Assembly (NCBI RefSeq): GCF_002879865.1
Contig: NZ_PNXY01000004.1
Span: forward strand, 248,001-312,000
Direction of reading: 5' to 3'
Source: Paraburkholderia rhynchosiae
GTDB lineage: Bacteria; Pseudomonadota; Gammaproteobacteria; Burkholderiales; Burkholderiaceae
Length of the DNA stretch: 64,000 nt
The notes under the pieces were generated by a model that worked only from the letters and a program-made list of their open reading frames with translations, did not search any database and was not told where the DNA came from. Shown here one piece after another: positions 1 to 64,000 of this stretch. How positions within the stretch are numbered: the first letter of the stretch is position 1; each line of letters begins with the position of its first letter. A program made the position numbers and the translations under genes.

Positions 1-843
1 AGCCAGTACGGCACGTTTTCCGGCGCGGGCGCCCGCATCGGCCTGACGCAGTCGGCCGTCAGCGCGCAGATGCAGCGGCTTGAAGAGCAACTCGGCTTCG
101 CGCTATTCGACCGCACGGGCCGCTCGGCCACGCTCAACGACGCGGGGCGCGAAACGCTCGTGCTGGCCGAGGAAATGATGACGCTCTATGCGCGCCTCTC
201 TGAACGCGGCGCAGGCGCGGCGGAAAGCGGCATGCTGCGCATAGGCGCAATTGCATCGGCGCAGGTGTCGTTTGTCGCCGACGCATTGGCCCGCTTTCGC
301 GAGGACCACCCAGGCTGGCGGATTCGCGTCGTGCCGGGCGTGTCGCTCAATCTGCTTGGACAGGTCGACTCGGGCGAACTTGATCTGGCCGTCATCATCA
401 AGCCGCCATTCGCACTGCCGTCGGAACTGGAGTGGCGCACGCTCGTCACCGAACCGTTCGTGCTACTCGTGCCGAAAGCACTCACACGCGGCAAGCGATC
501 GTGGCGCGAACTGTTAAAGAGCGAGCCGTTTATCCGCTACGACCGGGCCTCGTTCGGCGGCCGGCTGGTCGACCGTTTTCTGCGCCGTTCACGGCTCAAT
601 GTGCAGGACGTGCTCGAGCTCGACGAATTGCCGGCGATCGTGCAACTGGTCGCGCGCGGCATTGGCGTCGCGCTGATTCCGGACACCGTGGGCCTCGGCA
701 AATGGCCCGCCGGCGTCGCCGCGTTGCCGCTCGAAGACGCGACGTTCGATCGCGAGATCGGCCTCGTGCAACGTCCGAAGCATAGCCGGCAGGCGGTGGC
801 CGGCGCGCTAGCCGATTGCATCGGCACCGCGGCAAAAGGATAA
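1..843 (+). CDS. LysR-family transcriptional regulator (5' end outside the window)
   Basis: The reading frame is open from the first base, so the start codon and the first 20-25 residues lie upstream. The visible 280 residues begin inside the winged HTH: TQSAVSAQMQRLEEQLG is the recognition helix plus the start of the linker helix. From about visible residue 75 onward comes the periplasmic-binding-like effector domain (GMLRIGAIASAQVSFVADAL, then GVSLNLLGQVDSGELDLAV). The product should be a cytoplasmic DNA-binding regulator. The LysE-type exporter 115 bp downstream on the same strand is a plausible neighbour but not a proven target. Family assignment is firm; the effector is unknown. Confidence 0.93.
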   Translation, partial: SQYGTFSGAGARIGLTQSAVSAQMQRLEEQLGFALFDRTGRSATLNDAGRETLVLAEEMMTLYARLSERGAGAAESGMLRIGAIASAQVSFVADALARFREDHPGWRIRVVPGVSLNLLGQVDSGELDLAVIIKPPFALPSELEWRTLVTEPFVLLVPKALTRGKRSWRELLKSEPFIRYDRASFGGRLVDRFLRRSRLNVQDVLELDELPAIVQLVARGIGVALIPDTVGLGKWPAGVAALPLEDATFDREIGLVQRPKHSRQAVAGALADCIGTAAKG

Positions 844-957
844 AACGCGGCGTACACGAAGGATTGTGCCGATCGACGCTCGCTCAACTGTATCTGTGCG
901 AGCCGCACGGCGGCGCGCAGAATCGATGATCCCGTTGTCTGCCCCGAGGCTCAACTC

Positions 958-1596
958 ATGATCGCCAGCACCTTTCTCACCGCCGATGTCCTGTTCGCCT
1001 ACAGCGCGTACTTCGTCGGCACGGCAAGCCCTGGGCCGAGCAATCTGGCGATCATGTCTCTGGCAATGAGCGCGGGCCGTCGTTCGGCGCTCATCTTCGC
1101 GCTGGGCGTCGTGTCCGGTTCGTTCTTCTGGGCGCTGCTGGCGTCGTTGGGTCTGTCGGCGGTGCTCGCTACTTACTCGCAATGCCTCGTCGCCATCAAG
1201 ATCGCCGGCGGGCTTTATCTGCTATGGCTCGGCTTCAAATCGGCGCGCTCGGCCTTCGCTCCAGGCAAATTGCCGGCGAGCGAGGCACGCGAGGACGAGC
1301 CGCTCAGGCGGCTCTATTTGCGCGGCCTGCTGCTGCATCTTACGAACCCGAAAGCCATTCTGGTGTGGATGTCGATCGTTTCGCTCGCCATGTCGACGGC
1401 GAGCGGCACGTCGCATACCGCACCCGTCGTGCTCGGCTGCATGTGCATCGGCGTATCGGTGTTCAGCAGTTACGCGGTGCTGTTTTCGACGGCATCTGCG
1501 CGGCGTGTGTATATGGCGATCCGGCGCTGGCTCGACGGTTCGCTCGCGATCATGTTCGGCTTTGCCGGCCTCAAGATACTGACGTCGAAGAGCTAG
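958..1596 (+). CDS. LysE/RhtB-family amino-acid exporter
   Basis: A 212-residue inner-membrane protein with the N-terminal signature SPGPSNLAIMSLAMSAGRR, the family's conserved PGP..L segment followed by the G-R motif. About six hydrophobic segments span the chain, and length (about 205-215) is normal for RhtB/LysE carriers. These transporters export amino acids or their analogues using proton exchange. It follows the LysR gene on the same strand and ends 12 bp before the convergent SulP gene. The substrate cannot be read from sequence. The ATG at 958 is the first in frame; the region just upstream has no strong ribosome binding site. Confidence 0.88.
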   Translation: MIASTFLTADVLFAYSAYFVGTASPGPSNLAIMSLAMSAGRRSALIFALGVVSGSFFWALLASLGLSAVLATYSQCLVAIKIAGGLYLLWLGFKSARSAFAPGKLPASEAREDEPLRRLYLRGLLLHLTNPKAILVWMSIVSLAMSTASGTSHTAPVVLGCMCIGVSVFSSYAVLFSTASARRVYMAIRRWLDGSLAIMFGFAGLKILTSKS

Positions 1597-1608
1597 GCGG
1601 GCGGCGCT

Positions 1609-3306
1609 TCAACTGGCCATGGGCTGTTCGACACCTGCTGCGCGCAGCGCTTCGTGCAACGTGCCGAAAATACAGCTCGAGTCGATGATCGGCGTAATGC
1701 CGTGCCGGTCCATATCGGAGCGCAAATAGCGGTTCACGCGCGCGAAGATCACCTTGATGCCATTGCGTTTCAACAGACCGCACAATTCGCCCACCGAGCG
1801 TGACGCCGAATAGTCGAGGTCGGTAATCGCGCTCGCGTCGATCACGAACCAGCGCACCGCGCTCGGCGCATGAGCGATCAGACGGCGCGTATCGTCGACG
1901 AAAAAATGGTCGTTCGCATAGAACAGGTCCGCCCCAAAGCGATAAACGATCAGCCCCGGCGCGGTCTGCGTGCCGGGCACCGCGGGCACCGGCACCCACA
2001 TGCCGTCGTCGCCGGGCGCGAGGATCATCGTATGGGGACGGTAGCTGTGGCGCACGTGGCGCAGCAACGACAGCGCGACGGCCACCAGAATGCCGTGCTC
2101 GACGCCGATCAGCACCACAGCCGCAGCGGTAAACACGGCGAGCGCGAATTCGCCTGGACTTTCGCGGCGAATGGCAAACAACGTCTTGAGGTCGATCAGT
2201 CCGATCGCGATGGTAAATACGATGCTCGCGAGAAGGCAGCGCGGCAGATACTGCAAAAAACGGCTGAAAAACAGCAACACCACAACCACCACCGCCGCGA
2301 ACACGAGCTGCGCGAACTGGCTGCGTGTGCCGGCACGATCGGCCATGGCGGTTTGCGTCGGACTGCCGTTGACCACGAACGCGCCCGAAAACGCGGCCGC
2401 TGCGTTGGCCGCGGCAATGCCGAGCAGGTCCGCATTGGTGTCGGCCGTTTCGTGATGGCGCTCGGCAAACACGCGGCTCGCCGCGGCGCTTTGCGCGACG
2501 ATCATCACGAAACATGAGGCGGCGACCGGCACGAGATCGAGCATCTGCTGCCAGGTGACCGACGGCACGCGCAGCGGCGGCAGCCCGCCCGCGACCGGAC
2601 CCAGCACCGCAATGCCCTGCCCGGCAAAACCATAGATATCGCTCGCGGCGATTCCCGCCACGACCACGATCAGCGGCATCGGCAAACGCGGCCAGAAACG
2701 TTTGAAGAACAGAACGGCCACGACAACCAGCGCCGACATGGTGAGCGTCGGAACATTGACCTGCGCCCAGTCATGCGCGACGAGAACAAGCTGATCGGTA
2801 CTGCGCGCAGCGTGACCGGGCAAGCCGAGCATATCGCCCAACATCGCGATGCCTACCTGTATGCCAACTCCGGCAAGAAAGCCGACCAGCACCGTGCGCG
2901 ACAGGAAATCGGCGAGAAAGCCCAGTTTGAAAATGCGCGCGACGAGCAGCAACGCCGCCGTGAGCAACGCAACCATCGCGGCGAGCGACGCATATTCGGC
3001 GCTCGAAACGGGCGCCATCGTCGAAAGACGGCTTGCGAAAATTGTGGCGGTGGCGGAATCGGCGGCAACCACGAGTTGTCGCGAAGCCCCGAAAAAGGCG
3101 AACGCGATCAGCGGCAGAAAAACGGTGTAAAGCCCGGTAACGGCCGGCATGCCGGCAATGCGCGCATAGCCGAGCACCTGCGGAATATCCATTGACGCGA
3201 GTTGCACGCCCGCCAGCGCATCTCGCGCCGCCGCGGCGCGGCTCAATGGAAGCACGCCCTTGAGCACGCTCGCGCGCGACGCCAATCTCGCCAGAAAATC
3301 TCGCAT
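1609..3306 (-). CDS. SulP-family anion (sulfate) permease with C-terminal STAS domain
   Basis: A 565-residue membrane protein. Residues 25-400 carry the SulP transmembrane core, with the early segment GVQLASMDIPQVLGYARIAG matching the family's first conserved stretch (P-Q-x-x-x-Y-A-x-x-A-G). About residues 440-555 form a STAS domain with the VIDASAITDLDYSAS strand-turn that in some homologues holds a phosphorylatable Ser/Thr. The family moves sulfate, bicarbonate or dicarboxylates with H+ or Na+. No carbonic anhydrase or cys genes sit nearby, so the anion is undecided. It is convergent with the LysE gene. Confidence 0.9.
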   Translation of the reverse strand: MRDFLARLASRASVLKGVLPLSRAAAARDALAGVQLASMDIPQVLGYARIAGMPAVTGLYTVFLPLIAFAFFGASRQLVVAADSATATIFASRLSTMAPVSSAEYASLAAMVALLTAALLLVARIFKLGFLADFLSRTVLVGFLAGVGIQVGIAMLGDMLGLPGHAARSTDQLVLVAHDWAQVNVPTLTMSALVVVAVLFFKRFWPRLPMPLIVVVAGIAASDIYGFAGQGIAVLGPVAGGLPPLRVPSVTWQQMLDLVPVAASCFVMIVAQSAAASRVFAERHHETADTNADLLGIAAANAAAAFSGAFVVNGSPTQTAMADRAGTRSQFAQLVFAAVVVVVLLFFSRFLQYLPRCLLASIVFTIAIGLIDLKTLFAIRRESPGEFALAVFTAAAVVLIGVEHGILVAVALSLLRHVRHSYRPHTMILAPGDDGMWVPVPAVPGTQTAPGLIVYRFGADLFYANDHFFVDDTRRLIAHAPSAVRWFVIDASAITDLDYSASRSVGELCGLLKRNGIKVIFARVNRYLRSDMDRHGITPIIDSSCIFGTLHEALRAAGVEQPMAS

Positions 3307-3392
3307 ACGCGATGCCGCCCTAAACTCAGGTTATCGCGCATCGTGCCGCGACTCGGCACCTTAAAGCAAGTCCCGCGGAGAAACCCGCAACG

Positions 3393-3428
3393 GCGAAAAG
3401 CCGGCAGCGGAGCTTACTTGCCGGCTTT
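3393..3428 (-). terminator. probable intrinsic terminator downstream of the 32-codon small ORF
   Basis: A perfect 10-bp inverted repeat (AAAGCCGGCA / TGCCGGCTTT, 3397-3406 and 3419-3428) with a 12-nt loop. Read on the minus strand it is followed by a run of T, as expected for rho-independent termination. It lies between the small ORF ending at 3452 and the SulP start at 3306, so it would separate those two minus-strand units. Confidence 0.5.
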
Positions 3429-3451
3429 GTTAAAACTCTCGACGTTCAAAT

Positions 3452-3550
3452 TCAACGCTTGAAGTGACCTGTCAGCGGATCGACATGCCGCGCGAAACCG
3501 AATAACGCGGCAATGCAGATCGGACAGGCGATGATGAAAACGGCCAACAT
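3452..3550 (-). CDS. putative small membrane protein, 32 residues
   Basis: ATG at 3550 opens a 32-residue frame: a hydrophobic N-terminal helix (MLAVFIIACPICIAALFGFA, two Cys) and a polar tail ending GHFKR, like a single-pass small membrane protein. A GGGGTG stretch upstream could be a weak ribosome binding site. The gene is followed by its own hairpin-plus-T terminator at 3393-3428, which supports independent minus-strand transcription. The frame stays open upstream to 3763, but that extension is unlike protein. No family recognised; existence is inferred from helix composition and the terminator. Confidence 0.4.
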   Translation of the reverse strand: MLAVFIIACPICIAALFGFARHVDPLTGHFKR

Positions 3551-4003
3551 CTCGCACCCCGTAAACACTTTTTTGTTGCTGACAAGTCTACGCGATACCC
3601 CGCCGAATTGAATGGGGGAAAACCGCAAAGCACTGTTGCCGACTATTACAACCATGTCAGATAGAAATGCATTTTGGCCCTGGAAAAAGGGGATAAAACT
3701 GTTGAGCTGCTCGCGCGGAATGAGCGCGGATGCGAGCACGCAACCGTATGCGCCGAAGCGCAAACGTTTTCGCGCTTGTCGTCATGTATCGCGCAATCCG
3801 TCCAATCCGGTGCATCCGCCAAACGCCTTAAACGGACGCTTCCAGCGGTTCGCGCAAAATCACATCGGCGGCAGCCACGTCCGTGTTTAAAGAGGAGTGG
3901 CGCTCCACCCCTTATAATCCGGCATGACTCGAATTCCGCACCACTGTTCCTCGCCGCCGGCCGCATATCGCCGCCGCATTTCCGGCCACGCCACGGCGGC
4001 CGC
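3551..4003. other. intergenic region, RIO kinase promoter side
   Basis: About 450 bp without a convincing gene. A perfect TATAAT at 3913-3918 lies about 90 bp before the RIO kinase start and is a good -10 candidate for that gene. The matching -35 is poor. The frame upstream of the kinase start remains open but its translation does not resemble protein. Confidence 0.4.
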
Positions 4004-4861
4004 ATGAAAACACCAAAACGCTTGCTCCCACTCGTCGAGGAAGGCCTGATCGACGAAGTCATTTCGCAGTTGATGAGCGGCAAGGAAGCCACGGTCTACG
4101 TGGTCCGTAGCGGCGACTCCACGCGCTGCGCGAAGGTCTATAAGGACGCCAAGCAGCGCAGCTTCCGCCAGGCCGCGTCGTACCGCGAAGGCCGCAAGGT
4201 CAAGAACAGCCGTCAGCAACGCGCGATGGAAAAAGGCAGCCGCTACGGCCGCGAAGTGCAGGAACAGGCCTGGCAGAATGCCGAGGTCGATGCACTATTT
4301 CAGCTCGCCAACGCCGGCGTGCGCGTGCCGCAGCCCTTTATTTGCACCGACGGCGTGCTGCTGATGGAACTCGTGACGGACGCCGACGGCAACGTGGCGC
4401 CGCGTTTGAACGACGTCGATATGAGCGAAACGCGTGCGCTCGAATTGCACGCGCTGCTGGTCAATCAGGTGGTGCGCATGTTGTGCGCCGGCATGATTCA
4501 CGGCGACCTGTCCGAATACAACATCCTGCTCGCCGCTGACGGCCCGGTCATTATCGATCTGCCGCAAGCCGTGGACGCTGCCGGCAATCTCGAAGCGCCC
4601 GCGATGCTCGAGCGCGACGTGAACAATCTCGCCACGTATTTCGGACGCTTCGCGCCGGCGCTGTTGCAAACGAGTTACGGCAAGGAAATCTGGGCGCTGT
4701 ACGAGGCGGGCGCCTTGCACGTGGATGCGCAATTGACGGGGCGTGTCGAACTGGACACGACGCCGGTCGATCTCGACGCCGTACTGCAGGAACTCGAAGA
4801 TACGCGGCTCGACGAAGAAGCGCGTGTGCGCTATGAAGAGTCGCTGCGCAGCGGCACGTAA
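4004..4861 (+). CDS. RIO1-family serine/threonine kinase (PA4780-like)
   Basis: A 285-residue cytoplasmic atypical kinase. The P-loop-like segment GKEATVYVV is at residues 26-34, the ATP-binding Lys is in CAKVYKD (about 44), the catalytic loop is HGDLSEYNILL (166-176) and the metal-binding motif is IIDLPQAV (183-190), i.e. the RIO form D-x-P-Q instead of the DFG of ordinary kinases. RIO kinases/ATPases act in ribosome maturation in archaea and eukaryotes; the role of the proteobacterial forms is poorly defined. Start chosen at MKTPKRLLPLVEEG, where homology begins. The gene stands alone. Confidence 0.88.
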   Translation: MKTPKRLLPLVEEGLIDEVISQLMSGKEATVYVVRSGDSTRCAKVYKDAKQRSFRQAASYREGRKVKNSRQQRAMEKGSRYGREVQEQAWQNAEVDALFQLANAGVRVPQPFICTDGVLLMELVTDADGNVAPRLNDVDMSETRALELHALLVNQVVRMLCAGMIHGDLSEYNILLAADGPVIIDLPQAVDAAGNLEAPAMLERDVNNLATYFGRFAPALLQTSYGKEIWALYEAGALHVDAQLTGRVELDTTPVDLDAVLQELEDTRLDEEARVRYEESLRSGT

Positions 4862-4922
4862 GCGGGCAATAAGCCGCATCAGGCCGCGTGATGTGAAATC
4901 GCGCGGCCGCCTTCGAAACGAA

Positions 4923-5978
4923 CTATAAAGTGCTGCTCAAGCGCGACACACCCATCGACGCGGGCTCGATACCCGGCGCCGGTCCCACGGATTCGCGCAT
5001 CGTCACGCTCACCGGGAATTCGCGGAATACCTCCCACGTGGTTCGATAGCACTGGTTGACGAGCCAGCGCACCGCGTTCTGCGTGAGTTCGGCCGTTGGA
5101 ATATGCACTGACGTGAGGCCCGGCGCGGCATAAGCGGCGGAGTAATCGTCGTCGTAACCGATCACCGAGACTTCGTCCGGCACCGAGATGCCCGCTTGAT
5201 GAAAACGCGCCAGCGCGCTGACAGCCATCGTATCGTTCGCGCAGAAAAGACCCGTAAAACACCGCGCCGAATCGAGTAGCTTTTGCGCAGCGGCATAGCC
5301 GCCTTCCGGCGAAAAGTCCGATTCGATCAAGGTCACGTCGTGGCGAGCAATGCCTTCGCGCGCAAGTTCGGCGAAAAAGCCTTCGAGCCGCGTCAGGTTG
5401 TCCGACACCGTAAAAGGCGCAGAAATCACGGCGATTTCGCGGTGCCCGTGGTCGAGCAGGGTGCGCGCCGCCAGTTCGCCGCCATGCCGATGATCCGCGC
5501 AAAACGACGCTTCCGGCAATTGATCGAACGCGCGATTGAGGAACACCATTTTCGGGTGCATCCGATGCAGCATGATCAGGTCTTCGTCGTGGAGATCATG
5601 GCTGATTACGACAACGCGGTCGCAATCGCGGCCAATCAGAAAACGCACTGCCTCGATGGCCTGCTCGCGCGGCGACGCTTCTCCGCAGCCAGTTGCCACC
5701 ACCACATGACGGCGCACAGCGCGCAGTTCCGCATCGGTCTGCTTGAGGATCGTGCCGTAGTAGGAGCCGAAAAACGTCGGCACGAAAATGCCGATCATGC
5801 CGAGCGACTGCGTTGCCATCGCGCGGCCGATAGATGACGGGCGAAAGTTGAGCTGCTCGATTGCCGCTCGCACGCGCGCGGTCGCGTCGGCCGAGACGGG
5901 GCCCTTGCCCGAAATAACGCGCGAAGCGGTCGACATGCCCACACCGGCCAGTGCCGCGACATCTTTCAGCGTTGCCAC
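4923..5978 (-). CDS. LacI-family transcriptional repressor, probably of a beta-glucoside operon
   Basis: 351 residues from the GTG at 5978, chosen because GGAG sits just upstream and MATLKDVAALAGVGMSTASR is the standard LacI HTH start; a second GTG at 5993 would add five residues. Residues 1-25 form the HTH, 26-55 the hinge helix, and 56-340 the sugar-binding periplasmic-protein-like domain (VSVIGYDDDYSAAYAAPGLT near the end is a conserved block). It begins about 30 bp after the broken ABC ATPase and is the last gene of that minus-strand operon. The regulator is intact while its presumed targets next door are destroyed, so it may be an orphan. Confidence 0.9.
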   Translation of the reverse strand: MATLKDVAALAGVGMSTASRVISGKGPVSADATARVRAAIEQLNFRPSSIGRAMATQSLGMIGIFVPTFFGSYYGTILKQTDAELRAVRRHVVVATGCGEASPREQAIEAVRFLIGRDCDRVVVISHDLHDEDLIMLHRMHPKMVFLNRAFDQLPEASFCADHRHGGELAARTLLDHGHREIAVISAPFTVSDNLTRLEGFFAELAREGIARHDVTLIESDFSPEGGYAAAQKLLDSARCFTGLFCANDTMAVSALARFHQAGISVPDEVSVIGYDDDYSAAYAAPGLTSVHIPTAELTQNAVRWLVNQCYRTTWEVFREFPVSVTMRESVGPAPGIEPASMGVSRLSSTL

Positions 5979-6005
5979 ACGGTTCTCCGTCACACCATGC
6001 TGTTT

Positions 6006-6707
6006 TCAATGACGCCAATGGTCACGCTGCAAGCGCACGCCGCCCGCCGCGCCGAACAGCGAGACGTGCGCGCTGTGGAGCGAGAACGACAGCGTATCGC
6101 CTGGCGTCACGGGCGTTTTGCGCTGATCGATCGACGCGATCTGCACATAGTCGAGCCAGACGACACGGTGGTTGCCCATTGGCTCGACGAGCAATACTTT
6201 GGCGTGCTCCGCCAGGCCTTCACGCAGTTCGCCTATGCGCACGTCTTCGGCCCGCACGCCGAGCACATACGGCTGCGGCTGAAATTGCGATTGCGGATCC
6301 ACGCGCGAATTCGTGAACGCGTAATTAGACACGTCGAGCCGCCAGTGCTCCGTGCAAAAGTAAAGCGAGCCGTCGCGCTGCTCCAGCGTGACTGGAATAC
6401 GAGCGCAACGCGGCGATCTTTCGGGTCGGCCCATGTCATGTCTTCACCGGCAATTTCAATGCTGCAATCGGTCACGTCGATCAGCCCGGCAATGCTGTGC
6501 AGCAACGTGGATTTGCCGCAACCCGACGGACCGAGCAGCACGACGAACTCGCCGGCTTGCACGTCCAGATCGAGGTTTTCGATTACGTGTTTGCGCTGAG
6601 CCGGATGGTCAGATTACGCACGACCACGTGGCCGGATGCGTGAGATCCGCAGCGTCCGCTACGCCGGACATGTCCGTCACGCCTACGGACCCGGCGGCAT
6701 CCGTCAT
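6006..6707 (-). pseudogene. sugar ABC transporter ATPase (MsmK/UgpC type), deleted internally and frameshifted
   Basis: An ATPase broken into frames. From ATG 6707 a short frame (MTDAAGSVGV...) runs out; the next pieces read [11 protein letters not shown] and then [14 protein letters not shown], Walker [12 protein letters not shown] and Q-loop region ALVFQS (about 6380-6600). The sequence then jumps to the regulatory C-terminal domain ([31 protein letters not shown]) in another frame, ending at 6006. The ABC signature (LSGGQ), Walker B and H-loop are missing, so several hundred bases are gone. At least two frameshifts plus the deletion make it non-functional. Confidence 0.85.
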
Positions 6708-6708
6708 G

Positions 6709-6943
6709 TCAGCCGCATTCGTCAACGCAGACGGGCGGAAAATTTGCATACTCGCGCTTAAAGCCGATCAGCAGGTGACGCAAACCGTCGGGATACACTT
6801 CCCAGCTCATCTGCGTACGCCCCTTCGATCTGGTATGAAGCGGTGGCCGCGCCCAATAGAAAGTTCTTACGCCACAGCGCGGAGTCGGCGGGCGGCGTGA
6901 AGGTGTCGGCGGGCGAGTGCGAGGAAAGAGTTTCGTGTTCCAC
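6709..6943 (-). pseudogene. GH1 beta-glucosidase remnant (large internal and 3' deletions)
   Basis: GTG at 6943, behind a GAGG ribosome binding site, starts a frame with the classic GH1 N-terminus (LWRKNFLLGAATASYQIEGA). Directly after this the sequence continues, in the next frame, with a GH1 C-terminal block (MSWEVYPDGLRHLL, then GFKREYANFPPVCVDECG and a stop) that normally lies some 300 residues further on and leads to the TENG catalytic motif. Both catalytic glutamates and the central barrel are absent. The stop is 2 bp from the ATG of the broken ATPase, so both belonged to one operon. Confidence 0.85.
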
Positions 6944-7032
6944 GGAATGTCCTCAGTGCAAAAGCGGAAGCGCTTCTATAGCGACCCGCGAAGGAGATCA
7001 GTGGCCGCTTGCGCGCAGCAATCAGGGTTGGT

Positions 7033-7062
7033 CTGGAGCGGCGCTGGCACGCGCCGCTCCAG
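7033..7062. repeat. perfect stem-loop between the DUF2252 gene and the GH1 remnant
   Basis: An 11-bp perfect inverted repeat (CTGGAGCGGCG at 7033-7043, CGCCGCTCCAG at 7052-7062, 8-nt loop) lies 30 bp downstream of the DUF2252 stop. There is no T run on either side, so it is not a classical intrinsic terminator; it may protect the mRNA 3' end or be part of a rho-dependent end. Confidence 0.4.
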
Positions 7063-7091
7063 CGCATCCGCCGTGCATTGCGGGCATCGCG

Positions 7092-8294
7092 CTACACCGC
7101 GAACGCGTCGCGGTCATAAGCCTCGCAATACGTTTTCCAATCCGCCGCGACTTGCGCCTCGCATTGCGTCGCGAGTTCGATCAGCGGCACTTGCCAATCC
7201 GTGCGATTGCCGAACGCGATCAGCTCATCCGCAATCGACGACTTCTGCCGCCCGCCGCTGCGCAAATGCGCCCATGCGCCGAGCTCCGCCATGCTGTTGA
7301 CGACACCCTCGAGCCGCGGCAGCTTGCCGTTCCAGTCCTGCAACGCGACGCGATCTTCCGACGGCTGCAAACTGCGCAGCACATACGAGCGCTGATCGAA
7401 TTCGACTGCATGCAAAAACGCCTGCGAGACCGCCTGATTACGCCGCTGAATTTCGACGACCCGCTGTGCCTCGGTTTGCCATTTCGGCTGCGGCGTATGC
7501 ACGTGCGGCACGACGGAAGAAGGCAGCGCCTCCTTCAGATCGATCAGATAGTTGCCGTCCGCCGAGCCTTTGCCTTCGACCAGAATCACATAACGATCCA
7601 CGCCGAGGCTTCCGGTGCCCGCGATTCGCCGCGCGACATCGAGAACGCGATAGAAGTCAGGATCGCTCTCGCCGGCGGCGAACTGCTGCATGAACTGCGT
7701 AACCGCGGCGCGTCGTTCATCGCTCACGGCGAGCGCTTTCTTGCCATCCAGCTTGAGCAAGCGGCTCTTGCCTTTGAGCGTGGTGCGCCGATCAAGATGC
7801 GCGGCGCGCGTCCGGCTCGCCAGTGCATCGAACAGATCGCGGACCATGCCGGACGACGTTTCGCGTTCGACCCAGCGCGCTTTGCCGAACGCGAGCGCCG
7901 CGCTATAAGCTTGCACCGCCGTGTGACACAACGCGAGCGCCTGTGCGCGGCTCAACTTCAGATCGCCCGCGCCGACCAGCACGCTCGTCAATAGACGCAC
8001 CAGTTCGTACAAATTCGGCGCGAGGCACGCTTCGTCAAAATCGTTGTTGTCGAAATAGATGAGGCGATTGTCCGCCTTGTAGCTGCCGAAATTCTCCAGA
8101 TGCATGTCGCCGCAGATCCAGACCGGCGGCGCATCGTCGAGCACCTTATGTTGCGGCAGGCGCTCGTAAAACAGATGGCATGTGCCGCGCAAAAATACGA
8201 ACGGTGACGTGCGCATCGCCTTGTATTTCATTGCGAGGCGTTCGGGATCGCGGCCGGCATTGAAGCGGGCGATAGTCTGCGGGATGTCGATCAT
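7092..8294 (-). CDS. DUF2252 family protein (kinase-like fold)
   Basis: 400 residues covering the whole DUF2252 family. The motif GDMHLENFG at 62-70 and DNNDFDE at 82-88 match the family's most conserved blocks and resemble the catalytic-loop and metal-binding segments of aminoglycoside-phosphotransferase-like kinases. No experimentally settled function is known to me. Its start overlaps the stop of the FtrA-like regulator by 4 bp (8291-8294), so the two minus-strand genes are probably cotranscribed and translationally coupled. No signal peptide; cytoplasmic. Confidence 0.85.
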   Translation of the reverse strand: MIDIPQTIARFNAGRDPERLAMKYKAMRTSPFVFLRGTCHLFYERLPQHKVLDDAPPVWICGDMHLENFGSYKADNRLIYFDNNDFDEACLAPNLYELVRLLTSVLVGAGDLKLSRAQALALCHTAVQAYSAALAFGKARWVERETSSGMVRDLFDALASRTRAAHLDRRTTLKGKSRLLKLDGKKALAVSDERRAAVTQFMQQFAAGESDPDFYRVLDVARRIAGTGSLGVDRYVILVEGKGSADGNYLIDLKEALPSSVVPHVHTPQPKWQTEAQRVVEIQRRNQAVSQAFLHAVEFDQRSYVLRSLQPSEDRVALQDWNGKLPRLEGVVNSMAELGAWAHLRSGGRQKSSIADELIAFGNRTDWQVPLIELATQCEAQVAADWKTYCEAYDRDAFAV

Positions 8295-9283
8295 GGTTGT
8301 CCTTTTGCACGAGGTTCGCCCTGTGCCGCCTGGGCGCCGAATTTCTTGCGATACGCGCCGGGGCTCGTCAGTGCGATGCGCCTGAAATGCCGCCGCAGCG
8401 ATTCTTCTGAACCGAAGCCGGCGAGCTCCGCGACGCGCGCCATCGGCAACGGCGTCGGCGCTTCAAGCAACTCCCGCGCAATGGCCACCCGCTCTCGCAC
8501 GAGCCATTCGTAGGGCGCCATGCCGGTCGCGTTGTGGAACTGCCGCTGCAGGGTGCGCGGACTCATCGCCGCGTGATCGGCGAGCGAGCGCAACGTGTGC
8601 GGCAACGCGGGATGACTGCGCAGCCAGTCCATCAGCCGCGCGAGGCGTCCGCTTTCATCGTGCGGCACGGGCCGCGGCACGAATTGCGCCTGGCCACCCT
8701 CCCGATGCGGCGGTACCACGAGCCGCTGCGCGACCCGGTTCGCCACGGCGCTGCCATGATCGCGGCGCACGAGGTGCAGCAGCATGTCGAGCCCCGCCGC
8801 CGATCCTGCGGACGTGATGATCTGCTTCTCATCGACATAGAGCGCGTCGGGTTGCACGCGCAACTGCGGATAGCGCTCCTGCAATTTCGCGGCATAACGC
8901 CAATGCGTTGTGACGGTCTTGCCGTCAAGCACGCCGGCGGCGGCCAGCACGAACACGCCGGAGCAGATCGAGCACAGCCGCGCGCCGCGCCGGTACGCGG
9001 CGCGAATTTTCTTCAGCAAGGGTTCGGGCGGCACTTCGTCCGCATCGCGCCAACCGGGTATCACGATGGTGTCCGCGCGATCCAGCAGCTTGAGCGTGTA
9101 CGGTGCCGCGATCGCGATGCCGCCGGCCGCTCGAATCGGGCCGGCCTCGCCTGCACACACGGCAAAGCGATACCAGTTCACGCCGAGCTCGGGACGTTCG
9201 AGCGCGAACAGTTCGGTCACGCAGCCGAATTCGAAAGTGCAGAGCCGGTCATAGGCCAGCGCCACGACAAGATGATTGTGCAT
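8291..9283 (-). CDS. ftrA: FtrA-like transcriptional regulator (DJ-1/PfpI domain plus AraC HTH)
   Basis: 330 residues. The first about 170 form a DJ-1/PfpI-like domain with a nucleophile-elbow segment (LCSICSGVFVLAAAGVLDGK near 103-122). Residues about 225-315 form a two-HTH AraC/XylS DNA-binding domain (SPRTLQRQFHNATGMAPYEW and ELAGFGSEESLRRHFRR). This architecture is that of GlxA/FtrA regulators. A rhodanese gene is divergent 128 bp away, the same pairing seen for ftrA elsewhere, so the rhodanese is the likely target. The 4-bp overlap with DUF2252 suggests one operon. Confidence 0.87.
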   Translation of the reverse strand: MHNHLVVALAYDRLCTFEFGCVTELFALERPELGVNWYRFAVCAGEAGPIRAAGGIAIAAPYTLKLLDRADTIVIPGWRDADEVPPEPLLKKIRAAYRRGARLCSICSGVFVLAAAGVLDGKTVTTHWRYAAKLQERYPQLRVQPDALYVDEKQIITSAGSAAGLDMLLHLVRRDHGSAVANRVAQRLVVPPHREGGQAQFVPRPVPHDESGRLARLMDWLRSHPALPHTLRSLADHAAMSPRTLQRQFHNATGMAPYEWLVRERVAIARELLEAPTPLPMARVAELAGFGSEESLRRHFRRIALTSPGAYRKKFGAQAAQGEPRAKGQP

Positions 9284-9411
9284 GGCGTGATGTTACCGAA
9301 GATTGACGATTGCGCCACTTATCCAATGCGGGCCCGAGCGCCACAATCGATCTGCCTGATATCGCGCTACAACCAGGAAAACCCTTCACACGCTTTTGCC
9401 GAGACCTCGTC

Positions 9412-9909
9412 ATGCCCAATATCAACGCCGTCACTGCTGTGCCCGCCGCGCCATGCGCCGCCGCGATTGCCCATTTCCAGGCATCGTTCGAATTCGAAAC
9501 CGATTGCGCCGATGTATTCGCCGCGCTTCAAAGCGGCACGCCCGGCTTCGTGCTGCTCGATGTGCGCAGCCCGGCGCTCTTTGCGCACGGTCACGTGCCG
9601 GGCGCGGTGAACCTGCCGCACGGCAAGATCGTCATGTCCAAGCTGGCCGCCTATCGCGGCGACACGCTCTTCGTCACGTATTGCGCGGGTCCGCATTGCA
9701 ACGGTGCCGCGCGCGGCGCGCTGCGGCTCGCGCAACTCGGACGCCCCGTCAAGCTGATGGCGGGCGGCATCACCGGCTGGCTGGATGAAGGCTTCGCGTT
9801 GACGTCGGACGCGTGCATCGGCGAGTCGGTCGGGACCGAGGTGGGAATCAATCGCGAGCAGCGGACGCGACTCCAGAGCCAACGCACCGCAGATCAAACC
9901 GATGCGTAG
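9412..9909 (+). CDS. rhodanese-like sulfurtransferase
   Basis: 165 residues from the ATG at 9412; an upstream in-frame start at 9310 would add a non-conserved leader. Rhodanese features are clear: the LLDVRSPALFAHGHVPGAVN block at 48-67 and the active-site loop TYCAGPHCNGA with the presumed catalytic Cys91 and a second Cys96, then the C-terminal GGITGWLDEGF helix. This single-domain type carries persulfide sulfur or senses it. Divergent from the FtrA-like regulator, which probably controls it. Tail after about residue 138 is not conserved. Confidence 0.85.
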   Translation: MPNINAVTAVPAAPCAAAIAHFQASFEFETDCADVFAALQSGTPGFVLLDVRSPALFAHGHVPGAVNLPHGKIVMSKLAAYRGDTLFVTYCAGPHCNGAARGALRLAQLGRPVKLMAGGITGWLDEGFALTSDACIGESVGTEVGINREQRTRLQSQRTADQTDA

Positions 9910-10055
9910 ACTCGGAGCCATCCAACATCCGCTGGTTCTCTTCGAGTCCGAGCAGCGCGAGGTAGCGCGTCATATCGCCCAAGGTGCGGACGATCTCGCG
10001 AAACGCGGCGTATGACGATTTGCTCTTGTTCCATGCGCTGGCCCTTAAGCGCTCC

Positions 10056-10457
10056 CTAACCAAAAACGCGCGCCCATACCGCCCGCAGGCGCCTCGCGCG
10101 GTCTTCGAAGAGATATGAGGCGGCCAGCGCCAGAAGGCCGGAAATTGCACCCGTCACGAGGTGCTCGAGATAGGGCACGCGATAGTGGCTCGTGTGCGAG
10201 TAAGCGTCGCCAATCGTAGTCAGCAACCCGACGAGCAGCGCATTGCCGTATCGATGCCTGAAAAATTTCGCTGCTGGTGTGAAAGTCAGAAGTACGGCCA
10301 GGAGTCCGGTCAGCAGACCTGTCCGGAATGCTATCGTCCAGTGGGCAAGGCTCATCAGATTGCCCCAACTTCCTGGCATACAGGTCATGCACGCGCTGGT
10401 CGGTTGCCAGAAACGCTGAATAAACAGCCTGACGCGGCGCATCCATTCGCTCGACAT
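10056..10457 (-). CDS. small hypothetical membrane protein (133 residues)
   Basis: ATG at 10457 follows an AAGGG ribosome binding site, which decides this start; an ATG at 10544 has none. The chain shows three hydrophobic segments (WTIAFRTGLLTGLLAVLLTF, ALLVGLLTTIG, LVTGAISGLLALAASYLF) and a basic C-terminus (RARRLRAVWARVFG), so an inner-membrane protein with a cytoplasmic positive tail is likely. I do not recognise a family. It is unrelated in strand to the rhodanese and to the sensor-like membrane protein that follows. Confidence 0.5.
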   Translation of the reverse strand: MSSEWMRRVRLFIQRFWQPTSACMTCMPGSWGNLMSLAHWTIAFRTGLLTGLLAVLLTFTPAAKFFRHRYGNALLVGLLTTIGDAYSHTSHYRVPYLEHLVTGAISGLLALAASYLFEDRARRLRAVWARVFG

Positions 10458-10935
10458 TTTCAATGCCCTTGTCACTGCCGACACCGCTCTGAGTTTCGTC
10501 TGAACCGTTTGCAGGCGCTCCGGCCAGTTGCCGTCCGGATTCATGAGCCGATGCGCCCAACTTGCACGGTACTGGGCCGAGTCAGAACCTCGGCATTCAA
10601 CAATACTACAGCGCGCCACGGCCCGTGCCGCGAAATGCCCAACGCCATCGGTAACATGCTGAAGATCAATTAAATAAACTCCGCAAAAGTGTCGATAACA
10701 GGGGTGCAAGGCTCCTGCCCGGCAAGCCGCTGACAGCGGACGACTTCGGCGAATTGCTGGGAGGATGAGCGATGACGGCGGACGTCCGCTGACTTTCGCA
10801 ACACGCGGCACAACGCGATTGCATCGCGCCGCGCTCCGTCGCGCTCCGTCGCGCAAACGTTGTCGTCCAGACGCCGCTTTGCAGATGGCCGTTTCAGCAG
10901 CGAACAATAACGAGTGCACTGGTGCTGGAGACTTC
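10458..10935. other. intergenic region with no supported gene
   Basis: About 480 bp. Contains a 10-bp tandem duplication (GCGCTCCGTC twice, 10831-10850). A plus-strand frame ending at 10768 (LLPGKPLTADDFGELLGG, then stop) has coding-like composition and could be the tail of a lost gene, but I cannot assign it. No promoter was clear. Confidence 0.3.
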
Positions 10936-11736
10936 ATGAAATTCGATGTCGCGACGTTTACTTCCCTGTCGTTGATTATGTTCCTGTGCTGCGCGTTGAT
11001 CGCCACGGTGCTGTCGCGCATGTTCGCGCAAGTGAGCGCGTTCCGCTTCTGGGCAACTGGTTTCTATCTGCTTGCGGCGGCTTCGGCATGCTTTGCGTTG
11101 CATCGGATCTGGCGCACCGATCTGCTTCTTTTCGCGACCGCGGCGCTCGCTTTGCAAAGCCGCATTCTGATCTGGGCCGGCACACGCGAGCTGTTCGGCG
11201 TCGCCGTGTCGTGGCGCAGGGGACTCGTCGTCACGGGCGTGTTTTGCGTGGTCTACGGCAGCGCACTGTTCTTCGAGATGGCGATGTTGCCGCGCGCCGT
11301 TCTGCTCGCACTCTTCTTCGTGCCCTACCGCGCCGCCACGCTGTATGAGATATGCCGCCGACGTCGTCCCCATGTCGGTCTGGCGCGCTCCGTCGTTGCG
11401 ATTGGTGCGGCAATCGCGACGCTTGGCGCGATCGTGCCGCTCACGCTCGTGCTGCTCGACCGCGCGAATCTCTCGCTGCTGCTCGGCAACCCGCGGACCA
11501 CTTCCGCGGTCTATGCAGTGGTATTCGCGGGCGACGTACTGCTCGCAAGCGGTCTGATCGTACTGGCGTTCAAACTGGTGATCGTCGAACGCGATATGCT
11601 CGCGACGCTCGATCGCACTGCGAGCGAACGGCTCGCCATGTCGCGTCAAACGCGAGCCGGTTCGCACCTCACTCACGGCGACTCGCCCGGCTACGACAAA
11701 CCGGCGCAACGCGTATCGCTGCCAGGGATGATATAA
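10936..11736 (+). CDS. multi-pass membrane sensor-like protein without an output domain
   Basis: 266 residues from the ATG at 10936, behind GGAG. About seven hydrophobic segments fill residues 5-215 (for example LSLIMFLCCALIATVL, FWATGFYLLAAASACFAL, VVFAGDVLLASGLIVLAF). The arrangement closely resembles the N-terminal membrane sensor of many Burkholderia diguanylate cyclases, including a short linker after the last helix (ERDMLATLDRTASERLAMS). The GGDEF domain expected next is absent; the protein ends in a polar 45-residue tail. It may be a stand-alone sensor, a partner subunit or a truncated cyclase. Family placement is by resemblance only. Confidence 0.55.
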   Translation: MKFDVATFTSLSLIMFLCCALIATVLSRMFAQVSAFRFWATGFYLLAAASACFALHRIWRTDLLLFATAALALQSRILIWAGTRELFGVAVSWRRGLVVTGVFCVVYGSALFFEMAMLPRAVLLALFFVPYRAATLYEICRRRRPHVGLARSVVAIGAAIATLGAIVPLTLVLLDRANLSLLLGNPRTTSAVYAVVFAGDVLLASGLIVLAFKLVIVERDMLATLDRTASERLAMSRQTRAGSHLTHGDSPGYDKPAQRVSLPGMI

Positions 11737-11739
11737 AAC

Positions 11740-12156
11740 TCAGTCGCGCCCGGCGTCGGCCATCGACGTCAGCGGCGTGGGCGCCTGAGCGCCGTCGCGC
11801 CGCGTGAGCTTGCCGTCCACCGAGGCGCCGCAATCCATGCGCAACTGCTGATAGTAGATGTTGCCCGTCACGTGAGCGTTGACCTGCAATTCGACGAAAT
11901 GGTCCGCGATCACGTCGCCGACTATCCTGCCGTTGATCACGACGTCGTGGCCGTGCACGTTGCCTTCGATCGAACCGCGGTCGCTTAGCACGAGCAATGT
12001 CTGGCTGCCCGGCTCACCGCTGACGTTACCCTTGACTTGACCGTCGAGGCGCAGGCCGTCGGTGAACTGAAGGTCGCCCGTGATGCGCACATCGTGAGCG
12101 ATCAATGTAGCGAGCTTGGCCTGCCGAATACCCGCGCCTTTTTTCTTGTTGAACAT
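11740..12156 (-). CDS. bacA: bactofilin (polymer-forming cytoskeletal protein)
   Basis: 138 residues from the ATG at 12156, chosen because GGAG lies 6 bp upstream; an ORF start at 12222 would add residues before the normal N-terminus MFNKKKG. Residues about 17-115 form the bactofilin (DUF583) right-handed beta-helix with the repeating hydrophobic-Gly pattern (ITGDLQFTDGLRLDGQVKGN, GSIEGNVHGHDVVINGRIVG). Bactofilins polymerise without nucleotide and localise cell-wall enzymes. It is the third gene of a module with a one-helix membrane protein and an M23 peptidase, the classic partner set for cell-shape control. Confidence 0.9.
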   Translation of the reverse strand: MFNKKKGAGIRQAKLATLIAHDVRITGDLQFTDGLRLDGQVKGNVSGEPGSQTLLVLSDRGSIEGNVHGHDVVINGRIVGDVIADHFVELQVNAHVTGNIYYQQLRMDCGASVDGKLTRRDGAQAPTPLTSMADAGRD

Positions 12157-12218
12157 CAGTACTCCGGAGATGAAAGTGTGGTCGCGCGATGCGCCGATAC
12201 GTCGACGCTGCGTCGCGC

Positions 12219-12620
12219 TCAACGGCGCGGCGTGGGCGTCTGCGCGTGCGGCGCGGCCTTGCTCTGGCCACGCAGGAACTGCAATTCGGTGTTGAGCCTG
12301 GTGACGTCGGCTGCGGCGCTATCCGCCGTCTTCTGCACTGCCATGCGCGCCGCCGACTCCTGCTCCAACGCGAGGCGCGATCGGGCCAGCTCCGTCTGCC
12401 CGGCGCTTTTATCGACGGGCGCGGGCAGGCATTGTTGCGTCTGCGGAATGCCCGTGCGCCGTGCCTCGCCGACCACTACAGCAGCCGCACCGGCGAGCGC
12501 ACTAAGTCCGCAAACAATCGCCCATACGGCCATGCGAAAGCGCAGGCTGCGAACCGGTTCAAGCGTATAAGCGCGATGCGCCAGACCGCCCGCGTCGCGG
12601 GAGAAAGGTCGGTCAGCCAT
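12219..12620 (-). CDS. single-pass membrane protein with coiled coil, bactofilin/M23 module
   Basis: 133 residues from ATG 12620. One membrane helix at about 29-51 (MAVWAIVCGLSALAGAAAVV), then a periplasmic segment with two Cys-free heptad-rich stretches (TELARSRLALEQESAARMAV, RLNTELQFLRGQ) suggesting a short coiled coil. The start lies inside the end of the M23 gene (8-bp overlap at 12613-12620), so translation is coupled. It sits between the M23 peptidase and the bactofilin and may link the cytoplasmic filament to the peptidase. No named family. Confidence 0.7.
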   Translation of the reverse strand: MADRPFSRDAGGLAHRAYTLEPVRSLRFRMAVWAIVCGLSALAGAAAVVVGEARRTGIPQTQQCLPAPVDKSAGQTELARSRLALEQESAARMAVQKTADSAAADVTRLNTELQFLRGQSKAAPHAQTPTPRR

Positions 12621-13581
12621 GAGGGACGGGTGCGAAGAGCGCCAGGTAGGCCGCGGGATCGACGGGCGCGCCGTTGACCAGCACTTCGAAGTGCAGATGC
12701 GGACCCGTCGAGCGGCCGGTCGATCCGACGTCCGCAATATATTGACGTGGCAGCACGAGATCGCCGACATGCACGGCAATGCGCGACGCGTGACCGTAGC
12801 GTGTCATGAGTCCGTTGCCGTGATCGATTTCGACCGCGTTGCCATAGCCCGACTTCTCGCCCGCGAACGCTACCCGGCCACCTGCCGCCGCCAGAATCGG
12901 CGTACCCGTTTTAGCGACCAGATCGAGGCCCGGATGAAAACTGAGCCGATGTGTGAAGGGATCGGTGCGGTTGCCGAACGGCGAACCGAAACGCGTGCCG
13001 TCGGCGGGCAGGCGGCCGGGAAACGCGGCATAAGCGATAGCGTGCGCCGCAGTCTGATCTTCCAGCGCACCCAGGGTGGCGGCGATGCAATCGATCTGCT
13101 GGCCGGTCCGCTCGGCGTTCGCGTGAGCGCCAGGATGCCGCATGACGTCGTTGCAGCGGCGTGGCGGCAACGAAGGACCGCCCTCACCTTCGCCGTCAGT
13201 TGCTGAGGCATCGGCGCCTGAAGCCGGAGTCACGGCAGCGGGCGCGCGCGGCGCGGGCCGCGGCGTATTCAGACGCGCTTCGAAATCGTGCAGCGCGCCG
13301 ACTTGCGCGGTGAGGCGCGCAATGCGCGGCTCAATCTGCGCCACCGACGCGTTGAGCTTGCCGAGTTGATCGATTGCATAATCGCGCTCGATGCGGTTCG
13401 CCGTCTGCATGCCGGAGCCGTCGCTGGCGGACCAATGCATGCCAACGGCAATGCCCGCCGCCAGCGCCAGCAGAGCGGCCACGCTCGCAGCGGCCAGCGC
13501 GAGCGTCAACGCCGAACGGCGCGTGACGAAACCGACTGAGCCGCTGGCAAGCTGACGCCGTGCGCGAAACATGGACGGCAT
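12613..13581 (-). CDS. M23-family peptidase (LytM-type), membrane anchored
   Basis: 322 residues from ATG 13581; the frame is open to 13653 but the extra 24 residues look unlike a leader. A membrane helix at about 23-47 anchors a periplasmic chain with a heptad-like segment (IDQLGKLNASVAQIEPRIAR) and a long low-complexity Ala/Pro linker. The C-terminal LytM domain keeps the zinc and catalytic residues: HPGLD in RLSFHPGLDLVAKTG and HLHFE in STGPHLHFEVLVNG. It should cleave or regulate peptidoglycan cross-links and is the first gene of the bactofilin module. Confidence 0.88.
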   Translation of the reverse strand: MPSMFRARRQLASGSVGFVTRRSALTLALAAASVAALLALAAGIAVGMHWSASDGSGMQTANRIERDYAIDQLGKLNASVAQIEPRIARLTAQVGALHDFEARLNTPRPAPRAPAAVTPASGADASATDGEGEGGPSLPPRRCNDVMRHPGAHANAERTGQQIDCIAATLGALEDQTAAHAIAYAAFPGRLPADGTRFGSPFGNRTDPFTHRLSFHPGLDLVAKTGTPILAAAGGRVAFAGEKSGYGNAVEIDHGNGLMTRYGHASRIAVHVGDLVLPRQYIADVGSTGRSTGPHLHFEVLVNGAPVDPAAYLALFAPVPHG

Positions 13582-13658
13582 CACCGCGTCCCCGAGCGCG
13601 AGATGCCTGTGTTGCACGGTCTGCCGCGCGCCACCACCGTATGCAGACCACACATCAA

Positions 13659-13706
13659 ACGGACGGAGCGGACGAAAAGAACGAAAAGGACCAAAAGGAC
13701 GAACAG
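13659..13706. repeat. degenerate short A/G-rich repeat upstream of the M23 gene
   Basis: Imperfect reiterations of GGACGAAAAG-like 9- to 10-mers (GGACGGAGC, GGACGAAAAG, AACGAAAAGG, ACCAAAAGG, ACGAACAG) in the untranslated region 5' of the M23 peptidase. No coding role; possible slippage tract. Confidence 0.4.
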
Positions 13707-13829
13707 AACTGACTGCATGCGGCGTCAGCCGGACAGATGCCGGCGGCGATAATGGATAGAGGGCGCCGATTATCGCCTCGCAGCCGAAAGCAGCATCTCA
13801 AATAGACCCGTCGCGGCAGTTCGCTTCGC

Positions 13830-14741
13830 TCAAGTGTTGTCCAACGCAATCAGGCGCTCGGCTAACTCGTCGCTCGCACGCGTCATCGGCCGGCGCAGTT
13901 CGTCGCGGATCAGCCCTTGCGATGCAAGCAGCGCCTTCACCGGCGCGGGATTCGGTTCGGCGAACAGCGCGTGAATCAATGGTACGAGCGTGTGAAAAAT
14001 GCGCCGGCCTTCATCGAGTTCTCCCGCCGCGAGCGCGCGATACAACGCGACGAACTGCTCTGGCCGCACATGCGCGGACGCCGCGATCGCCCCGCTGCCG
14101 CCAAGACACAGCGTGTTGAACGTCTGCAGATCTTCACCGGCGAGCACCTGCAAGCGGCCGTCGCGAATCAGCGCGAGCGTCGTGTCGAGCGACCCGGCGC
14201 AATCCTTCACAGCCTGAATCCGCGGATGGCTGGCAAGTGTGAGCAGCGTGTCGAGTTCGAGCCGAACACCGGTCCGATACGGAATGTCGTAGAGCACGAC
14301 CGGCTTGTCGCTGGCATCGGCGAGCGTCATGAAGTGACTGACGATGCCCGCCTGCGAGGGCCTGATGTAATACGGCGCGGCCATCAGCACGCCGGCGATG
14401 GGCAGCGGGTTTAGTTGCTCGATACGCTCGCGCATGCTCTCCGTGTAATTACCCGAAACGCCGACAATCACGGGCAGCGCCGGGTCGGTCTCCGCACTGA
14501 TGTTTGTGCTCGTGTTTCTGCTTGTACGTCCCGCTTGCGCTGCATCGAGGATCGTCGCGAGCACGGCGTCCTGTTCAGCGGCGTCAAGCCCGCACGGTTC
14601 GCCGGTTGTGCCGAGCGCGACGAGCCCCGCGATTCCCGCGTCGGCGTAGCGGCGCACGAGCGCGCGCAACGCGGCGTGATCGACCGCACCGTCGGCGAAA
14701 GGCGTGATGAGCGGAACCCAGATACCCGAAAAAATAGACAT
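13830..14741 (-). CDS. dihydrodipicolinate synthase/N-acetylneuraminate lyase family protein
   Basis: 303 residues from ATG 14741, decided by AGAGGA just upstream. Class I aldolase TIM barrel with the GTTGEP motif near 46, the proton-relay Tyr in VVLYDIPYRTG and the Schiff-base Lys in IQAVKDCAGS. This superfamily condenses or splits pyruvate with an aldehyde (DHDPS, NAL, KDG aldolase and others); the exact reaction is not set by these motifs. An unusual Ser/Thr/Asn-rich insertion (RTSRNTSTN, near residue 75) interrupts a surface loop. It is a single gene, probably not the housekeeping dapA. Confidence 0.85.
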   Translation of the reverse strand: MSIFSGIWVPLITPFADGAVDHAALRALVRRYADAGIAGLVALGTTGEPCGLDAAEQDAVLATILDAAQAGRTSRNTSTNISAETDPALPVIVGVSGNYTESMRERIEQLNPLPIAGVLMAAPYYIRPSQAGIVSHFMTLADASDKPVVLYDIPYRTGVRLELDTLLTLASHPRIQAVKDCAGSLDTTLALIRDGRLQVLAGEDLQTFNTLCLGGSGAIAASAHVRPEQFVALYRALAAGELDEGRRIFHTLVPLIHALFAEPNPAPVKALLASQGLIRDELRRPMTRASDELAERLIALDNT

Positions 14742-14831
14742 GTCTTTCCTCTTTACGTCGTATAGCGACCGTATCGATTCCGGCAGCATGCGAAGGAGGA
14801 AAGACAGGGAGGACCGCCGAAGCGCTTGATC

Positions 14832-14876
14832 CGCTGTTCCGTCGCATCTGACGGAACAGCGTGCTCCGGTCAGATG
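14832..14876. repeat. two overlapping inverted repeats 5' of the DapA-like gene
   Basis: A perfect 12-bp repeat (CGCTGTTCCGTC 14832-14843, GACGGAACAGCG 14850-14861, 6-nt loop) overlaps a second, 8-bp repeat (CATCTGAC 14845-14852, GTCAGATG 14869-14876). The two stems share bases and cannot form together. They could be operators or alternative RNA structures in the DapA-like leader, 91 bp or more before its start. Confidence 0.5.
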
Positions 14877-15089
14877 AGCGGCTGTTTTTTGGCTTTGGCG
14901 CTGAGTTCCGAAGTGCGCTCTTCGCTGCGCTGTTCACTGACGAGCGAATGGCGCACGCATGCGTGCGCAACGCTCGCGAAAACGTAGTGGGTCACGGTCG
15001 ACGAGCGGAGTCGGAGTGCTTGGCCAAGGTGCATGAAGTGCAGCGTAACCGCGCTTGCCGCGCGTTGGCAAAGTGCATCCCGAAATTGC

Positions 15090-15117
15090 TTGACTTCTAT
15101 AGCCGGCAAACTAATAT
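15090..15117 (+). promoter_or_regulatory. sigma70 promoter of the HTH-ATCase gene
   Basis: TTGACT at 15090-15095 and TAATAT at 15112-15117 are separated by 16 bp, a good match to the housekeeping consensus. The -10 lies inside the palindrome at 15111-15135, so a protein on the palindrome would block RNA polymerase. Confidence 0.6.
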
Positions 15118-15135
15118 ACGCACTGCGTATATTAG
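15111..15135. promoter_or_regulatory. 25-bp perfect palindromic operator
   Basis: CTAATATACGCA, one central C, then TGCGTATATTAG: a perfect 12-bp inverted repeat with a 1-bp spacer, AT-rich in a GC-rich setting. It covers the -10 and the likely transcription start, 27 bp before the ATG of the HTH-containing ATCase. The size and symmetry fit a dimeric HTH protein; the ATCase's own N-terminal HTH is the nearest candidate. Confidence 0.7.
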
Positions 15136-15162
15136 CGCGCAACTCTTTCGACAGGTGCCTCC

Positions 15163-16455
15163 ATGAGCGTCCCGCAACAAGCCTTCCTCCGTGACGCCAT
15201 GCGTCGCCTGAACATGACGCGCGACACCTTCGCCGGCCGGATCGGCGTGTCGCGTCGGGCGCTGGATACATGGCTTTTGCCGGACGACTCGCAGGAATCG
15301 CGGGCCATGCCGGAGATCGTCGAACGTTTCGTGTCGGAAATCGTTGTGCATGGCGAGCCCGGCGAAAAGTATACGCAAAGCGTAGACTCCCAGTCGTTGG
15401 CCAGTCAGATGCTGTGGGAAGGCAAGCCGCAGTTGCTGTCGGTCGACCAGTTCTCGCGCGACTCGGTAGAGGCGCTGTTTCGCGTCGCGGACATCATGCA
15501 GCCCATCGCCCGGCGCCGCAAAATCTCGCGCGTGCTCGAAGGCGCGGTGCTCGGCAATCTCTTTTTCGAGGCGAGCACCCGAACCCGCGTGAGCTTCGGC
15601 GCGGCGTTCTGCCGGCTGGGCGGCTCGGTGTGCGACACCACCGGCTTCACGTTTTCGTCGATGGCCAAGGGCGAGTCGATCTACGACACGAGCCGCGTGA
15701 TGAGCGGTTACGTCGACGCTCTGGTGATCCGTCATCCGGAGCAAGGCTCGGCGGCCGAATTCGCGCGTGCGACCAACGTGCCGGTGATCAACGGCGGCGA
15801 CGGCCCCGGCGAGCATCCAAGCCAGGCCCTGCTCGATCTCTACACCATTCAGCGCGAATTCTCACGGCTCGGCAAGATCGTCGACGGCGCGCATATCGCA
15901 CTCGTGGGCGACCTCAAATATGGGCGCACCGTGCACTCGCTGGTCAAGCTGCTGGCGCTCTATCGCGGCATCAAGTTCACGCTTGTATCGCCGCCCATGC
16001 TCGAAATGCCGGGCTACATCATCGAGCAGATTTCGCGTAACGGGCATGTGATCGAACAGACTCACGATCTGACGAACGGACTGCGTGGCGCCGACGTGGT
16101 GTACGCAACACGCATTCAGAAAGAGCGTTTCACCGATGAGTCTTTCGAAGGCTACACACCCGACTTCCAGATCAATCAGGCATTAGTGGACAGCGTGTGC
16201 GGCAGCGATACGCTGATCATGCACCCGCTGCCGCGCGACAGCCGGCCCGGCGCCAACGATCTGAGCGTCGACCTGAATCACGATTCGCGGCTCGCGATTT
16301 TCCGACAAACCGACAACGGCATTCCAGTGCGGATGGCGATATTCGCAGTGCTGCTCGGCGTCGAAAAGCTGGTTCAGCATTCCATGCGCGATGCAGCGTG
16401 GCGTCCGCCTGTTTATCTCGGCCCGGACGACGCGGTGTTTCATGGCATCGACTGA
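15163..16455 (+). CDS. aspartate carbamoyltransferase with N-terminal HTH-like extension
   Basis: 430 residues. Residues about 8-50 look like a Cro/XRE-type HTH (RLNMTRDTFAGRIGVSRRAL, then DTWL), absent from normal ATCases (about 310-340 residues). From about 75 on is a full carbamoyltransferase: carbamoyl-phosphate loop EASTRTRVSFG, the aspartate-domain HPSQALLDLYTI, and the C-terminal HPLPRDSRPGANDLS. It should make N-carbamoyl-L-aspartate in pyrimidine synthesis. No other pyr gene is nearby, so it is likely an accessory copy. A perfect palindrome overlaps its promoter, suggesting self-regulation (inference). AGGTG serves as ribosome binding site. Confidence 0.88.
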   Translation: MSVPQQAFLRDAMRRLNMTRDTFAGRIGVSRRALDTWLLPDDSQESRAMPEIVERFVSEIVVHGEPGEKYTQSVDSQSLASQMLWEGKPQLLSVDQFSRDSVEALFRVADIMQPIARRRKISRVLEGAVLGNLFFEASTRTRVSFGAAFCRLGGSVCDTTGFTFSSMAKGESIYDTSRVMSGYVDALVIRHPEQGSAAEFARATNVPVINGGDGPGEHPSQALLDLYTIQREFSRLGKIVDGAHIALVGDLKYGRTVHSLVKLLALYRGIKFTLVSPPMLEMPGYIIEQISRNGHVIEQTHDLTNGLRGADVVYATRIQKERFTDESFEGYTPDFQINQALVDSVCGSDTLIMHPLPRDSRPGANDLSVDLNHDSRLAIFRQTDNGIPVRMAIFAVLLGVEKLVQHSMRDAAWRPPVYLGPDDAVFHGID

Positions 16456-16536
16456 ATCGAAAATAATTAGTTCGGGTTACGAATTGAAATCTCGAATCTG
16501 AACGTCGAAAAAAACGCGTGAAGGCGAAGCAGCGCA

Positions 16537-17394
16537 TCAAACCATCGCACTGCTTCCATTACGCTTGAATCTGTCAGCAAAGAACTGCACCTGATACTGC
16601 ACCGCATTGGCCCAGTACTTCCAGGTGTGACCGCCGGGTCGCTCCGCATAATGATGCGGCACGCCGAGTTCGAGGAGCCGCGCATGCAGCATCCGGTTCG
16701 ACTGCACCAGCGAATCGTTCATGCCGCAGTCGATGGTGAGCGCGATGTGTGCGTTAGCAAAGCTGTGCGCATGCTCGACGATCGCCTCGTCATCCCAGAA
16801 GTCCGCATGCCGGGCGGGATCGCCGAACACCTGATCGATGCCCGGTTCGTCCTCGCAACCGCGTGGGTCCACTGCGCCGCTCATGCTTCCCGCCGCTCCG
16901 AATTCATCCGGCCGATCCAGTGCGATATGCAGCGCGCCGAATCCGCCCATGCTCAGGCCGGTGATCGCGCGCGCCTCTCTGGTTGGAATCGTGCGGAAGT
17001 GCATGTCGATGTAGGCAAGCACTTCGGTGCCCACGTAGGTGGCATAACGGCTGCGCGGGTCGACCGGACTATCGATGTACCAGCTCTCGTGGCCGCCGTC
17101 GGGCATCACGAGTATCACGTGATAGCGGTCGGCAAGTTTGCCGATAGACGAATTCGCGTTCCAGTCTGTGTAATCGCCGCCCGAGCCATGCAGCAGATAG
17201 ATAACCGGAAAACGATCAGCCGCCTTGCCGCGCGCGTAGCGATCGGGCAGCACCACCGTCGCGGCGAGAGACTTGTGCATTGCCGCGCTAGGAATCGTCA
17301 CGACCCTTGCCTGAAATGCCCATGCGGGAGCGGCGACAAGCAGCATCAGAACGAGCCAGCAGAGACGTGCGCAACTCATGCGTGCGTTAGTCAT
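16537..17394 (-). CDS. secreted esterase (esterase D/FrsA-like alpha/beta hydrolase)
   Basis: 285 residues from ATG 17394, which begins a clean signal peptide (WLVLMLLVAAPAWA, cleavage after AWA near residue 21). The alpha/beta hydrolase core shows the oxyanion strand PVIYLLHGSGGDYTDWN, the nucleophile elbow AITGLSMGGFGALH, and the catalytic His in PGGHTWKYW near the end. This is the putative-esterase family that includes S-formylglutathione hydrolase and mycolyltransferase-like enzymes; a secreted version probably acts on an extracellular ester. A GGGAG site is present about 11 bp upstream. It converges with the ATCase gene. Confidence 0.87.
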   Translation of the reverse strand: MTNARMSCARLCWLVLMLLVAAPAWAFQARVVTIPSAAMHKSLAATVVLPDRYARGKAADRFPVIYLLHGSGGDYTDWNANSSIGKLADRYHVILVMPDGGHESWYIDSPVDPRSRYATYVGTEVLAYIDMHFRTIPTREARAITGLSMGGFGALHIALDRPDEFGAAGSMSGAVDPRGCEDEPGIDQVFGDPARHADFWDDEAIVEHAHSFANAHIALTIDCGMNDSLVQSNRMLHARLLELGVPHHYAERPGGHTWKYWANAVQYQVQFFADRFKRNGSSAMV

Positions 17395-17578
17395 GGTGTG
17401 TCGCTCTCCCTTTCTACGTGTCCGGGGAACACAGTCGGCATACGGGCGTACGGGTATACCGGCAGCAAATTTCAGCGACGACTCTAGCAACGGCGACTTA
17501 CAGCCAAATTTCAGCGAAACCTACGATCCCCTGGTTTGATGCGTAACGCATGCGACAGAACATGCGGCCGCAGTGCAA

Positions 17579-18160
17579 CTATTTGACATGCACGCCAAAG
17601 CCCTCGCGACCCGGAGCGATGTCGTCCTTCAGCGTGAGTTCCGGAATCATGTAGTCGCCGCCGTTCTGCCGACGGAACGGTATCGGCGCTGTATTCCAGA
17701 GATTGTCGAGGCGCTCACCGAGTGCGTCGCGTACTTCCGCATATTTCGCTTCGTCCACGCGGCTCGTGCGATCGACCACGAACGGCGGCAGTACGTCGAA
17801 GCCGGGGTAGTACAGGATGCCATGCTGGATGGGGAACAACACGTCGTCGATCGGACCGTTGATGCCGCGCGGGCTGTAATGCGATTGCCATCCGCCTGTC
17901 GTGACCACCAGCATCGCGCGCTTTCCGGCGAGCATACCCTCGCCGTAACGGTCGCCCCAGCGCGCGTCCGAATGTTCTCCCACGCCGTATGCAAAGCCAT
18001 ACGCGTAGACGCGCTCCACCCATCCCTTGAGGATTGCCGGCATCGAGAACCACCAGAGCGGAAATTGCAGGATGACCGCATCGGCCCACTTGAGCTTTTC
18101 CTGCTCGGCTGCGATGTCCGCGCTCTGCAGTCCATTCTTGAACGCATGCTTCGACAAGAT
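17579..18160 (-). pseudogene. NAD(P)H:quinone oxidoreductase family flavoprotein, 5' end deleted
   Basis: The surviving 190 residues match the C-terminal three quarters of the NQO1/MdaB-type family: ADAVILQFPLWWFSMPAILK, GWVERVYAYGFAYGVGEHSD and TTGGWQSHYSPRGINGPIDD are diagnostic FAD- and substrate-site blocks. The first about 75 residues, including the beta1 strand and the FAD phosphate loop (VYAHPEPxS), are absent, and no start codon with a ribosome binding site exists. The break lies about 20 bp from the broken 5' end of a divergent LysR gene, so one deletion probably removed both starts. Confidence 0.8.
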
Positions 18161-18180
18161 GGAGCACGTAATCGTGTCGC

Positions 18181-18471
18181 CGGACGGGCGGCGGCTTTGC
18201 GGGCGCGACCGACGAAGCCCTTGCTAAATCCGGCCTCGCGCGCAGAGTCGTGCTGTCTGTCCCGCACTTTCTGTTCATGATCTCCGCGCTCGCGAGCACC
18301 GACCTCGTGGCGATGGTGCCCGCGCGGTTGGTGCGCAACAACGCCGCGCTGTGCGTGGTCGAGCCGCCCGTCGAGGTGCCGGGCTATGAAATGGCGATGC
18401 TATGGCATGAGCGCTCGCATCGCGATCCGGCGCATCAGTGGTTGCGCGCGCATGTTGCGGATTCGGTGTGA
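18181..18471 (+). pseudogene. LysR-family regulator, C-terminal remnant
   Basis: An open frame preceded by a stop at 18169 reads GGFAGATDEALAKSGLARRV, VLSVPHFLFMISALASTDLV, AMVPARLV and the usual LysR ending (MLWHERSHRDPAHQWLRAHV). This is the last third of the effector domain. HTH, linker and first effector half are missing. It faces away from the truncated quinone reductase; LysR genes of this subfamily commonly sit divergent from such reductases. Confidence 0.8.
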
Positions 18472-18487
18472 GCCGCGCCGTGCCGTT

Positions 18488-19363
18488 TCAACCGTTGTCG
18501 CGACCGATCGCATCGAGCTTCGCGAGAAGCTCGCCGGTCAGGTTCAGGTGTGTGGCTTGCAGGTTCTCGCGCAAATGCCTGGTGGACGACGTGCCCGGGA
18601 TCAGCAGAATGTTGGGCGCGCGCTGTAGCAGCCACGCGAGCGCGACTTGCATCGGCGTGGCGCCTATCGTTCGTGCGATGTCCGTCAGCGCCGACGACTG
18701 AATCGGCGTAAAGCCGCCCAGCGGAAAGAACGGCACATAAGCGATGCCCTTGCCCGCCAGTTCGTCGATCAGCACGTCGTCGGCGCGGTGCACGAGGTTG
18801 TAGTGATTCTGAACGCAGACAATCTTCGCGATGCGCTGTGCCTCGTCAACCTGCCTCGACGTCGCGTTGCTCAGGCCGATGTGGCGAATCAATCCGCGCT
18901 GCTGAAGCTCGGCAAGTGCCGCCACCTGCTTTTCGATCGATCCTTCGCTCGGCGCGTGTACGTCGCCCATGATGCGCATGTTGACCACTTCCAGCGCGTC
19001 GAGACCAAGGTTGCGCAGATTGTCGTGCACGCCGCGCTCGAGGTCCTCCGGTTCCTGCGCCGGCAGCCATGCGCCGTCGCTGCCGCGCACCGCGCCGACC
19101 TTGGTGACGATCACGAGATCGTCTGGATAAGGATGCAGCGCTTCGCGAATCAACTGGTTGGTGATATGCGGCCCGTAGAAATCGCTCGTATCGATGTGAT
19201 TGACGCCGGCGGCCACCGCCTCGCGCAGCACTGCAATGGCGGCGTCGCGATCTTTTGGCGGGCCGAATACGCCTGGTCCGGCGAGCTGCATCGCGCCGTA
19301 GCCCATGCGCCGCACAGGGCGGCCGGCGAACGCGAAAGTGTCCGTGGTGTCGGAATTCGGCAT
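18488..19363 (-). CDS. aldo/keto reductase family oxidoreductase
   Basis: 291 residues from ATG 19363, behind AAGGAG. An NADPH-dependent TIM barrel with the AKR blocks GVNHIDTSDFYGPHITNQLI (Asp and Tyr of the tetrad), VIVTKVG (Lys), and the nucleotide-site LIPGTSSTRHLRENL. The usual catalytic His position (LxLHxPD) here reads VVNMRIMGD, i.e. His is replaced, as in some subgroups acting on less bulky ketones. Divergent from a LysR regulator 146 bp away, its likely controller. A four-copy 10-bp repeat lies just before its ribosome binding site. Confidence 0.9.
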   Translation of the reverse strand: MPNSDTTDTFAFAGRPVRRMGYGAMQLAGPGVFGPPKDRDAAIAVLREAVAAGVNHIDTSDFYGPHITNQLIREALHPYPDDLVIVTKVGAVRGSDGAWLPAQEPEDLERGVHDNLRNLGLDALEVVNMRIMGDVHAPSEGSIEKQVAALAELQQRGLIRHIGLSNATSRQVDEAQRIAKIVCVQNHYNLVHRADDVLIDELAGKGIAYVPFFPLGGFTPIQSSALTDIARTIGATPMQVALAWLLQRAPNILLIPGTSSTRHLRENLQATHLNLTGELLAKLDAIGRDNG

Positions 19364-19383
19364 GGCTGCTCTCCTTCGTGAGT

Positions 19384-19423
19384 GGTTGAGCCTGGTTGAG
19401 CCTGGTTGAGCCTGGTTGAGCCT
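19384..19423. repeat. four exact tandem copies of a 10-bp unit in the AKR/LysR intergenic region
   Basis: GGTTGAGCCT is repeated four times exactly, then GG. On the minus strand it falls within the 5' untranslated region of the aldo/keto reductase, about 20 bp before its start. Such repeats change copy number by slippage and could alter the promoter or leader length. Confidence 0.85.
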
Positions 19424-19509
19424 GGATGGAACCGCAGTATGGCCGGGATTGCACCGTTTAATAAGGCGGGCTAACGTGCACAGGTTGTTCAAATTCTTGC
19501 ACAGTCGCC

Positions 19510-20406
19510 ATGGAATTAAATGACCTCACCGCCTTCGTTTCAGTGGCACGCGCAGGCGGCTTTCGCGACGCGGCGCGCAGCAGCGGCGTCTCCGCGTCCA
19601 GTCTCAGTATCGCCGTGCGCCGCCTCGAAACGAAGCTCGGTCTACGCCTGCTGAACCGCACTACGCGCAGCGTCGCGCCAACCGAGGCGGGCCTGCGTCT
19701 GCTCGAGAAACTGACGCCGCTCTTCAGCGAGATGGAAGCCGCGCTCGACGTGCTCAACGTGTTCCGCGACAAACCGAGCGGCACGCTAAAGCTCAACGTG
19801 CCGTCGAGCGCCGCGCGCATCGTGCTGCCCGGCGTCATCGCGCCGTTTTTAAAAGCCTATCCTGACATACGCGTGGAAGTGCTCGTGGAAGACGGCTTTG
19901 TCGACGTACTTTCGATCGGCTGCGACGCGGGCATCCGTTACGACGAGCGGCTCGAACAGGACATGATCGCCGTGCCGATTGGCCCACGGGTGCAACGCTT
20001 TGCGACGGCTGCTGCGCCGGATTATCTCGACATCCACGGACGGCCGCAGCATCCGCGCGAACTGCTTTCGCATGCGTGCCTGCGCGGCCAGTTTGCCGGC
20101 GGCGCCACGCCGACCTGGTACTTCGAGCGCGACGGCGAAGTCGTGCAACTGAATCCGTCGGGCCCGCTGCTCGTGCGGCCCGGCGCGGCGATCGACCTTG
20201 CGGTCAGCGCCGCGGTCGCAGGCGTCGGCGTCATTCATCTGTTCGAAGACATGCTTCGCGCGCATCTGGACAGCGGCGCATTGCAGCCGATTCTCGAACC
20301 ATGGTGGCAATGCTTTTCAGGGCCGTTTCTTTACTATCCGGGGCGCCGTCATTTGCCCGCGCCGCTGCGCGCGTTCGTCGATTTTCTAAGGGACCGGAAT
20401 GGATGA
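19510..20406 (+). CDS. LysR-family transcriptional regulator
   Basis: 298 residues, full length. N-terminal HTH (LTAFVSVARAGGFRDAARSS, then LSIAVRRLETKLGLRLLNRT) in the CrgA/DmlR-like subgroup, followed by an effector domain (GTLKLNVPSSAARIVLPGVI, then GVGVIHLFEDML). The start fits the family N-terminus MELNDLTAF. It is divergent from the aldo/keto reductase, the normal LysR-target layout, and 105 bp from the next plus-strand gene. Confidence 0.92.
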   Translation: MELNDLTAFVSVARAGGFRDAARSSGVSASSLSIAVRRLETKLGLRLLNRTTRSVAPTEAGLRLLEKLTPLFSEMEAALDVLNVFRDKPSGTLKLNVPSSAARIVLPGVIAPFLKAYPDIRVEVLVEDGFVDVLSIGCDAGIRYDERLEQDMIAVPIGPRVQRFATAAAPDYLDIHGRPQHPRELLSHACLRGQFAGGATPTWYFERDGEVVQLNPSGPLLVRPGAAIDLAVSAAVAGVGVIHLFEDMLRAHLDSGALQPILEPWWQCFSGPFLYYPGRRHLPAPLRAFVDFLRDRNG

Positions 20407-20511
20407 ATCGGCCGCCCCGCGATTTCGGCGCTATGTCGTCAATTTACGGTGATAATGGGCTGCGCCATCACAGCGCATGCATATTCTTAAAACTTCATCC
20501 ACCGCACGATC

Positions 20512-21729
20512 ATGACTGACACACGCGTTAGCCCGCTGCGCAATTTTGCCGACTTCGTTCGCGCCGGGCGTGTCCGGTTTACCGAGCAATGGATGAACGC
20601 CGTTTTCGGCGATGCCGACCTGGTCGAAGCCGACAAGCTCACGTATCAGCAACTCGCCGATCATTTGCCGGAGATTCTCGAGGGCTTGTGCACGGCGCTC
20701 GATATCGAAGATCTCGAACGAGTCGAACCGGTGATCGAACGCGACGCACGAAGGCACGGCATGGTGCGTTGGCGCCAGGGCTATCGGATCGAAGAGCTGG
20801 TGCGCGAACTCGATCTGTTCCACCAGGTTCTTGCCGATGCGCTCGATGAATACGCCGCGTGCGACAACGCATTCACGCGCCGCCACGAAAGCCGCGCGCG
20901 CCGCATGATTGCGGAAACGGTCAGCATGGTGACGCTCACGTCGATCAAGGAAGTGGTCAGCGAACGCGACCGCAAGATCGACGAATACACCGGCCGGCTC
21001 GAGCGCGCCAATCATGAATTGACGCTGAAGCAGCGGCTCGTCAGCGAACTGTATGAGTCGCGCATGCATATCACGCGCAGCGTCGTTCACGATTTGCGTA
21101 ATTTTCTGAACGCGTTTTCGATGGCGCTGCAACTGATTGCTCGCGTGCCCGCGAAGGCCGACACCGCGTTGGCGCTCGCGAACCGGCAGGCCGCGGACAT
21201 GAAGGCGCTGGTCGAGCAAATGGTGGAGTACTCGGTGATACTCGGCGACGGCACGCCGCTGACGCTCGAGCAGGTGGACCTGCGCGAGCTTTACGATGAA
21301 CTCGTCGCGTCATCGCGGCCTTCCATCGAGGCGAAGGGGCTGACGCTGCGCGCGGCGTTCGACGCAGCGCTGCCCGCGGTGACGTCGAACCGTCTCAAGC
21401 TCAAACAGATCGCTGTCAATCTGCTCTCGAACGCAATCAAGTACACGAAGTCCGGGCAAGTCGAACTGGGCTTCTCGATGGCAGGTCCGGAACATTGGTC
21501 GATTCGCGTGTCGGATACCGGCGTGGGCATTGCGCCCGCCGACGCCGACCGCGTGTTCGACGAGTTCGAGCGTGCCGCCGGAGAGGATATTCCGGGCACC
21601 GGCCTCGGTCTCGCAATCGTCAAGGAACTGTGCCGGGTGCTCGACGGGCACATTGATTTTTCCTCGCGCGAGGGCGTGGGCACGACGTTCACGATCCGTT
21701 TCCCGCTGACGCTGACGCAACCGCAGTAA
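20512..21729 (+). CDS. soluble sensor histidine kinase with RsbRD-type N-terminal domain
   Basis: 405 residues with no membrane helix. Residues about 15-145 resemble the RsbRD N-terminal domain, followed by a coiled coil (about 148-182), a HisKA dimerisation helix with His193 in SVVHDLRNFLNAF, and a HATPase_c domain with N box (AVNLLSNAIKYTK), G1 (SDTGVGIAP) and G2 (GTGLGLAIVKELCRVLDGH). It should autophosphorylate in response to a cytoplasmic signal. No response regulator is adjacent, so its partner is elsewhere: an orphan kinase. Confidence 0.9.
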   Translation: MTDTRVSPLRNFADFVRAGRVRFTEQWMNAVFGDADLVEADKLTYQQLADHLPEILEGLCTALDIEDLERVEPVIERDARRHGMVRWRQGYRIEELVRELDLFHQVLADALDEYAACDNAFTRRHESRARRMIAETVSMVTLTSIKEVVSERDRKIDEYTGRLERANHELTLKQRLVSELYESRMHITRSVVHDLRNFLNAFSMALQLIARVPAKADTALALANRQAADMKALVEQMVEYSVILGDGTPLTLEQVDLRELYDELVASSRPSIEAKGLTLRAAFDAALPAVTSNRLKLKQIAVNLLSNAIKYTKSGQVELGFSMAGPEHWSIRVSDTGVGIAPADADRVFDEFERAAGEDIPGTGLGLAIVKELCRVLDGHIDFSSREGVGTTFTIRFPLTLTQPQ

Positions 21730-21760
21730 CGGTGGACCGCGCCGCGGTTGCGGCCCTCCG

Positions 21761-22210
21761 CTAATGTGTCTCTTCGCTGATGCTCATGCGCGGGCACGCG
21801 TTCATTGATCCGCCCGCGCCGCTCAATCCACGCATCACGACTTCCGACGATGTGCCGTCGCGTCGCGCCAATTCCGCGAGATCGAGCAAGGCGGCGTAGC
21901 GTGCCGGGCAGTTCGTCGACGGCACGATCGCACGAAGCTCGCGTGGTACGTCGGCGTTCGCCATGAACTTGTGCGCGGCGATCACCAATGCCGTCGCCAC
22001 AATAATCGTCGCCCACCTACCCGCCCTCCGAGCCGTCCGTGTTTCCGATGCGTGCAGCGGCCGTCGATGCGGGATGGCGAGACGCTGCGGGTCCGCCGTG
22101 GCCCGGCGAAGTTGCATCGCTCGTGCGCGGCTGAAACAACTGAAACAACTGAAACAACTGAGGCGGCTGAGGCGACCAGGACGCTGTCTGAATGGCATGG
22201 CTTCGCTCAT
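21761..22210 (-). CDS. hypothetical one-helix membrane protein coupled to the repeat protein
   Basis: 149 residues from ATG 22210, which overlaps the stop of the upstream gene (TGATG), so translation is coupled. Features: a basic N-terminus, a Ser-Cys-Phe triplet repeated three times (encoded by an exact 9-bp repeat at 22132-22158), one membrane helix (WATIIVATALVIAAHKFM) near 75-92, and a polar C-terminus (GAGGSMNACPRMSISEETH). I know no family. The coupling suggests it works with the secreted repeat protein, perhaps in its export or anchoring. Confidence 0.6.
   Translation of the reverse strand: MSEAMPFRQRPGRLSRLSCFSCFSCFSRARAMQLRRATADPQRLAIPHRRPLHASETRTARRAGRWATIIVATALVIAAHKFMANADVPRELRAIVPSTNCPARYAALLDLAELARRDGTSSEVVMRGLSGAGGSMNACPRMSISEETH
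22132..22158. repeat. three exact copies of a 9-bp unit (codes SCF three times)
   Basis: TGAAACAAC repeated three times; in the minus-strand gene this gives (Ser-Cys-Phe)x3. An in-frame slippage tract inside a coding region. Confidence 0.8.
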
Positions 22211-23256
22211 CAGGACCAGTGCGCCGGCACGTACAGATTGCCGATCCAATGGGCCGGCACCCAGACCGCCGGGCGCGGCGCCGGCGCAATGTAGACCCGG
22301 CGCGGCGCGACATAGACGACTGGCGGCGGGGCATAGACGACGGGCGGCGCCACATAAACGACCGGCTTCGGCGTGATCACGACAGGCGGCGCGACTACAA
22401 CCGGCGGCGGGGGCGTCGGTACATAGACCACCGGCTTCGGCGTCACGACGACAGCCGGCGGGGGCGGTGCCACATAGACGACCGGCTTCGGTGCGATCAC
22501 AACCGGCGGCGCATAAACGACCGGCTTCGATGCAACCACTACAGTCGTGCCGCCCGTCGCGACCACGCCAGTCGTCACCACTGTTCCGCTCGACGTCACC
22601 GTATTGCCGTGCGTGCCCGTCGCGCTCGTCGAGGTCGTTACGACACCCGGCGCCACACGCGTCGCGGTTCCAGCGTGCGTGACGGTGCCGCCATCCGAAC
22701 CGGTCACGGTACCCGAACGCGAGCATGAAGCCCCGGCGCAATCCGTCGATGCAGAATGATTGACCGTGTTGCCGTTCGAACCCGTCACCGATCCCGACGA
22801 CGAGTACTGCCCTGCGCCCGTCTTCGTGACATCGCCGGATGTGGCGGCCGTTTTACCGTCCGGTCCTGTAAGCGTGCCCGCATGCGAGCAAGTGCCGCCG
22901 GCGCAATTGGTGTCGCCTGAGTGCTGCACCGAATTCCCGTAGCGGCCGGTCGCGGTGCCCGAGTTCGAAAACTGGCCGGGCGCATTGCGAGTGACCGTGC
23001 CGGTGTTGGTTGCAGCCCCGCCATAAGGTCCGACGACGCCACCCGCATGCGAGCAGCTGCCGCCGCCGCACGAGCCGTAATGCCCTTCGTTATAGACGCC
23101 CCGCGACGTGTATGCGGTGCCGTGCTGCGACCACGCGAATGCCGACGCGCTGCCGAATGCAAGCATTGCGGCGGTCGCAGTCAGCGCAAGTTTGCGAAAT
23201 GCGCCGCGAGCGGAAGAAGACGTCGTGGCCGGGACTGCGAATGATTGGGTGTTCAC
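22210..23256 (-). CDS. secreted low-complexity repeat protein, Gly/Ser/Thr-rich then Pro/Val/Tyr-rich
   Basis: 348 residues with a signal peptide (LALTATAAMLAFGSASAFA, cut before WSQHG). Residues about 45-230 are imperfect repeats alternating a Cys-X5-Cys-type block (GGGSCSHAGG, CAGGTCSHAGTLTGPDGK, CAGASCSRSGTVTGSDGG) with Gly/Thr/Ser stretches. About 245-325 are a Pro-Val-rich tract where PKPVVYV or close variants recur. It ends with a duplicated W-containing tail (WVPAHWIGNLYVPAHWS). The product is probably periplasmic or outer-membrane and possibly surface exposed. Similar secreted proteins exist in Burkholderia, but function is unknown to me. Confidence 0.75.
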   Translation of the reverse strand: MNTQSFAVPATTSSSARGAFRKLALTATAAMLAFGSASAFAWSQHGTAYTSRGVYNEGHYGSCGGGSCSHAGGVVGPYGGAATNTGTVTRNAPGQFSNSGTATGRYGNSVQHSGDTNCAGGTCSHAGTLTGPDGKTAATSGDVTKTGAGQYSSSGSVTGSNGNTVNHSASTDCAGASCSRSGTVTGSDGGTVTHAGTATRVAPGVVTTSTSATGTHGNTVTSSGTVVTTGVVATGGTTVVVASKPVVYAPPVVIAPKPVVYVAPPPPAVVVTPKPVVYVPTPPPPVVVAPPVVITPKPVVYVAPPVVYAPPPVVYVAPRRVYIAPAPRPAVWVPAHWIGNLYVPAHWS

Positions 23257-23565
23257 GGTATGTCCTTCGTGGATTCAGGCCACTTCGTGCGACTGCTGCG
23301 CTGCGTGGCGATGAACGGACTATAGAAGGACTCGCCGTAACAATCAGCAGCGCAGATATGTCATGCCGTTTCACCGCGAACGAGGCATGCTGGACGAGGC
23401 TTTGCGCGCGTTTTTCCAGCGCCGTGACATACTCCGACATAGTTTGTTGCAGGTGAATTGCCGCGTTGTATCGCTGCCTGGGCCGGGCATGGCGCCGCCG
23501 CATGTCGCTGAAAAAGCCAGCCGATTTTGATTGACAAGGCATGCGGCAAAACGGCACACTCATTC

Positions 23566-23717
23566 GCATGTTGACGCACACCTCCATCGCCGTAGCGATT
23601 AATCATCCGAAGCGAGCCATCATCGGCTGGCCTTTGGGAGCATGTGCGCGTTAGCAGTCTGAATCTGCAAAACAAGACCCCAAGGCCCCGCCGGTAACGG
23701 ACGGGGCCTTTTGTTTT
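23566..23717 (+). ncRNA. candidate small RNA or terminated leader of the DUF2917 gene
   Basis: A transcript starting just after the TTGACA/CACACT promoter and ending at the strong terminator would be about 150 nt and would contain no convincing ORF. It ends 40 bp before the DUF2917 start, so it could be a free sRNA or an attenuated 5' leader. The promoter -10 is weak; the terminator is the main evidence. Confidence 0.35.
23682..23717 (+). terminator. strong intrinsic terminator
   Basis: Perfect 9-bp stem (AAGGCCCCG / CGGGGCCTT) with an 11-nt loop, directly followed by TTGTTTT. It is oriented plus, but the nearest plus-strand CDS upstream ends at 21729 and minus-strand genes intervene. Confidence 0.85.
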
Positions 23718-23757
23718 ATGGGCGCCTCCGTGAGCCGGCTCGATAACGGAGAGCAAG

Positions 23758-24132
23758 ATGGATCAGGCAAGCCCGCAGTGCATGGACGATGCACAGCTTT
23801 TTGCGCATCAGCAGGAGCGTCTGCCCAAGGTGGTGGTGCATTTCCCGGTCACGCCAGGCGCGACGCTGACATGGCGTGTGGAGGCGGACAGTACGCTCGA
23901 CGTGAAGGGCGCGCGCCTTTGGCTGACGCGCATCTGTTCGCCTTACGATCACTGGATCGCGCCGGGCCAGACATTCCAGCTGCAACGTGGCGAACGCATA
24001 TGGGTCAGCGCGGACGGTGACCGCGCAGCGCAAGTGTCGCTGACCTATGCGTTGCCCGCGAAGGGCGGCATCTTCAAGCGCTGGCTGACGCGACTCGCGT
24101 GTTTGAGCCTGGGACCGCCGACGCCGCGTTGA
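23758..24132 (+). CDS. DUF2917 domain-containing protein
   Basis: 124 residues. The core (about 22-105) follows the DUF2917 pattern: a beta-rich stretch with TLTWRVEADSTLDVKGARLW, then PYDHWIAPGQTFQLQRGERI, then WVSADGDRAAQVSL. Proteins of this family are common in beta-proteobacteria, cupin-like in outline, with no settled role. The C-terminus ends in a Pro-rich tail. GGAG lies just upstream of the start. Confidence 0.75.
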   Translation: MDQASPQCMDDAQLFAHQQERLPKVVVHFPVTPGATLTWRVEADSTLDVKGARLWLTRICSPYDHWIAPGQTFQLQRGERIWVSADGDRAAQVSLTYALPAKGGIFKRWLTRLACLSLGPPTPR

Positions 24133-24187
24133 CATGCTTCGCGCATCTCTCGCGCAAATCAGTGGCATGCCAGGAGTGAAGGCGTGG

Positions 24188-24226
24188 AAAAAGCAACGGC
24201 GCGATGGCCCGCAAGGCCATCGCGCC
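24188..24226 (-). terminator. intrinsic terminator of the 24243-24839 gene
   Basis: A perfect 12-bp stem (GGCGCGATGGCC / GGCCATCGCGCC, 5-nt loop) 17 bp after the stop, followed on the minus strand by GTTGC and five T. It may also end plus-strand readthrough from DUF2917. Confidence 0.7.
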
Positions 24227-24242
24227 GCGCAAAACATACGCG

Positions 24243-24839
24243 TTATTGAGCCGTGTCTTGCGCCGCATCTTGCGGCGTAATCTGCACAGCCGCGGCCGAG
24301 ACGAACACCGCATGGACTGTGTCTCCTACCTTGACGCCCGTGAGATCAACCTGCGGACCGGCTTCGAGCGTTTGCGTCTGATACGCGCCGCGCAACGTGA
24401 CGAGGCGCCGCTTGCGGTCGATCTTCTGCACGGTCGCGAGCACTTCGATCTGGCGCGCCGATTCGAAGCCGCCCGATGCAGGCGCGTAGACCTGCGTATC
24501 GACACGTTCGCGAATGCCCTTTTCTTTGCCCGTAACGCGCTCGGCCTTCACGAGCAGTGCGTTCTTGTACAGCGCGTCCACACGATCGCCCACTTTCAGA
24601 TTGTCGAAACCGGCGACCTGCTGCCCCACGAGCACGATCACCACATTGCCGCTCGGTCCCTTCAGCGTGAGCGTGCGGCTGCCTGGATCGATTCCGACAA
24701 TTGTGGCCTTTATATGCACCGGCCGTACCGCGCTGACGACACCTTGCGCGGCGCTCGCCATTGCGTCTTGCGCCCATGCCGGTTGAGCCGCGGCGAGCAC
24801 GGCTGCCACCAGCGCTGCACCAATCGTCGCTGCCTTCAT
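24243..24839 (-). CDS. periplasmic hypothetical protein (198 residues)
   Basis: Signal peptide at 1-23 (MKAATIGAALVAAVLAAAQP, then AWA before QDAM). The mature chain has two similar beta-rich segments: ATIVGIDPGSRTLTLKGPSG near 45-64 and ATVQKIDRKRRLVTLRGAYQ near 135-154, each followed by a VGD motif (LKVGDRVDALY, VKVGDTVHAVF). This looks like a duplicated small beta-barrel of the kind seen in DUF5666-like secreted proteins. No enzyme motif. It has its own terminator and stands alone. Confidence 0.7.
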   Translation of the reverse strand: MKAATIGAALVAAVLAAAQPAWAQDAMASAAQGVVSAVRPVHIKATIVGIDPGSRTLTLKGPSGNVVIVLVGQQVAGFDNLKVGDRVDALYKNALLVKAERVTGKEKGIRERVDTQVYAPASGGFESARQIEVLATVQKIDRKRRLVTLRGAYQTQTLEAGPQVDLTGVKVGDTVHAVFVSAAAVQITPQDAAQDTAQ

Positions 24840-25015
24840 TTACGCTCTCCTTGAGAAATTGCCTCATGCGATTAGTGCCCATTTCGCATCGCGTTGAATG
24901 CCCATATATTCAGGATGCCTGACTAAAGGCACAGCGTAACGATTGTATATGTCTTATAGAACGCTTCAATTGCCCAAATGGCCGCATCCAATGCCTTTAG
25001 CTGGAATACCGGCAC

Positions 25016-25057
25016 AAAAACAAACAGCCTCTTCGCTGCCGCGAAGAGGCTGTTTGT
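25016..25057 (-). terminator. intrinsic terminator of pcaF
   Basis: A perfect 17-bp stem (25020-25036 with 25041-25057, TGCC loop on the plus strand) 46 bp after the pcaF stop, followed on the minus strand by a T run. Very strong. Confidence 0.88.
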
Positions 25058-25103
25058 CGAAGCGAAGCGATGTGCCACATGCCGCCGCATGCGCGCTAAA
25101 CCA

Positions 25104-26306
25104 TCACACGCGCTCGATAGCGATTGCAATGCCTTGACCCACGCCGATGCACATCGTGCACAGCGCAAAGCGCCCTTGCGTGCGTTGCAGTTGATACATC
25201 GCGGTCGTCACGAGGCGCGCGCCGCTCATGCCAAGCGGATGGCCGAGCGCAATCGCACCGCCGTTCGGGTTCACGCGTGCGTCGTCGTCGGCCACGCCGA
25301 GGGTGCGCAGCACCGCAATGCCTTGCGAAGCGAACGCCTCGTTGAGCTCGATCACATCGAACTGATCGATGGTCATGTTCAGGCGCGCCATCAACTTCTG
25401 CGCGGCGGGCGCCGGGCCCATGCCCATCACGCGCGGCGCGACGCCGGCCGTGGCAATACCGAGCACGCGAGCGCGAGGCGTGAGGCCGAAGCGCTTGGCG
25501 GTCTCTTCGTTGGCGAGCAGCAGAGCCGCCGCGCCGTCATTGACGCCCGATGCGTTGCCGGCCGTCACCGTGCCGTCCGGGCGCACCACGCCCTTCAGTT
25601 TCGCGAGCGTCTCGAGGCTCGTCTCACGCGGATGCTCGTCTTGCGAGACCGTGATCGGATCGCCCTTCTTTTGCGCGATCGTCACGCCGACGATTTCCTG
25701 CGCGAGCGTGCCGTCCTTCTGCGCCCGCGCCGCTTTCTGCTGGCTGCGCAGCGCGAACGCGTCCTGATCGGCGCGGCTGATGTTGTAGTCGGTCGCGACG
25801 TTTTCGCCGGTCTCGGGCATCGAGTCGACGCCGTACATCTGCTTCATCAATGGATTGACGAAACGCCAGCCGATGGTCGTGTCGTAGATATCCGCCTGGC
25901 GCGAAAACGCGCTAGTCGCCTTGCTCATCACGAACGGTGCACGGCTCATGCTTTCGACACCGCCCGCCACCATTAGCGCGGCCTCGCCGGACTTGATCGC
26001 GCGCGCGGCGATGCCGACTGCGTCCATGCCCGAACCGCACAGACGGTTCACCGTCGAGCCCGGCACGTCTTTCGGCAGCCCCGCCAACAGCAGCGACATG
26101 CGCGCGACGTTGCGGTTATCTTCGCCGGCCTGATTCGCACAGCCGTAGATCACGTCGTCGATGGCGTTCCAGTCGACGTTCTTGTTGCGCTCCATCAGCG
26201 CCTTGAGCGGCACCGCGCCCAGATCGTCAGCGCGAACCGACGACAGCGAACCCGCATAGCGGCCAATGGGTGTGCGAATCGCGTCGCACAGGAATGCTTC
26301 GGTCAT
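25104..26306 (-). CDS. pcaF: 3-oxoadipyl-CoA thiolase
   Basis: 400 residues from ATG 26306, the exact length and N-terminus (MTEAFLCDAIRTPIGRYAGS) of PcaF. Thiolase catalytic residues are present: Cys90 in VNRLCGSGMDA, His in GGAIALGHPLGMSGA and Cys in LCTMCIGVGQG. It splits 3-oxoadipyl-CoA with CoA into succinyl-CoA and acetyl-CoA, the last step of the beta-ketoadipate pathway. No other pca gene is adjacent; the gene has its own promoter and terminator, so it is monocistronic. PaaJ (phenylacetate pathway) is nearly identical in motif, so the aromatic route served is inferred. Confidence 0.88.
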   Translation of the reverse strand: MTEAFLCDAIRTPIGRYAGSLSSVRADDLGAVPLKALMERNKNVDWNAIDDVIYGCANQAGEDNRNVARMSLLLAGLPKDVPGSTVNRLCGSGMDAVGIAARAIKSGEAALMVAGGVESMSRAPFVMSKATSAFSRQADIYDTTIGWRFVNPLMKQMYGVDSMPETGENVATDYNISRADQDAFALRSQQKAARAQKDGTLAQEIVGVTIAQKKGDPITVSQDEHPRETSLETLAKLKGVVRPDGTVTAGNASGVNDGAAALLLANEETAKRFGLTPRARVLGIATAGVAPRVMGMGPAPAAQKLMARLNMTIDQFDVIELNEAFASQGIAVLRTLGVADDDARVNPNGGAIALGHPLGMSGARLVTTAMYQLQRTQGRFALCTMCIGVGQGIAIAIERV

Positions 26307-26685
26307 GTGATGTCTCCAGTGATGTGCTGCATGCGCCGCGCTGCAGGCATGGATGCGCGCGGTGCCAGGCGGATGCGTCGAGGCATCGGCCCGGGTGGGC
26401 ACGGCCGTGCGGCTGCCAGGCAGCCGTCGCGTCAATTCAGCTTAGCGCAGGATGGTGAGCGATGCGTTCGAGTCGGCAAACGTTTTGTTCTTTCTGCGAA
26501 CATACGGTCACATATCGAACAACCAGGCTCGATAATAGGCGTGTCGCCGAAACGCTGTCAAGCGCGCGCCGGCCGGCACCAGGGAATACGTGCAGGCCGC
26601 GGCGGCGCTGGAGAAGCGTCTGACGATTGATGCGCCCGTGCCGTCGAACCCATTGAAGGCCGCGACGCGAGGCTTGGGGACAATT
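26307..26685. other. intergenic region upstream of pcaF, downstream of denD
   Basis: About 380 bp. It holds the pcaF promoter and operator-like repeats (26506-26561); the rest shows nothing recognisable. The long frames on both strands do not look coding. Confidence 0.5.
26506..26561 (-). promoter_or_regulatory. pcaF promoter with operator-like inverted/direct repeats
   Basis: Read on the minus strand, TTGACA (26561-26556), 18 bp, TATTAT (26537-26532): a strong sigma70 promoter. Around and after the start point are ATTATCGAGC and GTTCGATATGTGAC (an imperfect inverted pair), and GTTCG recurs at 26501. GTTCGAT is the core of PcaR sites in Pseudomonas, so an IclR-type regulator may bind here (inference). 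The leader to the ATG would be about 220 nt. Confidence 0.55.
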
Positions 26686-27666
26686 TCAGCGAATCTGGAT
26701 GCCCTCGTCCGCAATATAGCCGCGAATCACGTCGGCGAAACTTTGCTCGCCGCGCAGGCCTAGTTGCTCCGCGCGCGAGGTATCCCAACGCCCCGGCCAA
26801 CTGCCGACAATTTTTTCCACGCGCGCATCCGGTTGCCACACGATGCGTTTCGCGACTTCCTCGCCGGCCACTTCGCGCAGCGCCGCGACCATCCCGTCGA
26901 CGCTGACGGAAATGCCCGGCAAATTCAGCACGCGCTGGTTGCTGAGCGCGGCGGCATCGAGTTCGAGCCCGGCGATGAGGCACTCAATCGCTTTACGCGG
27001 CGACAGCAGCCACAGGCGCGTCGAACCGCTGACCGGGCATACGGCCTCTTCGCCGTTCAGCGGCTCGCGGATAATGCCGCTCGCAAACGACGACGCCGCC
27101 GCATTCGGCCGGCCGGGCCGCACGCTGATGGTCGGCAAGCGCAGCACGCGTCCGTCGACGAAACCGCGCCGCGAGTAATCGTTGAGCAGCAATTCGGCGA
27201 TGGCCTTCTGCGCGCCGTAAGACGACTGCGGATTGAGCGCCGTATCGTTCTGCACGACTTCAGGCAAATCGCCGCCGTACACCGCAACCGAACTCGTGAA
27301 CACCACGCGCGGCCGGTGTCCGCGTTGACGGCAAACGTCCAGCAACAAGCGCGACGCATCGAGATTGATGCGCATACCGAGATCGAAGTCCGCTTCGGCC
27401 TGACCGCTCACGACCGCGGCAAGGTGAAAAATCGCCGCGGTGTTGCCGTCGATCACGCGTTCCAGCACGCTGCGCTCGGCGATATCCCCCACTTCCGTGC
27501 GCACGCGGCTGTCGCCGAAATCGTTCGCTCGCACGACGTCTAGCAACACCAGTTCGGTGATGGCTTGCGGCGCGCCCTGCGCGTCTTTCAACGAACCGCG
27601 CGCGAGCAGTTCACGTGCGAGACGTTGGCCGAGAAATCCCGCGCCGCCGGTAATGAGTATTTTCAT
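26686..27666 (-). CDS. denD: D-erythronate dehydrogenase
   Basis: 326-residue extended short-chain dehydrogenase. NAD-binding ITGGAGFLGQRLARELL at residues 4-20, the catalytic Ser in FTSSVAVYGG and the YxxxK pair in SSYGAQKAIAE. Sequence features (VVFTSSVAVYGGDLPEVVQN, then RLPTISVRPGRPN) match the DenD family, which oxidises D-erythronate to 2-oxo-D-erythronate. Last gene of the otn operon, 26 bp after otnI; the isomerase, kinase and decarboxylase needed for its product are all encoded upstream. Substrate named by family and context. Confidence 0.87.
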   Translation of the reverse strand: MKILITGGAGFLGQRLARELLARGSLKDAQGAPQAITELVLLDVVRANDFGDSRVRTEVGDIAERSVLERVIDGNTAAIFHLAAVVSGQAEADFDLGMRINLDASRLLLDVCRQRGHRPRVVFTSSVAVYGGDLPEVVQNDTALNPQSSYGAQKAIAELLLNDYSRRGFVDGRVLRLPTISVRPGRPNAAASSFASGIIREPLNGEEAVCPVSGSTRLWLLSPRKAIECLIAGLELDAAALSNQRVLNLPGISVSVDGMVAALREVAGEEVAKRIVWQPDARVEKIVGSWPGRWDTSRAEQLGLRGEQSFADVIRGYIADEGIQIR

Positions 27667-27691
27667 GGTTCGGTTGTGTCCTCTTTATTGA

Positions 27692-28477
27692 TCAGGCGGC
27701 GTTCAGATACCGCGTGAGCCAGCCCAGTCCCGCCGAAGTCGCGGCGCGCGGACGGTATTCGCAACCGATATAGCCGTCGTAGCCGAGCGAATCGATCACG
27801 TCGAACAGATACGGATAGTTGATCTCGCCCGTATCGGGTTCATGCCGCTCGGGCACGCCTGCAATCTGGATGTGACCGATGCCCGCGTGATCGCGCTTGA
27901 GTTTCATCGCGAGATCGCCTTCGACGATCTGGCAGTGGTAACAGTCGAACTGCACCTTGAGATTCGGCTCGCCGACTTCGGCACAAATCGCCTGTGCCTC
28001 GTCCTGCCGGTTGAGGAAAAAGCCCGGCATGTCGCGTGTATTGATCGGCTCGATCACAATCATGATGCCCTCGGCTTGCGCAGCCTTCGCGGCATACGCG
28101 AGGTTTTGCAGGTACACCTCGCGATGCCGTTCGCGTGGCTGATCTGCGCCGATCAGGCCGGCCATCACATGCAACTTGCGATTGCCGATCACACGTGCGT
28201 ACTCGAGAGCAGTGTCGATGCTGCGGTGAAACTCGTCCTCACGTCCGGGCAGTGTCGCGATGCCGCGCTCGCCGCCTGCCCAGTCGCCGGGCGGCGCATT
28301 GAAGAGCGCTTGCGTCAGACCGTTCGCGTCGAGCCGCGCCTTGATTTCTCCGGCGCGGAAATCGTAGGGGAACAGAAACTCGACCGCTTTAAAACCGTCT
28401 CTTGCAGCAGCCGCGAAACGGTCCAGAAAAGCGTGCTCGTTGTACATCATCGACAAATTGGCGGCGAAGCGAGGCAT
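27692..28477 (-). CDS. otnI: 2-oxo-tetronate isomerase (hydroxypyruvate isomerase family)
   Basis: 261 residues from ATG 28477, set by AAGGAG upstream; the ORF start at 28516 adds non-conserved residues. AP-endonuclease-2/xylose-isomerase-like TIM barrel with metal ligands in [16 protein letters not shown] and [14 protein letters not shown] and the final GCEYRPRA. OtnI converts 2-oxo-tetronate to 3-oxo-tetronate, feeding OtnK. Hydroxypyruvate isomerase (Hyi) is the alternative name, but the neighbours DenD, OtnK, OtnC and LtnD settle the pathway. Confidence 0.88.
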
Positions 28478-28554
28478 GGCGGCAACTCCTTTCAAGCTGT
28501 GTTCAGCGCGCGGCAACCGAAGCTATAGCAGCGACATATGCACCGCGCGGGTGA

Positions 28555-29889
28555 TTAACGATTGACCAGTTTGGCCGGTGTGAGCCAGGTGGCAATCGCA
28601 CCGATCACCAGCATGCCGGCCAGCACATACATGCCGGTCTGCGTGCTGTGCGTGAGATCCTTCAGATAGCCGATCATGTAAGGGCTCGCGAAGCCTGCCA
28701 GATTACCGATCGAGTTGATGATCGCGATGCCGGCCGCCGCGGTCGCGCCCGACATGAAAGCTGTGGGCAGCGACCAGAAAAGCGGCGCGCAGGTCAGCAC
28801 GCCGGCCGCGGCGAGCGACAGAAATGCGATCGACACCACCGTGTTGCTCGCGAACGAAGCCGCGACCGTGAAGCCCACTGCGCCGAACAAGGCCGGCACG
28901 ATCAGATGCCAGCGACGCTCGCGGCGTTTATCGGCGCTATGCCCCATCAGATTCATCACGACGATCGCACAGAGAAACGGAATCGCGCTCAGAAGACCGA
29001 TGTTGAACGCGCCGCTCACGCCTGTCGATTTGACGAGCGTCGGCATCCAGAATGTCAGGCCGTATTGCCCAGTGACGAACGCGAAGTAGATCAGCGACAT
29101 CCACCATGTGCGCGGGTCGCGGAACACCGAGCGCAGTGAATGCGCGTTTGCTTTTTCCTTGGGCTGTGCGGCGGCGATTTCATCGTTGAGCAGGCGCTTT
29201 TCGCGTTCGCTCAGCCACTTTGCGCTCGCGATGCCGTTGTCGAGATACAGGATCGTGGCGATGCCGATTGCAACCGCGGGAATCGCTTCGATCAGGAACA
29301 TCCACTGCCAGCCTTCGAGACCCGAGCTGTTATGGAACGCCTGCATGATCCAGCCGGATAGCGGATTTCCAAAGATGCCCGAGACCGGAATGGCCGACAT
29401 GAACACCGCGATGATCTTCGCGCGCCGATGCGACGGGAACCAGTAAGTCAGATACAGGATCACGCCCGGATAGAAACCGGCTTCGGCGAGGCCAAGCAGG
29501 AAGCGCAAGATATAGAACTGCATCGGCGTCTTGACGAATACGAACAGCGCCGACATCACGCCCCAGGTAATCATGATCCGCGCGATCCAGATGCGTGCGC
29601 CGAGCTTGTGCATCAGAATGTTGCTCGGCAATTCAAACAGAAAGTAGCCGATAAAGAACACGCCCGCGCCGAGACCGAACACCGTTTCGCTGAATGCGAG
29701 ATCTTGCGACATCTGCAGCTTTGCAAAGCCCACATTCACGCGGTCCAGATAGGCGACCACGTAGCAGAGCATCAGAAACGGCACGATGCGCCAGAACACT
29801 TTCTTGTAGGTACGCTCGACTTCCGCGGCGCCGGGTTGTCCCACGGCCGCCGCAATCGGCTGGCTCGATACGGCCTGATACGAACTCAT
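28555..29889 (-). CDS. MFS permease (anion:cation symporter family), probable tetronate importer
   Basis: 444 residues, 12 predicted membrane helices in two halves. The helix-1/2 region YLDRVNVGFAKLQMSQDLAF and YFLFELPSNILMHKLGARIW are the ACS-family signature shared with phthalate, tartrate and hexuronate carriers. AAGGAG lies 6 bp before the ATG. Located inside the otn operon between otnC and otnI, so D-erythronate and/or L-threonate is the likely substrate (inference from context). Confidence 0.88.
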   Translation of the reverse strand: MSSYQAVSSQPIAAAVGQPGAAEVERTYKKVFWRIVPFLMLCYVVAYLDRVNVGFAKLQMSQDLAFSETVFGLGAGVFFIGYFLFELPSNILMHKLGARIWIARIMITWGVMSALFVFVKTPMQFYILRFLLGLAEAGFYPGVILYLTYWFPSHRRAKIIAVFMSAIPVSGIFGNPLSGWIMQAFHNSSGLEGWQWMFLIEAIPAVAIGIATILYLDNGIASAKWLSEREKRLLNDEIAAAQPKEKANAHSLRSVFRDPRTWWMSLIYFAFVTGQYGLTFWMPTLVKSTGVSGAFNIGLLSAIPFLCAIVVMNLMGHSADKRRERRWHLIVPALFGAVGFTVAASFASNTVVSIAFLSLAAAGVLTCAPLFWSLPTAFMSGATAAAGIAIINSIGNLAGFASPYMIGYLKDLTHSTQTGMYVLAGMLVIGAIATWLTPAKLVNR

Positions 29890-29961
29890 GCAATGTCTCC
29901 TTGAATGGAAATGTGAAGCGTCGCCTTGGGCGATCTGTCTGACTGTGTTGAGTCGGGTGTG

Positions 29962-30624
29962 CTACCAGCGCGCGCCGAACACGCTGCGCAATTCTTCGAG
30001 CGATGCTTCGTCCAGCGGCGCTGGCCGCGGATTGGTCATGAGCCACAAACGCGCGGTTTCTTCGAGCTCTTCGAGCGCATACGACGCATGTGCGACCGAG
30101 CGCTCCCACACCACCGGACCCAGGCGTTCGAGCAGCACCGCGCGAACACTGTCGGCAAGCGCCGCGATTTGCGCGGCCACTTGCGGATCGCCGGGCCGGC
30201 TATAACGAATCAGCGGTACGTGGCCCACTTTCATCACGTAGTACGGGGTGATCGGCGGCAGTACGTCGCTCTCGCGCCAGACGCCCGCGAGTGTGAGCGC
30301 GACCAGATGCGTCGAATGCGTATGGACGATGCCGCGCGCCCCGCCGCTGCGCGCATAGATGCCGCGATGCAGTGCGAGGGTTTTCGACGGCTTGCCGCCG
30401 GACACCGCGTTGCCGTCCAAATCGACTTTGGCGATATCGACGGGATCGAGCCGGCCGAGGCACGCATCGGTCTGCGTAATGAGCCAGCCGTCATCGAGCC
30501 GCGCGCTGATGTTGCCGGCGCTGCCCACCGTATAGCCTCGCTGATAAAGACTCGCGCCTGTCACGCAGATTTCTTCGCGCACGCGCGCTTCGTTCGTCGT
30601 GTGGATTGCGGGCGCGTTGCTCAT
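29962..30624 (-). CDS. otnC: 3-oxo-tetronate 4-phosphate decarboxylase
   Basis: 220-residue class II aldolase/adducin protein with the Zn ligands in GIVHTHSTHLVALTL (HxH) and a later His, and the conserved VGSAGNISARLDDGWLITQ block. OtnC decarboxylates 3-oxo-tetronate 4-phosphate to dihydroxyacetone phosphate. Start overlaps the otnK stop by 4 bp (ATGA), so the two are coupled. L-fuculose-phosphate aldolase is the classical relative; the operon shows the OtnC role. Confidence 0.9.
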   Translation of the reverse strand: MSNAPAIHTTNEARVREEICVTGASLYQRGYTVGSAGNISARLDDGWLITQTDACLGRLDPVDIAKVDLDGNAVSGGKPSKTLALHRGIYARSGGARGIVHTHSTHLVALTLAGVWRESDVLPPITPYYVMKVGHVPLIRYSRPGDPQVAAQIAALADSVRAVLLERLGPVVWERSVAHASYALEELEETARLWLMTNPRPAPLDEASLEELRSVFGARW

Positions 30625-31931
30625 TGCGTGGCTCCGTTCAGATGACGCAGCGCTTTTTCGAAGAAGTCGGTGGTGCCGAAGTTGCCGGATTTCAATGCGA
30701 GCGCCAGCGGTTGTGAGCCCGTGGTTGCCGTCGCCGGCACGCCCGGATCGATCTGTGCGCCGATACGCAAGGTGCGGACATTCAGCGCCTGCACGACCGC
30801 GCCCGACGTCTCGCCGCCGGCCACGACGAACTTGCGCACGCCACGCTCATGCAAGCCGCGCGCAATCGACGCCAACGTGGTTTCGACCAGATGCCCCGCC
30901 TTATCGACGCCGAGTTCGCGCTGCACCGCTTTGACTTCGTCGGGCGTGGCGGTTGCGTAGATCAGCATGGGCTCGGCTTTATCGAGGTAGGTCTGAGCGA
31001 ATGTCAGCGCCTGTTCGACGACCGCTTCGCCGCGCGCCGCCGCGAGCGGATCAATGCGGAACGCAGGCCGCGTTTCGCGCCATGCCGCGACTTGCGCGTT
31101 GGTTGCCTTCGACGCGCTGCCGGCCAGCACCGCCGACAATCCTTCGACGCGCGGCAGTTGCGCGGCATCGACGGAATCTTCAAGCAGGCCCGCGCGGCGG
31201 AAGTTGGCGGGTAAGCCCAACGCGATGCCGGAGCCGCCCGTGATCAGCGTGAAATCGGCGCATGCTTCGCCGAGCACGTAGAGGTCGGCGTCGGAGACCG
31301 CATCCGCAATCGCCATGCGCATGCCCTGGTTGCGCAACGCGTCGAACGATTCGCGCACTGCCGACACGCCTTGGGCCACCGCGTCGTAACGCACGAGGCC
31401 GACTTTCGATTGCGTTTGACGTTGCAGCACGCGCACGAGGTTGGCGTCGCGCATCGGCGTGAGCGGATGATTTTCCATGCCGGACTCGTTGAGCAACACG
31501 TCGCCCACGAATAGATGTCCGCGAAAAATCGTGCGGCCGTTCTCGGGGAACGCCGGGCAGGCGATCGTGAAAGCGCTCGCGTTATCTTGTGCGGATAGCG
31601 CGTCGAGCAATGCATCCGTCACGGGTCCGATGTTGCCCGCATCGGTCGAATCGAAGGTCGAGCAGTATTTGAAAACGAACTGGCGGCACCCTTGCGCGCG
31701 CAACCAGTCGAGCGCGGCAAGCGATTGCGCGACCGCCTCCGCGGCGGGTATCGTTCGCGATTTGAGCGCAACCACGAGTGCGTCGGCCTCGATTGTTTCG
31801 CCCTGTTCCGGCACGCCGATGGTTTGCACCGTACGCATACCGCCGCGCACCAGCATGTTCGCGAGGTCCGTTGCACCGGTGAAGTCGTCGGCGATGCAGC
31901 CGAGCAGCGCGCGTTGTGTTGTAGCCGTCAT
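30621..31931 (-). CDS. otnK: 3-oxo-tetronate kinase (DUF1537 family)
   Basis: 436 residues in the four-carbon acid sugar kinase family. The N-terminal domain begins LGCIADDFTGATDLANMLVR, the family signature, and the C-terminal nucleotide domain carries VVAGGETSGAVVQALNVRTL with the GGETSG phosphate loop. OtnK phosphorylates 3-oxo-tetronate at O4 for OtnC. It is 15 bp from ltnD and overlaps otnC. The length and both domains are complete. Confidence 0.92.
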   Translation of the reverse strand: MTATTQRALLGCIADDFTGATDLANMLVRGGMRTVQTIGVPEQGETIEADALVVALKSRTIPAAEAVAQSLAALDWLRAQGCRQFVFKYCSTFDSTDAGNIGPVTDALLDALSAQDNASAFTIACPAFPENGRTIFRGHLFVGDVLLNESGMENHPLTPMRDANLVRVLQRQTQSKVGLVRYDAVAQGVSAVRESFDALRNQGMRMAIADAVSDADLYVLGEACADFTLITGGSGIALGLPANFRRAGLLEDSVDAAQLPRVEGLSAVLAGSASKATNAQVAAWRETRPAFRIDPLAAARGEAVVEQALTFAQTYLDKAEPMLIYATATPDEVKAVQRELGVDKAGHLVETTLASIARGLHERGVRKFVVAGGETSGAVVQALNVRTLRIGAQIDPGVPATATTGSQPLALALKSGNFGTTDFFEKALRHLNGATQ

Positions 31932-31946
31932 GACGGGCGCTCCGGT

Positions 31947-32837
31947 TTACTTCGCCGCCGGCACGTCGATGCCGGGGAAAATCTTGATGACCGCGGAGTC
32001 GTCCTCGCCGCCGTGACCGGCCGTCGACGCCATCATGAACATCTGATGCGCCGCCGCCGACAGCGGCAACGGGAATTTCGAACGCCGCGCGGTATCGAGC
32101 ACGAGGCCGAGATCCTTGACGAAGATATCGACGGCCGACAGCGGCGTGTAATCGCCCTTCAGTATGTGCGGCACGCGGTTCTCGAACATCCACGAATTGC
32201 CTGCGCTATGCGTGATCACGTCGTAGAGCGCGTCGGGGTCGACGCCTTCGCGCAAACCGAGCGCCATTGCCTCGGCCGCCACCGCGATATGCACGCCGGC
32301 AAGCAACTGGTTGATGATCTTCACTTTCGACCCGGCGCCATGCCCGGAGCCCAGGCGATAGACCTTGCCGGCCATCGCCGCGAGCACGTCCTCGCACGCC
32401 GCGTAAGCCGCTGCGGGGCCGGACGTCATCATCGTCATCTCGCCGGATGCGGCGCGCGCCGCGCCGCCCGAAACCGGCGCATCGAGCATCTGCAAACCCG
32501 CTGCTTCAATGCGCTTGCCGAGTTCGATTGCGAAGTCCGGCGCGACCGTCGCGCTCGCGATCACCACGCCGCCGGGCTTCATCGCCGCGACCGCGCCCTG
32601 CTCGCCGAACAGCACCCCCTCCGTCTGTGCGGCGTTCACGACCAGCGTGACGACCACCTCGCATTGCGCGCCGAGTTCCGCAGGCGATGCGCAACCCACG
32701 CCGCCTTCCTTCACGAACGCCTGCAGGACTTCACTGCGCAAATCGCAGGCGTGAACCTGCAAGCCCGCGCGCAGCAACGAACGCGCGACACCCAAACCCA
32801 TCGCGCCAAGACCGATGACACCGACATTTCTGGACAT
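31947..32837 (-). CDS. ltnD: L-threonate dehydrogenase
   Basis: 296-residue beta-hydroxyacid dehydrogenase: Rossmann start GVIGLGAMGLGVARSLLRAG, substrate loop LDAPVSGGAARAASGEMTMM and the catalytic Lys region GAGSKVKIINQLLAGVHIAV. LtnD oxidises L-threonate to 2-oxo-L-threonate using NAD. Second gene of the operon. Relatives act on tartronate semialdehyde or 3-hydroxyisobutyrate; the otnK/otnC/otnI context favours LtnD. Confidence 0.88.
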   Translation of the reverse strand: MSRNVGVIGLGAMGLGVARSLLRAGLQVHACDLRSEVLQAFVKEGGVGCASPAELGAQCEVVVTLVVNAAQTEGVLFGEQGAVAAMKPGGVVIASATVAPDFAIELGKRIEAAGLQMLDAPVSGGAARAASGEMTMMTSGPAAAYAACEDVLAAMAGKVYRLGSGHGAGSKVKIINQLLAGVHIAVAAEAMALGLREGVDPDALYDVITHSAGNSWMFENRVPHILKGDYTPLSAVDIFVKDLGLVLDTARRSKFPLPLSAAAHQMFMMASTAGHGGEDDSAVIKIFPGIDVPAAK

Positions 32838-32896
32838 GCTGAACCTCTATGGAATCTGTTATGCGCCTGGCGCCGATGCGCCGGCGCGATTCGACA

Positions 32897-33601
32897 TCAG
32901 CGGATGCCCGCTTCCGCGAGCCGCCTTGCCGCGTTGTACATGTGGGTTTGCGCCGCGTTGCGCGCGGCCATGGGATCGCCGGCACGAATCGCGGCGGCAA
33001 TGGCCGCGTGCTCTTCGCGCACCTGACGCGAAAAGTCCTCGCGCAATGCTTCGTTGCGACGGGTGACGACCGTGCCGGCTTCGAGATACTGATTCAGAAA
33101 CGTGAGCGTCTTGAGGAAATACGGATTGCCGGTGGCCGCAGCAATCGCACGATGAAACGCGACGTCTTCGGTCACGCCGTCTTCGCCTTCGGCCACGGCC
33201 TCGTCGATCTTCGCGAGCGCGGCGTCGATGGACATCATGTCGGCGTCGGTCCGGCGCATCGCGGCCTCCGACGCGACCTCCGCTTCAATCGCCCGCCGCA
33301 GCGCGAGAATCTGCACGACCGAGCCCGGCTCGACCGCTTCCGCGTAATCGATGCGCAGCGGCCGAATCGCGCCGTGCGCCGCGATAAACACGCCGCTGCC
33401 CTGCCGCGGCTCGACCACGCCTTCGTTCTTCAGCCGCGAGATCGCCTCGCGGATCACGGTGCGGCTCACGCCGAACTGCTGCGCGAGCACCGCCTCGGTG
33501 GGCAGCTTGCCGCCGCGCTCGAACGTGCCCTTGTCGATCTGCTTGAGAAGCTGCTGCGCGACGGTATCGCTCAGTGCGCGGGCAGGAATCTTTTCGAACA
33601 T
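32897..33601 (-). CDS. GntR-family (FadR/FCD subfamily) regulator of the tetronate operon
   Basis: 234 residues. Winged HTH at 8-75 (GGKLPTEAVLAQQFGVSRTV, IREAISRLKNEGVVEPRQGS) and an all-helical FCD effector domain with metal-ligand-like residues (AFHRAIAAATGNPYF, EEHAAIAAAIRAGD). First gene of the seven-gene operon and thus probably autoregulated; transcription and operator lie in 33602-33820, where it is divergent from an IclR regulator. The effector is likely a tetronate or pathway intermediate (inference). Confidence 0.9.
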   Translation of the reverse strand: MFEKIPARALSDTVAQQLLKQIDKGTFERGGKLPTEAVLAQQFGVSRTVIREAISRLKNEGVVEPRQGSGVFIAAHGAIRPLRIDYAEAVEPGSVVQILALRRAIEAEVASEAAMRRTDADMMSIDAALAKIDEAVAEGEDGVTEDVAFHRAIAAATGNPYFLKTLTFLNQYLEAGTVVTRRNEALREDFSRQVREEHAAIAAAIRAGDPMAARNAAQTHMYNAARRLAEAGIR

Positions 33602-33820
33602 CCGATGCCTCGATTGTCATGTCATCGGGTCATCATACAAATTTTAGAAGGCTCGATGCATCCACGCAAACCCTGGGTTTTTAATCCGGCCGCCCGTGAA
33701 GTTGGCGAAATAGAAGGCTTAAGCTATCGTCACGCCTTTGCGCACTGTCGCCGCGATTGAGTCGCCGCGCACGGTGTCCGAGCCTTCCAAACGCACTTTC
33801 CGAACGCACTTTTCAGGTCC
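33602..33820. promoter_or_regulatory. divergent promoter region, tetronate operon / IclR gene
   Basis: 219 bp between two regulators. AT-rich stretch TCATCATACAAATTTTAG (33629-33646) just before the GntR start resembles the CATACAA-containing site near manD/uxuB. TAGAAGGCT occurs twice (33645-33653 and 33711-33719). No strong -35/-10 pair was certain. Confidence 0.4.
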
Positions 33821-34645
33821 ATGAGCAAAGCCCTGCCGCCGTCTTCTGCCGTTTCCACCCGCGCCGAACCAGCCCCGGACAAACCGGGCGACTCATATGT
33901 GCAGTCGTTCGCGCGCGGCCTCGCGGTGATTCGCGCGTTTGACGCGAGGCGCCCCGAACAGACGCTCACCGACGTCGCTGCCGCGACCGGCCTCACGCGC
34001 GCGGGCGCGCGCCGCATCCTGTTGACCTTGCAGACGCTCGGTTACGTTGAAGCCGAAGGGCGCCTGTTTCGTCTGACGCCGAAGATTCTCGACCTGGGCT
34101 TCGCGTATCTGACGTCGATGCCATTCTGGAATCTGGCCGAACCGGTCATGGAAGAACTGTCCGCGCAGGTGCACGAAAGCTGCTCGGCGGCCGTGCTCGA
34201 CCGCACAGAGATCGTCTATGTGCTGCGCGTGCCGACACACAAGATCATGACGATCAACCTGTCGATCGGCAGCCGCTTGCCGGCGTATTGCACGTCGATG
34301 GGCCGCGTACTGCTCTCCGCACTCGACGACGAAACGCTCGAAGCAACGTTGAATTCCACGCCGCTCTACGCGCACACGCCGCGCACCGTAACGGACAAGG
34401 AAGAACTGAAGAAGCTGATCGCGCAGGTGCGCCGCCAGGGCTGGGCAATCGTCGATCAGGAACTGGAAGGCGGTTTGATTTCACTCTCCGCGCCGATCCG
34501 CAACCGCCAGGGGCGCGTGATCGCGGCGATGAACATCAGCGGCAATGCGCAACGCAATTCGGCGAGACAAATGGTCAAGGTGTTTCTGGAGCCGCTGCAA
34601 CACGCCGCGCAAACCGTCTCGGAGATGGTGGCAAGGCGCGGTTGA
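33821..34645 (+). CDS. IclR-family transcriptional regulator (PcaR/PobR-like subgroup)
   Basis: 274 residues: a non-conserved 25-residue leader, HTH at about 28-90 (SFARGLAVIRAFDARRPEQT, LTDVAAATGLTRAGARRILL, LTLQTLGYVE), and an IclR effector domain (CSAAVLDRTEIVYVLRVPTH, LPAYCTSMGRVLLSALDDET, GWAIVDQELEGGLISLSAPI). The first block is typical of PcaR/PobR and related regulators of aromatic catabolism. It faces away from the tetronate operon and converges with the M20 gene; pcaF is about 7.5 kb away, so regulation of pcaF is possible but not shown. Confidence 0.88.
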   Translation: MSKALPPSSAVSTRAEPAPDKPGDSYVQSFARGLAVIRAFDARRPEQTLTDVAAATGLTRAGARRILLTLQTLGYVEAEGRLFRLTPKILDLGFAYLTSMPFWNLAEPVMEELSAQVHESCSAAVLDRTEIVYVLRVPTHKIMTINLSIGSRLPAYCTSMGRVLLSALDDETLEATLNSTPLYAHTPRTVTDKEELKKLIAQVRRQGWAIVDQELEGGLISLSAPIRNRQGRVIAAMNISGNAQRNSARQMVKVFLEPLQHAAQTVSEMVARRG

Positions 34646-34706
34646 TGCCGCTGGCGATTTGTCGTTGAGTCTCGAAGCCCGCGGCCTGCGTGCGCGGACG
34701 CGGCGC

Positions 34707-35897
34707 CTAGCGGCTGAGATACCGCTCCACCAGCCGCGTCCAGAATGCCGCGCCGACTGGCAGATTGCGGTCGTTGAAGTCGTAATGCGGGTTGTGGACC
34801 ATGCAGCCGTCCTCGCCCACTCCATTGCCGATTCGCAGAAACGTGCCCGGCCGCTTTTGCAGCATGAACGCAAAGTCCTCGCTGCCCATCAGCATCTCGG
34901 TTTGCGCGATGACCTTGTCGTCGCCAACGAGTTCGCGCGCTACTTCAACTGCGAAATCTGTTTCGTCATCCGAATTAATGACGACCGGATAGCCTTCGAC
35001 ATAGTCCACGACGGCCTTGCCGCCATAACTCGCGGCTTGCGTTTGCGCGAGTTCGGTAATGCGCTTTTTCAGCAGCGCGCGCACTTCAGGGCTGAACGAA
35101 CGCACGCTCAGCTCGAGCGTCGCCGTACTCGCGATCACATTGCTCGCGGTGCCTGCGTGCATCGAGCCGACCGTCACGACAGCCGGCTGCGATGGATCGA
35201 CATTACGCGCGACGATCGTCTGCAACGCCATCACGATGCTCGCCGCCACTACCACCGGATCGACCGTCAGATGCGGACGCGCCGCATGGCCTCCGACGCC
35301 TTCAATCGTGATGACCGCCTTGTCGCCCGCCGACATGAACGGCCCCTTGCGAAACAACAGCACGCCCGGCTCCGCGCCGGGATGATTGTGCAGGCCGAAC
35401 ACGGCGTCGCACGGAAAACGCTCGAACAGGCCGTCTTCGATCATCTTCTTCGCGCCACTATCAATGCCGCTTTCCTCGGCCGGCTGAAAGTACAGATGCA
35501 CGGTGCCGGAGAAATTGCGCGTGGCCGCGAGGCGCTGGGCAGCGCCGAGCAGCATCGTCGTGTGGCCGTCATGGCCACATGCGTGCATCTTGCCGTGCGT
35601 CCCGCTCGCATAAGACAAGCCAGTTTGTTCGATGATAGGCAGTGCGTCCATGTCCGCGCGAATGCCGATGCTGCGCTTGCCGTCGCCCAGTTTCAGCGTG
35701 CCGACCACGCCCGTTTGACCGACGCCGCGCGTCACCTGCCAGCCCCATTGCTCGAGTTTCTCCGCAACGAGCGCGCCGGTTTGCAACTCCTCGTAAGCCA
35801 GCTCGGGATGGTGATGAATGTGATGGCGAATGTCGCGCAGGCTTTCAGTGGCAGGAATCAGGTCGGATACTTCGGTAAACCGCGCGGCTTCGCTCAT
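34707..35897 (-). CDS. M20-family amidohydrolase/peptidase (hippurate hydrolase type)
   Basis: 396 residues. Two-metal M20 site is complete: HACGHDGHTTMLLGAA, the catalytic/bridging Glu pair in YFQPAEESGIDSGAK, and GSEDFAFML near the C-terminus; dimerisation domain in the middle (GVGGHAARPHLTVDPVVVAA). These enzymes hydrolyse N-acyl amino acids (HipO, AmaA, auxin conjugates). Cytoplasmic. Minus strand, last gene after phnN (45-bp gap); it may be read from the hexonate cluster but has no obvious part in it. Confidence 0.9.
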   Translation of the reverse strand: MSEAARFTEVSDLIPATESLRDIRHHIHHHPELAYEELQTGALVAEKLEQWGWQVTRGVGQTGVVGTLKLGDGKRSIGIRADMDALPIIEQTGLSYASGTHGKMHACGHDGHTTMLLGAAQRLAATRNFSGTVHLYFQPAEESGIDSGAKKMIEDGLFERFPCDAVFGLHNHPGAEPGVLLFRKGPFMSAGDKAVITIEGVGGHAARPHLTVDPVVVAASIVMALQTIVARNVDPSQPAVVTVGSMHAGTASNVIASTATLELSVRSFSPEVRALLKKRITELAQTQAASYGGKAVVDYVEGYPVVINSDDETDFAVEVARELVGDDKVIAQTEMLMGSEDFAFMLQKRPGTFLRIGNGVGEDGCMVHNPHYDFNDRNLPVGAAFWTRLVERYLSR

Positions 35898-35942
35898 GAC
35901 TATGGGTTCCGTAAATTGAATATGGCGAACGTAGCGCCGGAA

Positions 35943-36494
35943 CTATAGTCCGGCTTGCTGCTTGAGGAATGCAATCAGCGCATGGCCCGCGTCTTCGAGT
36001 TCGCCGGAATTGTCGATTGACTGGCACCGAACGCCATCGGGCAGAGAAAAAGGCGCGTGCCGCGCGAGCCGCGCGGCCACCTGTTCCGCCGATTCACGCG
36101 CCCGCGCGCCGAGACGCGCTTCGAGAATATGCGGCGCGGCGTCCACATGCACGACTTCGGCGCCAGAATAACGCGCCAAAGCATGATGCAAATGCTGACG
36201 CGATCCGTTGACGACGACAGTACAACCGCGCGCGAGCCACGCATCGAGTTCGATACCGATGCCGTAGCGCAGCGAATGACTCGACCATTCCAGCGCGAAC
36301 AGACCCAGCAGCGAACGCGCGGCGAATTCCTCGACGCTCAGCGCGACATGCTCCTCGCCATTGCCGCTTGGCCGCGTAATGTAGCGATGCGCGAACAGAA
36401 TCGGCTCGCCCATCAAACGCTTGCGCGCGAAACCCAACAGTGCGTCCTTACCCGCGCCGGACGGCCCCATCACATAGACCAGGCGACCTGTCAT
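35943..36494 (-). CDS. phnN: ribose 1,5-bisphosphate phosphokinase
   Basis: 183 residues from ATG 36494, chosen for the nearby GAGGG ribosome binding site; the ORF start at 36536 lies before the normal N-terminus. Guanylate-kinase-like P-loop VMGPSGAGKDALLGFAR at 6-22, then FAHRYITRP and the GIEL-DAWLARGCTVVVNGSR block typical of PhnN. It makes PRPP from ribose 1,5-bisphosphate in phosphonate use. No phn C-P lyase gene is nearby, so it is a solitary copy. Confidence 0.85.
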   Translation of the reverse strand: MTGRLVYVMGPSGAGKDALLGFARKRLMGEPILFAHRYITRPSGNGEEHVALSVEEFAARSLLGLFALEWSSHSLRYGIGIELDAWLARGCTVVVNGSRQHLHHALARYSGAEVVHVDAAPHILEARLGARARESAEQVAARLARHAPFSLPDGVRCQSIDNSGELEDAGHALIAFLKQQAGL

Positions 36495-36574
36495 TGGTCC
36501 CTCACCTCGTGGCTTTGAAACGGCACACTTTGCCACAATGCGAAGGTTTGCGGGACCAGGCCAGCGTCACGTTT

Positions 36575-37408
36575 TCACGTGGACAGCGGCACGCGCTCCG
36601 GTTCGTCGGCTTCGAACCACGCGGGATTGCGCGCCGCAATCGGGCCGAGCGACACGAGGATTTCACGCAGGTGGCTGCGCATTGCGTCTTCGGCGGCGGT
36701 TGGATCGTGTGCGCGCAAGCCGGCCAGAATCTTCGCGTGCTGTTTGATGAGCAGATCGAGCGGGGACACGTCAGGGAGGCTCAAATAGCGCACGCGGTCC
36801 ATTTGCGCCTTGATGTCCTGAATCGTTTCCCAGGCCGCTGTGCAATCTATGGCCTGGGCGATCGCGTAGTGAAACGCCTCGTCGAGCGCGAGGAACGCGG
36901 CTGTATCGTTCGACTTCGCCGCGAGCTTCTGGTCACGCAGATTGTCGGCAAGGGCCTGCAATTGCTCGTCAGTAATAGACACGGCGGCTTTGCGCACCAC
37001 CGCTGTTTCGATGGCCTCGCGAATGAAACGCCCTTCGCGGACCTGGCGCGGCGAAATGCGCTTCACGAAGGTGCCGCGTTGCGGCAAGACCTGCAGCACG
37101 CCGGCCTCGACCAGTTTGATGAACGCCTCGCGCACCGGCTGCCGCGATACCTGAAACATGTCCGACACTTCCTTCTCCGAGAGCGGCGTGCCGGGTACCA
37201 TCTGTCCGACGAAAATCGCCTGCCGCAACGCGCGGAAAATCTGCTTGCCGATGGGTTCGTGCGAATCGAACGATACGTTCTCGGTCAAATCAGGCAGTGG
37301 CACATGCGCGCCCGCCTGCGCGCCCGCACGACGCCGCGCTCGCGGCGCCGCGAGCGTTGCGTCGGCGGAACCAGACGACTTGCTGGCGAGGAGATTCCTG
37401 GTCGACAT
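36575..37408 (-). CDS. GntR-family (FCD) regulator of the hexonate cluster
   Basis: 277 residues from ATG 37408; the frame is open to 37468, so the start is uncertain, and the first about 50 residues are low-complexity. HTH near 55-115 (IGKQIFRALRQAIFVGQMVP, then VSRQPVREAFIKLVEAGVLQ), FCD domain after it (LALDEAFHYAIAQAIDCTAA; QHAKILAGLRAHDP). Lies directly downstream of the MFS gene of the manD cluster; likely the regulator acting at the palindromic region between manD and uxuB (inference). Confidence 0.87.
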   Translation of the reverse strand: MSTRNLLASKSSGSADATLAAPRARRRAGAQAGAHVPLPDLTENVSFDSHEPIGKQIFRALRQAIFVGQMVPGTPLSEKEVSDMFQVSRQPVREAFIKLVEAGVLQVLPQRGTFVKRISPRQVREGRFIREAIETAVVRKAAVSITDEQLQALADNLRDQKLAAKSNDTAAFLALDEAFHYAIAQAIDCTAAWETIQDIKAQMDRVRYLSLPDVSPLDLLIKQHAKILAGLRAHDPTAAEDAMRSHLREILVSLGPIAARNPAWFEADEPERVPLST

Positions 37409-37523
37409 TTTGCAAACAACGAAAGAGCAGCGAGTAGTAGCGTCAACGCGCATCGACGTCATATGCATCCGTGCCGATGTGCGTTGTCAGTGCGTTCAGT
37501 GCCTTGGGAGGCTTCCCACCATA

Positions 37524-38816
37524 CTACCATGCACCTTTCATTGTCAGCGTGCTTGCCCGCGGCTCGCGAATCCACACGAGCGAACACACCGCGCCGAGCA
37601 CCGCGATGGCGCCGGCCAATACAAATGCGCTGCCATACGCGCCATGCGTCGCCTGAACGATGAAGCCAGTCACCGCAGGTCCAATCACGCCGGCCAGATT
37701 CGCCAGCAGATGCACGAAGCCGCCGACGCCGCCCACATGTTCGCGCGGCACCGTGTCCTGAATCACGGCCCAATAGACGGCGCCCGTCACGTACAGGAAG
37801 AAGATCGAGACCGACATCAACGCGACCGCGCTTTGCGTGCTCACCACGCGTCCGGCCAACGCGACGCATACCGCTGCGGCGCCCAGGCATGTGCTGAGCA
37901 CGATCTTGCGCGAAAGCAGCGGCTTGCCGGTCAGACGCAGAATCAGGTCGGAGATAAAACCGCCAGCCGCGAGTCCGATGCTGCCGAGTACCCACGGAAT
38001 CACCGTGGCGATGCTCATGTCATGCAGGCTCAGGTGATGCGCTTCGGTCAGATACGTCGGGAACCAAGAGAGAAAGAAAAACAGCACGTAGTTATACGAG
38101 AAGAACGCAAAGGCAGTTGCAAGAATGATCGGCTTGCGCAGGAAGTGGCGGAGGCCCAGCTTTGCACCGTCGGCGGAATGTGCGATGGCATGCTCGTCCG
38201 CCTGGCCCGCCAGAATCAGCTCCATCTCGTCACTGGTGACACGTGAGTTCTGCTGCGGATGCTCGGTCGTCGTCGCGGCCCAGACAATGAGCCACAGCAG
38301 ACCCAGCAGCATGATCGCGACGAACGCCCAGCGCCAGCCGAACTGCACGGCCATGAACCCCACCACCGGACCCGCCAGCGCGCCGCCGAGCGGCGTACCG
38401 GAACTGATCACACCGATCGCGCTCGCCACTTCCTTGCGCGGAAACCAGTTGTTGACCATCTTGCTGTTCGACGAACTGAACGGACCCTCGCCCATGCCGA
38501 ACAACACGCGCAACACGATGAGCGAACCGATGCCGGTCGCCAGTGCAGTCGCGCCGCAAAACACGGACCATACGCCCATCGCCGTGCCGAACACTCGCTT
38601 TGCTCCGATCTTGTCCGACAGCACGCCGCCGACAAAATTGAACAACGCATAGCCCACGAAAAAGCTGCTGAACACCACGCCCATCTGCGCATGCGAAAAG
38701 TTCAGGTCTTTCTGGATCAGCGGTGCGGCGATAGACAGCGCGGAGCGGTCGAGATAATTAACGACGCCCGCCAGAAACAGCAGCGCGACGACAAACCAGC
38801 GTTGACTCTTGATCAT
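37524..38816 (-). CDS. MFS permease, probable hexonate/sugar-acid importer
   Basis: 430 residues from ATG 38816, decided by AAGGAG; 12 membrane helices. ACS-type motif FLAGVVNYLDRSALSIAAPL and SKMVNNWFPRKEVASAIGVI, close to galactonate/glucarate/rhamnonate carriers. Third gene of the minus-strand manD-idnD-MFS-gntR row. Substrate L-gulonate, L-idonate or D-mannonate by context. Confidence 0.88.
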   Translation of the reverse strand: MIKSQRWFVVALLFLAGVVNYLDRSALSIAAPLIQKDLNFSHAQMGVVFSSFFVGYALFNFVGGVLSDKIGAKRVFGTAMGVWSVFCGATALATGIGSLIVLRVLFGMGEGPFSSSNSKMVNNWFPRKEVASAIGVISSGTPLGGALAGPVVGFMAVQFGWRWAFVAIMLLGLLWLIVWAATTTEHPQQNSRVTSDEMELILAGQADEHAIAHSADGAKLGLRHFLRKPIILATAFAFFSYNYVLFFFLSWFPTYLTEAHHLSLHDMSIATVIPWVLGSIGLAAGGFISDLILRLTGKPLLSRKIVLSTCLGAAAVCVALAGRVVSTQSAVALMSVSIFFLYVTGAVYWAVIQDTVPREHVGGVGGFVHLLANLAGVIGPAVTGFIVQATHGAYGSAFVLAGAIAVLGAVCSLVWIREPRASTLTMKGAW

Positions 38817-38921
38817 TGGATGTCTCCTTCCATACGCCTCTTGACGGGCGTTCGAACGGCTTGTGAAGTTCAGGCGCCTGGTCGACGCGCGCATGCGCAA
38901 CGCGCGTACAGGCGTGCGGGG

Positions 38922-39968
38922 TCAGTCGAAATTCAGGTGCACTTTCATGGACTGGGAGCGGTCCAGCGCGACTTCGAACGCCTGGTTCGCGTCGCTTATT
39001 GCGAATGCGTGCGTCATCAGCGGGCGCAGGTCGACTTTGCCCGACGCGATTTCATCGGCGGCAATCGCGTATTCGTCGGTGAAGCGGAACGAGCCTTGAT
39101 AGCGAAGTTCTTTCGACATCACCAGGTTCGCGGCAACCGGCGATTGTCCCGCGGGCAAATTGCCGACCTGGATCACCGTGCCGCCGGCGCGCGCCGAACG
39201 CAGTGCGGTATCGAGTCCTGCGGGGCTGCCGGACGCTTCGATCACGACATCGAAGGTGCCGCGTTGCGCGGACCACTGTTCGATAATCGCGGTATCGGCG
39301 GCATTCACGGTCTGGTCAGCGCCGAGTTGTTCGGCGACCTGCAAAGCACGGCTCGACAGATCGACCGCAACGACTCGATGCGCGCCGGCGCGCCGCGCCA
39401 CCGTCAACAGAATGCAACCGATCGGACCGCAGCCGATCAGCAGCACGCTCGCACCGACCAGCGAGCCGGCCTGCTTCACCGCATGCAGCGCGACGGCAAG
39501 CGGCTCGGCCATCGACGCCTGAGCGAAGTCGACGCCAGCCGCAACCGGAATACACTGCCGCGCCGCCACGACGATGTACTGGCGGAACATGCCCTGCGTG
39601 TGCGGAAACGTCGACGCGCTGCCCATGAAGCGCATGTTCAAGCAATGATTAGGCATCCCTACCGTGCAGTACTTGCACGTCCCGCATGCGAGGCCCGGAT
39701 TCACCGCGACGGGCTGACCAGGCACGAGGCGCGCGTCCGCACTCATGCCTTCACCGAGCGAATCGATTTCGCCGGCCACTTCGTGTCCGAGCACGAACGG
39801 CTCGCGCACGGCGAAATCGCCGCTTTTGCCCTTGAAGTAGTACGACAGATCGGAACCGCAAATGCCGCCCGCGCGCACGCGCACTCGCACCTGACCGGGG
39901 CCGGGCTCCGGCGGATCGACCTCGTCGATGCGGATCAGTCTGGGTTCGTGAAGCACGGCTGCAAGCAT
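38922..39968 (-). CDS. zinc-dependent L-idonate/L-gulonate 5-dehydrogenase (RspB/IdnD type)
   Basis: 348-residue medium-chain dehydrogenase. Catalytic zinc ligands in GGICGSDLSYYFKG and LGHEVAG, structural-zinc Cys cluster in CGTCKYCTVGMPNHC, and the Rossmann motif GCGPIGCILL. Close to L-idonate 5-dehydrogenase (IdnD). Next to ManD (RspA), the pairing known as rspAB. It probably oxidises L-gulonate to D-fructuronate or L-idonate to 5-ketogluconate; the neighbours UxuB and ManD favour the first. 86 bp separate it from manD. Confidence 0.88.
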   Translation of the reverse strand: MLAAVLHEPRLIRIDEVDPPEPGPGQVRVRVRAGGICGSDLSYYFKGKSGDFAVREPFVLGHEVAGEIDSLGEGMSADARLVPGQPVAVNPGLACGTCKYCTVGMPNHCLNMRFMGSASTFPHTQGMFRQYIVVAARQCIPVAAGVDFAQASMAEPLAVALHAVKQAGSLVGASVLLIGCGPIGCILLTVARRAGAHRVVAVDLSSRALQVAEQLGADQTVNAADTAIIEQWSAQRGTFDVVIEASGSPAGLDTALRSARAGGTVIQVGNLPAGQSPVAANLVMSKELRYQGSFRFTDEYAIAADEIASGKVDLRPLMTHAFAISDANQAFEVALDRSQSMKVHLNFD

Positions 39969-40054
39969 GGTGGACTCCGGTATGACAGATGCGCGAACTC
40001 AACGCCGCGCGGCAAAAAGCGAGATGAAAAAGCCAGGGCTTCGGCAGCGGTGCT

Positions 40055-41263
40055 TCACCAGTTCCACAGCGTGCCGTCTTCGAGACGCGCAACGGGCAGA
40101 TACGCCGGGTCGTATGGGAAACGCGCGGCCGCGGCTTCGTCGATATCGACGCCGTGACCCGGCGCATCGCCCGGATGCATCATGCCTTTGTCGAAGCGCC
40201 AGGCATGCGGGAACACTTCGAGCGCCTCCTCAGGAAAGCCCATGTATTCCTGAACACCGAAGTTCGGCACCCACAGGTCGAAATGCAAGGCCGCGCCCAT
40301 GCACACCGGCGACAGGTCCGACGGCCCATGACAACCCGTGCGCACCTGGTACAGCGAAGCAAAATCAGCAATGCGCCGAAGATGCGTGATGCCGCCCGCG
40401 TGGGTCAACGTCGCGCGGATATAGTCGATCAGTTGCTCCTCGACCAACTGCTTGCAGTCCCAGATACTGTTGAACACCTCGCCGACTGCAATCGGCGTCA
40501 CCGTATGCTCGCGAATCAGCCGGAAGCCGGCCTGGTTCTCGGCGGGCGTGGGGTCTTCCATCCAGAACAGGCGATACGGTTCAACCGATTTGCCTAGACG
40601 CGCCGCCTCGATCGGTGTCAGGCGATGGTGCACGTCGTGCAGCAGATGGCTATCGAAGCCGAACTTGTCGCGCACGGCTTCGAAGAGCTTCGGCACAAAG
40701 TCGAGATACTTTTCCGACGACCAGCTTTGCTCTTCCACCGCGCCCTTCGTCGCCGGCTCGTACATGCCGCTGCCTTTCGACACGCCATAGACCGAGCGCA
40801 TGTTCGGCACACCGCATTGAATACGAATGGCCTGATAGCCGGCCTCGATGTGCTCGGCGTAACGGTCGAGCGCTTCGGGAATGTCGCGGCCGGTGGCGTG
40901 GCCATAGACCATGACACCTTCGCGCGACGCGCCGCCGAGCAGCTTGTACAAGGACATGCCCGTGACCTTGCCGAGAATGTCCCACAGCGCCACGTCGACG
41001 GCGGCGATTGCCGTCATGGTGACGGGACCGCGGCGCCAGTACGCGCCTTTGTACAGATACTGCCAGGTGTCCTCGATACGGCCAGGATCGCGGCCGATCA
41101 GCAGCGGACACACATGGTCTCTCAGATACGATGCAACCGCCAGTTCGCGGCCATTGAGCGTGGCGTCGCCGATACCGTGCACGCCTTCATCCGTGACGAT
41201 TTTCAGTGTGACGAAGTTGCGGCCTGGGCACGTGACAATCACGTCGGCGCGAACGATTTTCAT
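40055..41263 (-). CDS. manD: D-mannonate dehydratase (enolase superfamily, ManD/RspA)
   Basis: 402 residues from ATG 41263, exactly the ManD length; the ORF start at 41317 lies outside homology. N-terminal capping domain, then barrel with the metal ligands Asp in [11 protein letters not shown], Glu in [12 protein letters not shown], Glu in AVGEVFNS, and catalytic His in [20 protein letters not shown]. ManD removes water from D-mannonate to give 2-keto-3-deoxygluconate. First gene of the row, divergent from uxuB, whose product supplies mannonate. High-activity versus low-activity class cannot be told by eye, but context favours true ManD. Confidence 0.9.
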
Positions 41264-41512
41264 GTCTGCTTCCTTGCTTAAGACGGGTCTTGCACGGCGC
41301 GGAAACCGCGGTCGCATTGGACTCGCGGCTTGCGGTTTTCATGTCGCTTTCAACGAGGCGATGCGGCGACGCGGCTATTGAATTCAGCTTCAACTGCTTG
41401 CCTCGAATCGTTTAAACGATGCTACCATACAAGTATAGCGAGACGTCAAATCAGGGTTTTCCCGCTGACTCACGGCGTTTTCCGGCCTGTTACCTCATCT
41501 GGACTTCACTAC
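41264..41512. promoter_or_regulatory. divergent manD/uxuB control region
   Basis: 249 bp. Contains a perfect 14-bp palindrome ATCGTTTAAACGAT (41407-41420) followed at once by CTACCATACAAGTATAG (41422-41438), an imperfect palindrome around ATAC-AA-GTAT. GntR/FCD regulators bind short palindromes of this kind, so this is the best candidate operator for the cluster regulator. Confidence 0.6.
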
Positions 41513-43012
41513 ATGAGCACGCCACCTTCACTGCCTCGCCTTACCCGCCACGCGTTGCCCGCGTTGCATGACCATGTGTTGTTACCGGAGCGGCCTGAGT
41601 GGCACGAGCCGCGCATCGGCATCGTCCATCTCGGCATCGGCAATTTTCATCGCGCGCATGAGGCGCTCTATACCGAAGAAGCCATGCTCGCCGAAGGCGG
41701 CGACTGGGGTATTTGCGGCGTCACGCTGCAAGGCGACGTGGCCAAGCGCGACGCGCTGATGGAGCAGCAAGGTTTGTACAGTGTCGTCGAGCGCGGGCCC
41801 GAAGGCGCAAAGGTGACGGTCGTGCGCGCGTTGCGTGAAGTGCTCGCCATGCCTCACGATCACGACGCACTGTTCGCGCGCCTCGCCGATCCTTGCGTGC
41901 GGATCGTCTCCCTGACGGTCACGGAAAAAGGCTATTGCCGCGATCCAAAGACTGGCGACGTCGCGCTCCACGATCCCGCCGTCGCGCGCGATCTGCAGAA
42001 TCCGCACGCGCCGCGCACGGTGCCCGGCATTCTGGTCGCGGCGCTGCGCAAGCGGCGCGATACGGCGAACGCGCAACCGTTCACCGTGCTCTCGTGCGAT
42101 AACCTCGCGCACAACGGCGCGGCGTTGCGCCAGGTCGTGTGTTCGTTCGCACGGCAGTGGGATGCGGCGCTCGCCGACTGGATCGCGGCAGAAGTCGCAT
42201 TCCCGTCGACGATGGTCGACCGCATTGTGCCGGCTACCACCGAGGCAGAGCGTGCCACTGCAGCCGCCACGCTCGGCTACCGTGACGACGCGCCCGTGCC
42301 TTGCGAGCCGTTCCGGCAATGGGTGATCGAAGATCGCTTTCCCGCGGGACGTCCTGCATGGCACGCGGTGGGCGCGCAACTCGTTCACGACGTGACGCCG
42401 TTCGAGCTGGCGAAGCTGCGCATGCTCAACGGCACGCATTCCACGCTCGCCTATCTGTCGATGCTCGGCGGCTTCGCCACCATCGACGAAGCCATTGCCG
42501 AACCCGCCATGCACAAACTCATCCACGCGATGATGACGCAGGAAATCGCGCCGACGCTCGACATGCCCGGCTCGTTCGATATTGCCGGCTATCGCGATGC
42601 ATTGCTCGCGCGTTACGCGAATCCGGCACTCAAGCACCGCTGCGCGCAAATCGCGATGGACGGCAGCCAGAAGATTCCGCCGCGCCTGCTGGGCACGATC
42701 GCGGCGAACTTCGGCGCAGGCCGGCCGATCACGCGTCTCGCACTCGCGGTCGCGGCATGGATGATGTTTTTGCGCGGCTACGCGGACAACGGCTCGCGTT
42801 ACGACATCAGCGATCCGCTTGCCGATAAATTGAAGGGGCTCGCGACGTCGGCTAATGGCGAACCGCAAGCACTGATGGATGCGCTGCTATCCGTGCGCGA
42901 AGTATTCAGCGCGGAACTGGCCGCGCAACCCGAATTCAGAGCGGCGCTTCATCACGCGTTGCAGTTGCTGAAGAATGATGGCGCCCGCGGGGCGATAGCG
43001 GCATTGCAATAG
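41513..43012 (+). CDS. uxuB: D-mannonate oxidoreductase / fructuronate reductase (mannitol dehydrogenase family)
   Basis: 499 residues from ATG 41513. Long-chain polyol dehydrogenase with nucleotide motif IVHLGIGNFHRAHEALYTEE and the family's catalytic-Lys block DVTPFELAKLRMLNGTHSTL. It should reduce D-fructuronate to D-mannonate with NADH. Divergent from manD; together they turn fructuronate into 2-keto-3-deoxygluconate. Mannitol or arabinitol dehydrogenase is the alternative, less likely given manD. Converges with the diguanylate cyclase gene. Confidence 0.88.
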   Translation: MSTPPSLPRLTRHALPALHDHVLLPERPEWHEPRIGIVHLGIGNFHRAHEALYTEEAMLAEGGDWGICGVTLQGDVAKRDALMEQQGLYSVVERGPEGAKVTVVRALREVLAMPHDHDALFARLADPCVRIVSLTVTEKGYCRDPKTGDVALHDPAVARDLQNPHAPRTVPGILVAALRKRRDTANAQPFTVLSCDNLAHNGAALRQVVCSFARQWDAALADWIAAEVAFPSTMVDRIVPATTEAERATAAATLGYRDDAPVPCEPFRQWVIEDRFPAGRPAWHAVGAQLVHDVTPFELAKLRMLNGTHSTLAYLSMLGGFATIDEAIAEPAMHKLIHAMMTQEIAPTLDMPGSFDIAGYRDALLARYANPALKHRCAQIAMDGSQKIPPRLLGTIAANFGAGRPITRLALAVAAWMMFLRGYADNGSRYDISDPLADKLKGLATSANGEPQALMDALLSVREVFSAELAAQPEFRAALHHALQLLKNDGARGAIAALQ

Positions 43013-43034
43013 TGCACTGCATTTAGTGCCTGAA

Positions 43035-44858
43035 TCACGCCGTCGGCTCGGCCTCGTGCCCTTCGGTTGCGCCTTCGCCGGCTTGCGCGTGCACGGCTTC
43101 CACCCGTTGCACCTGCTCACCGCGGCGCGCTTCGAGTACGTCGTGATAACGCAAATAGGCACACCGTCCCCCCGATTTCGCGGCGTACATCGCCGCGTCG
43201 GCGTTCAGCAGCAGTTCCTCCGCCGTGCCGCTATCGTCCGGAAACTGGCTGATGCCGATACTCGCGCCCACCGTCATGCTTTGACCGTCCATCACGATCT
43301 CTTCATTCAGTGTATCCATGATGCGCGACGCGATGCCCGGCGCCGCTTCCGCTGAACGCGGCCCTTCAATCAGCACGATGAATTCGTCGCCGCCAAGACG
43401 CGCGACGACATCCGCGGAATGCAGTACCTGCTTGAGCCGGCGAGCGACCGCAACGAGCACCTTGTCGCCGACCGAATGGCCGAACTGATCGTTGATCTGC
43501 TTGAAGCGGTCGAGGTCCACGAATAGCACCGCGAGCCCTTCACGGCGACGCGTCGCTTCCTGGATTGCACGTTCGAGCTTTTCCATGAACAGCATGCGGT
43601 TCGGCAATCCGGTCAGCACGTCGTGCGTGGCGAGATGCACGAGTTCGCGCTGCTTGACATGCAGCGCGTCCATCTGCGATCTGATTTCGCGGCGCAAACG
43701 ATCGAAACAGCGCGCGAGCACGCCGATCTCGTCGGTGCGTTTGAGCGGCAGTGTTTCCATTGCGTGCTCGGCGAAAAGATGCGTCGCCGCATACGCGAGA
43801 ATATGAAGCGGCTTGGTCAGCGCGCGTGCAAACAGAATCGCGAGAAACAGCGCCAGCACGCTCGAAATCAGCACCATGCGGATGATGCTACCGCCAAGCA
43901 GATGCGCGCCCGACAGCACATCTTCGAGCGGCTTGCCGAGCCCGATGACGATAAAGCGGTTGCCCCCCGACGCGCCGAACGGCCTGCGCATGAAGGCGAG
44001 CACCTGCCCCTGCGCCTGCCGCGGACGCGCGAGGCCGTTCACCAGTACTTCGCTTTCCTTCTGCTCGAAAAGCGGCTTCGTGACGGCGAAACTGTCCTGC
44101 ATCAGCACCCGGCGGCCTCTGTCGAAGCCGAACGTTTTCGATGTATCGGGATGAACGAGGAAGTCGCCCCATTCGTTGGCGAGATAGACCTGATAGTCGC
44201 TCGGCAAATCGCTTTGCAGGCGTTTGAGCAAACCCGCGAGGTCCACGTCGATCACGACGACGCCCACTACCGCGCCCTGTGCGTTGGCCACGGGCGTGCC
44301 GACCCGCAGCGTCGGTTTGCCTTGCGCCGCGTGCGCGCCGTATTCGTGATTGACTGACATCGGCGACGTGTAGATGCGTCCCGGCGAAAACGCGAGCGGC
44401 TCGAACACATACGGAAACTGGCCTTTTTCCTGCAGATTGCCGCCCTCCACGCGCATCAGTCCGTCGGCATCGCGGTCGAAGCGAATCAGTTCCAGGCCGT
44501 AATGTGCGCGGCTGATCAGGCGGATTTGCAGGTATTCGGCGTGATGGATCATGAAGCTCGAGTACACCTGCGCGAGCCGTTCTCGCGACGGGTTAGCGCG
44601 GGAGCCGTCATCGGTCGATGCGATTTCGGCCGACGAAGGCAAGCTCGCGAGCACCAGCGCGTCGGCGCCGACATCGTCGATCGATTCGGAAAAACGCTGG
44701 CCCAGCAATTCCGTCGACGTCAGCAGACTGTGCGCCGCTTCCTTCACCAGCATGGTGCGGTTCGCGCGATACGCGTAATAGCCCGTCGCGCCCGACGCCA
44801 GCACGCCGATGCACGCGAGCAGGATCGACAGCTTGAAGGTGAGGCCTGGGCGGATCAT
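43035..44858 (-). CDS. membrane diguanylate cyclase with periplasmic sensor and HAMP
   Basis: 607 residues from ATG 44858. Helix 1 at about 8-28, a 290-residue periplasmic region with the look of a double-Cache sensor (IVYTSP-like YTSPMSVN, VGVVVIDVDLAGLLKRLQSD), helix 2 near 325-345, HAMP, then GGDEF (active site RLGGDEFIVL; VLFVDLDRFKQINDQFGHSV). The product should be c-di-GMP. The inhibitory I-site RxxD is degenerate: HSAD stands five residues before GGDEF, so feedback control is probably lost. Its ATG overlaps the stop of the PotD-like gene (TGATG), so the two are coupled. Confidence 0.92.
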   Translation of the reverse strand: MIRPGLTFKLSILLACIGVLASGATGYYAYRANRTMLVKEAAHSLLTSTELLGQRFSESIDDVGADALVLASLPSSAEIASTDDGSRANPSRERLAQVYSSFMIHHAEYLQIRLISRAHYGLELIRFDRDADGLMRVEGGNLQEKGQFPYVFEPLAFSPGRIYTSPMSVNHEYGAHAAQGKPTLRVGTPVANAQGAVVGVVVIDVDLAGLLKRLQSDLPSDYQVYLANEWGDFLVHPDTSKTFGFDRGRRVLMQDSFAVTKPLFEQKESEVLVNGLARPRQAQGQVLAFMRRPFGASGGNRFIVIGLGKPLEDVLSGAHLLGGSIIRMVLISSVLALFLAILFARALTKPLHILAYAATHLFAEHAMETLPLKRTDEIGVLARCFDRLRREIRSQMDALHVKQRELVHLATHDVLTGLPNRMLFMEKLERAIQEATRRREGLAVLFVDLDRFKQINDQFGHSVGDKVLVAVARRLKQVLHSADVVARLGGDEFIVLIEGPRSAEAAPGIASRIMDTLNEEIVMDGQSMTVGASIGISQFPDDSGTAEELLLNADAAMYAAKSGGRCAYLRYHDVLEARRGEQVQRVEAVHAQAGEGATEGHEAEPTA

Positions 44859-46000
44859 CAAAAGCGCTCCGAGCGGTCGCCGGACACGATTCTGCCCCAC
44901 AGGTCCTCGCGCCGTTGAATGTCCTCCACCGGACCGATCCACACGATGCGAGCGCTGTCGCTATTCGCAGCCGCGGCGGTCAATGTATTCGCGAGTCCTT
45001 GCCGCTGGGTCAGCAACTGGCTCACGTCCGGTTCGAGCATGTAGTTGATCCACGCGAGGGCCAGCGCCGGATCGGCGGCTGCACGCGTCATCGACCAGCA
45101 ATCGAGCCATGCGAGCGCGCCTTCGTCGGGAATCACGTAGCCGACGTCGGCGCCCGCGCGGCGCAGCAATTCCACTTGCTGCGTGCCGTAGTTGCCGAAC
45201 ATCAGCGCGACTTTATGCTGGATGAAAAACGCTGTCGCTTCTTCGGGCAGCGTGTAATAGGTCAGCAGATTGCGGCGCAGATCGACCAGCTTGTGCGCGA
45301 TTGTGCGCATCTGCGTCGCATTGAGGTCGAATGGATTGCGATAACCCAATGCCAGGGCCGTGAACGAGAAATTGTGCTGTGCGCTGTTGAAGTCGAGCAC
45401 CTTGCCGCGGTATCGCGGGTTCCACAGCTCGCGCATCGAGCGCGGCGCAACCGCGACCTGTTTGCGGTCGTAAATGAGCCCCATCGACGAATAGGTAAAC
45501 GGGATTGCGTAGACCTTGCCGTCGAACGTCAGCCCTTCAATCGACGAACGCGCCTGGAAGCGCGGCAACTGGCTTCTGGTGTTGGGCAGGCTTTGCAGAT
45601 CGAGCGGCGCGAGCAGATTGGCGCGCCTGTAGCGCTGGACTTCCGCGGTGTTGGCGGCGAGCACGTCGAAGGGTGCCGTGTTCTGCGCGTGCATTTGCGC
45701 CCACAGCGCTTCATCCGAATCGACGAGCGTCACTTCCACCTTCGCGTCGTAGCGCGACTCGAAAGTCTTGACTACGTCTGCATCGGCGTAACCGGGCCAG
45801 GCGAGCACGTGCAGAACTTTCTTTCCAGCTTCAGCCGATGCGCTCGAGAGCAGCCCAAGACAGAAAAGCGCACTTGCGACGAGCCGGACGAAAACGCCAA
45901 AACCGCCGAAACCGCTGCGCGCCGCCAACCGTGCACGCGACGAAGCCACTGCAACCCGCGGCTGGCCGTGCCGTTTACAACAGCGCATTTCATCTGCCAT
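44858..46000 (-). CDS. PotD/PotF-like periplasmic binding protein coupled to the diguanylate cyclase
   Basis: 380 residues from ATG 46000; in-frame ATGs at 46009 and 46015 are alternatives and none has a strong ribosome binding site. A signal peptide follows a basic leader (FVRLVASALFCLGLLSSASA). The mature part is a spermidine/putrescine-binding-protein fold (KVLHVLAWPGYADADVVKTF, SMGLIYDRKQVAVAPRSMRE, ADVGYVIPDEGALAWLDCWS). No ABC permease or ATPase is adjacent; the only partner is the downstream cyclase, so a sensing role for polyamines is more likely than transport, as for NspS with MbaA (inference). Confidence 0.85.
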   Translation of the reverse strand: MADEMRCCKRHGQPRVAVASSRARLAARSGFGGFGVFVRLVASALFCLGLLSSASAEAGKKVLHVLAWPGYADADVVKTFESRYDAKVEVTLVDSDEALWAQMHAQNTAPFDVLAANTAEVQRYRRANLLAPLDLQSLPNTRSQLPRFQARSSIEGLTFDGKVYAIPFTYSSMGLIYDRKQVAVAPRSMRELWNPRYRGKVLDFNSAQHNFSFTALALGYRNPFDLNATQMRTIAHKLVDLRRNLLTYYTLPEEATAFFIQHKVALMFGNYGTQQVELLRRAGADVGYVIPDEGALAWLDCWSMTRAAADPALALAWINYMLEPDVSQLLTQRQGLANTLTAAAANSDSARIVWIGPVEDIQRREDLWGRIVSGDRSERF

Positions 46001-46621
46001 CGAAATCATGTGCATACAACACCATTTAGCAGAAGGCAGTTTCCGGCGAACAAACGCCCGCGTGAATGACTCGCGTATTAATACTGGAGACGTTTTCCTC
46101 AGACAGAAAAAAGCGCTTTGCGCTGCCTGGCAAGCGCGAGGAGCAACGATGATAGCGCTAAGCAATCTGTTTTTGGTTTCCCTGCCGCGTCAATGCCTGA
46201 AATAACTGATCATCGGCGGGACACGACGGGCATTCATCACCTGATAACGGCACGTGCTTAACTTTCTTTAATAATTGCGGGCGATTAAAACGTCAGGCCC
46301 TGACGGTTTTCATTTAACGATTCGCATTACGTCCTCATTACGTCCTCATTGCGGTTTTTCGCCGCGGACAGGCATGGTCAATGCCGCATGCATTCACTGC
46401 CACGCCGCGCGAGCCGGCGGGCTTTCAGTGGGCGGCCGTGCGCGGTTCGCTATCCGGTGTTTCACTAACTACCCAATATTTTTGAACTGATAAGCTTGGC
46501 GCGCGCTGCTGGCCGCCCCGGCCGGCGGCTTCAACCCAGGCCCGGTCGTAAGTCGCGCCGGGTTTCCCGCAGCGGCACAACCGCATGCGGGAGTATTTGA
46601 ACTACACCGAGGAGTTAAACA
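46001..46621. other. intergenic region upstream of the amino-acid binding protein gene
   Basis: About 620 bp divergent region, AT-richer than the surroundings, without a convincing gene. It contains an exact 11-bp tandem duplication (CATTACGTCCT, 46325-46346). It should hold the promoters of the PotD-like/cyclase pair and of the 46622 gene, but no clear -35/-10 pair was identified. Confidence 0.4.
46325..46346. repeat. exact 11-bp tandem duplication
   Basis: CATTACGTCCT occurs twice in tandem, followed by CATT. Lies about 280 bp before the binding-protein gene; could be a recent slippage or a paired regulator site. Confidence 0.6.
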
Positions 46622-47404
46622 GTGAAAAAACTGCTAGCGGCTTTGACGGTTGCTCTGCTTGCCACCGTCTCGATTGGCGCACACGCTAAAGATTGGTCCA
46701 CCATCCGTTTCGGGGTCGATGCCAGCTATCCCCCGTTCGAGTCCAAAGGCTCCGACGGCAAGCTCGTTGGCTTCGACATCGACCTCGGCAACGAAATCTG
46801 CACGCGCCTGAAGGCCAAATGCGTGTGGGTCGAAAACGACTTCGACGGCATGATTCCGGCTCTGAAGGCGAAGAAGTTCGACGGCGTGCTGTCGTCGATG
46901 TCCATGACGCCGCAACGCGCCGAACAGATCGCTTTCTCGTCGAAGCTGTTCAACACGCCGACGCGCCTCGTCGCTAAGAAGGGCTCGGGCATCGTGCCGA
47001 CGGCTGAATCGCTGAAGGGCAAGACGGTCGGCGTCGAACAGGGCACGATCCAAGAAACCTACGCGAAGACGTACTGGGAACCGAAGGGCGCGAAGGTCGT
47101 GCCGTATCAGAACCAGGACCAGGTGTATGCCGACTTGCTGTCGGGCCGTCTGGACGCAGCGTTGCAAGATGCCGTGCAAGCTGAAATCGGCTTCCTGAAG
47201 ACGCCGCGCGGCGCGGGCTTCGAGTTCGTCGGCAAGAACCTCGACGATCCGAAGATTCTCGGCAACGGCGCGGGCATCGGCATGCGCAAGGAAGACACGG
47301 ACCTGAAGGCGAAGGTCGACAAGGCAATCGCCGACATCATCAAGGACGGTACCTACAAGAAGCTCGAGAAGAAGTACTTCGACTTCGACGTGTACGGCAG
47401 CTAA
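46622..47404 (+). CDS. periplasmic Lys/Arg/Orn/His-type amino-acid binding protein
   Basis: 260 residues starting at GTG 46622 behind GAGGAG. Signal peptide (LLAALTVALLATVSIGAHA) then SBP family 3: IRFGVDASYPPFESKGSDGK, LVGFDIDLGNEICTRLKAKC, DFDGMIPALKAKKFDGVLSS, and the C-terminal end KKLEKKYFDFDVYGS. Similar to ArgT/HisJ. The YPPFE...D pattern and the Cys pair (NEICTRLKAKC) favour cationic amino acids. No permease adjacent, so it must use components encoded elsewhere; a zinc hydrolase follows. Ends before a strong terminator. Confidence 0.9.
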   Translation: MKKLLAALTVALLATVSIGAHAKDWSTIRFGVDASYPPFESKGSDGKLVGFDIDLGNEICTRLKAKCVWVENDFDGMIPALKAKKFDGVLSSMSMTPQRAEQIAFSSKLFNTPTRLVAKKGSGIVPTAESLKGKTVGVEQGTIQETYAKTYWEPKGAKVVPYQNQDQVYADLLSGRLDAALQDAVQAEIGFLKTPRGAGFEFVGKNLDDPKILGNGAGIGMRKEDTDLKAKVDKAIADIIKDGTYKKLEKKYFDFDVYGS

Positions 47405-47472
47405 TACGCCAGCCAGTAAGCCAGCCAAGTCCGCCACGCGCGTTTAACGGCGCGCGGAACGGCTCGCAGAAG

Positions 47473-47507
47473 ACGGGCTCCGCCACACGCGGAGCCCGTT
47501 TCGTTTT
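47473..47507 (+). terminator. intrinsic terminator after the amino-acid binding protein
   Basis: Perfect 11-bp stem (ACGGGCTCCGC / GCGGAGCCCGT), CACAC loop, followed by TTCGTTTT. Confidence 0.85.
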
Positions 47508-47673
47508 ACGGCGCAAGAAACCACGTGCCGCGCCGTATCGGCTAAGATCGTGCGATCGAAGCGCCGCGGACCTGCTGTGATCGCGGCTGCGCTCGACTGA
47601 CATCATGCAAGCTTTCCACCTGTAATCAACGAGATAGCGGCGCGCCGCACTTTCCCCCGCGAATTCGACAACC

Positions 47674-48789
47674 ATGCAAACCCAATCCCATCCGCTGATT
47701 GCGCCGACGCTCGGCACCGCCCGCAACCTGACGAGTTTTCATTACGGTCCCGGCGGCGGACAGAAGATTTACATCCAGTCGTCGCTGCATGCCGACGAAT
47801 TGCCGGGCATGCTCGTTTCGTGGGAACTGCGCCGCAAGCTTGCCGCGCTCGAAGCAGCCGGCAAGCTGCGCGGCGAAGTCGTGATCGTGCCAGTGGCCAA
47901 TCCGATCGGCCTCAACCAGCACTTCCTCGGCCATCTGACAGGGCGCTTCGAAACCAACACCGCGCAGAACTTCAATCGCAATTTCCATGATCTTTCGGCA
48001 CTGGTGACGCCGGTGATCGAAGAACGTCTCACCGATAGCGCCGACGCCAATCGCACGGCAATTCGTGCCGCGATGCGCGAAGCGCTCGACGCGCAACAGC
48101 CCACCACCGAGCTGGAATCGCAACGTCTCGCGCTGCAAAAGCTTTCCTACGATGCGGACGTCGTGCTCGATCTGCATTGCGACTGGGAAGCCGCAATGCA
48201 CCTGTACACGAATCCGGACCTCTGGCCTGAAGTCGAACCGCTCGCGCGTTATCTGGACGCGAAAGCGTCGCTGCTCGCGCTGAACTCGGTTGGCAATCCG
48301 TTCGACGAAATCCACAGCTTCTGCTGGTCGGATCTGCGCGGCCGTTTTGGAGAGCGCTTTCCGATTCCGAACGGCTCGATCTCGGTCACCATCGAACTGC
48401 GCGGCCAGCGCGAAGTGTCCTACGAGTATGCGGAGCACGACGCGCAGGCGATCATCGAATATCTGACCTCGCGCGGCGTAATCGACGGCACGGCCGCCCC
48501 GCTGCCGCCGCTCGAATTTGCGGCCACGCCATTGGCCGGCGCCGAACCGCTTGTCGCGCCGATCAGCGGCGTGCTGGTGTATCGCTGCGAAGTGGGCACA
48601 TGGGTCGACATTGGCCATGAGATCGCCGATATCGTCGACCCGTTGACGGATCGCGTCGTGACGCTCAAGAGCAGCGTGGCCGGCGTGCTGTATGCGCGGC
48701 ATTTGACGCGCTTTGCAACGGCTGGTCTCGAGTTCGCGCGAATTGCGGGCGCGAATGCTTTTCGAAGCGGCTCGCTGTTGAGCAATTGA
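47674..48789 (+). CDS. succinylglutamate desuccinylase/aspartoacylase family zinc hydrolase
   Basis: 371 residues. M14-like zinc site: HADELPGM near residue 39 (HxxE) and the later His in VVLDLHCDWEAAMHLY; NFNRNFHDL is the conserved Asn-Arg substrate loop. C-terminal beta domain (APISGVLVYRCEVGTWVDIG). Members remove acyl groups from N-acyl amino acids (AstE, AspA, DoeB). DoeB-like N-acetyl-diaminobutyrate deacetylase is one option. It follows a cationic amino-acid binding protein after a terminator, so it has its own promoter. Confidence 0.87.
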   Translation: MQTQSHPLIAPTLGTARNLTSFHYGPGGGQKIYIQSSLHADELPGMLVSWELRRKLAALEAAGKLRGEVVIVPVANPIGLNQHFLGHLTGRFETNTAQNFNRNFHDLSALVTPVIEERLTDSADANRTAIRAAMREALDAQQPTTELESQRLALQKLSYDADVVLDLHCDWEAAMHLYTNPDLWPEVEPLARYLDAKASLLALNSVGNPFDEIHSFCWSDLRGRFGERFPIPNGSISVTIELRGQREVSYEYAEHDAQAIIEYLTSRGVIDGTAAPLPPLEFAATPLAGAEPLVAPISGVLVYRCEVGTWVDIGHEIADIVDPLTDRVVTLKSSVAGVLYARHLTRFATAGLEFARIAGANAFRSGSLLSN

Positions 48790-48906
48790 TGGTGTGGCCG
48801 CCGAAGTTTAAAGGCAAAGGCGAAGGCGCCATGACGGCGCCCTAACCCCGCTTCGGCCGTAGTGGCCGGCAATCAGGCGCGCTGATATAGCCCGCTAATA
48901 AACCCA

Positions 48907-49218
48907 TCAAAATGCCGGAATAATCGCGCCTTTGAACTGCGTGCTGGTGTACTTGCGCACTTCATCCGATTCATACGCCGACGGCTCGTTCTGGATGCCG
49001 ATCTTCGCGCCTTCCGGCAGATCCTTGAGCGACTTTAGCTTCTTCGAATAGAAGCCCATTGGCGACACATACGTCAGGCCCACATTGACGATCCTGTAGC
49101 CGCGCTGCCTGATCTGGCTATCGAGAAACGGCTGATGCTGAAAGCCGTTGGCGTCGAGATCGTCCGCATCCAACGCTGCGTTCGGCTGCACGTAGTCGTT
49201 GAATTCGATCATCTTCAC
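48907..49218 (-). pseudogene. MetQ/NlpA lipoprotein remnant (5' truncated, internal deletion)
   Basis: The frame reads IEFNDYVQPNAALDADDLDA, NGFQHQPFLDSQIRQRGYRI, SPMGFYSKKLKSLKDLPEGA and KIGIQNEPS, all MetQ blocks, then jumps directly to the family's C-terminus (VRKYTSTQFKGAIIPAF). About 110 central residues are gone and the lipoprotein signal peptide is missing; an in-frame stop lies two codons before the first residue shown. No metN or metI is adjacent. A D-methionine binding protein is what was lost. Confidence 0.85.
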
Positions 49219-49388
49219 GCGTCATTCGCCCACCGATTGCCATCGACTGTCGCGCGGGTGCGACAGATTTCGAAATGAACCAGCCTGTCACATACCTTAC
49301 TCAGCGTTCCCTTAAATTTCAGGCCATCGCACGACCTTACCAAAGAGCACGGCGTTGCGATCGCTTAATCTTTAATCGGAGAAACGTT

Positions 49389-50552
49389 TTGAACAAGAAA
49401 CTATTGACCGCCGCTACCCTCGCCGTCTTCGCAAGCGCCGCTCACGCGCAAAGCAGCGTCTCGCTGTATGGCGTGATCGATGCCGGCATCAGCTACGTGA
49501 ACAACTCGAGAACCACTACGGGTCACGACAATCTCTTCAAGTACGACGACGGCGTGGCACAAGGTAGCCGTTGGGGCCTGCGCGGCACCGAAGATCTGGG
49601 CGGTGGCCTGAAGGCGCTGTTCGTGCTGGAAAACGGCTTTAACAGCGGCAACGGCACGCTCGGCCAGGGCGGCGCGATGTTCGGCCGTCAGGCGTATGTG
49701 GGTCTGTCGAAGAACAATATGGGTTCGCTGACGTTCGGCCGCCAGTACTCGTTCTCGACCGATTACCTCGGCGGCAACTATTCGACCGGCGGTCAAACGG
49801 TCGCGGGCAACTACGCTTACCACATCAACGACGTCGACCAGTTGACGTCGAGCCGTATCAACAACTCGGTGAAATTCAGCAGCGCGAATTTCTCGGGCCT
49901 CACGTTCGGCGCGATGTATGGCTTCTCGAATCAGGCTGGCGCATTCGCCGGCGCGCCGGCAACGGGCACGACCGCAGCGCCGGTCGCGGGTTCGTCGCGC
50001 GCTTATAGCTTCGGCGTGAACTACGCGAACGGTCCGTTCGGCGTCGGCGCGGCATACACGGACATCCGTTACCCGAGCCAGGCAACGCCGTCGTTCTCGA
50101 CGACCATCGCCAACGTGACGACGGGCAACATCCGCGATCTGCGCACGTTCGGCGTGGGCGGCCGTTACTCGATCGCCGCAGCGACGCTGTGGGCGTTGTA
50201 CACGAACACGCGTCTCGAGACGATCACGGGCGGCGCGACGACGTTCGCCGCGTACGAAGCGGGCGCGAAGTACGCTTTCACGCCGGCACTCACGGCTGGC
50301 GCGGGCTACACATACATGCACCTGAGCAACGCGAACCGCGGTCACTGGAACCAGGTCGACCTGAGCGTCGACTATGCGCTGAGCAAACGTACCGACGTGT
50401 ATGCGCTTGGTATCTATCAGATCGCAGCCGGCCGCAACGGCGCGCAGGACCTGCAAGCGCAGATCGGTTCGAGCACGAGCTACTTCAGTACGTCGGGCAC
50501 GGGCGCGGACAATCAGTTGGCGTTCCGCGTCGGTCTTCGTCATAAGTTCTAA
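49389..50552 (+). CDS. Gram-negative porin (Burkholderia OmpC-like trimeric porin)
   Basis: 387 residues beginning at TTG 49389 with GGAG 7 bp upstream; a TTG start was accepted because it begins the signal peptide (NKKLLTAATLAVFASAAHA). Mature N-terminus QSSVSLYGVIDAGISYVNNS and the C-terminal Phe (FRVGLRHKF) are typical of 16-strand beta-barrel porins, as are RWGLRGTEDLGGGLKALFVL and FGRQAYVGL. Outer membrane, general diffusion. Followed by a terminator; single gene. Confidence 0.93.
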   Translation: MNKKLLTAATLAVFASAAHAQSSVSLYGVIDAGISYVNNSRTTTGHDNLFKYDDGVAQGSRWGLRGTEDLGGGLKALFVLENGFNSGNGTLGQGGAMFGRQAYVGLSKNNMGSLTFGRQYSFSTDYLGGNYSTGGQTVAGNYAYHINDVDQLTSSRINNSVKFSSANFSGLTFGAMYGFSNQAGAFAGAPATGTTAAPVAGSSRAYSFGVNYANGPFGVGAAYTDIRYPSQATPSFSTTIANVTTGNIRDLRTFGVGGRYSIAAATLWALYTNTRLETITGGATTFAAYEAGAKYAFTPALTAGAGYTYMHLSNANRGHWNQVDLSVDYALSKRTDVYALGIYQIAAGRNGAQDLQAQIGSSTSYFSTSGTGADNQLAFRVGLRHKF

Positions 50553-50616
50553 AGCTTTTAGAGCACTACCTACCGGCGCGAAACGGGAGTTTCTCGCCGG
50601 TGCGGAATGTGAGAAG

Positions 50617-50640
50617 CGCCCCTGCTTGCAGGGGCGTTTT
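50617..50640 (+). terminator. intrinsic terminator of the porin gene
   Basis: CGCCCCTG / CAGGGGCG stem with a 4-nt loop, then TTTT, 65 bp past the stop codon. Confidence 0.82.
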
Positions 50641-50771
50641 CATGTGTGCGCTTGCGCACACATGTGCTCACAAAAGCGTCTTGACCGCACCTGACGCACG
50701 CTTTACATTTTTTCGGAATCCCTTCACCCGCTTTACGTTTCGTCGTATCTGACCCGCTCACCGGAGAGCTT

Positions 50772-51842
50772 ATGGAACGCGAGCAAAGCAGTCCTTCCGC
50801 GGCGTCTTCTGATCAGGGGCAGCGTAACGACCGAAATGATGCGCCGTCGCCCGAGCGGCTGCTTCAATTGGGAATGGCCTTCTGGGCGTCAAAGACCTTG
50901 CTGTCCGCCGTCGAACTTGGTGTCTTCACGCAACTTGCCTGCGGTCCACGCGACGCGGCGGCGCTCACTGAATCGCTCGGCCTGCACCGCCGATCGGCAC
51001 TCGATTTTCTCGACGCACTTGTCGCGTTGTCGGTACTGGAACGACACGACGGCATGTACAGCAACACGCCGGACGCGGACCTCTTCCTCGACAAAGCAAA
51101 GCCCTCTTACGTCGGTGGCTTGCTAGAAATGGCGAACGCCAGGCTCTATCCGTTCTGGGGTTCCCTCACCGAAGCACTGCGCACGGGCCTCCCGCAAAAC
51201 GAAGCGAAAAGCGGCGGCAACCTGTTCGAAGCGATTTACCACGACGAGGCGTCGTTGCGCGGTTTCCTGCGTGCAATGAGCGGGGTGAGTCTCGGTGCCG
51301 CGCGTGCGATCGCGCAGATTTTTCCATGGAGCAAGTACCGCACGTTTATCGATATCGGCACCGCACAAGGCGCGCTGCCTGTACAAGTCGCACTGGCGCA
51401 TCCTCATTTAAGCGGCGGAGGGTTCGACTTGCCGGCAGTGGGTCCGGTATTTAACGAGTACGTCGCGGCACATGGACTCACGGATCGCTTGAAGTTTTAT
51501 CCTGGGGACTTTTTCAACGACTCTTGTCCCACTGCGGATGTTCTGATCATGGGCCATATTCTTCACGACTGGCCGCTGCCGCAAAAGCTGGAACTACTGT
51601 CAAAGTGCTATGCGGCGTTGCCGCCGGGCGGCTCGCTGGTGGTGTATGACGCCATCATCGACGACGAACGCCGCAGCAACGCATTTGGCCTGCTGATGAG
51701 CCTCAACATGCTGATTGAAACGCCTGGCGGTTTTGACTACACAGGCGCGCAGTGCCGCGACTGGATGAAACAGACCGGCTTCTCGGACGTGCGAATCGAG
51801 CATCTTATCGGGCCGGACTCCATGGTGGTGGGAATCAAGTGA
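50772..51842 (+). CDS. SAM-dependent O-methyltransferase (family 2, dimerisation plus catalytic domain)
   Basis: 356 residues. N-terminal winged-helix dimerisation domain ([40 protein letters not shown]), then a Rossmann methyltransferase: motif [18 protein letters not shown], post-[16 protein letters not shown], and [20 protein letters not shown] with the catalytic-base His region. Such enzymes methylate small phenolic or polyketide hydroxyls (acetylserotonin/caffeate OMT type). GGAGAG lies upstream. The substrate is unknown; no biosynthetic cluster surrounds it. Confidence 0.9.
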
Positions 51843-51874
51843 CGGGGCTCGCGCGAAGCCCGATCACTACCGCT

Positions 51875-52106
51875 TTAATAAAGCCCCGCCAACGTCCTCT
51901 CGGGCATTTCCTTATCGTATTGCTCACCATCGAAAGTGCCGCCACTCAGACGCCTGTGCATGTCTCCCGCACTCGGCAAACTCGTGCGGGCAACGGGCTT
52001 CGCGGGATCCCAAAGCCCCGGGCGAACTGCGTTAGCAGATCGGGGTGTAGTGTGGCTTGTCATAGATTTCCTCGAGGTGCTCGACGCTTTTAACCGTGTA
52101 TGTCAT
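51875..52106 (-). pseudogene. pyridoxamine 5'-phosphate oxidase family remnant (internal deletion)
   Basis: ATG 52106 opens MTYTVKSVEHLEEIYDKPHY, the typical N-terminus of a PNPOx-like flavoprotein of about 200 residues, but the frame stops after 24 codons. The next frame carries the matching C-terminus (RPGLWDPAKPVARTSLPSAG, then the end MPERTLAGLY). The central FMN-binding barrel, about 130 residues, is missing at a junction near 52020-52045. Both termini fit the same subfamily, so this is one gene gutted by a deletion. Confidence 0.75.
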
Positions 52107-52313
52107 AGCAGACGCCCCCGCATTGAAACGATCAAATTGATGGAAACAGCAACGGGCAGTATAGGCACTGGGAGATGTTCGGTAAGTCACGAGTTGTTGG
52201 CATCTCCCTGCCGGGAATAAGAACCTCACTGCAACGGTTAACCGATGCAGAGCGCGTCAATACGAACTCAAATCGGGTTCGAACAATGTGCTCGTACATC
52301 GAGGAGCAGTGCC

Positions 52314-52631
52314 ATGAAACGCATCTATTCAAACCGCGCAGTATCGCGCTCATTCATCACAGCGATCGCGAGCATCGCACTTGCGATCACATCGACGTGG
52401 GCGCACGCACAAGCATCACCCTCCGCCGGCACGCATCAACTCACGCGCGCCGAAGTCATGCATGAACTCGAAGAACTCGAAGCCGCCGGATACAACCCGT
52501 CTTTAGGCGACGACTCCAGTTATCCCGCCGACATTCAGGAAGCGGAAAGAAAGGTCGCCGCAATGCATGCAGCGCAACAAAGCGCGCTTATGGACAAGGA
52601 GCCGGCAATGCAGGCCATGCCAATGCAGTGA
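52314..52631 (+). CDS. DUF4148 domain periplasmic protein
   Basis: 105 residues from ATG 52314 behind GAGGAG. Signal peptide (FITAIASIALAITSTWAHA), then the DUF4148 core: LTRAEVMHELEELEAAGYNP and YPADIQEAERKVAAMHA. Small secreted proteins of this family are abundant and lineage-specific in Burkholderia; no function is established. Confidence 0.85.
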   Translation: MKRIYSNRAVSRSFITAIASIALAITSTWAHAQASPSAGTHQLTRAEVMHELEELEAAGYNPSLGDDSSYPADIQEAERKVAAMHAAQQSALMDKEPAMQAMPMQ

Positions 52632-52664
52632 TAAAACTCGCGCTTCACACACGCTACGGGAAAC

Positions 52665-53048
52665 CTAGCTGCCAACGTTATAAGGCCGCGTCATCAACTC
52701 CAGGAAATGGCCATCTGGGTCGTCGAAATACAACCCACGGCCACCGTTGTGCGAATACGTCTCTCCAGCGCGTCGTTTACCTGGGTCGGCCCAATAGTCA
52801 AGCCGCAACTCGCGAATACGCGCAAACGCCCGCTCGAACTCTTCCTCGCTGATCAGAAACGCGTAGTGCTGCATCGCGATCGGATCATCGCTTTCGTAGA
52901 AATCCAGCGACACGTCATTGGCCATCTGCACGACCAGCATTTCCCCGAACGGAATCGGAGCCGGCAGGTCCAGAATGTCCCCGAGAAACTCGGTCGACGC
53001 CTGCTTGTCCCGACACCAGACGATAGTATGGTTCAGCTGCACACTCAT
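52665..53048 (-). CDS. VOC-family (glyoxalase/bleomycin resistance) protein
   Basis: 127 residues, two beta-alpha-beta-beta-beta repeats. LNHTIVWCRDKQASTEFLGD at the start gives the first metal-ligand His; GLYFDDPDGHFLELMTRP gives the closing Glu and His. Metal-dependent lyase, dioxygenase or thiol transferase roles are all possible in this family. It lies between a DUF4148 gene and a LysR gene with no operon partner. Confidence 0.85.
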   Translation of the reverse strand: MSVQLNHTIVWCRDKQASTEFLGDILDLPAPIPFGEMLVVQMANDVSLDFYESDDPIAMQHYAFLISEEEFERAFARIRELRLDYWADPGKRRAGETYSHNGGRGLYFDDPDGHFLELMTRPYNVGS

Positions 53049-53097
53049 GCTGCGCCTCCATGCGGTAGGTACTCATCGAATCAATATAGTCGAAGCG

Positions 53098-54021
53098 TCA
53101 TCGCTCAACCGCTCCGTCCCGCAACTCCTGCGCGATAAAGTCGACGAACGCGCGAATGCGATTCGACATCTGATGCCGTTGCGAGTACACCGCGAAAATA
53201 TCGGCGTTCGGCGTGTCGTGATCGGGCAGCACGACAACGAGTGACCCGTCGGCCAGATACTGTTTGATGTCCCACTCGGCCCGCATCAGGATGCCGTGTC
53301 CTTCGAGCGCCCACTTCACCGCGATCTCGCCATCGTTCGTAGTCAGCGTGCCTTTGATGCGCACCGCTTCCGTCTTGCGCGACGCCCCCTTGCCTGAAGT
53401 CAGGCGCCACACGCCATACGCTTCGTCGCCCTGGCGGATGCCGATGCAGTTGTGCCGCGTGAGATCGTGCGGCGTCACCGGCATACCGTGCGACGCGATA
53501 TACGAAGGCGCCGCGCACAGCAGGCGCCGGTTGCCCGCGAGGCGCCGCGCGACGACCCTCGTGTCGGGCGGCTCGCCGAAGCGAATGCAGACGTCGAAGG
53601 TATCGTCCGTGAGCGGCGGCGGCGTGACCGACAACTGAAGCTGAACCGACACCTGCGGATACCTCGCGACAAAGCGCGAAATCGCGGGCGCCACATGGCT
53701 GCGCCCGAATCCGAGCGTGGCATTCACACGCAGCAATCCCTTCGGACTCTTCTTGGCGGTGCCCAGCAGCTCAACCAGTTCATCGATCTCGTCAAGAATC
53801 CTGCGCGCACGTTCGAGATACAGCTCGCCCTCGGGCGTGAGCATCATCCGGCGTGTCGTGCGGTTGATCAGCGCCACGCCCGCGCGGCTTTCCATCTGCG
53901 TGAGCCGCTTGCTCACGGCCGCGGCCGTCAGTCCGAGTTCCCGCGCCGCCGCGCTCAGGCTGCCGGACGCCGCGAGCGTCGAGAAAAAGCTCAGATCCGC
54001 CGGTTGAACGGTATCGCGCAT
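53098..54021 (-). CDS. LysR-family regulator (DmlR-like) of tartrate/D-malate dehydrogenase
   Basis: 307 residues: HTH SFFSTLAASGSLSAAARELG and LTAAAVSKRLTQMESRAGVA, and effector domain (LLRVNATLGFGRSHVAPAIS, HGILMRAEWDIKQYL). This is the DmlR/CrgA subgroup. Divergent from the tartrate/D-malate dehydrogenase 109 bp away, the same layout as E. coli dmlR-dmlA, so it should activate that gene on D-malate or tartrate. Confidence 0.9.
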   Translation of the reverse strand: MRDTVQPADLSFFSTLAASGSLSAAARELGLTAAAVSKRLTQMESRAGVALINRTTRRMMLTPEGELYLERARRILDEIDELVELLGTAKKSPKGLLRVNATLGFGRSHVAPAISRFVARYPQVSVQLQLSVTPPPLTDDTFDVCIRFGEPPDTRVVARRLAGNRRLLCAAPSYIASHGMPVTPHDLTRHNCIGIRQGDEAYGVWRLTSGKGASRKTEAVRIKGTLTTNDGEIAVKWALEGHGILMRAEWDIKQYLADGSLVVVLPDHDTPNADIFAVYSQRHQMSNRIRAFVDFIAQELRDGAVER

Positions 54022-54130
54022 CGGTTTTACTTGTGAATAAAAGTTAAAGATGCTTTGAGTCTAGCACCGGTTTTTGCGCCCGGATGTCGATACAGTCACT
54101 CACATCCACAACATATGAAGGGCGCCAGAC

Positions 54131-55225
54131 ATGCATACCTATCGCATTGCAACCATTCCCGGCGACGGCATCGGCAAGGAAGTCGTGCCAGCCGGCGCGC
54201 AAGTCCTCCAGGCGCTCGCGACAACCACGAAGTCGTTCGCGTTCGAATTCGAGAACTTCGACTGGGGCGGCGACTATTACCGCAAGCATGGCGTCATGAT
54301 GCCGGCGGACGGACTCGACGCGATCCGCAACAAGGACGCGATCCTGTTCGGCTCGGCAGGCGATCCGGACATTCCCGATCACATCACGCTGTGGGGTCTT
54401 CGGCTGAAGATCTGCCAGGGCTTCGACCAGTACGCGAACGTCCGCCCGACTCGCATCCTGCCCGGCATCGATGCTCCGTTGAAGCGCTGCAAGCCCGAGG
54501 ATCTCAGCTGGGTGATCGTTCGCGAGAACTCGGAAGGCGAATATGCCGGCGTGGGCGGCCGCGTTCATCAGGGCCATCCGATCGAAGCCGCGACGGATGT
54601 GTCGATCATGACGCGCGCCGGCGTCGAGCGCATCATGCGCTTCGCGTTTCGCCTCGCGCAGTCCCGTCCGCGCAAACTGCTGACCGTGATCACGAAGAGC
54701 AACGCGCAACGTCATGCAATGGTGATGTGGGATGAGATCGCGCTGCAGGTCTCGAAGGAATTCCCGGACGTGAACTGGGACAAGGAACTGGTGGACGCGT
54801 CGACCGCGCGCATGATCAACCGTCCCGCGAGCCTTGACACGATCGTTGCTACCAACCTGCACGCCGACATCCTCAGCGATCTTGCCGCCGCGCTCGCCGG
54901 CAGCCTCGGCATTGCGCCGACCGGCAACATCGATCCGGAGCGCCGCTTTCCGTCGATGTTCGAGCCGATCCACGGCTCCGCGTTCGACATCATGGGCAAG
55001 GGCCTCGCGAATCCGGTCGGCACCTTCTGGTCGGTCGTCATGCTGCTCGAACATCTGGGCGAATTCGATGCTGCGAAGCGCGTGATGCAGGCAGTTGAAG
55101 CCGTCACTGCAAACAAGTCGCTGCATACCGGCGACCTGGGCGGCACGGCAACGACCGCGCAGGTGACGGCCGCCGTTTGCGCGTTCATCGAACAAGCAGC
55201 AGCGCCTGCCGCCAACGCCGCATAA
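54131..55225 (+). CDS. tartrate dehydrogenase / D-malate dehydrogenase (decarboxylating)
   Basis: 364-residue beta-decarboxylating dehydrogenase. IATIPGDGIGKEVVPAG at the N-terminus, the substrate Arg cluster RLKICQGFDQYANVRPTRIL, the catalytic Tyr in VRENSEGEYAGVGG, catalytic Lys in VITKSNAQRH and the metal Asp loop in ATNLHADILSDLAAALAGSL. TtuC/DmlA proteins act on tartrate, D-malate and isopropylmalate; LeuB is excluded by the IKICQ-type loop and by context. Followed by an MFS carrier on the same strand. Confidence 0.9.
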   Translation: MHTYRIATIPGDGIGKEVVPAGAQVLQALATTTKSFAFEFENFDWGGDYYRKHGVMMPADGLDAIRNKDAILFGSAGDPDIPDHITLWGLRLKICQGFDQYANVRPTRILPGIDAPLKRCKPEDLSWVIVRENSEGEYAGVGGRVHQGHPIEAATDVSIMTRAGVERIMRFAFRLAQSRPRKLLTVITKSNAQRHAMVMWDEIALQVSKEFPDVNWDKELVDASTARMINRPASLDTIVATNLHADILSDLAAALAGSLGIAPTGNIDPERRFPSMFEPIHGSAFDIMGKGLANPVGTFWSVVMLLEHLGEFDAAKRVMQAVEAVTANKSLHTGDLGGTATTAQVTAAVCAFIEQAAAPAANAA

Positions 55226-55358
55226 GCCTGCATAGCCGCCTCGCCGACACCTCGTGACGGGCGCCGAACCCAACAGCCGCATTCGACGGCTGCGGCGCGC
55301 CCCGCACGCCTGGTGCATTTCCAAGAGAGCCCTGCTCACGCCTCCCAAGGAGGAGACA

Positions 55359-56669
55359 ATGAATTCCGATCTCGAAAGCCGGGTTTCCCGCAAGCTCATG
55401 CTGCGGATCATCCCGTTTGTCATGCTGCTGTACTTCGTCAGTTTTCTGGACCGCGTCAACGTAGGCTTCGCCGCACTCACGATGAACAAGGCCATTGGCC
55501 TGTCGCCCACGGCATTCGGGTTCGGCGGCGGGCTCTTCTTCATCGGGTACTTCCTGTTCGAAGTGCCGTCGAATCTGATTCTTCACAAGGTCGGCGCGCG
55601 CCGCTGGATTGCTCGCGTGATGGTGTCGTGGGGCATCGTCTCGCTGGCGTCCGCGTTTGTCGTCGGGCCGAACAGCTTCTATGCGCTGCGTTTTCTGCTG
55701 GGCGTTGCCGAAGCGGGCTTCTTTCCAGGCATCATTCTCTATCTGAGCCTCTGGTTTCCAACCCGTCAGCGCGCGGTGGCCGCGGCATGGTTCATGGCCG
55801 CCGCACCGATTTCCACGGCAATCGGATCGCCCATTTCCGGCGCCATCATGAAGCTTCCGTCGATCTCGGGTCTTGCGGACTGGCAGATGCTCTACATTCT
55901 CGAAGCACTGCCTGCGGTCGTCCTCGGCTTCCTTGTGCTCAAGTACCTGACGGACACGCCGTCGAAAGCGGAATGGCTGCAGCCGGAAGAGCGCGAATGG
56001 CTGATTGCGAGGCTGAAGACAGAAGCGGACGCGAGGCAATCGCATGCGGGCCACACGGCCGGCGCGCTGAGCGCGCTGCGCGATCCGCGCGTGCTCGCGC
56101 TGGCGTTGATCTACTTCGGCACGTCGGCGGGGTTGTACACACTCGGCTTGTGGGCGCCGCTGATCATCCGCCAGTATGGCTTCGACTCGTTTCAGACCGG
56201 TCTGCTGGCGGGCATACCGAGCATCGTCGCCGTGGTCGCAATGATCCTGTGGGCGAAGCATTCGGACCGCACCGAGGAGCGCACGTGGCATGTCGTCATT
56301 CCCTGTGTGGTGGCCTGCCTCGGCTTCGTGTTCGCGGGTAACGCCGCGACGGCGTTGATGATCGTCCTCGCCCTCGTGGTCGTGAACATCGGAATCAGCG
56401 CGGCCAAGGCGCCGTTGTGGGCCATGCCGAGCATGTTCCTGTCAGGCGCGGGCGCGGCGGCGGGCATCGCGATGATCAATTCCATCGGCAATCTCGGCGG
56501 ATTCGTCGGTCCGTTCGCGATCGGCTGGCTCAAGAACGTGACGGGCGGTTACTCGGCGGGCTTGTACGTGGTCGGCGCGACGCTGGCTGTGTCCGCTGTC
56601 GTCACGCTGATGCTGAGCCGGCAATCGAAGCAGGCGCCGGTCGCGGTCGGCGAGCGGCACGGACACTGA
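55359..56669 (+). CDS. MFS permease (ACS family), probable tartrate/D-malate carrier
   Basis: 436 residues from ATG 55359 with the near-consensus AAGGAGGAGACA just before it; the ORF start at 55254 is only an extension. 12 membrane helices; LYFVSFLDRVNVGFAALTMN and FLFEVPSNLILHKVGARRWI are ACS signatures, as in TtuB. Second gene after the tartrate/D-malate dehydrogenase, so it should import that acid. Confidence 0.9.
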   Translation: MNSDLESRVSRKLMLRIIPFVMLLYFVSFLDRVNVGFAALTMNKAIGLSPTAFGFGGGLFFIGYFLFEVPSNLILHKVGARRWIARVMVSWGIVSLASAFVVGPNSFYALRFLLGVAEAGFFPGIILYLSLWFPTRQRAVAAAWFMAAAPISTAIGSPISGAIMKLPSISGLADWQMLYILEALPAVVLGFLVLKYLTDTPSKAEWLQPEEREWLIARLKTEADARQSHAGHTAGALSALRDPRVLALALIYFGTSAGLYTLGLWAPLIIRQYGFDSFQTGLLAGIPSIVAVVAMILWAKHSDRTEERTWHVVIPCVVACLGFVFAGNAATALMIVLALVVVNIGISAAKAPLWAMPSMFLSGAGAAAGIAMINSIGNLGGFVGPFAIGWLKNVTGGYSAGLYVVGATLAVSAVVTLMLSRQSKQAPVAVGERHGH

Positions 56670-56926
56670 GATACATGCAATCGCAATCCGCGATCCGTTG
56701 ATGAAAGGCCCGCGTGATCTTTGACCGGCATTAGCGTAACCTCGCAGGCATGGCCAGACATAACACCATGTCATGACCTCTCCAACAATTGCGGCGTTGC
56801 TCCGGCCAAATTGACTCACTATATTTCAAGTCATGCCCGCGCTATTTCACCTCCGGCCGCAAGCCGCAGGCGCGATAGCGCCGACCTGGATGATGTCTTT
56901 CGCTTCAACCGTATCGAGGAGAAGTC

Positions 56927-57970
56927 GTGATCAGCATGCCAAGGTTGCGCCCGTTTGCCATGACTCTGGCGTTGAGCGTCGCGAGCATGGCGCCCGCTCT
57001 CGCTGCAGGAAAAATCACCTTCGTGTCGCAAGGCGGCACTTATCAGGAGGCCCAGACCAAAGCCATTCTCGACCCGGCGGCCAAGGAGCTGGGCATCACG
57101 ATCAATCAGGACAGCATTCCGGACGCGTGGCCGCAGATCAAGGCCCAGGCTGCCACCGGCAAGCCGATCTGGGACGTGGTGGATACGCCCACTTCCAACT
57201 GTCTGCGCGGCGGCCGCGAAGGGTTGCTCGAAAAGCTCGACTTCTCGAAGATTCCCAACGCCGCCGCGATGCCTGAAAAGTACCGTACGCCCTACTCGGT
57301 CGCGTACGAGTTCTATTCGACTGTGATCGGCTACAACAAGAAGACGCTGAAGAAGGTGCCGCAAAGCTGGGCGGATTTCTGGAATGTAAAGGCGTTCCCC
57401 GGCACGCGCGCGCTGCGCAACGATCCTCAGACGGTGCTCGAAGCCGCGCTTCTCGCCGACGGCGTATCTCGCGACAAGCTGTATCCGCTCGACGTGGACC
57501 GTGCCTTCAAGAAACTGCAGCAGATCAAGCCTGACATCACGGTCTGGTGGACCTCGGGTGGCCAGTCCGCGCAATTGCTGCATGACGGCGAAGTCGATAT
57601 GACGATGATCTGGAACGGCCGCGCGAGTGCGGTTCGCAAGGACGCTCCCGACGTCGACTTCACGTTCAATGACGGCATTCTGCAAAACACGCAGCTGTGC
57701 GTGCTGAAGAATGCGCCGAATCTGAACGACGCGATACGCTTCCTCAACACCGCGATCTCGCCGGAGTTGCAGGCCAACCTGCCACTCTACATCGACTACG
57801 GTCCGGGCAATCCGGCTGCATTCAAGACCGGCAAGATCACGGCCAAGCGCGCAAGCGAGCTCCCCAGTTCGCCGGAAAATGCCGCGAAGCAGGCGCTGAT
57901 GTCTGAAGATTGGTGGGCCTCCGATGCAGGCATCCAGGCGAAAGCGCGCTGGCTGAAGTTCATGCAGTAA
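56927..57970 (+). CDS. ABC transporter substrate-binding protein (PotD/spermidine-putrescine type)
   Basis: 347 residues starting at GTG 56927 behind GAGGAG. Signal peptide (FAMTLALSVASMAPALA), then SBP family: GKITFVSQGGTYQEAQTKAI, VDTPTSNCLRGGREGLLEKL, TVWWTSGGQSAQLLHDGEVD, MTMIWNGRASAVRKDAPDVD. The type binds polyamines, opines or related amines. Permeases of the same class are encoded 4 kb away on the opposite strand (61292-62994) with no second binding protein in between, so this is their likely partner. Ends before a terminator. Confidence 0.9.
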   Translation: MISMPRLRPFAMTLALSVASMAPALAAGKITFVSQGGTYQEAQTKAILDPAAKELGITINQDSIPDAWPQIKAQAATGKPIWDVVDTPTSNCLRGGREGLLEKLDFSKIPNAAAMPEKYRTPYSVAYEFYSTVIGYNKKTLKKVPQSWADFWNVKAFPGTRALRNDPQTVLEAALLADGVSRDKLYPLDVDRAFKKLQQIKPDITVWWTSGGQSAQLLHDGEVDMTMIWNGRASAVRKDAPDVDFTFNDGILQNTQLCVLKNAPNLNDAIRFLNTAISPELQANLPLYIDYGPGNPAAFKTGKITAKRASELPSSPENAAKQALMSEDWWASDAGIQAKARWLKFMQ

Positions 57971-58001
57971 CGGCCGCGCGACTAGCGCCAGGCCATTGAC
58001 G

Positions 58002-58035
58002 CGCCCGCGGGAACACTGTTCATCGCGGGCGTTTT
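58002..58035 (+). terminator. intrinsic terminator after the binding-protein gene
   Basis: CGCCCGCG / CGCGGGCG stem (58002-58009, 58024-58031), 14-nt loop, then TTTT. Separates the binding-protein gene from the GMC oxidoreductase. Confidence 0.75.
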
Positions 58036-58123
58036 GCATCTTGCCGCGGGTTATCGTGCTCATCGTGCCCATGGCGCTCATCGCACATACAGCCATGAGC
58101 CACGCGCTCTTTATCTATTCAAC

Positions 58124-59836
58124 GTGATCGACTATCTGATTCTCGGCGGCGGATCGGCCGGCTGCGTGCTAGCCGCGCGTCTCTCCGAAGACGCCGGCAA
58201 AACCGTGTGCCTCGTCGAGGCAGGCCGCGACATCTCGCAGGCGACGATGCCTGCCGAGATTCGCAGCCGCTATCCGGGCCGCGCGTATCTCGACACCGCG
58301 AACATCTGGCAGCAACTCAAAGCGCGCATGAGCGCGCCTGCCGCACTGCGCCGCTATGAACAGGCGCGGCTGCTCGGCGGCGGCTCCGCGATCAACGCAT
58401 TGATGGCGAACCGCGGCGCACCCGCCGACTACGACGAATGGCAAGCACTCGGCGCGCAAGGGTGGAACTGGCAAGCGTGTCTGCCGTACTTCCGCAAGCT
58501 CGAAACGGATTGCGACTTCGGCAACTCGGGCGACAGCGGCCTGCATGGCGCAAGCGGCCCGCTGCGCATCCAGCGCACTGGCTGGCCGCGCATCTCGCCA
58601 TTCGTGAAGGCCGTGCTGGACACATTGGACCAGCAGGGTTATCCGCTGCGCGCTGATCAGAACGGCGCATGGGAAGACGGCACATTCATTGGCTCGATCG
58701 CGGTAAGCGCGAGTGGCGAACGCATCCCCACATCCGTTTGCTATCTCGACGATGCCGTGCGAGCGCGGCCCAACCTCACAATCCGCACGGATGAGATCGC
58801 CGAGCGCATCCTGTTCGATGGCCAACGTGCAAGCGGCGCCCGCCTTGTTCGGCGTGACGGCCAACATACGGATACGCATCACGAATTGCGGGCCGGCTGC
58901 GTGATCGTCTGCTCGGGCGCGATCCACTCGCCCGCATTGCTGCTCAGAAGCGGGATCGGCCCCGCCGACGAACTTGCCGCGCTCGGCATCCCCATGCGCG
59001 CGCATCGCGAAGGCGTGGGCCGCAATCTGATGGAGCATCCGTCGATCGCGGTGTCGGCGTTTCTACCTCGCGCGGCACGCACGCCGTTTCCCGACGAGCA
59101 TCACGAACAGGCGATCCTGCGCTTTTCATCGGGTTTGCCCGGCACCGTGCAGGGCGACATGCACGGCGCGATCCTGTCACGCTCGGGCTGGCACTCGGTC
59201 GGCTACCGTCTCGGCACGATGTTTTTCTGGGTCAATAAATCGTATTCGCGCGGACGTCTGAAGCTTAAATCCGCGAGCGCGTTCGATGAACCCGACGTCG
59301 ACTTCGCGATGTTGTCCGATCCTCGCGATCTCGAACGCCTGAAGCTCGCACTACGTTTGGGTGCAAGGACGCTGGCTGCGCCGTCGATGGCCGCGCATCG
59401 CGGCGTGCTGTTTCCGTCGAGCTATTCGCCGCGAGTTGCAGCCGTCGCTGTGCCTGGCGTGTGGAACGCGTTACAGCGCGGCGCGCTGAGCGCATTGCTG
59501 GACATCGCGGGCCCATTGCGAGGATCGCTCGTGCGCAGCGTGGTGACGCAAGGCGTGACGCTGAACGATCTGCTCGCCGACGATGCCGCGATGACGCACT
59601 TCGTCACACGTTCAGTGGGCGGCACGTGGCATCCGTCGGGAACCTGCCGGATGGGCGCCGCCGACGATCCGCTCGCAGTTACCGATGCGCGCGGCGCCGT
59701 CTACGGCGTCGAAGGCTTGCACGTATGCGATGCGTCGTTGATGCCTTCGATTCCATGCGCCAACACGAATGTGCCGACAATTATGATCGCTGAGCGCATC
59801 GCCGACCTTCTGCGCGGTCGTGCGAGCGCCGCTTAA
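58124..59836 (+). CDS. GMC-family FAD oxidoreductase (choline dehydrogenase-like)
   Basis: 570 residues from GTG 58124, chosen because VIDYLILGGGSAGCVLAARL is the standard GMC N-terminus; the frame is open further up to 58034 and no strong ribosome binding site marks either start. ADP-binding GGGSAG, ERPAD-like QARLLGGGSAINALMANRG, GAIHSPALLLRSGIGPADEL (GMC signature 2), and the C-terminal catalytic His-Asn region GTWHPSGTCRMG with SIPCANTNVPTIMIAERI. It oxidises an alcohol to an aldehyde, which the converging aldehyde dehydrogenase could use. The stop overlaps that gene's stop by 4 bp. Confidence 0.87.
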   Translation: MIDYLILGGGSAGCVLAARLSEDAGKTVCLVEAGRDISQATMPAEIRSRYPGRAYLDTANIWQQLKARMSAPAALRRYEQARLLGGGSAINALMANRGAPADYDEWQALGAQGWNWQACLPYFRKLETDCDFGNSGDSGLHGASGPLRIQRTGWPRISPFVKAVLDTLDQQGYPLRADQNGAWEDGTFIGSIAVSASGERIPTSVCYLDDAVRARPNLTIRTDEIAERILFDGQRASGARLVRRDGQHTDTHHELRAGCVIVCSGAIHSPALLLRSGIGPADELAALGIPMRAHREGVGRNLMEHPSIAVSAFLPRAARTPFPDEHHEQAILRFSSGLPGTVQGDMHGAILSRSGWHSVGYRLGTMFFWVNKSYSRGRLKLKSASAFDEPDVDFAMLSDPRDLERLKLALRLGARTLAAPSMAAHRGVLFPSSYSPRVAAVAVPGVWNALQRGALSALLDIAGPLRGSLVRSVVTQGVTLNDLLADDAAMTHFVTRSVGGTWHPSGTCRMGAADDPLAVTDARGAVYGVEGLHVCDASLMPSIPCANTNVPTIMIAERIADLLRGRASAA

Positions 59837-61260
59837 TCGCCATACCCGACGATGCCCTTCACTTCCAGAAACGCCTCGAGTCCCCACTCGCCGTATTCGC
59901 GGCCATTGCCCGATTGCTTGTAGCCGCCGAACGGCGAGCCCGCGTCCCATGACGGATAGTTGACGTACACGCTGCCCGCACGCAAACGGAACGCGACACG
60001 CCGCGCGCGCGCCTGATCCGCGGACTGCACATAGGCGGCAAGGCCGAACGGCGTGTCGTTGGCAATTGCGATGGCATCTTCCTCGTCGCGATACGGAATG
60101 ATTGCGAGGACGGGGCCGAAGATCTCTTCGTGCGCAATCGTCATCGAAGGGTCGACGTTCGCGAACACCGTAGGCCGCACGTAGTAGCCGCGCGTCAAAC
60201 CGTCCGGGCGTCCTGCCCCGCCCGCCGCCAGTTGCGCGCCTTCTTCAATGCCCTTTTCGATGAGCCGTTGCACGCGCGCGTATTGCACGTCGCTGACAAC
60301 CGGGCCCATCGTCGTTTCTATATCGCCCGCGGGACCGACACGATGCGCGGCCGCCGCGCGCTGTGCGATGCGCACAGCCTCATCATGCCGCGCTGCCGGC
60401 ACGAGCATGCGAGTCGGCGCGTTGCACGACTGGCCGCTGTTGCTGAAGCACGAGTTCACGCCGGAAGTCACGGCCGCTTCGAAGTCGACATCGTCGAGAA
60501 GAATGTTGGCCGACTTGCCGCCCAACTCCTGATGCACCCGCTTGACGCTCGGCGCGGCGAGCTTCGCGATCTCGACGCCCGCCCGCGTCGAACCTGTGAA
60601 CGACACCATGTCGACGTCCGGATGACTGCACAGCGCGGCGCCGACAGTCGGGCCATCGCCATTGACGAGATTGAACACGCCAGGCGGCACGCCGGCGGCA
60701 TCGATCATTTCGGCGAACAGCACCGCGTTGAGCGGCGACACTTCGCTCGGCTTGAGCACCATCGTGCAACCTGCCGCAATCGCGGGCGCGACCTTGCAGA
60801 CGATCTGATTGATCGGCCAGTTCCATGGCGTGATCAACGCGACCACGCCGACGGGTTCGTGATTGACGAGCGTCGTGCCTTTCTTGCGCTGCCACGCGAA
60901 GCTCTCGCAGGTCCGCAGCAGTTCTTCGAGGTGACGCTTGCCGAGCGCGGCCTGCCATGCATGCGACAGCGCTTTTGGCGCGCCGATCTCACGCGAGATG
61001 ATGTCGGCCATTTCGTCGTAGCGCGCCATATAGGCGTCGAGTATCCGGCGGATTAGCGCGACGCGTTCGGCAGGCTCGGTCAGCGAGAACGACACGAACG
61101 CGCGCTTCGCGGCGGCGACTGCTCGTTCGACATCGTCCCCGTTGCCGAGCGCGATTTCCGCGAACGCTTCTTCCGTGCAGGGATCGATCACAGGCAGGCG
61201 TGCCGTGCCCGACGGCGCGACCCACGCGCCGTCGATATAAAACTTCTGTGCGTTCGACAT
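59833..61260 (-). CDS. NAD(P)-dependent aldehyde dehydrogenase
   Basis: 475 residues. Catalytic Cys in CFSNSGQSCNAPTRML and Glu in VHQELGGKSANILLD; NAD loop VSFTGSTRAGVEIAK; N-terminal Asn in ALITPWNWPINQIVCKVAPA. Closest by eye to aminoaldehyde/aromatic aldehyde dehydrogenases. Last gene of the minus-strand row FAD oxidase, permease, permease, ALDH (32 bp after the second permease), so it probably oxidises the aldehyde formed by the FAD amine oxidase. Confidence 0.9.
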   Translation of the reverse strand: MSNAQKFYIDGAWVAPSGTARLPVIDPCTEEAFAEIALGNGDDVERAVAAAKRAFVSFSLTEPAERVALIRRILDAYMARYDEMADIISREIGAPKALSHAWQAALGKRHLEELLRTCESFAWQRKKGTTLVNHEPVGVVALITPWNWPINQIVCKVAPAIAAGCTMVLKPSEVSPLNAVLFAEMIDAAGVPPGVFNLVNGDGPTVGAALCSHPDVDMVSFTGSTRAGVEIAKLAAPSVKRVHQELGGKSANILLDDVDFEAAVTSGVNSCFSNSGQSCNAPTRMLVPAARHDEAVRIAQRAAAAHRVGPAGDIETTMGPVVSDVQYARVQRLIEKGIEEGAQLAAGGAGRPDGLTRGYYVRPTVFANVDPSMTIAHEEIFGPVLAIIPYRDEEDAIAIANDTPFGLAAYVQSADQARARRVAFRLRAGSVYVNYPSWDAGSPFGGYKQSGNGREYGEWGLEAFLEVKGIVGYGD

Positions 61261-61291
61261 CCGCTTTCCAGTGAGACCAAATGAATTGAGT

Positions 61292-62086
61292 TCAGGCCCG
61301 CGCGGTAGAGGATCGCCGGCTAACGACGACGATCATCACGAGGCACAGGGTAAGCGCCGTCAGCATGGTGCTGATCGCGGCGATGGTCGGATCGATCTCA
61401 TCGCGCAGCGTGACGAACATGCGCCGCGTCAGCGTCTGATTCGTGCCGCCCGAGATGAACAACGCGACCACGGTTTCATCGAGCGCCTGAATGAACACGA
61501 ACACCGCGCCCGAGATCACGCTCGCCTTGATCTGCGGCAGCGTTACCGCGAGGAAGCTGCGCAAGCGGTTCATGCCGAGGCTGCGCGCGACCATCTCCTG
61601 CGTTCGGTCGAAGGTGCGCAAATCGGCGCCCACGGAAATGAGCACGTACGGCAGGCCGAGCATCGTATCGGCGACGATCAGTCCGCCGAGCGTGTTCACA
61701 TAACCCGCTTGCGAGAACACAAAGAACACGCCTACCGCGACGATGATGATCGGCACCATCAGCGGCAACATCAACAGCGTGCGCAAATAGCGCATCGACC
61801 AGTGCGTGCCGTGCTGGATCGCGTAGGCCGCTGCGACGCCGAGCGGCGTCGCGACCAGGGCCGCGCAAACGGACGCGGTAAGCGTCGTGCGAGCCGCGTC
61901 GATCCACGCGGGATTGTCGAAGAACGCGTGATACCAGCGCAACGAGTAGGCCGGCGGCGGGAACGTCATGAAGCGCGTGTCGGAGAACGACAGCGGCACG
62001 ACGATCAGCACGGGCACCATCAGGAACACGAGAATCAGCACGACGAACACGCCGAGCACGACTCTGCCGAACGGGATCTTGTTCAT
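61292..62086 (-). CDS. ABC transporter permease (PotC type)
   Basis: 264 residues from ATG 62086, where ATGA overlaps the stop of the upstream permease by 4 bp. Six membrane helices; EAA loop with RSLGMNRLRSFLAVTLPQIK (the E-A-A-x-x-x-G equivalent is A-R-S-L-G). Type-I permease of polyamine/opine transporters. Its ATPase is not in the window; it may lie beyond 64000. Confidence 0.9.
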   Translation of the reverse strand: MNKIPFGRVVLGVFVVLILVFLMVPVLIVVPLSFSDTRFMTFPPPAYSLRWYHAFFDNPAWIDAARTTLTASVCAALVATPLGVAAAYAIQHGTHWSMRYLRTLLMLPLMVPIIIVAVGVFFVFSQAGYVNTLGGLIVADTMLGLPYVLISVGADLRTFDRTQEMVARSLGMNRLRSFLAVTLPQIKASVISGAVFVFIQALDETVVALFISGGTNQTLTRRMFVTLRDEIDPTIAAISTMLTALTLCLVMIVVVSRRSSTARA

Positions 62087-62994
62087 TTCGCGCCCAAGGT
62101 CTTTTCGAGTGGAATCACGCGGCTCGCGGCATAGAAGATCGCGAACACACAGAGCAGCAGCACGACACTGACCGCGCTCGCCGCGCCCCAACTGTTATAG
62201 ATCTCGACATTGCGGCTCACTACCATCGAGACCATGATCGACTTGCCGCCGCCCATCAGTTCGGGCGTGATGTAAAAACCGAGGCACAGTACGAACACGA
62301 GCGTGACGCCCGCCACGACGCCGCTCATCGACAGCGGCAGGAACACGCGCCAGAACACGTGCAGCGGCGAACCGCCAAGACTTGCGCCGGCCTGCGAGAG
62401 ATTCGCCGGGATCTTCTGCATCGCCGAATAGAGCGGCAGCACCATGAAGGGCAACAGGATGTGCACCATCGCGAGGATCGTGCCGAACTGGTTATAGGCG
62501 AGTTGCACCGGTCGATCAATAAGGCCCATTTCAAGCAGCGCCTTGTTGATGAGCCCCGTGCGCTGCAACAGCACGAGCCATGCGTAAGTACGCACGAGCA
62601 CGCTGGTCCAGAACGGCAGAATCACCATGCCGAGTATCAGCGCGCTCCAGCGTGGCGATACCGACGCCGCGAAATACGCAACCGGATAGCCGAGCAACAG
62701 CGTCACGCCCGTCACGATCACGCTGAGCTTGAACGTCATCAGGAACGTGTCGAGGTAAGTGCCAGTAAAAATGCGCTGGTAGTTGACGAGCGTAAAGCCG
62801 CCGTCATGCCAGATGGACTGCCACGAGAGCCACGCGAGCGGCACGACCAGCAGCACCACGACGACGAAAAGCGCGGGCGCGAGCAACAGCAGCATCGCGC
62901 GATCTTCGCGTTGCTGATGGTGCACCGACGGGTCCATCGTGGCGGTCTGCATCAAGCTGGGGTCCTGGAGAATCCGTTTGGCTGTCGTCATCAT
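62083..62994 (-). CDS. ABC transporter permease (PotB type)
   Basis: 303 residues from ATG 62994, overlapping the FAD oxidoreductase stop (ATGA). Six helices after a 40-residue cytoplasmic leader; EAA loop with LSQAGASLGGSPLHVFWRVF. Pairs with the following permease to form the membrane channel. Substrate inferred as a polyamine, opine or similar amine from the family of the binding protein at 56927 and from the oxidase upstream. Confidence 0.9.
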   Translation of the reverse strand: MMTTAKRILQDPSLMQTATMDPSVHHQQREDRAMLLLLAPALFVVVVLLVVPLAWLSWQSIWHDGGFTLVNYQRIFTGTYLDTFLMTFKLSVIVTGVTLLLGYPVAYFAASVSPRWSALILGMVILPFWTSVLVRTYAWLVLLQRTGLINKALLEMGLIDRPVQLAYNQFGTILAMVHILLPFMVLPLYSAMQKIPANLSQAGASLGGSPLHVFWRVFLPLSMSGVVAGVTLVFVLCLGFYITPELMGGGKSIMVSMVVSRNVEIYNSWGAASAVSVVLLLCVFAIFYAASRVIPLEKTLGAK

Positions 62995-64000
62995 GCACCC
63001 ACGGCGTCGAGAAACTGATACCACGCGGCGACGACGCGAACGCCCGGCGCGCGCAGCGAATGAAACGGCACCGGCCGCAAGCCTTGCTGACCGAGCAGGG
63101 CAAGCTCCGGCGTCTCGCCGAGCGCAAGCGCCGCAGCATGCTGGCCTAGCAGGCTAGCCATCGCGACACCCGCTCCGTTATACCCCAGACAAAAGGTCGT
63201 GGCATCGTCGCTGCGGCCAACGTGCGGCAACGCGTTGAACGTCATGCCGACATATCCCGACCAGCCATATTCGACGCGCACATCCGTGAGATCGGGAAAG
63301 AGCGCGATCATCGCGCGCCGCAATGCGTCGAAACCGGTTGCCTGCCCTTCCTTGCCGAACGCGTCACGCCCGCCGAACAGCATGCGGCCGTCCACCTTGC
63401 GAAACCACTTCATCATGCGGCGTGTTTCCGTATAGCTGCGGCGCTGCACCATCAGCCGCATATCGAGTTCCCCGGGCAGGCGCTCGGTTGCGATCATCGC
63501 GCTGCGAAACGGCACGAGTTCGCGTTGATACGCGGCGGTGGCGGACGTGAGATTGGAATACGCGTTGGTCGCCACGATCACCTGCTTCGCCTGCACGGTG
63601 CCGCCAGGCGTTCGCAGCACGACGACGCCGGGCCCGCGTTGGGAGCGCGTCATTTCGAGAACCGGCGTCGCTTCGTAGATCGGCACGCCGCGCGCGGTGA
63701 GACCTCGCGCGAGACCGTAGACATATTCGAGCGGCAGGATCGTGCCGGCATCGGCGCTCAACACGCCGCCGACGAATCCTGTCGATCCCGTCTCGCGCGT
63801 CACTTCTTCGCGCGACTGCACGGTCATCGACGTGTCGCCTAACTGCGTGCGCACCCAGTCGGCTTCCGCGCGAATCGCGGCGAGCGCGCGCTCGGTGTGC
63901 GCGCAACGCAGGCTGCCCGTATGCTCAAAACGCGCGCGTTCGAGCTTGAATTCGTCGATAAACGATTCGACCACGCGCACGCCATCATGCGCGAGGCGGT
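62991..64000 (-). CDS. FAD-dependent amine/D-amino-acid oxidase, PuuB/DadA type (5' end outside the window)
   Basis: The frame is open to the window edge, so the N-terminal FAD Rossmann motif is not visible. The visible 336 residues show the middle and C-terminus of a glycine/D-amino-acid oxidase family enzyme: QVIVATNAYSNL, FRSAMIATERLPGELDMRLM, YGWSGYVGMTFNALPHVGRS and YNGAGVAMASLLGQHAAALA (FAD-contacting end). Gamma-glutamylputrescine oxidase or opine oxidase fit the transporter and ALDH in the same coupled row (4-bp overlap with the permease). Confidence 0.88.
   Translation of the reverse strand, partial: RLAHDGVRVVESFIDEFKLERARFEHTGSLRCAHTERALAAIRAEADWVRTQLGDTSMTVQSREEVTRETGSTGFVGGVLSADAGTILPLEYVYGLARGLTARGVPIYEATPVLEMTRSQRGPGVVVLRTPGGTVQAKQVIVATNAYSNLTSATAAYQRELVPFRSAMIATERLPGELDMRLMVQRRSYTETRRMMKWFRKVDGRMLFGGRDAFGKEGQATGFDALRRAMIALFPDLTDVRVEYGWSGYVGMTFNALPHVGRSDDATTFCLGYNGAGVAMASLLGQHAAALALGETPELALLGQQGLRPVPFHSLRAPGVRVVAAWYQFLDAVGA

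What the first reader, a model, noticed from the sequence alone, without database searches (positions are those of the whole stretch)
43035..46000. NspS/MbaA-like pair: PotD-type binding protein coupled to a diguanylate cyclase
A polyamine-type periplasmic binding protein overlaps the start of a membrane cyclase and has no transporter beside it. In Vibrio cholerae NspS (PotD-like) controls MbaA (c-di-GMP enzyme). Here the partner has only GGDEF, with the I-site RxxD degraded to HSAD, so it could be an unbraked, purely synthetic version: a polyamine to c-di-GMP switch not described to my knowledge in this genus.
Basis: partly seen in the sequence, partly recalled or inferred. Interest (0 to 1): 0.75.

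Follow-up and report, generated by a model that had tools for sequence, protein, structure and literature searches.

The report
Sugar-type binding protein wired to cyclase
In Paraburkholderia and its relatives a gene for a PotD-like binding protein and a gene for a predicted c-di-GMP-making membrane enzyme stay side by side; the binding protein is predicted to catch a sugar or sugar acid rather than a polyamine, and the pair would likely tie biofilm-type behaviour to food outside the cell.

Summary
In detail: a PotD-fold binding protein (SBP) overlaps by one base a GGDEF-only membrane cyclase with a double-Cache sensor, no matching transporter beside it, I-site changed to HSAD. The pair is a unit: both genes occur in the same 100 of 144 same-genus genomes, adjacent in all 100, and in five further families. 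The polyamine reading is not supported. In a maximum-likelihood tree the SBP falls outside the PotD/PotF/NspS-like clade (joining it with NspS-like SBPs is rejected, p-AU 3.3e-9). Two carboxylate columns filled in 10 of 10 polyamine-type rows are Gln and His in 13 of 13 pair rows. The importer SBPs closest at pocket-mapped columns lie in sugar-oxidation gene clusters in the 3 genomes read (two genera). Best reading: a two-gene receptor, arisen apart from NspS-MbaA on the SBP side, in which an SBP for a sugar or sugar acid (inferred) likely docks on the cyclase's Cache domain and would set c-di-GMP synthesis. I-site loss holds for most Paraburkholderia and Caballeronia loci read, and is not special: published MbaA proteins lack it too. 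Ligand, docking and sign of the response are untested.

The parts
44858..46009 (-). PotD-fold periplasmic solute-binding protein, 383 aa plus stop (start codon uncertain)
   Evidence: PF13416 E 1e-29; 26 PDB sequence hits at E<=1e-3, the first 24 of them solute-binding proteins; tree and pocket columns
43035..44858 (-). membrane diguanylate cyclase, 607 aa plus stop: TM1, double-Cache periplasmic sensor, TM2, HAMP-like linker (not matched by Pfam HAMP in this protein), GGDEF
   Evidence: PF00990 E 2e-49, PF21623 41.1 bits over its cut-off 27, dCache_1 below cut-off; hydropathy at about 2-26 and 318-355; AF2 mean pLDDT 80.3
43899..44762 (-). periplasmic double-PDC (dCache-type) sensor, about residues 33-320 of the cyclase
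43380..43421 (-). HSAD (degenerate I-site RxxD), VVARL and the GGDEF active-site motif, residues 480-493
   Evidence: sequence, motif; invariant columns D448, N456, D457, G489-F493 in 22 orthologs
44856..44860 (-). stop/start overlap TGATG joining the two genes
   Evidence: overlap 1 nt in 57, 4 nt in 42 and 7 nt in 1 of 100 other loci
40058..41317 (-). neighbour: D-mannonate dehydratase ManD (context only, not part of the unit)
   Evidence: NF043051 729.6 bits, cut-off 550; the only match over that cut-off in the genome
41330..43012 (+). neighbour: fructuronate reductase / mannitol dehydrogenase family (context only)
   Evidence: PF01232/PF08125 over cut-off; NF011611 450.9 bits, below its cut-off 603

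Best explanation
The two genes form a conserved two-gene unit in which a PotD-fold periplasmic binding protein, predicted to capture an aldose sugar or sugar acid rather than a polyamine, likely docks on the double-Cache periplasmic domain of a GGDEF-only membrane protein and would thereby switch its predicted c-di-GMP synthesis. Shown by sequence: the two proteins, their domains, the intact GGDEF motif, the overlap, the linkage, and the SBP's place among SBPs of sugar-type ABC loci. Inferred: export, ligand class, docking, passage of the signal through TM2 and the HAMP-like linker to the GGDEF dimer, and that the loaded SBP activates (it could also repress). In the window's protein and most Paraburkholderia and Caballeronia loci read the product-inhibition site is gone, so an active cyclase would not be held back through it.
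For: Linkage: same 100 of 144 genomes, adjacent in 100 of 100. Both genes in 100 of 100 loci fetched for one of them (80 by the SBP, 20 by the sensor; some records appear twice) while neighbours differ: ArgT/AstE 44, PhnM 19, ManD 16, UxuA 12 of 100. The same SBP-plus-sensor pair occurs in five further families (L308-L313, 6 of 6 with sensor and GGDEF), once with the output GAF-GGDEF-EAL (L308), as expected if SBP and sensor are the working match. Ligand class: pair SBPs group with ABC SBPs of Rhizobium, Phaeobacter and Paraburkholderia (17 rows, 100/99) whose loci hold sugar-type genes (family names for L225 are below NCBIfam cut-offs). Importer SBPs L302-L305 share 14 of 17 pocket-mapped residues at 43-44% overall identity. 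I read out three of these loci, from two genera: sugar-acid dehydratase over NF004784's cut-off in L314 and L316 (L315's begins with the same 75 residues as L316's), AraD1 over its cut-off in L314 and L316, aldose 1-epimerase in L314 and L315, a xylose-dehydrogenase-like SDR just under its cut-off and an aldehyde dehydrogenase in L316. Against polyamine: column 278 is Asp in 10 of 10 polyamine-type rows and Gln in 13 of 13 pair rows; column 212 is Glu/Asp in 10 of 10 and His in 13 of 13.
Against: No ligand or docking was measured or modelled; the SBP model is weak (mean pLDDT 65.4). Pocket columns rest on PotD contacts that I recalled and mapped by alignment; N120, at NspS D90's place, is also Asn in two of the three NspS-like SBPs, so that column does not tell the groups apart. 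In a 50-row tree the pairs are not one clade: pairs, orphans and two loci beside exporters mix in an unresolved 25-row group. The 29 class-level sensor relatives read have no SBP within the held flank, up to 1.5 kb, so this kind of sensor can work alone. Seven SBPs of the clade have neither ABC nor GGDEF within about 1.5 kb, two more an ABC hit that is an MsbA-type exporter in the one read. One importer of the clade, L306, has Ala at column 278. Neighbours do not settle the ligand: L190 (P. kururiensis) lies beside an agmatinase over its cut-off and PuuC/PuuR-like genes below theirs, and 44 loci beside an arginine/ornithine-type SBP.
Confidence: 0.48

Rival explanations
1. Polyamine switch: the SBP binds spermidine, putrescine or norspermidine and drives the cyclase, an NspS-MbaA relative.
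For: PotD-fold SBP and same gene order; Trp301/Asp303, shared with polyamine SBPs, are kept; agmatinase and PuuC/PuuR-like neighbours in one locus (L190); ArgT neighbours in 44 of 100 loci.
Against: Tree and AU test, replaced carboxylates at columns 212 and 278, 20-22% identity to NspS-like SBPs, closest importers read lie in sugar clusters.
Confidence: 0.15
2. Orphan SBP plus self-sufficient cyclase: the Cache domain binds its own ligand, and the SBP feeds an ABC importer elsewhere; the genes are merely co-expressed.
For: Sensor relatives in the 29 loci read lack an SBP; orphan SBPs of the same clade exist; a sugar-type importer with a 33-35% related SBP exists in one genome of the genus (G086).
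Against: Linkage unbroken in 100 of 100 same-genus carriers and found in five other families through changing neighbours; no genome in the genus set has one gene without the other.
Confidence: 0.25
3. The SBP acts without ligand change as an assembly or stability partner of the cyclase, whose activity is set mainly by lack of the I-site.
For: RxxD absent in 63 of 79 readable named loci.
Against: Pocket-mapped residues stay nearly unchanged across pair, orphan and L302-L305 importer SBPs, which argues that a ligand still matters; the Burkholderia loci keep the I-site.
Confidence: 0.1

Closest known systems
NspS-MbaA of Vibrio cholerae and Sinorhizobium meliloti (PMC8079147 passages; PMC9993111 abstract, passages, section 17)
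   Same: PotD-fold SBP gene directly before, and overlapping, a periplasmic-domain-HAMP-GGDEF membrane protein; acts without import; I-site absent in both
   Different: MbaA has SGDEF plus EAL/EVL and can degrade c-di-GMP; NspS-like stand-ins lie in the polyamine clade; here GGDEF only in Burkholderiaceae, another SBP clade, D236 column replaced
ArtI with STM1987 in Salmonella (PMC8846402, passages)
   Same: SBP required for a Cache-type GGDEF cyclase to sense a nutrient (arginine)
   Different: ArtI is of another SBP family (recalled); gene linkage not looked at here
[not shown]
   Same: fold of the cyclase's periplasmic domain
   Different: no SBP partner known to me; 6 of 9 class-level sensor relatives scanned are histidine kinases
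PotD-fold SBPs of sugar-type ABC importers (Rhizobium p3/pRL12, Phaeobacter, G086, G1046, G1080, G1100)
   Same: nearest SBP kin, 31-44% identity; L302-L305 share 14 of 17 pocket-mapped residues
   Different: adjacent ATPase and permeases instead of a cyclase

Membership tests
NspS-MbaA | SBP gene immediately before or overlapping a membrane GGDEF protein | tested here: met
   1-nt overlap; 1, 4 or 7 nt in 100 of 100 other loci
NspS-MbaA | SBP belongs with NspS inside the PotD/PotF polyamine clade | tested here: not met
   AU test p 3.3e-9 against one clade with three NspS-like SBPs from GGDEF-EAL pairs; V. cholerae NspS itself was not available
NspS-MbaA | norspermidine-contact residues W41, D70, D90, F131, Y233, D236, W261, D263 (list from PMC9993111) | tested here: not met
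   mapped through L266/L268/L281: W71, W301, D303 kept, D70 as E100; D236 is Q278; D90 is N120, but Asn also stands there in L266 and L281; F131 and Y233 not settled
NspS-MbaA | partner carries GGDEF and EAL | tested here: not met
   607 aa, GGDEF only; orthologs 577-625 aa in 100 loci; EAL only in the far relative L308
NspS-MbaA | at least 30% identity over 60% (cut-off of PMC9993111) | tested here: not met
   SBP 20-22% to NspS-like SBPs; sensor HMM 18.7, 8.1 and 2.1 bits against MbaA-like sensors versus 91-188 for 29 other receptors; stand-ins, not the V. cholerae or S. meliloti proteins
NspS-MbaA | response to polyamines | not testable with these tools
   needs binding and c-di-GMP assays
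dCache/HK_sensor_dom_bact GGDEF receptors | double-PDC periplasmic domain between two TM helices, then GGDEF | tested here: met
   PF21623 and GGDEF over cut-off, fold match; dCache_1 itself below its cut-off
ABC importer SBP | ATPase and permease genes beside the SBP | tested here: not met
   0 of 100 loci with a PotB/PotC-type hit; control: 27 of 29 sampled PotD-like loci have ABC hits within 1.5 kb

The most novel reading that the evidence does not exclude
A second, independently evolved binding-protein-to-c-di-GMP switch: a sugar-importer SBP was cut loose from its ABC transporter and rewired to a Cache-GGDEF receptor in Burkholderiales and neighbours, and carries plant-type aldose or sugar-acid signals straight into c-di-GMP across Paraburkholderia, Caballeronia and Burkholderia, mostly unbraked by product in the first two.
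Probability: 0.4. Interest if true: 0.78.

Novelty: new variant of a known kind. Interest (0 to 1): 0.6.

Why it matters
Few SBP-driven c-di-GMP receptors are described, and the inputs of most cyclases are unknown. A pair kept together in all 100 carriers found in one genus set and shared with Burkholderia gives a directly testable input for c-di-GMP in plant-associated bacteria, and suggests that the NspS-MbaA layout arose more than once on the SBP side. It also warns against reading 'PotD-like' as 'polyamine'.

Tried and rejected
Rejected: NspS membership. Rejected as decisive: neighbourhood. Mannonate dehydratases of two unrelated families lie beside the pair (ManD 16, UxuA 12 of 100 loci), the window's ManD being the only one over the cut-off in the genome and UxuA absent there; but 72 of 100 loci have neither in the held flank, and phosphonate, arginine-type and in one case agmatine genes also occur. 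A lead only.

Led nowhere: the LuxQ-periplasm search for a Vibrio genome (1 of 339, below cut-off), so V. cholerae NspS/MbaA were never in hand; L266, L268 and L281 stand in by architecture and residue spacing. Shinella, Ensifer and Methylobacterium SBPs looked at for NspS gave ABC loci (68 unannotated). The SBP model is too weak for a pocket reading. Paper searches: (41, 93 and 98 listed only 15 of 127, 37 and 30); no listed title or abstract describes this pair. PMC6335245 (passages, section 14) studies mutants of all 25 c-di-GMP genes of B. cenocepacia H111; I could not match the ortholog's locus tag. PMC8155791 and PMC5309918 are not held. (a script) stopped half-way and was redone.

Limits of the surveys: one search scored at most 4, at most 5 candidates per genome, so absences there are soft. 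From I read 29 loci of the 54 other genomes with a match; I read 49 loci, 29 given and 20 that I picked.

Rows dropped: 8 long or odd rows before the AU test; second rows of G086 and G106. In one search L296 and L297 show a PotA hit; on L317 shows an MsbA-type exporter beside L296, so I count both apart from importers (L297 not read out). One search's 'ABC' group still holds them.

Full report

The pair is a unit. In 144 same-genus genomes the SBP is found in 100 and the sensor in 100; the sets are identical and the two genes lie on one contig and strand, next to each other, in all 100, two of them damaged (G106, G130). In the family 101 of 398 genomes and 5 of 25 genera carry the sensor, with at most 4 candidates scored per genome. 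80 named loci fetched by the SBP (of 520 relatives found) include Paraburkholderia, Caballeronia and Burkholderia, B. cenocepacia among them; together with 20 loci fetched by the sensor all 100 hold both genes (some records appear twice). Junction overlaps are 1, 4 or 7 nt (57, 42 and 1 of 100). What lies around them changes: ArgT/AstE 44, PhnM 19, ManD 16, UxuA 12 of 100. Searches at E <= 1e-40 found SBPs of this type in 15 of 200 genomes of the order and 8 of 239 of the phylum, the window's own included in both. Of the 21 loci outside the window's family, 6 hold the pair with the same sensor, 6 have a PotA-type hit beside them (5 of these a permease hit too), 7 show neither, and 2 have a hit that is an MsbA-type exporter in the one read. 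The six pairs, read out further, all have sensor and GGDEF; in one the output is GAF-GGDEF-EAL (L308). In a 50-row tree the Burkholderiaceae pairs and the f209 pairs form one clade (12 rows, 100/99) but the other four pairs lie among orphans in an unresolved 25-row group, so one early pairing with later losses and several pairings are both open.

How unusual is it? In a class-wide sample (143 genomes, 51 with a match) I read 49 loci of PotD-like SBPs outside the window's genome. Of the 29 handed out by the search, 27 have ABC hits within 1.5 kb and none is followed by a GGDEF gene (L249 has a GGDEF gene upstream as well as an ABC hit). Of 20 further ones that I picked, 11 have ABC hits and 4 are directly followed by a GGDEF gene (L266, L268, L270, L281). 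L266, L268 and L281 encode Cache-type-HAMP-GGDEF-EAL partners and carry most of the NspS contact residues at the published spacing (with PMC9993111; at D90's place L268 has Asp, L266 and L281 Asn); I use them as stand-ins for NspS-MbaA.

Not an NspS. A maximum-likelihood tree of 85 SBPs puts the 13 pair SBPs in one clade (100/100) beside ABC SBPs of Rhizobium, Phaeobacter and Paraburkholderia (17 rows, 100/99), while L266, L268 and L281 sit in the PotD/PotF clade (46 rows, 100/99). Holding the pair SBPs and the three NspS-like ones together costs 118.7 log-likelihood units, p-AU 3.3e-9, on 77 rows after 8 long or odd rows were dropped. L270 is a long branch and stays open. On the receptor side the sensor profile scores 91-188 bits against 29 receptors of the class, 6 of 9 scanned being histidine kinases, and only 18.7, 8.1 and 2.1 bits against the MbaA-like sensors; a profile-profile comparison still gives 79% probability over 211 columns, so both are probably distant Cache domains. 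None of those 29 receptors has an SBP in the held flank. So at least the SBP side looks recruited twice.

Ligand. In the 28-row site table the Asp of the (W/Y/F)-x-G-D motif, NspS D236 by alignment, is Asp in 10 of 10 polyamine-type rows, Gln in 13 of 13 pair rows and Gln in 4 of 4 rows of the sugar-type ABC clade (the further importer L306 has Ala); PotD Glu171's column is Glu or Asp in 10 of 10, His in the 13 pair rows and Asn in those 4 ABC rows; L270 fits neither. Trp301 and Asp303 are largely common to both kinds. At 17 columns mapped from PotD contacts that I recalled, the window's SBP shares 14 residues with importer SBPs L302-L305 at 43-44% overall identity, 15-17 with the other pairs, 15-16 with the orphans, and 4-7 with NspS-like SBPs. 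I read out three of those importer loci (L314-L316; two genera). L314 and L316 hold a sugar-acid dehydratase of the L-arabinonate dehydratase kind (over NF004784's cut-off, just under NF009559's) and AraD1 over its cut-off; L314 and L315 an aldose 1-epimerase; L316 a xylose-dehydrogenase-like SDR just under its cut-off and an aldehyde dehydrogenase; L315's dehydratase was not scanned but starts with the same 75 residues as L316's. The more distant importers sit with RbsD/FucU, amidohydrolase and aldo/keto reductase genes (Rhizobium), lactonase and MR/MLE genes (Phaeobacter), and Amidohydro_2, Aldo_ket_red and galactarate/altronate-dehydratase domains (G086). I infer an aldose or sugar acid; which one is open. 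Against this stand the agmatinase neighbourhood of one locus and the arginine-type neighbour of 44.

I-site. RxxD is intact in 16 of 79 readable named loci, all recorded as Burkholderia, in some divergent relatives including two same-genus genomes (L106, L107), and in 4 of 6 out-of-family pairs, where the other two were not matched by my pattern; it is absent in the other 63 named loci. Since MbaA of V. cholerae and S. meliloti also lack it (PMC9993111, section 17), 'unbraked' is a real but not a distinguishing trait.

Literature. PMC9993111 (abstract, passages, section 17) surveyed NspS-MbaA in 16,076 proteobacterial genomes; the word Burkholderia does not occur in its main text. PMC8079147 (passages) describes the V. 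cholerae pair. PMC8846402 (passages) gives ArtI-STM1987. PMC9602780 (passages) treats SBP activation of receptors in general. PMC6335245 (passages, section 14) covers B. cenocepacia c-di-GMP genes; what I read names no SBP partner. No title or abstract in the listings describes this pair.

Verdict. Observation confirmed; interpretation partly supported. The unit is a new variant of a known kind: an SBP-coupled c-di-GMP receptor, evolved apart from NspS-MbaA on the SBP side, with a likely sugar-type input.

Noticed in passing
G106:C2:790226-791436 (same-genus genome): The sensor matches in two overlapping pieces in different frames, so the cyclase gene looks broken there while the SBP matches in one piece. 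Left as it is.
   Followed up: no
G130:C10:67825-68380, L226: A 4.3-Mb same-genus genome matches only over fragments of both genes, side by side: both seem to decay together.
   Followed up: no
L308:1941-6064: Same SBP and same sensor with a GAF-GGDEF-EAL output in another family: an output swap behind one sensor.
   Followed up: partly
window 48907-49218 (-): 103-aa ORF of which about 80 residues match part of a longer ORF in relatives (for example within L149:1798-2637; 27 of 100 loci): looks like a remnant.
   Followed up: no
window 56927-63024: A separate PotD-like SBP (PF13416) with, by eye, PotB/PotC-type permeases, a GMC-type oxidoreductase and an aldehyde dehydrogenase: looks like an amine-type uptake and catabolism locus; not scanned.
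   Followed up: no
P0013, P0071, P0077, P0083, P0098: Some orthologs of the cyclase are named 'deoxyuridine 5'-triphosphate nucleotidohydrolase' in a public source, an apparent misannotation.
   Followed up: no
L270:3204-6181: A long-branch PotD-like SBP followed by GGDEF and a cut EAL domain: possibly a third recruitment.
   Followed up: no
L190:8923-12166 (P. kururiensis): Pair next to agmatinase and PuuC/PuuR-like genes, the one polyamine-type neighbourhood seen.
   Followed up: partly
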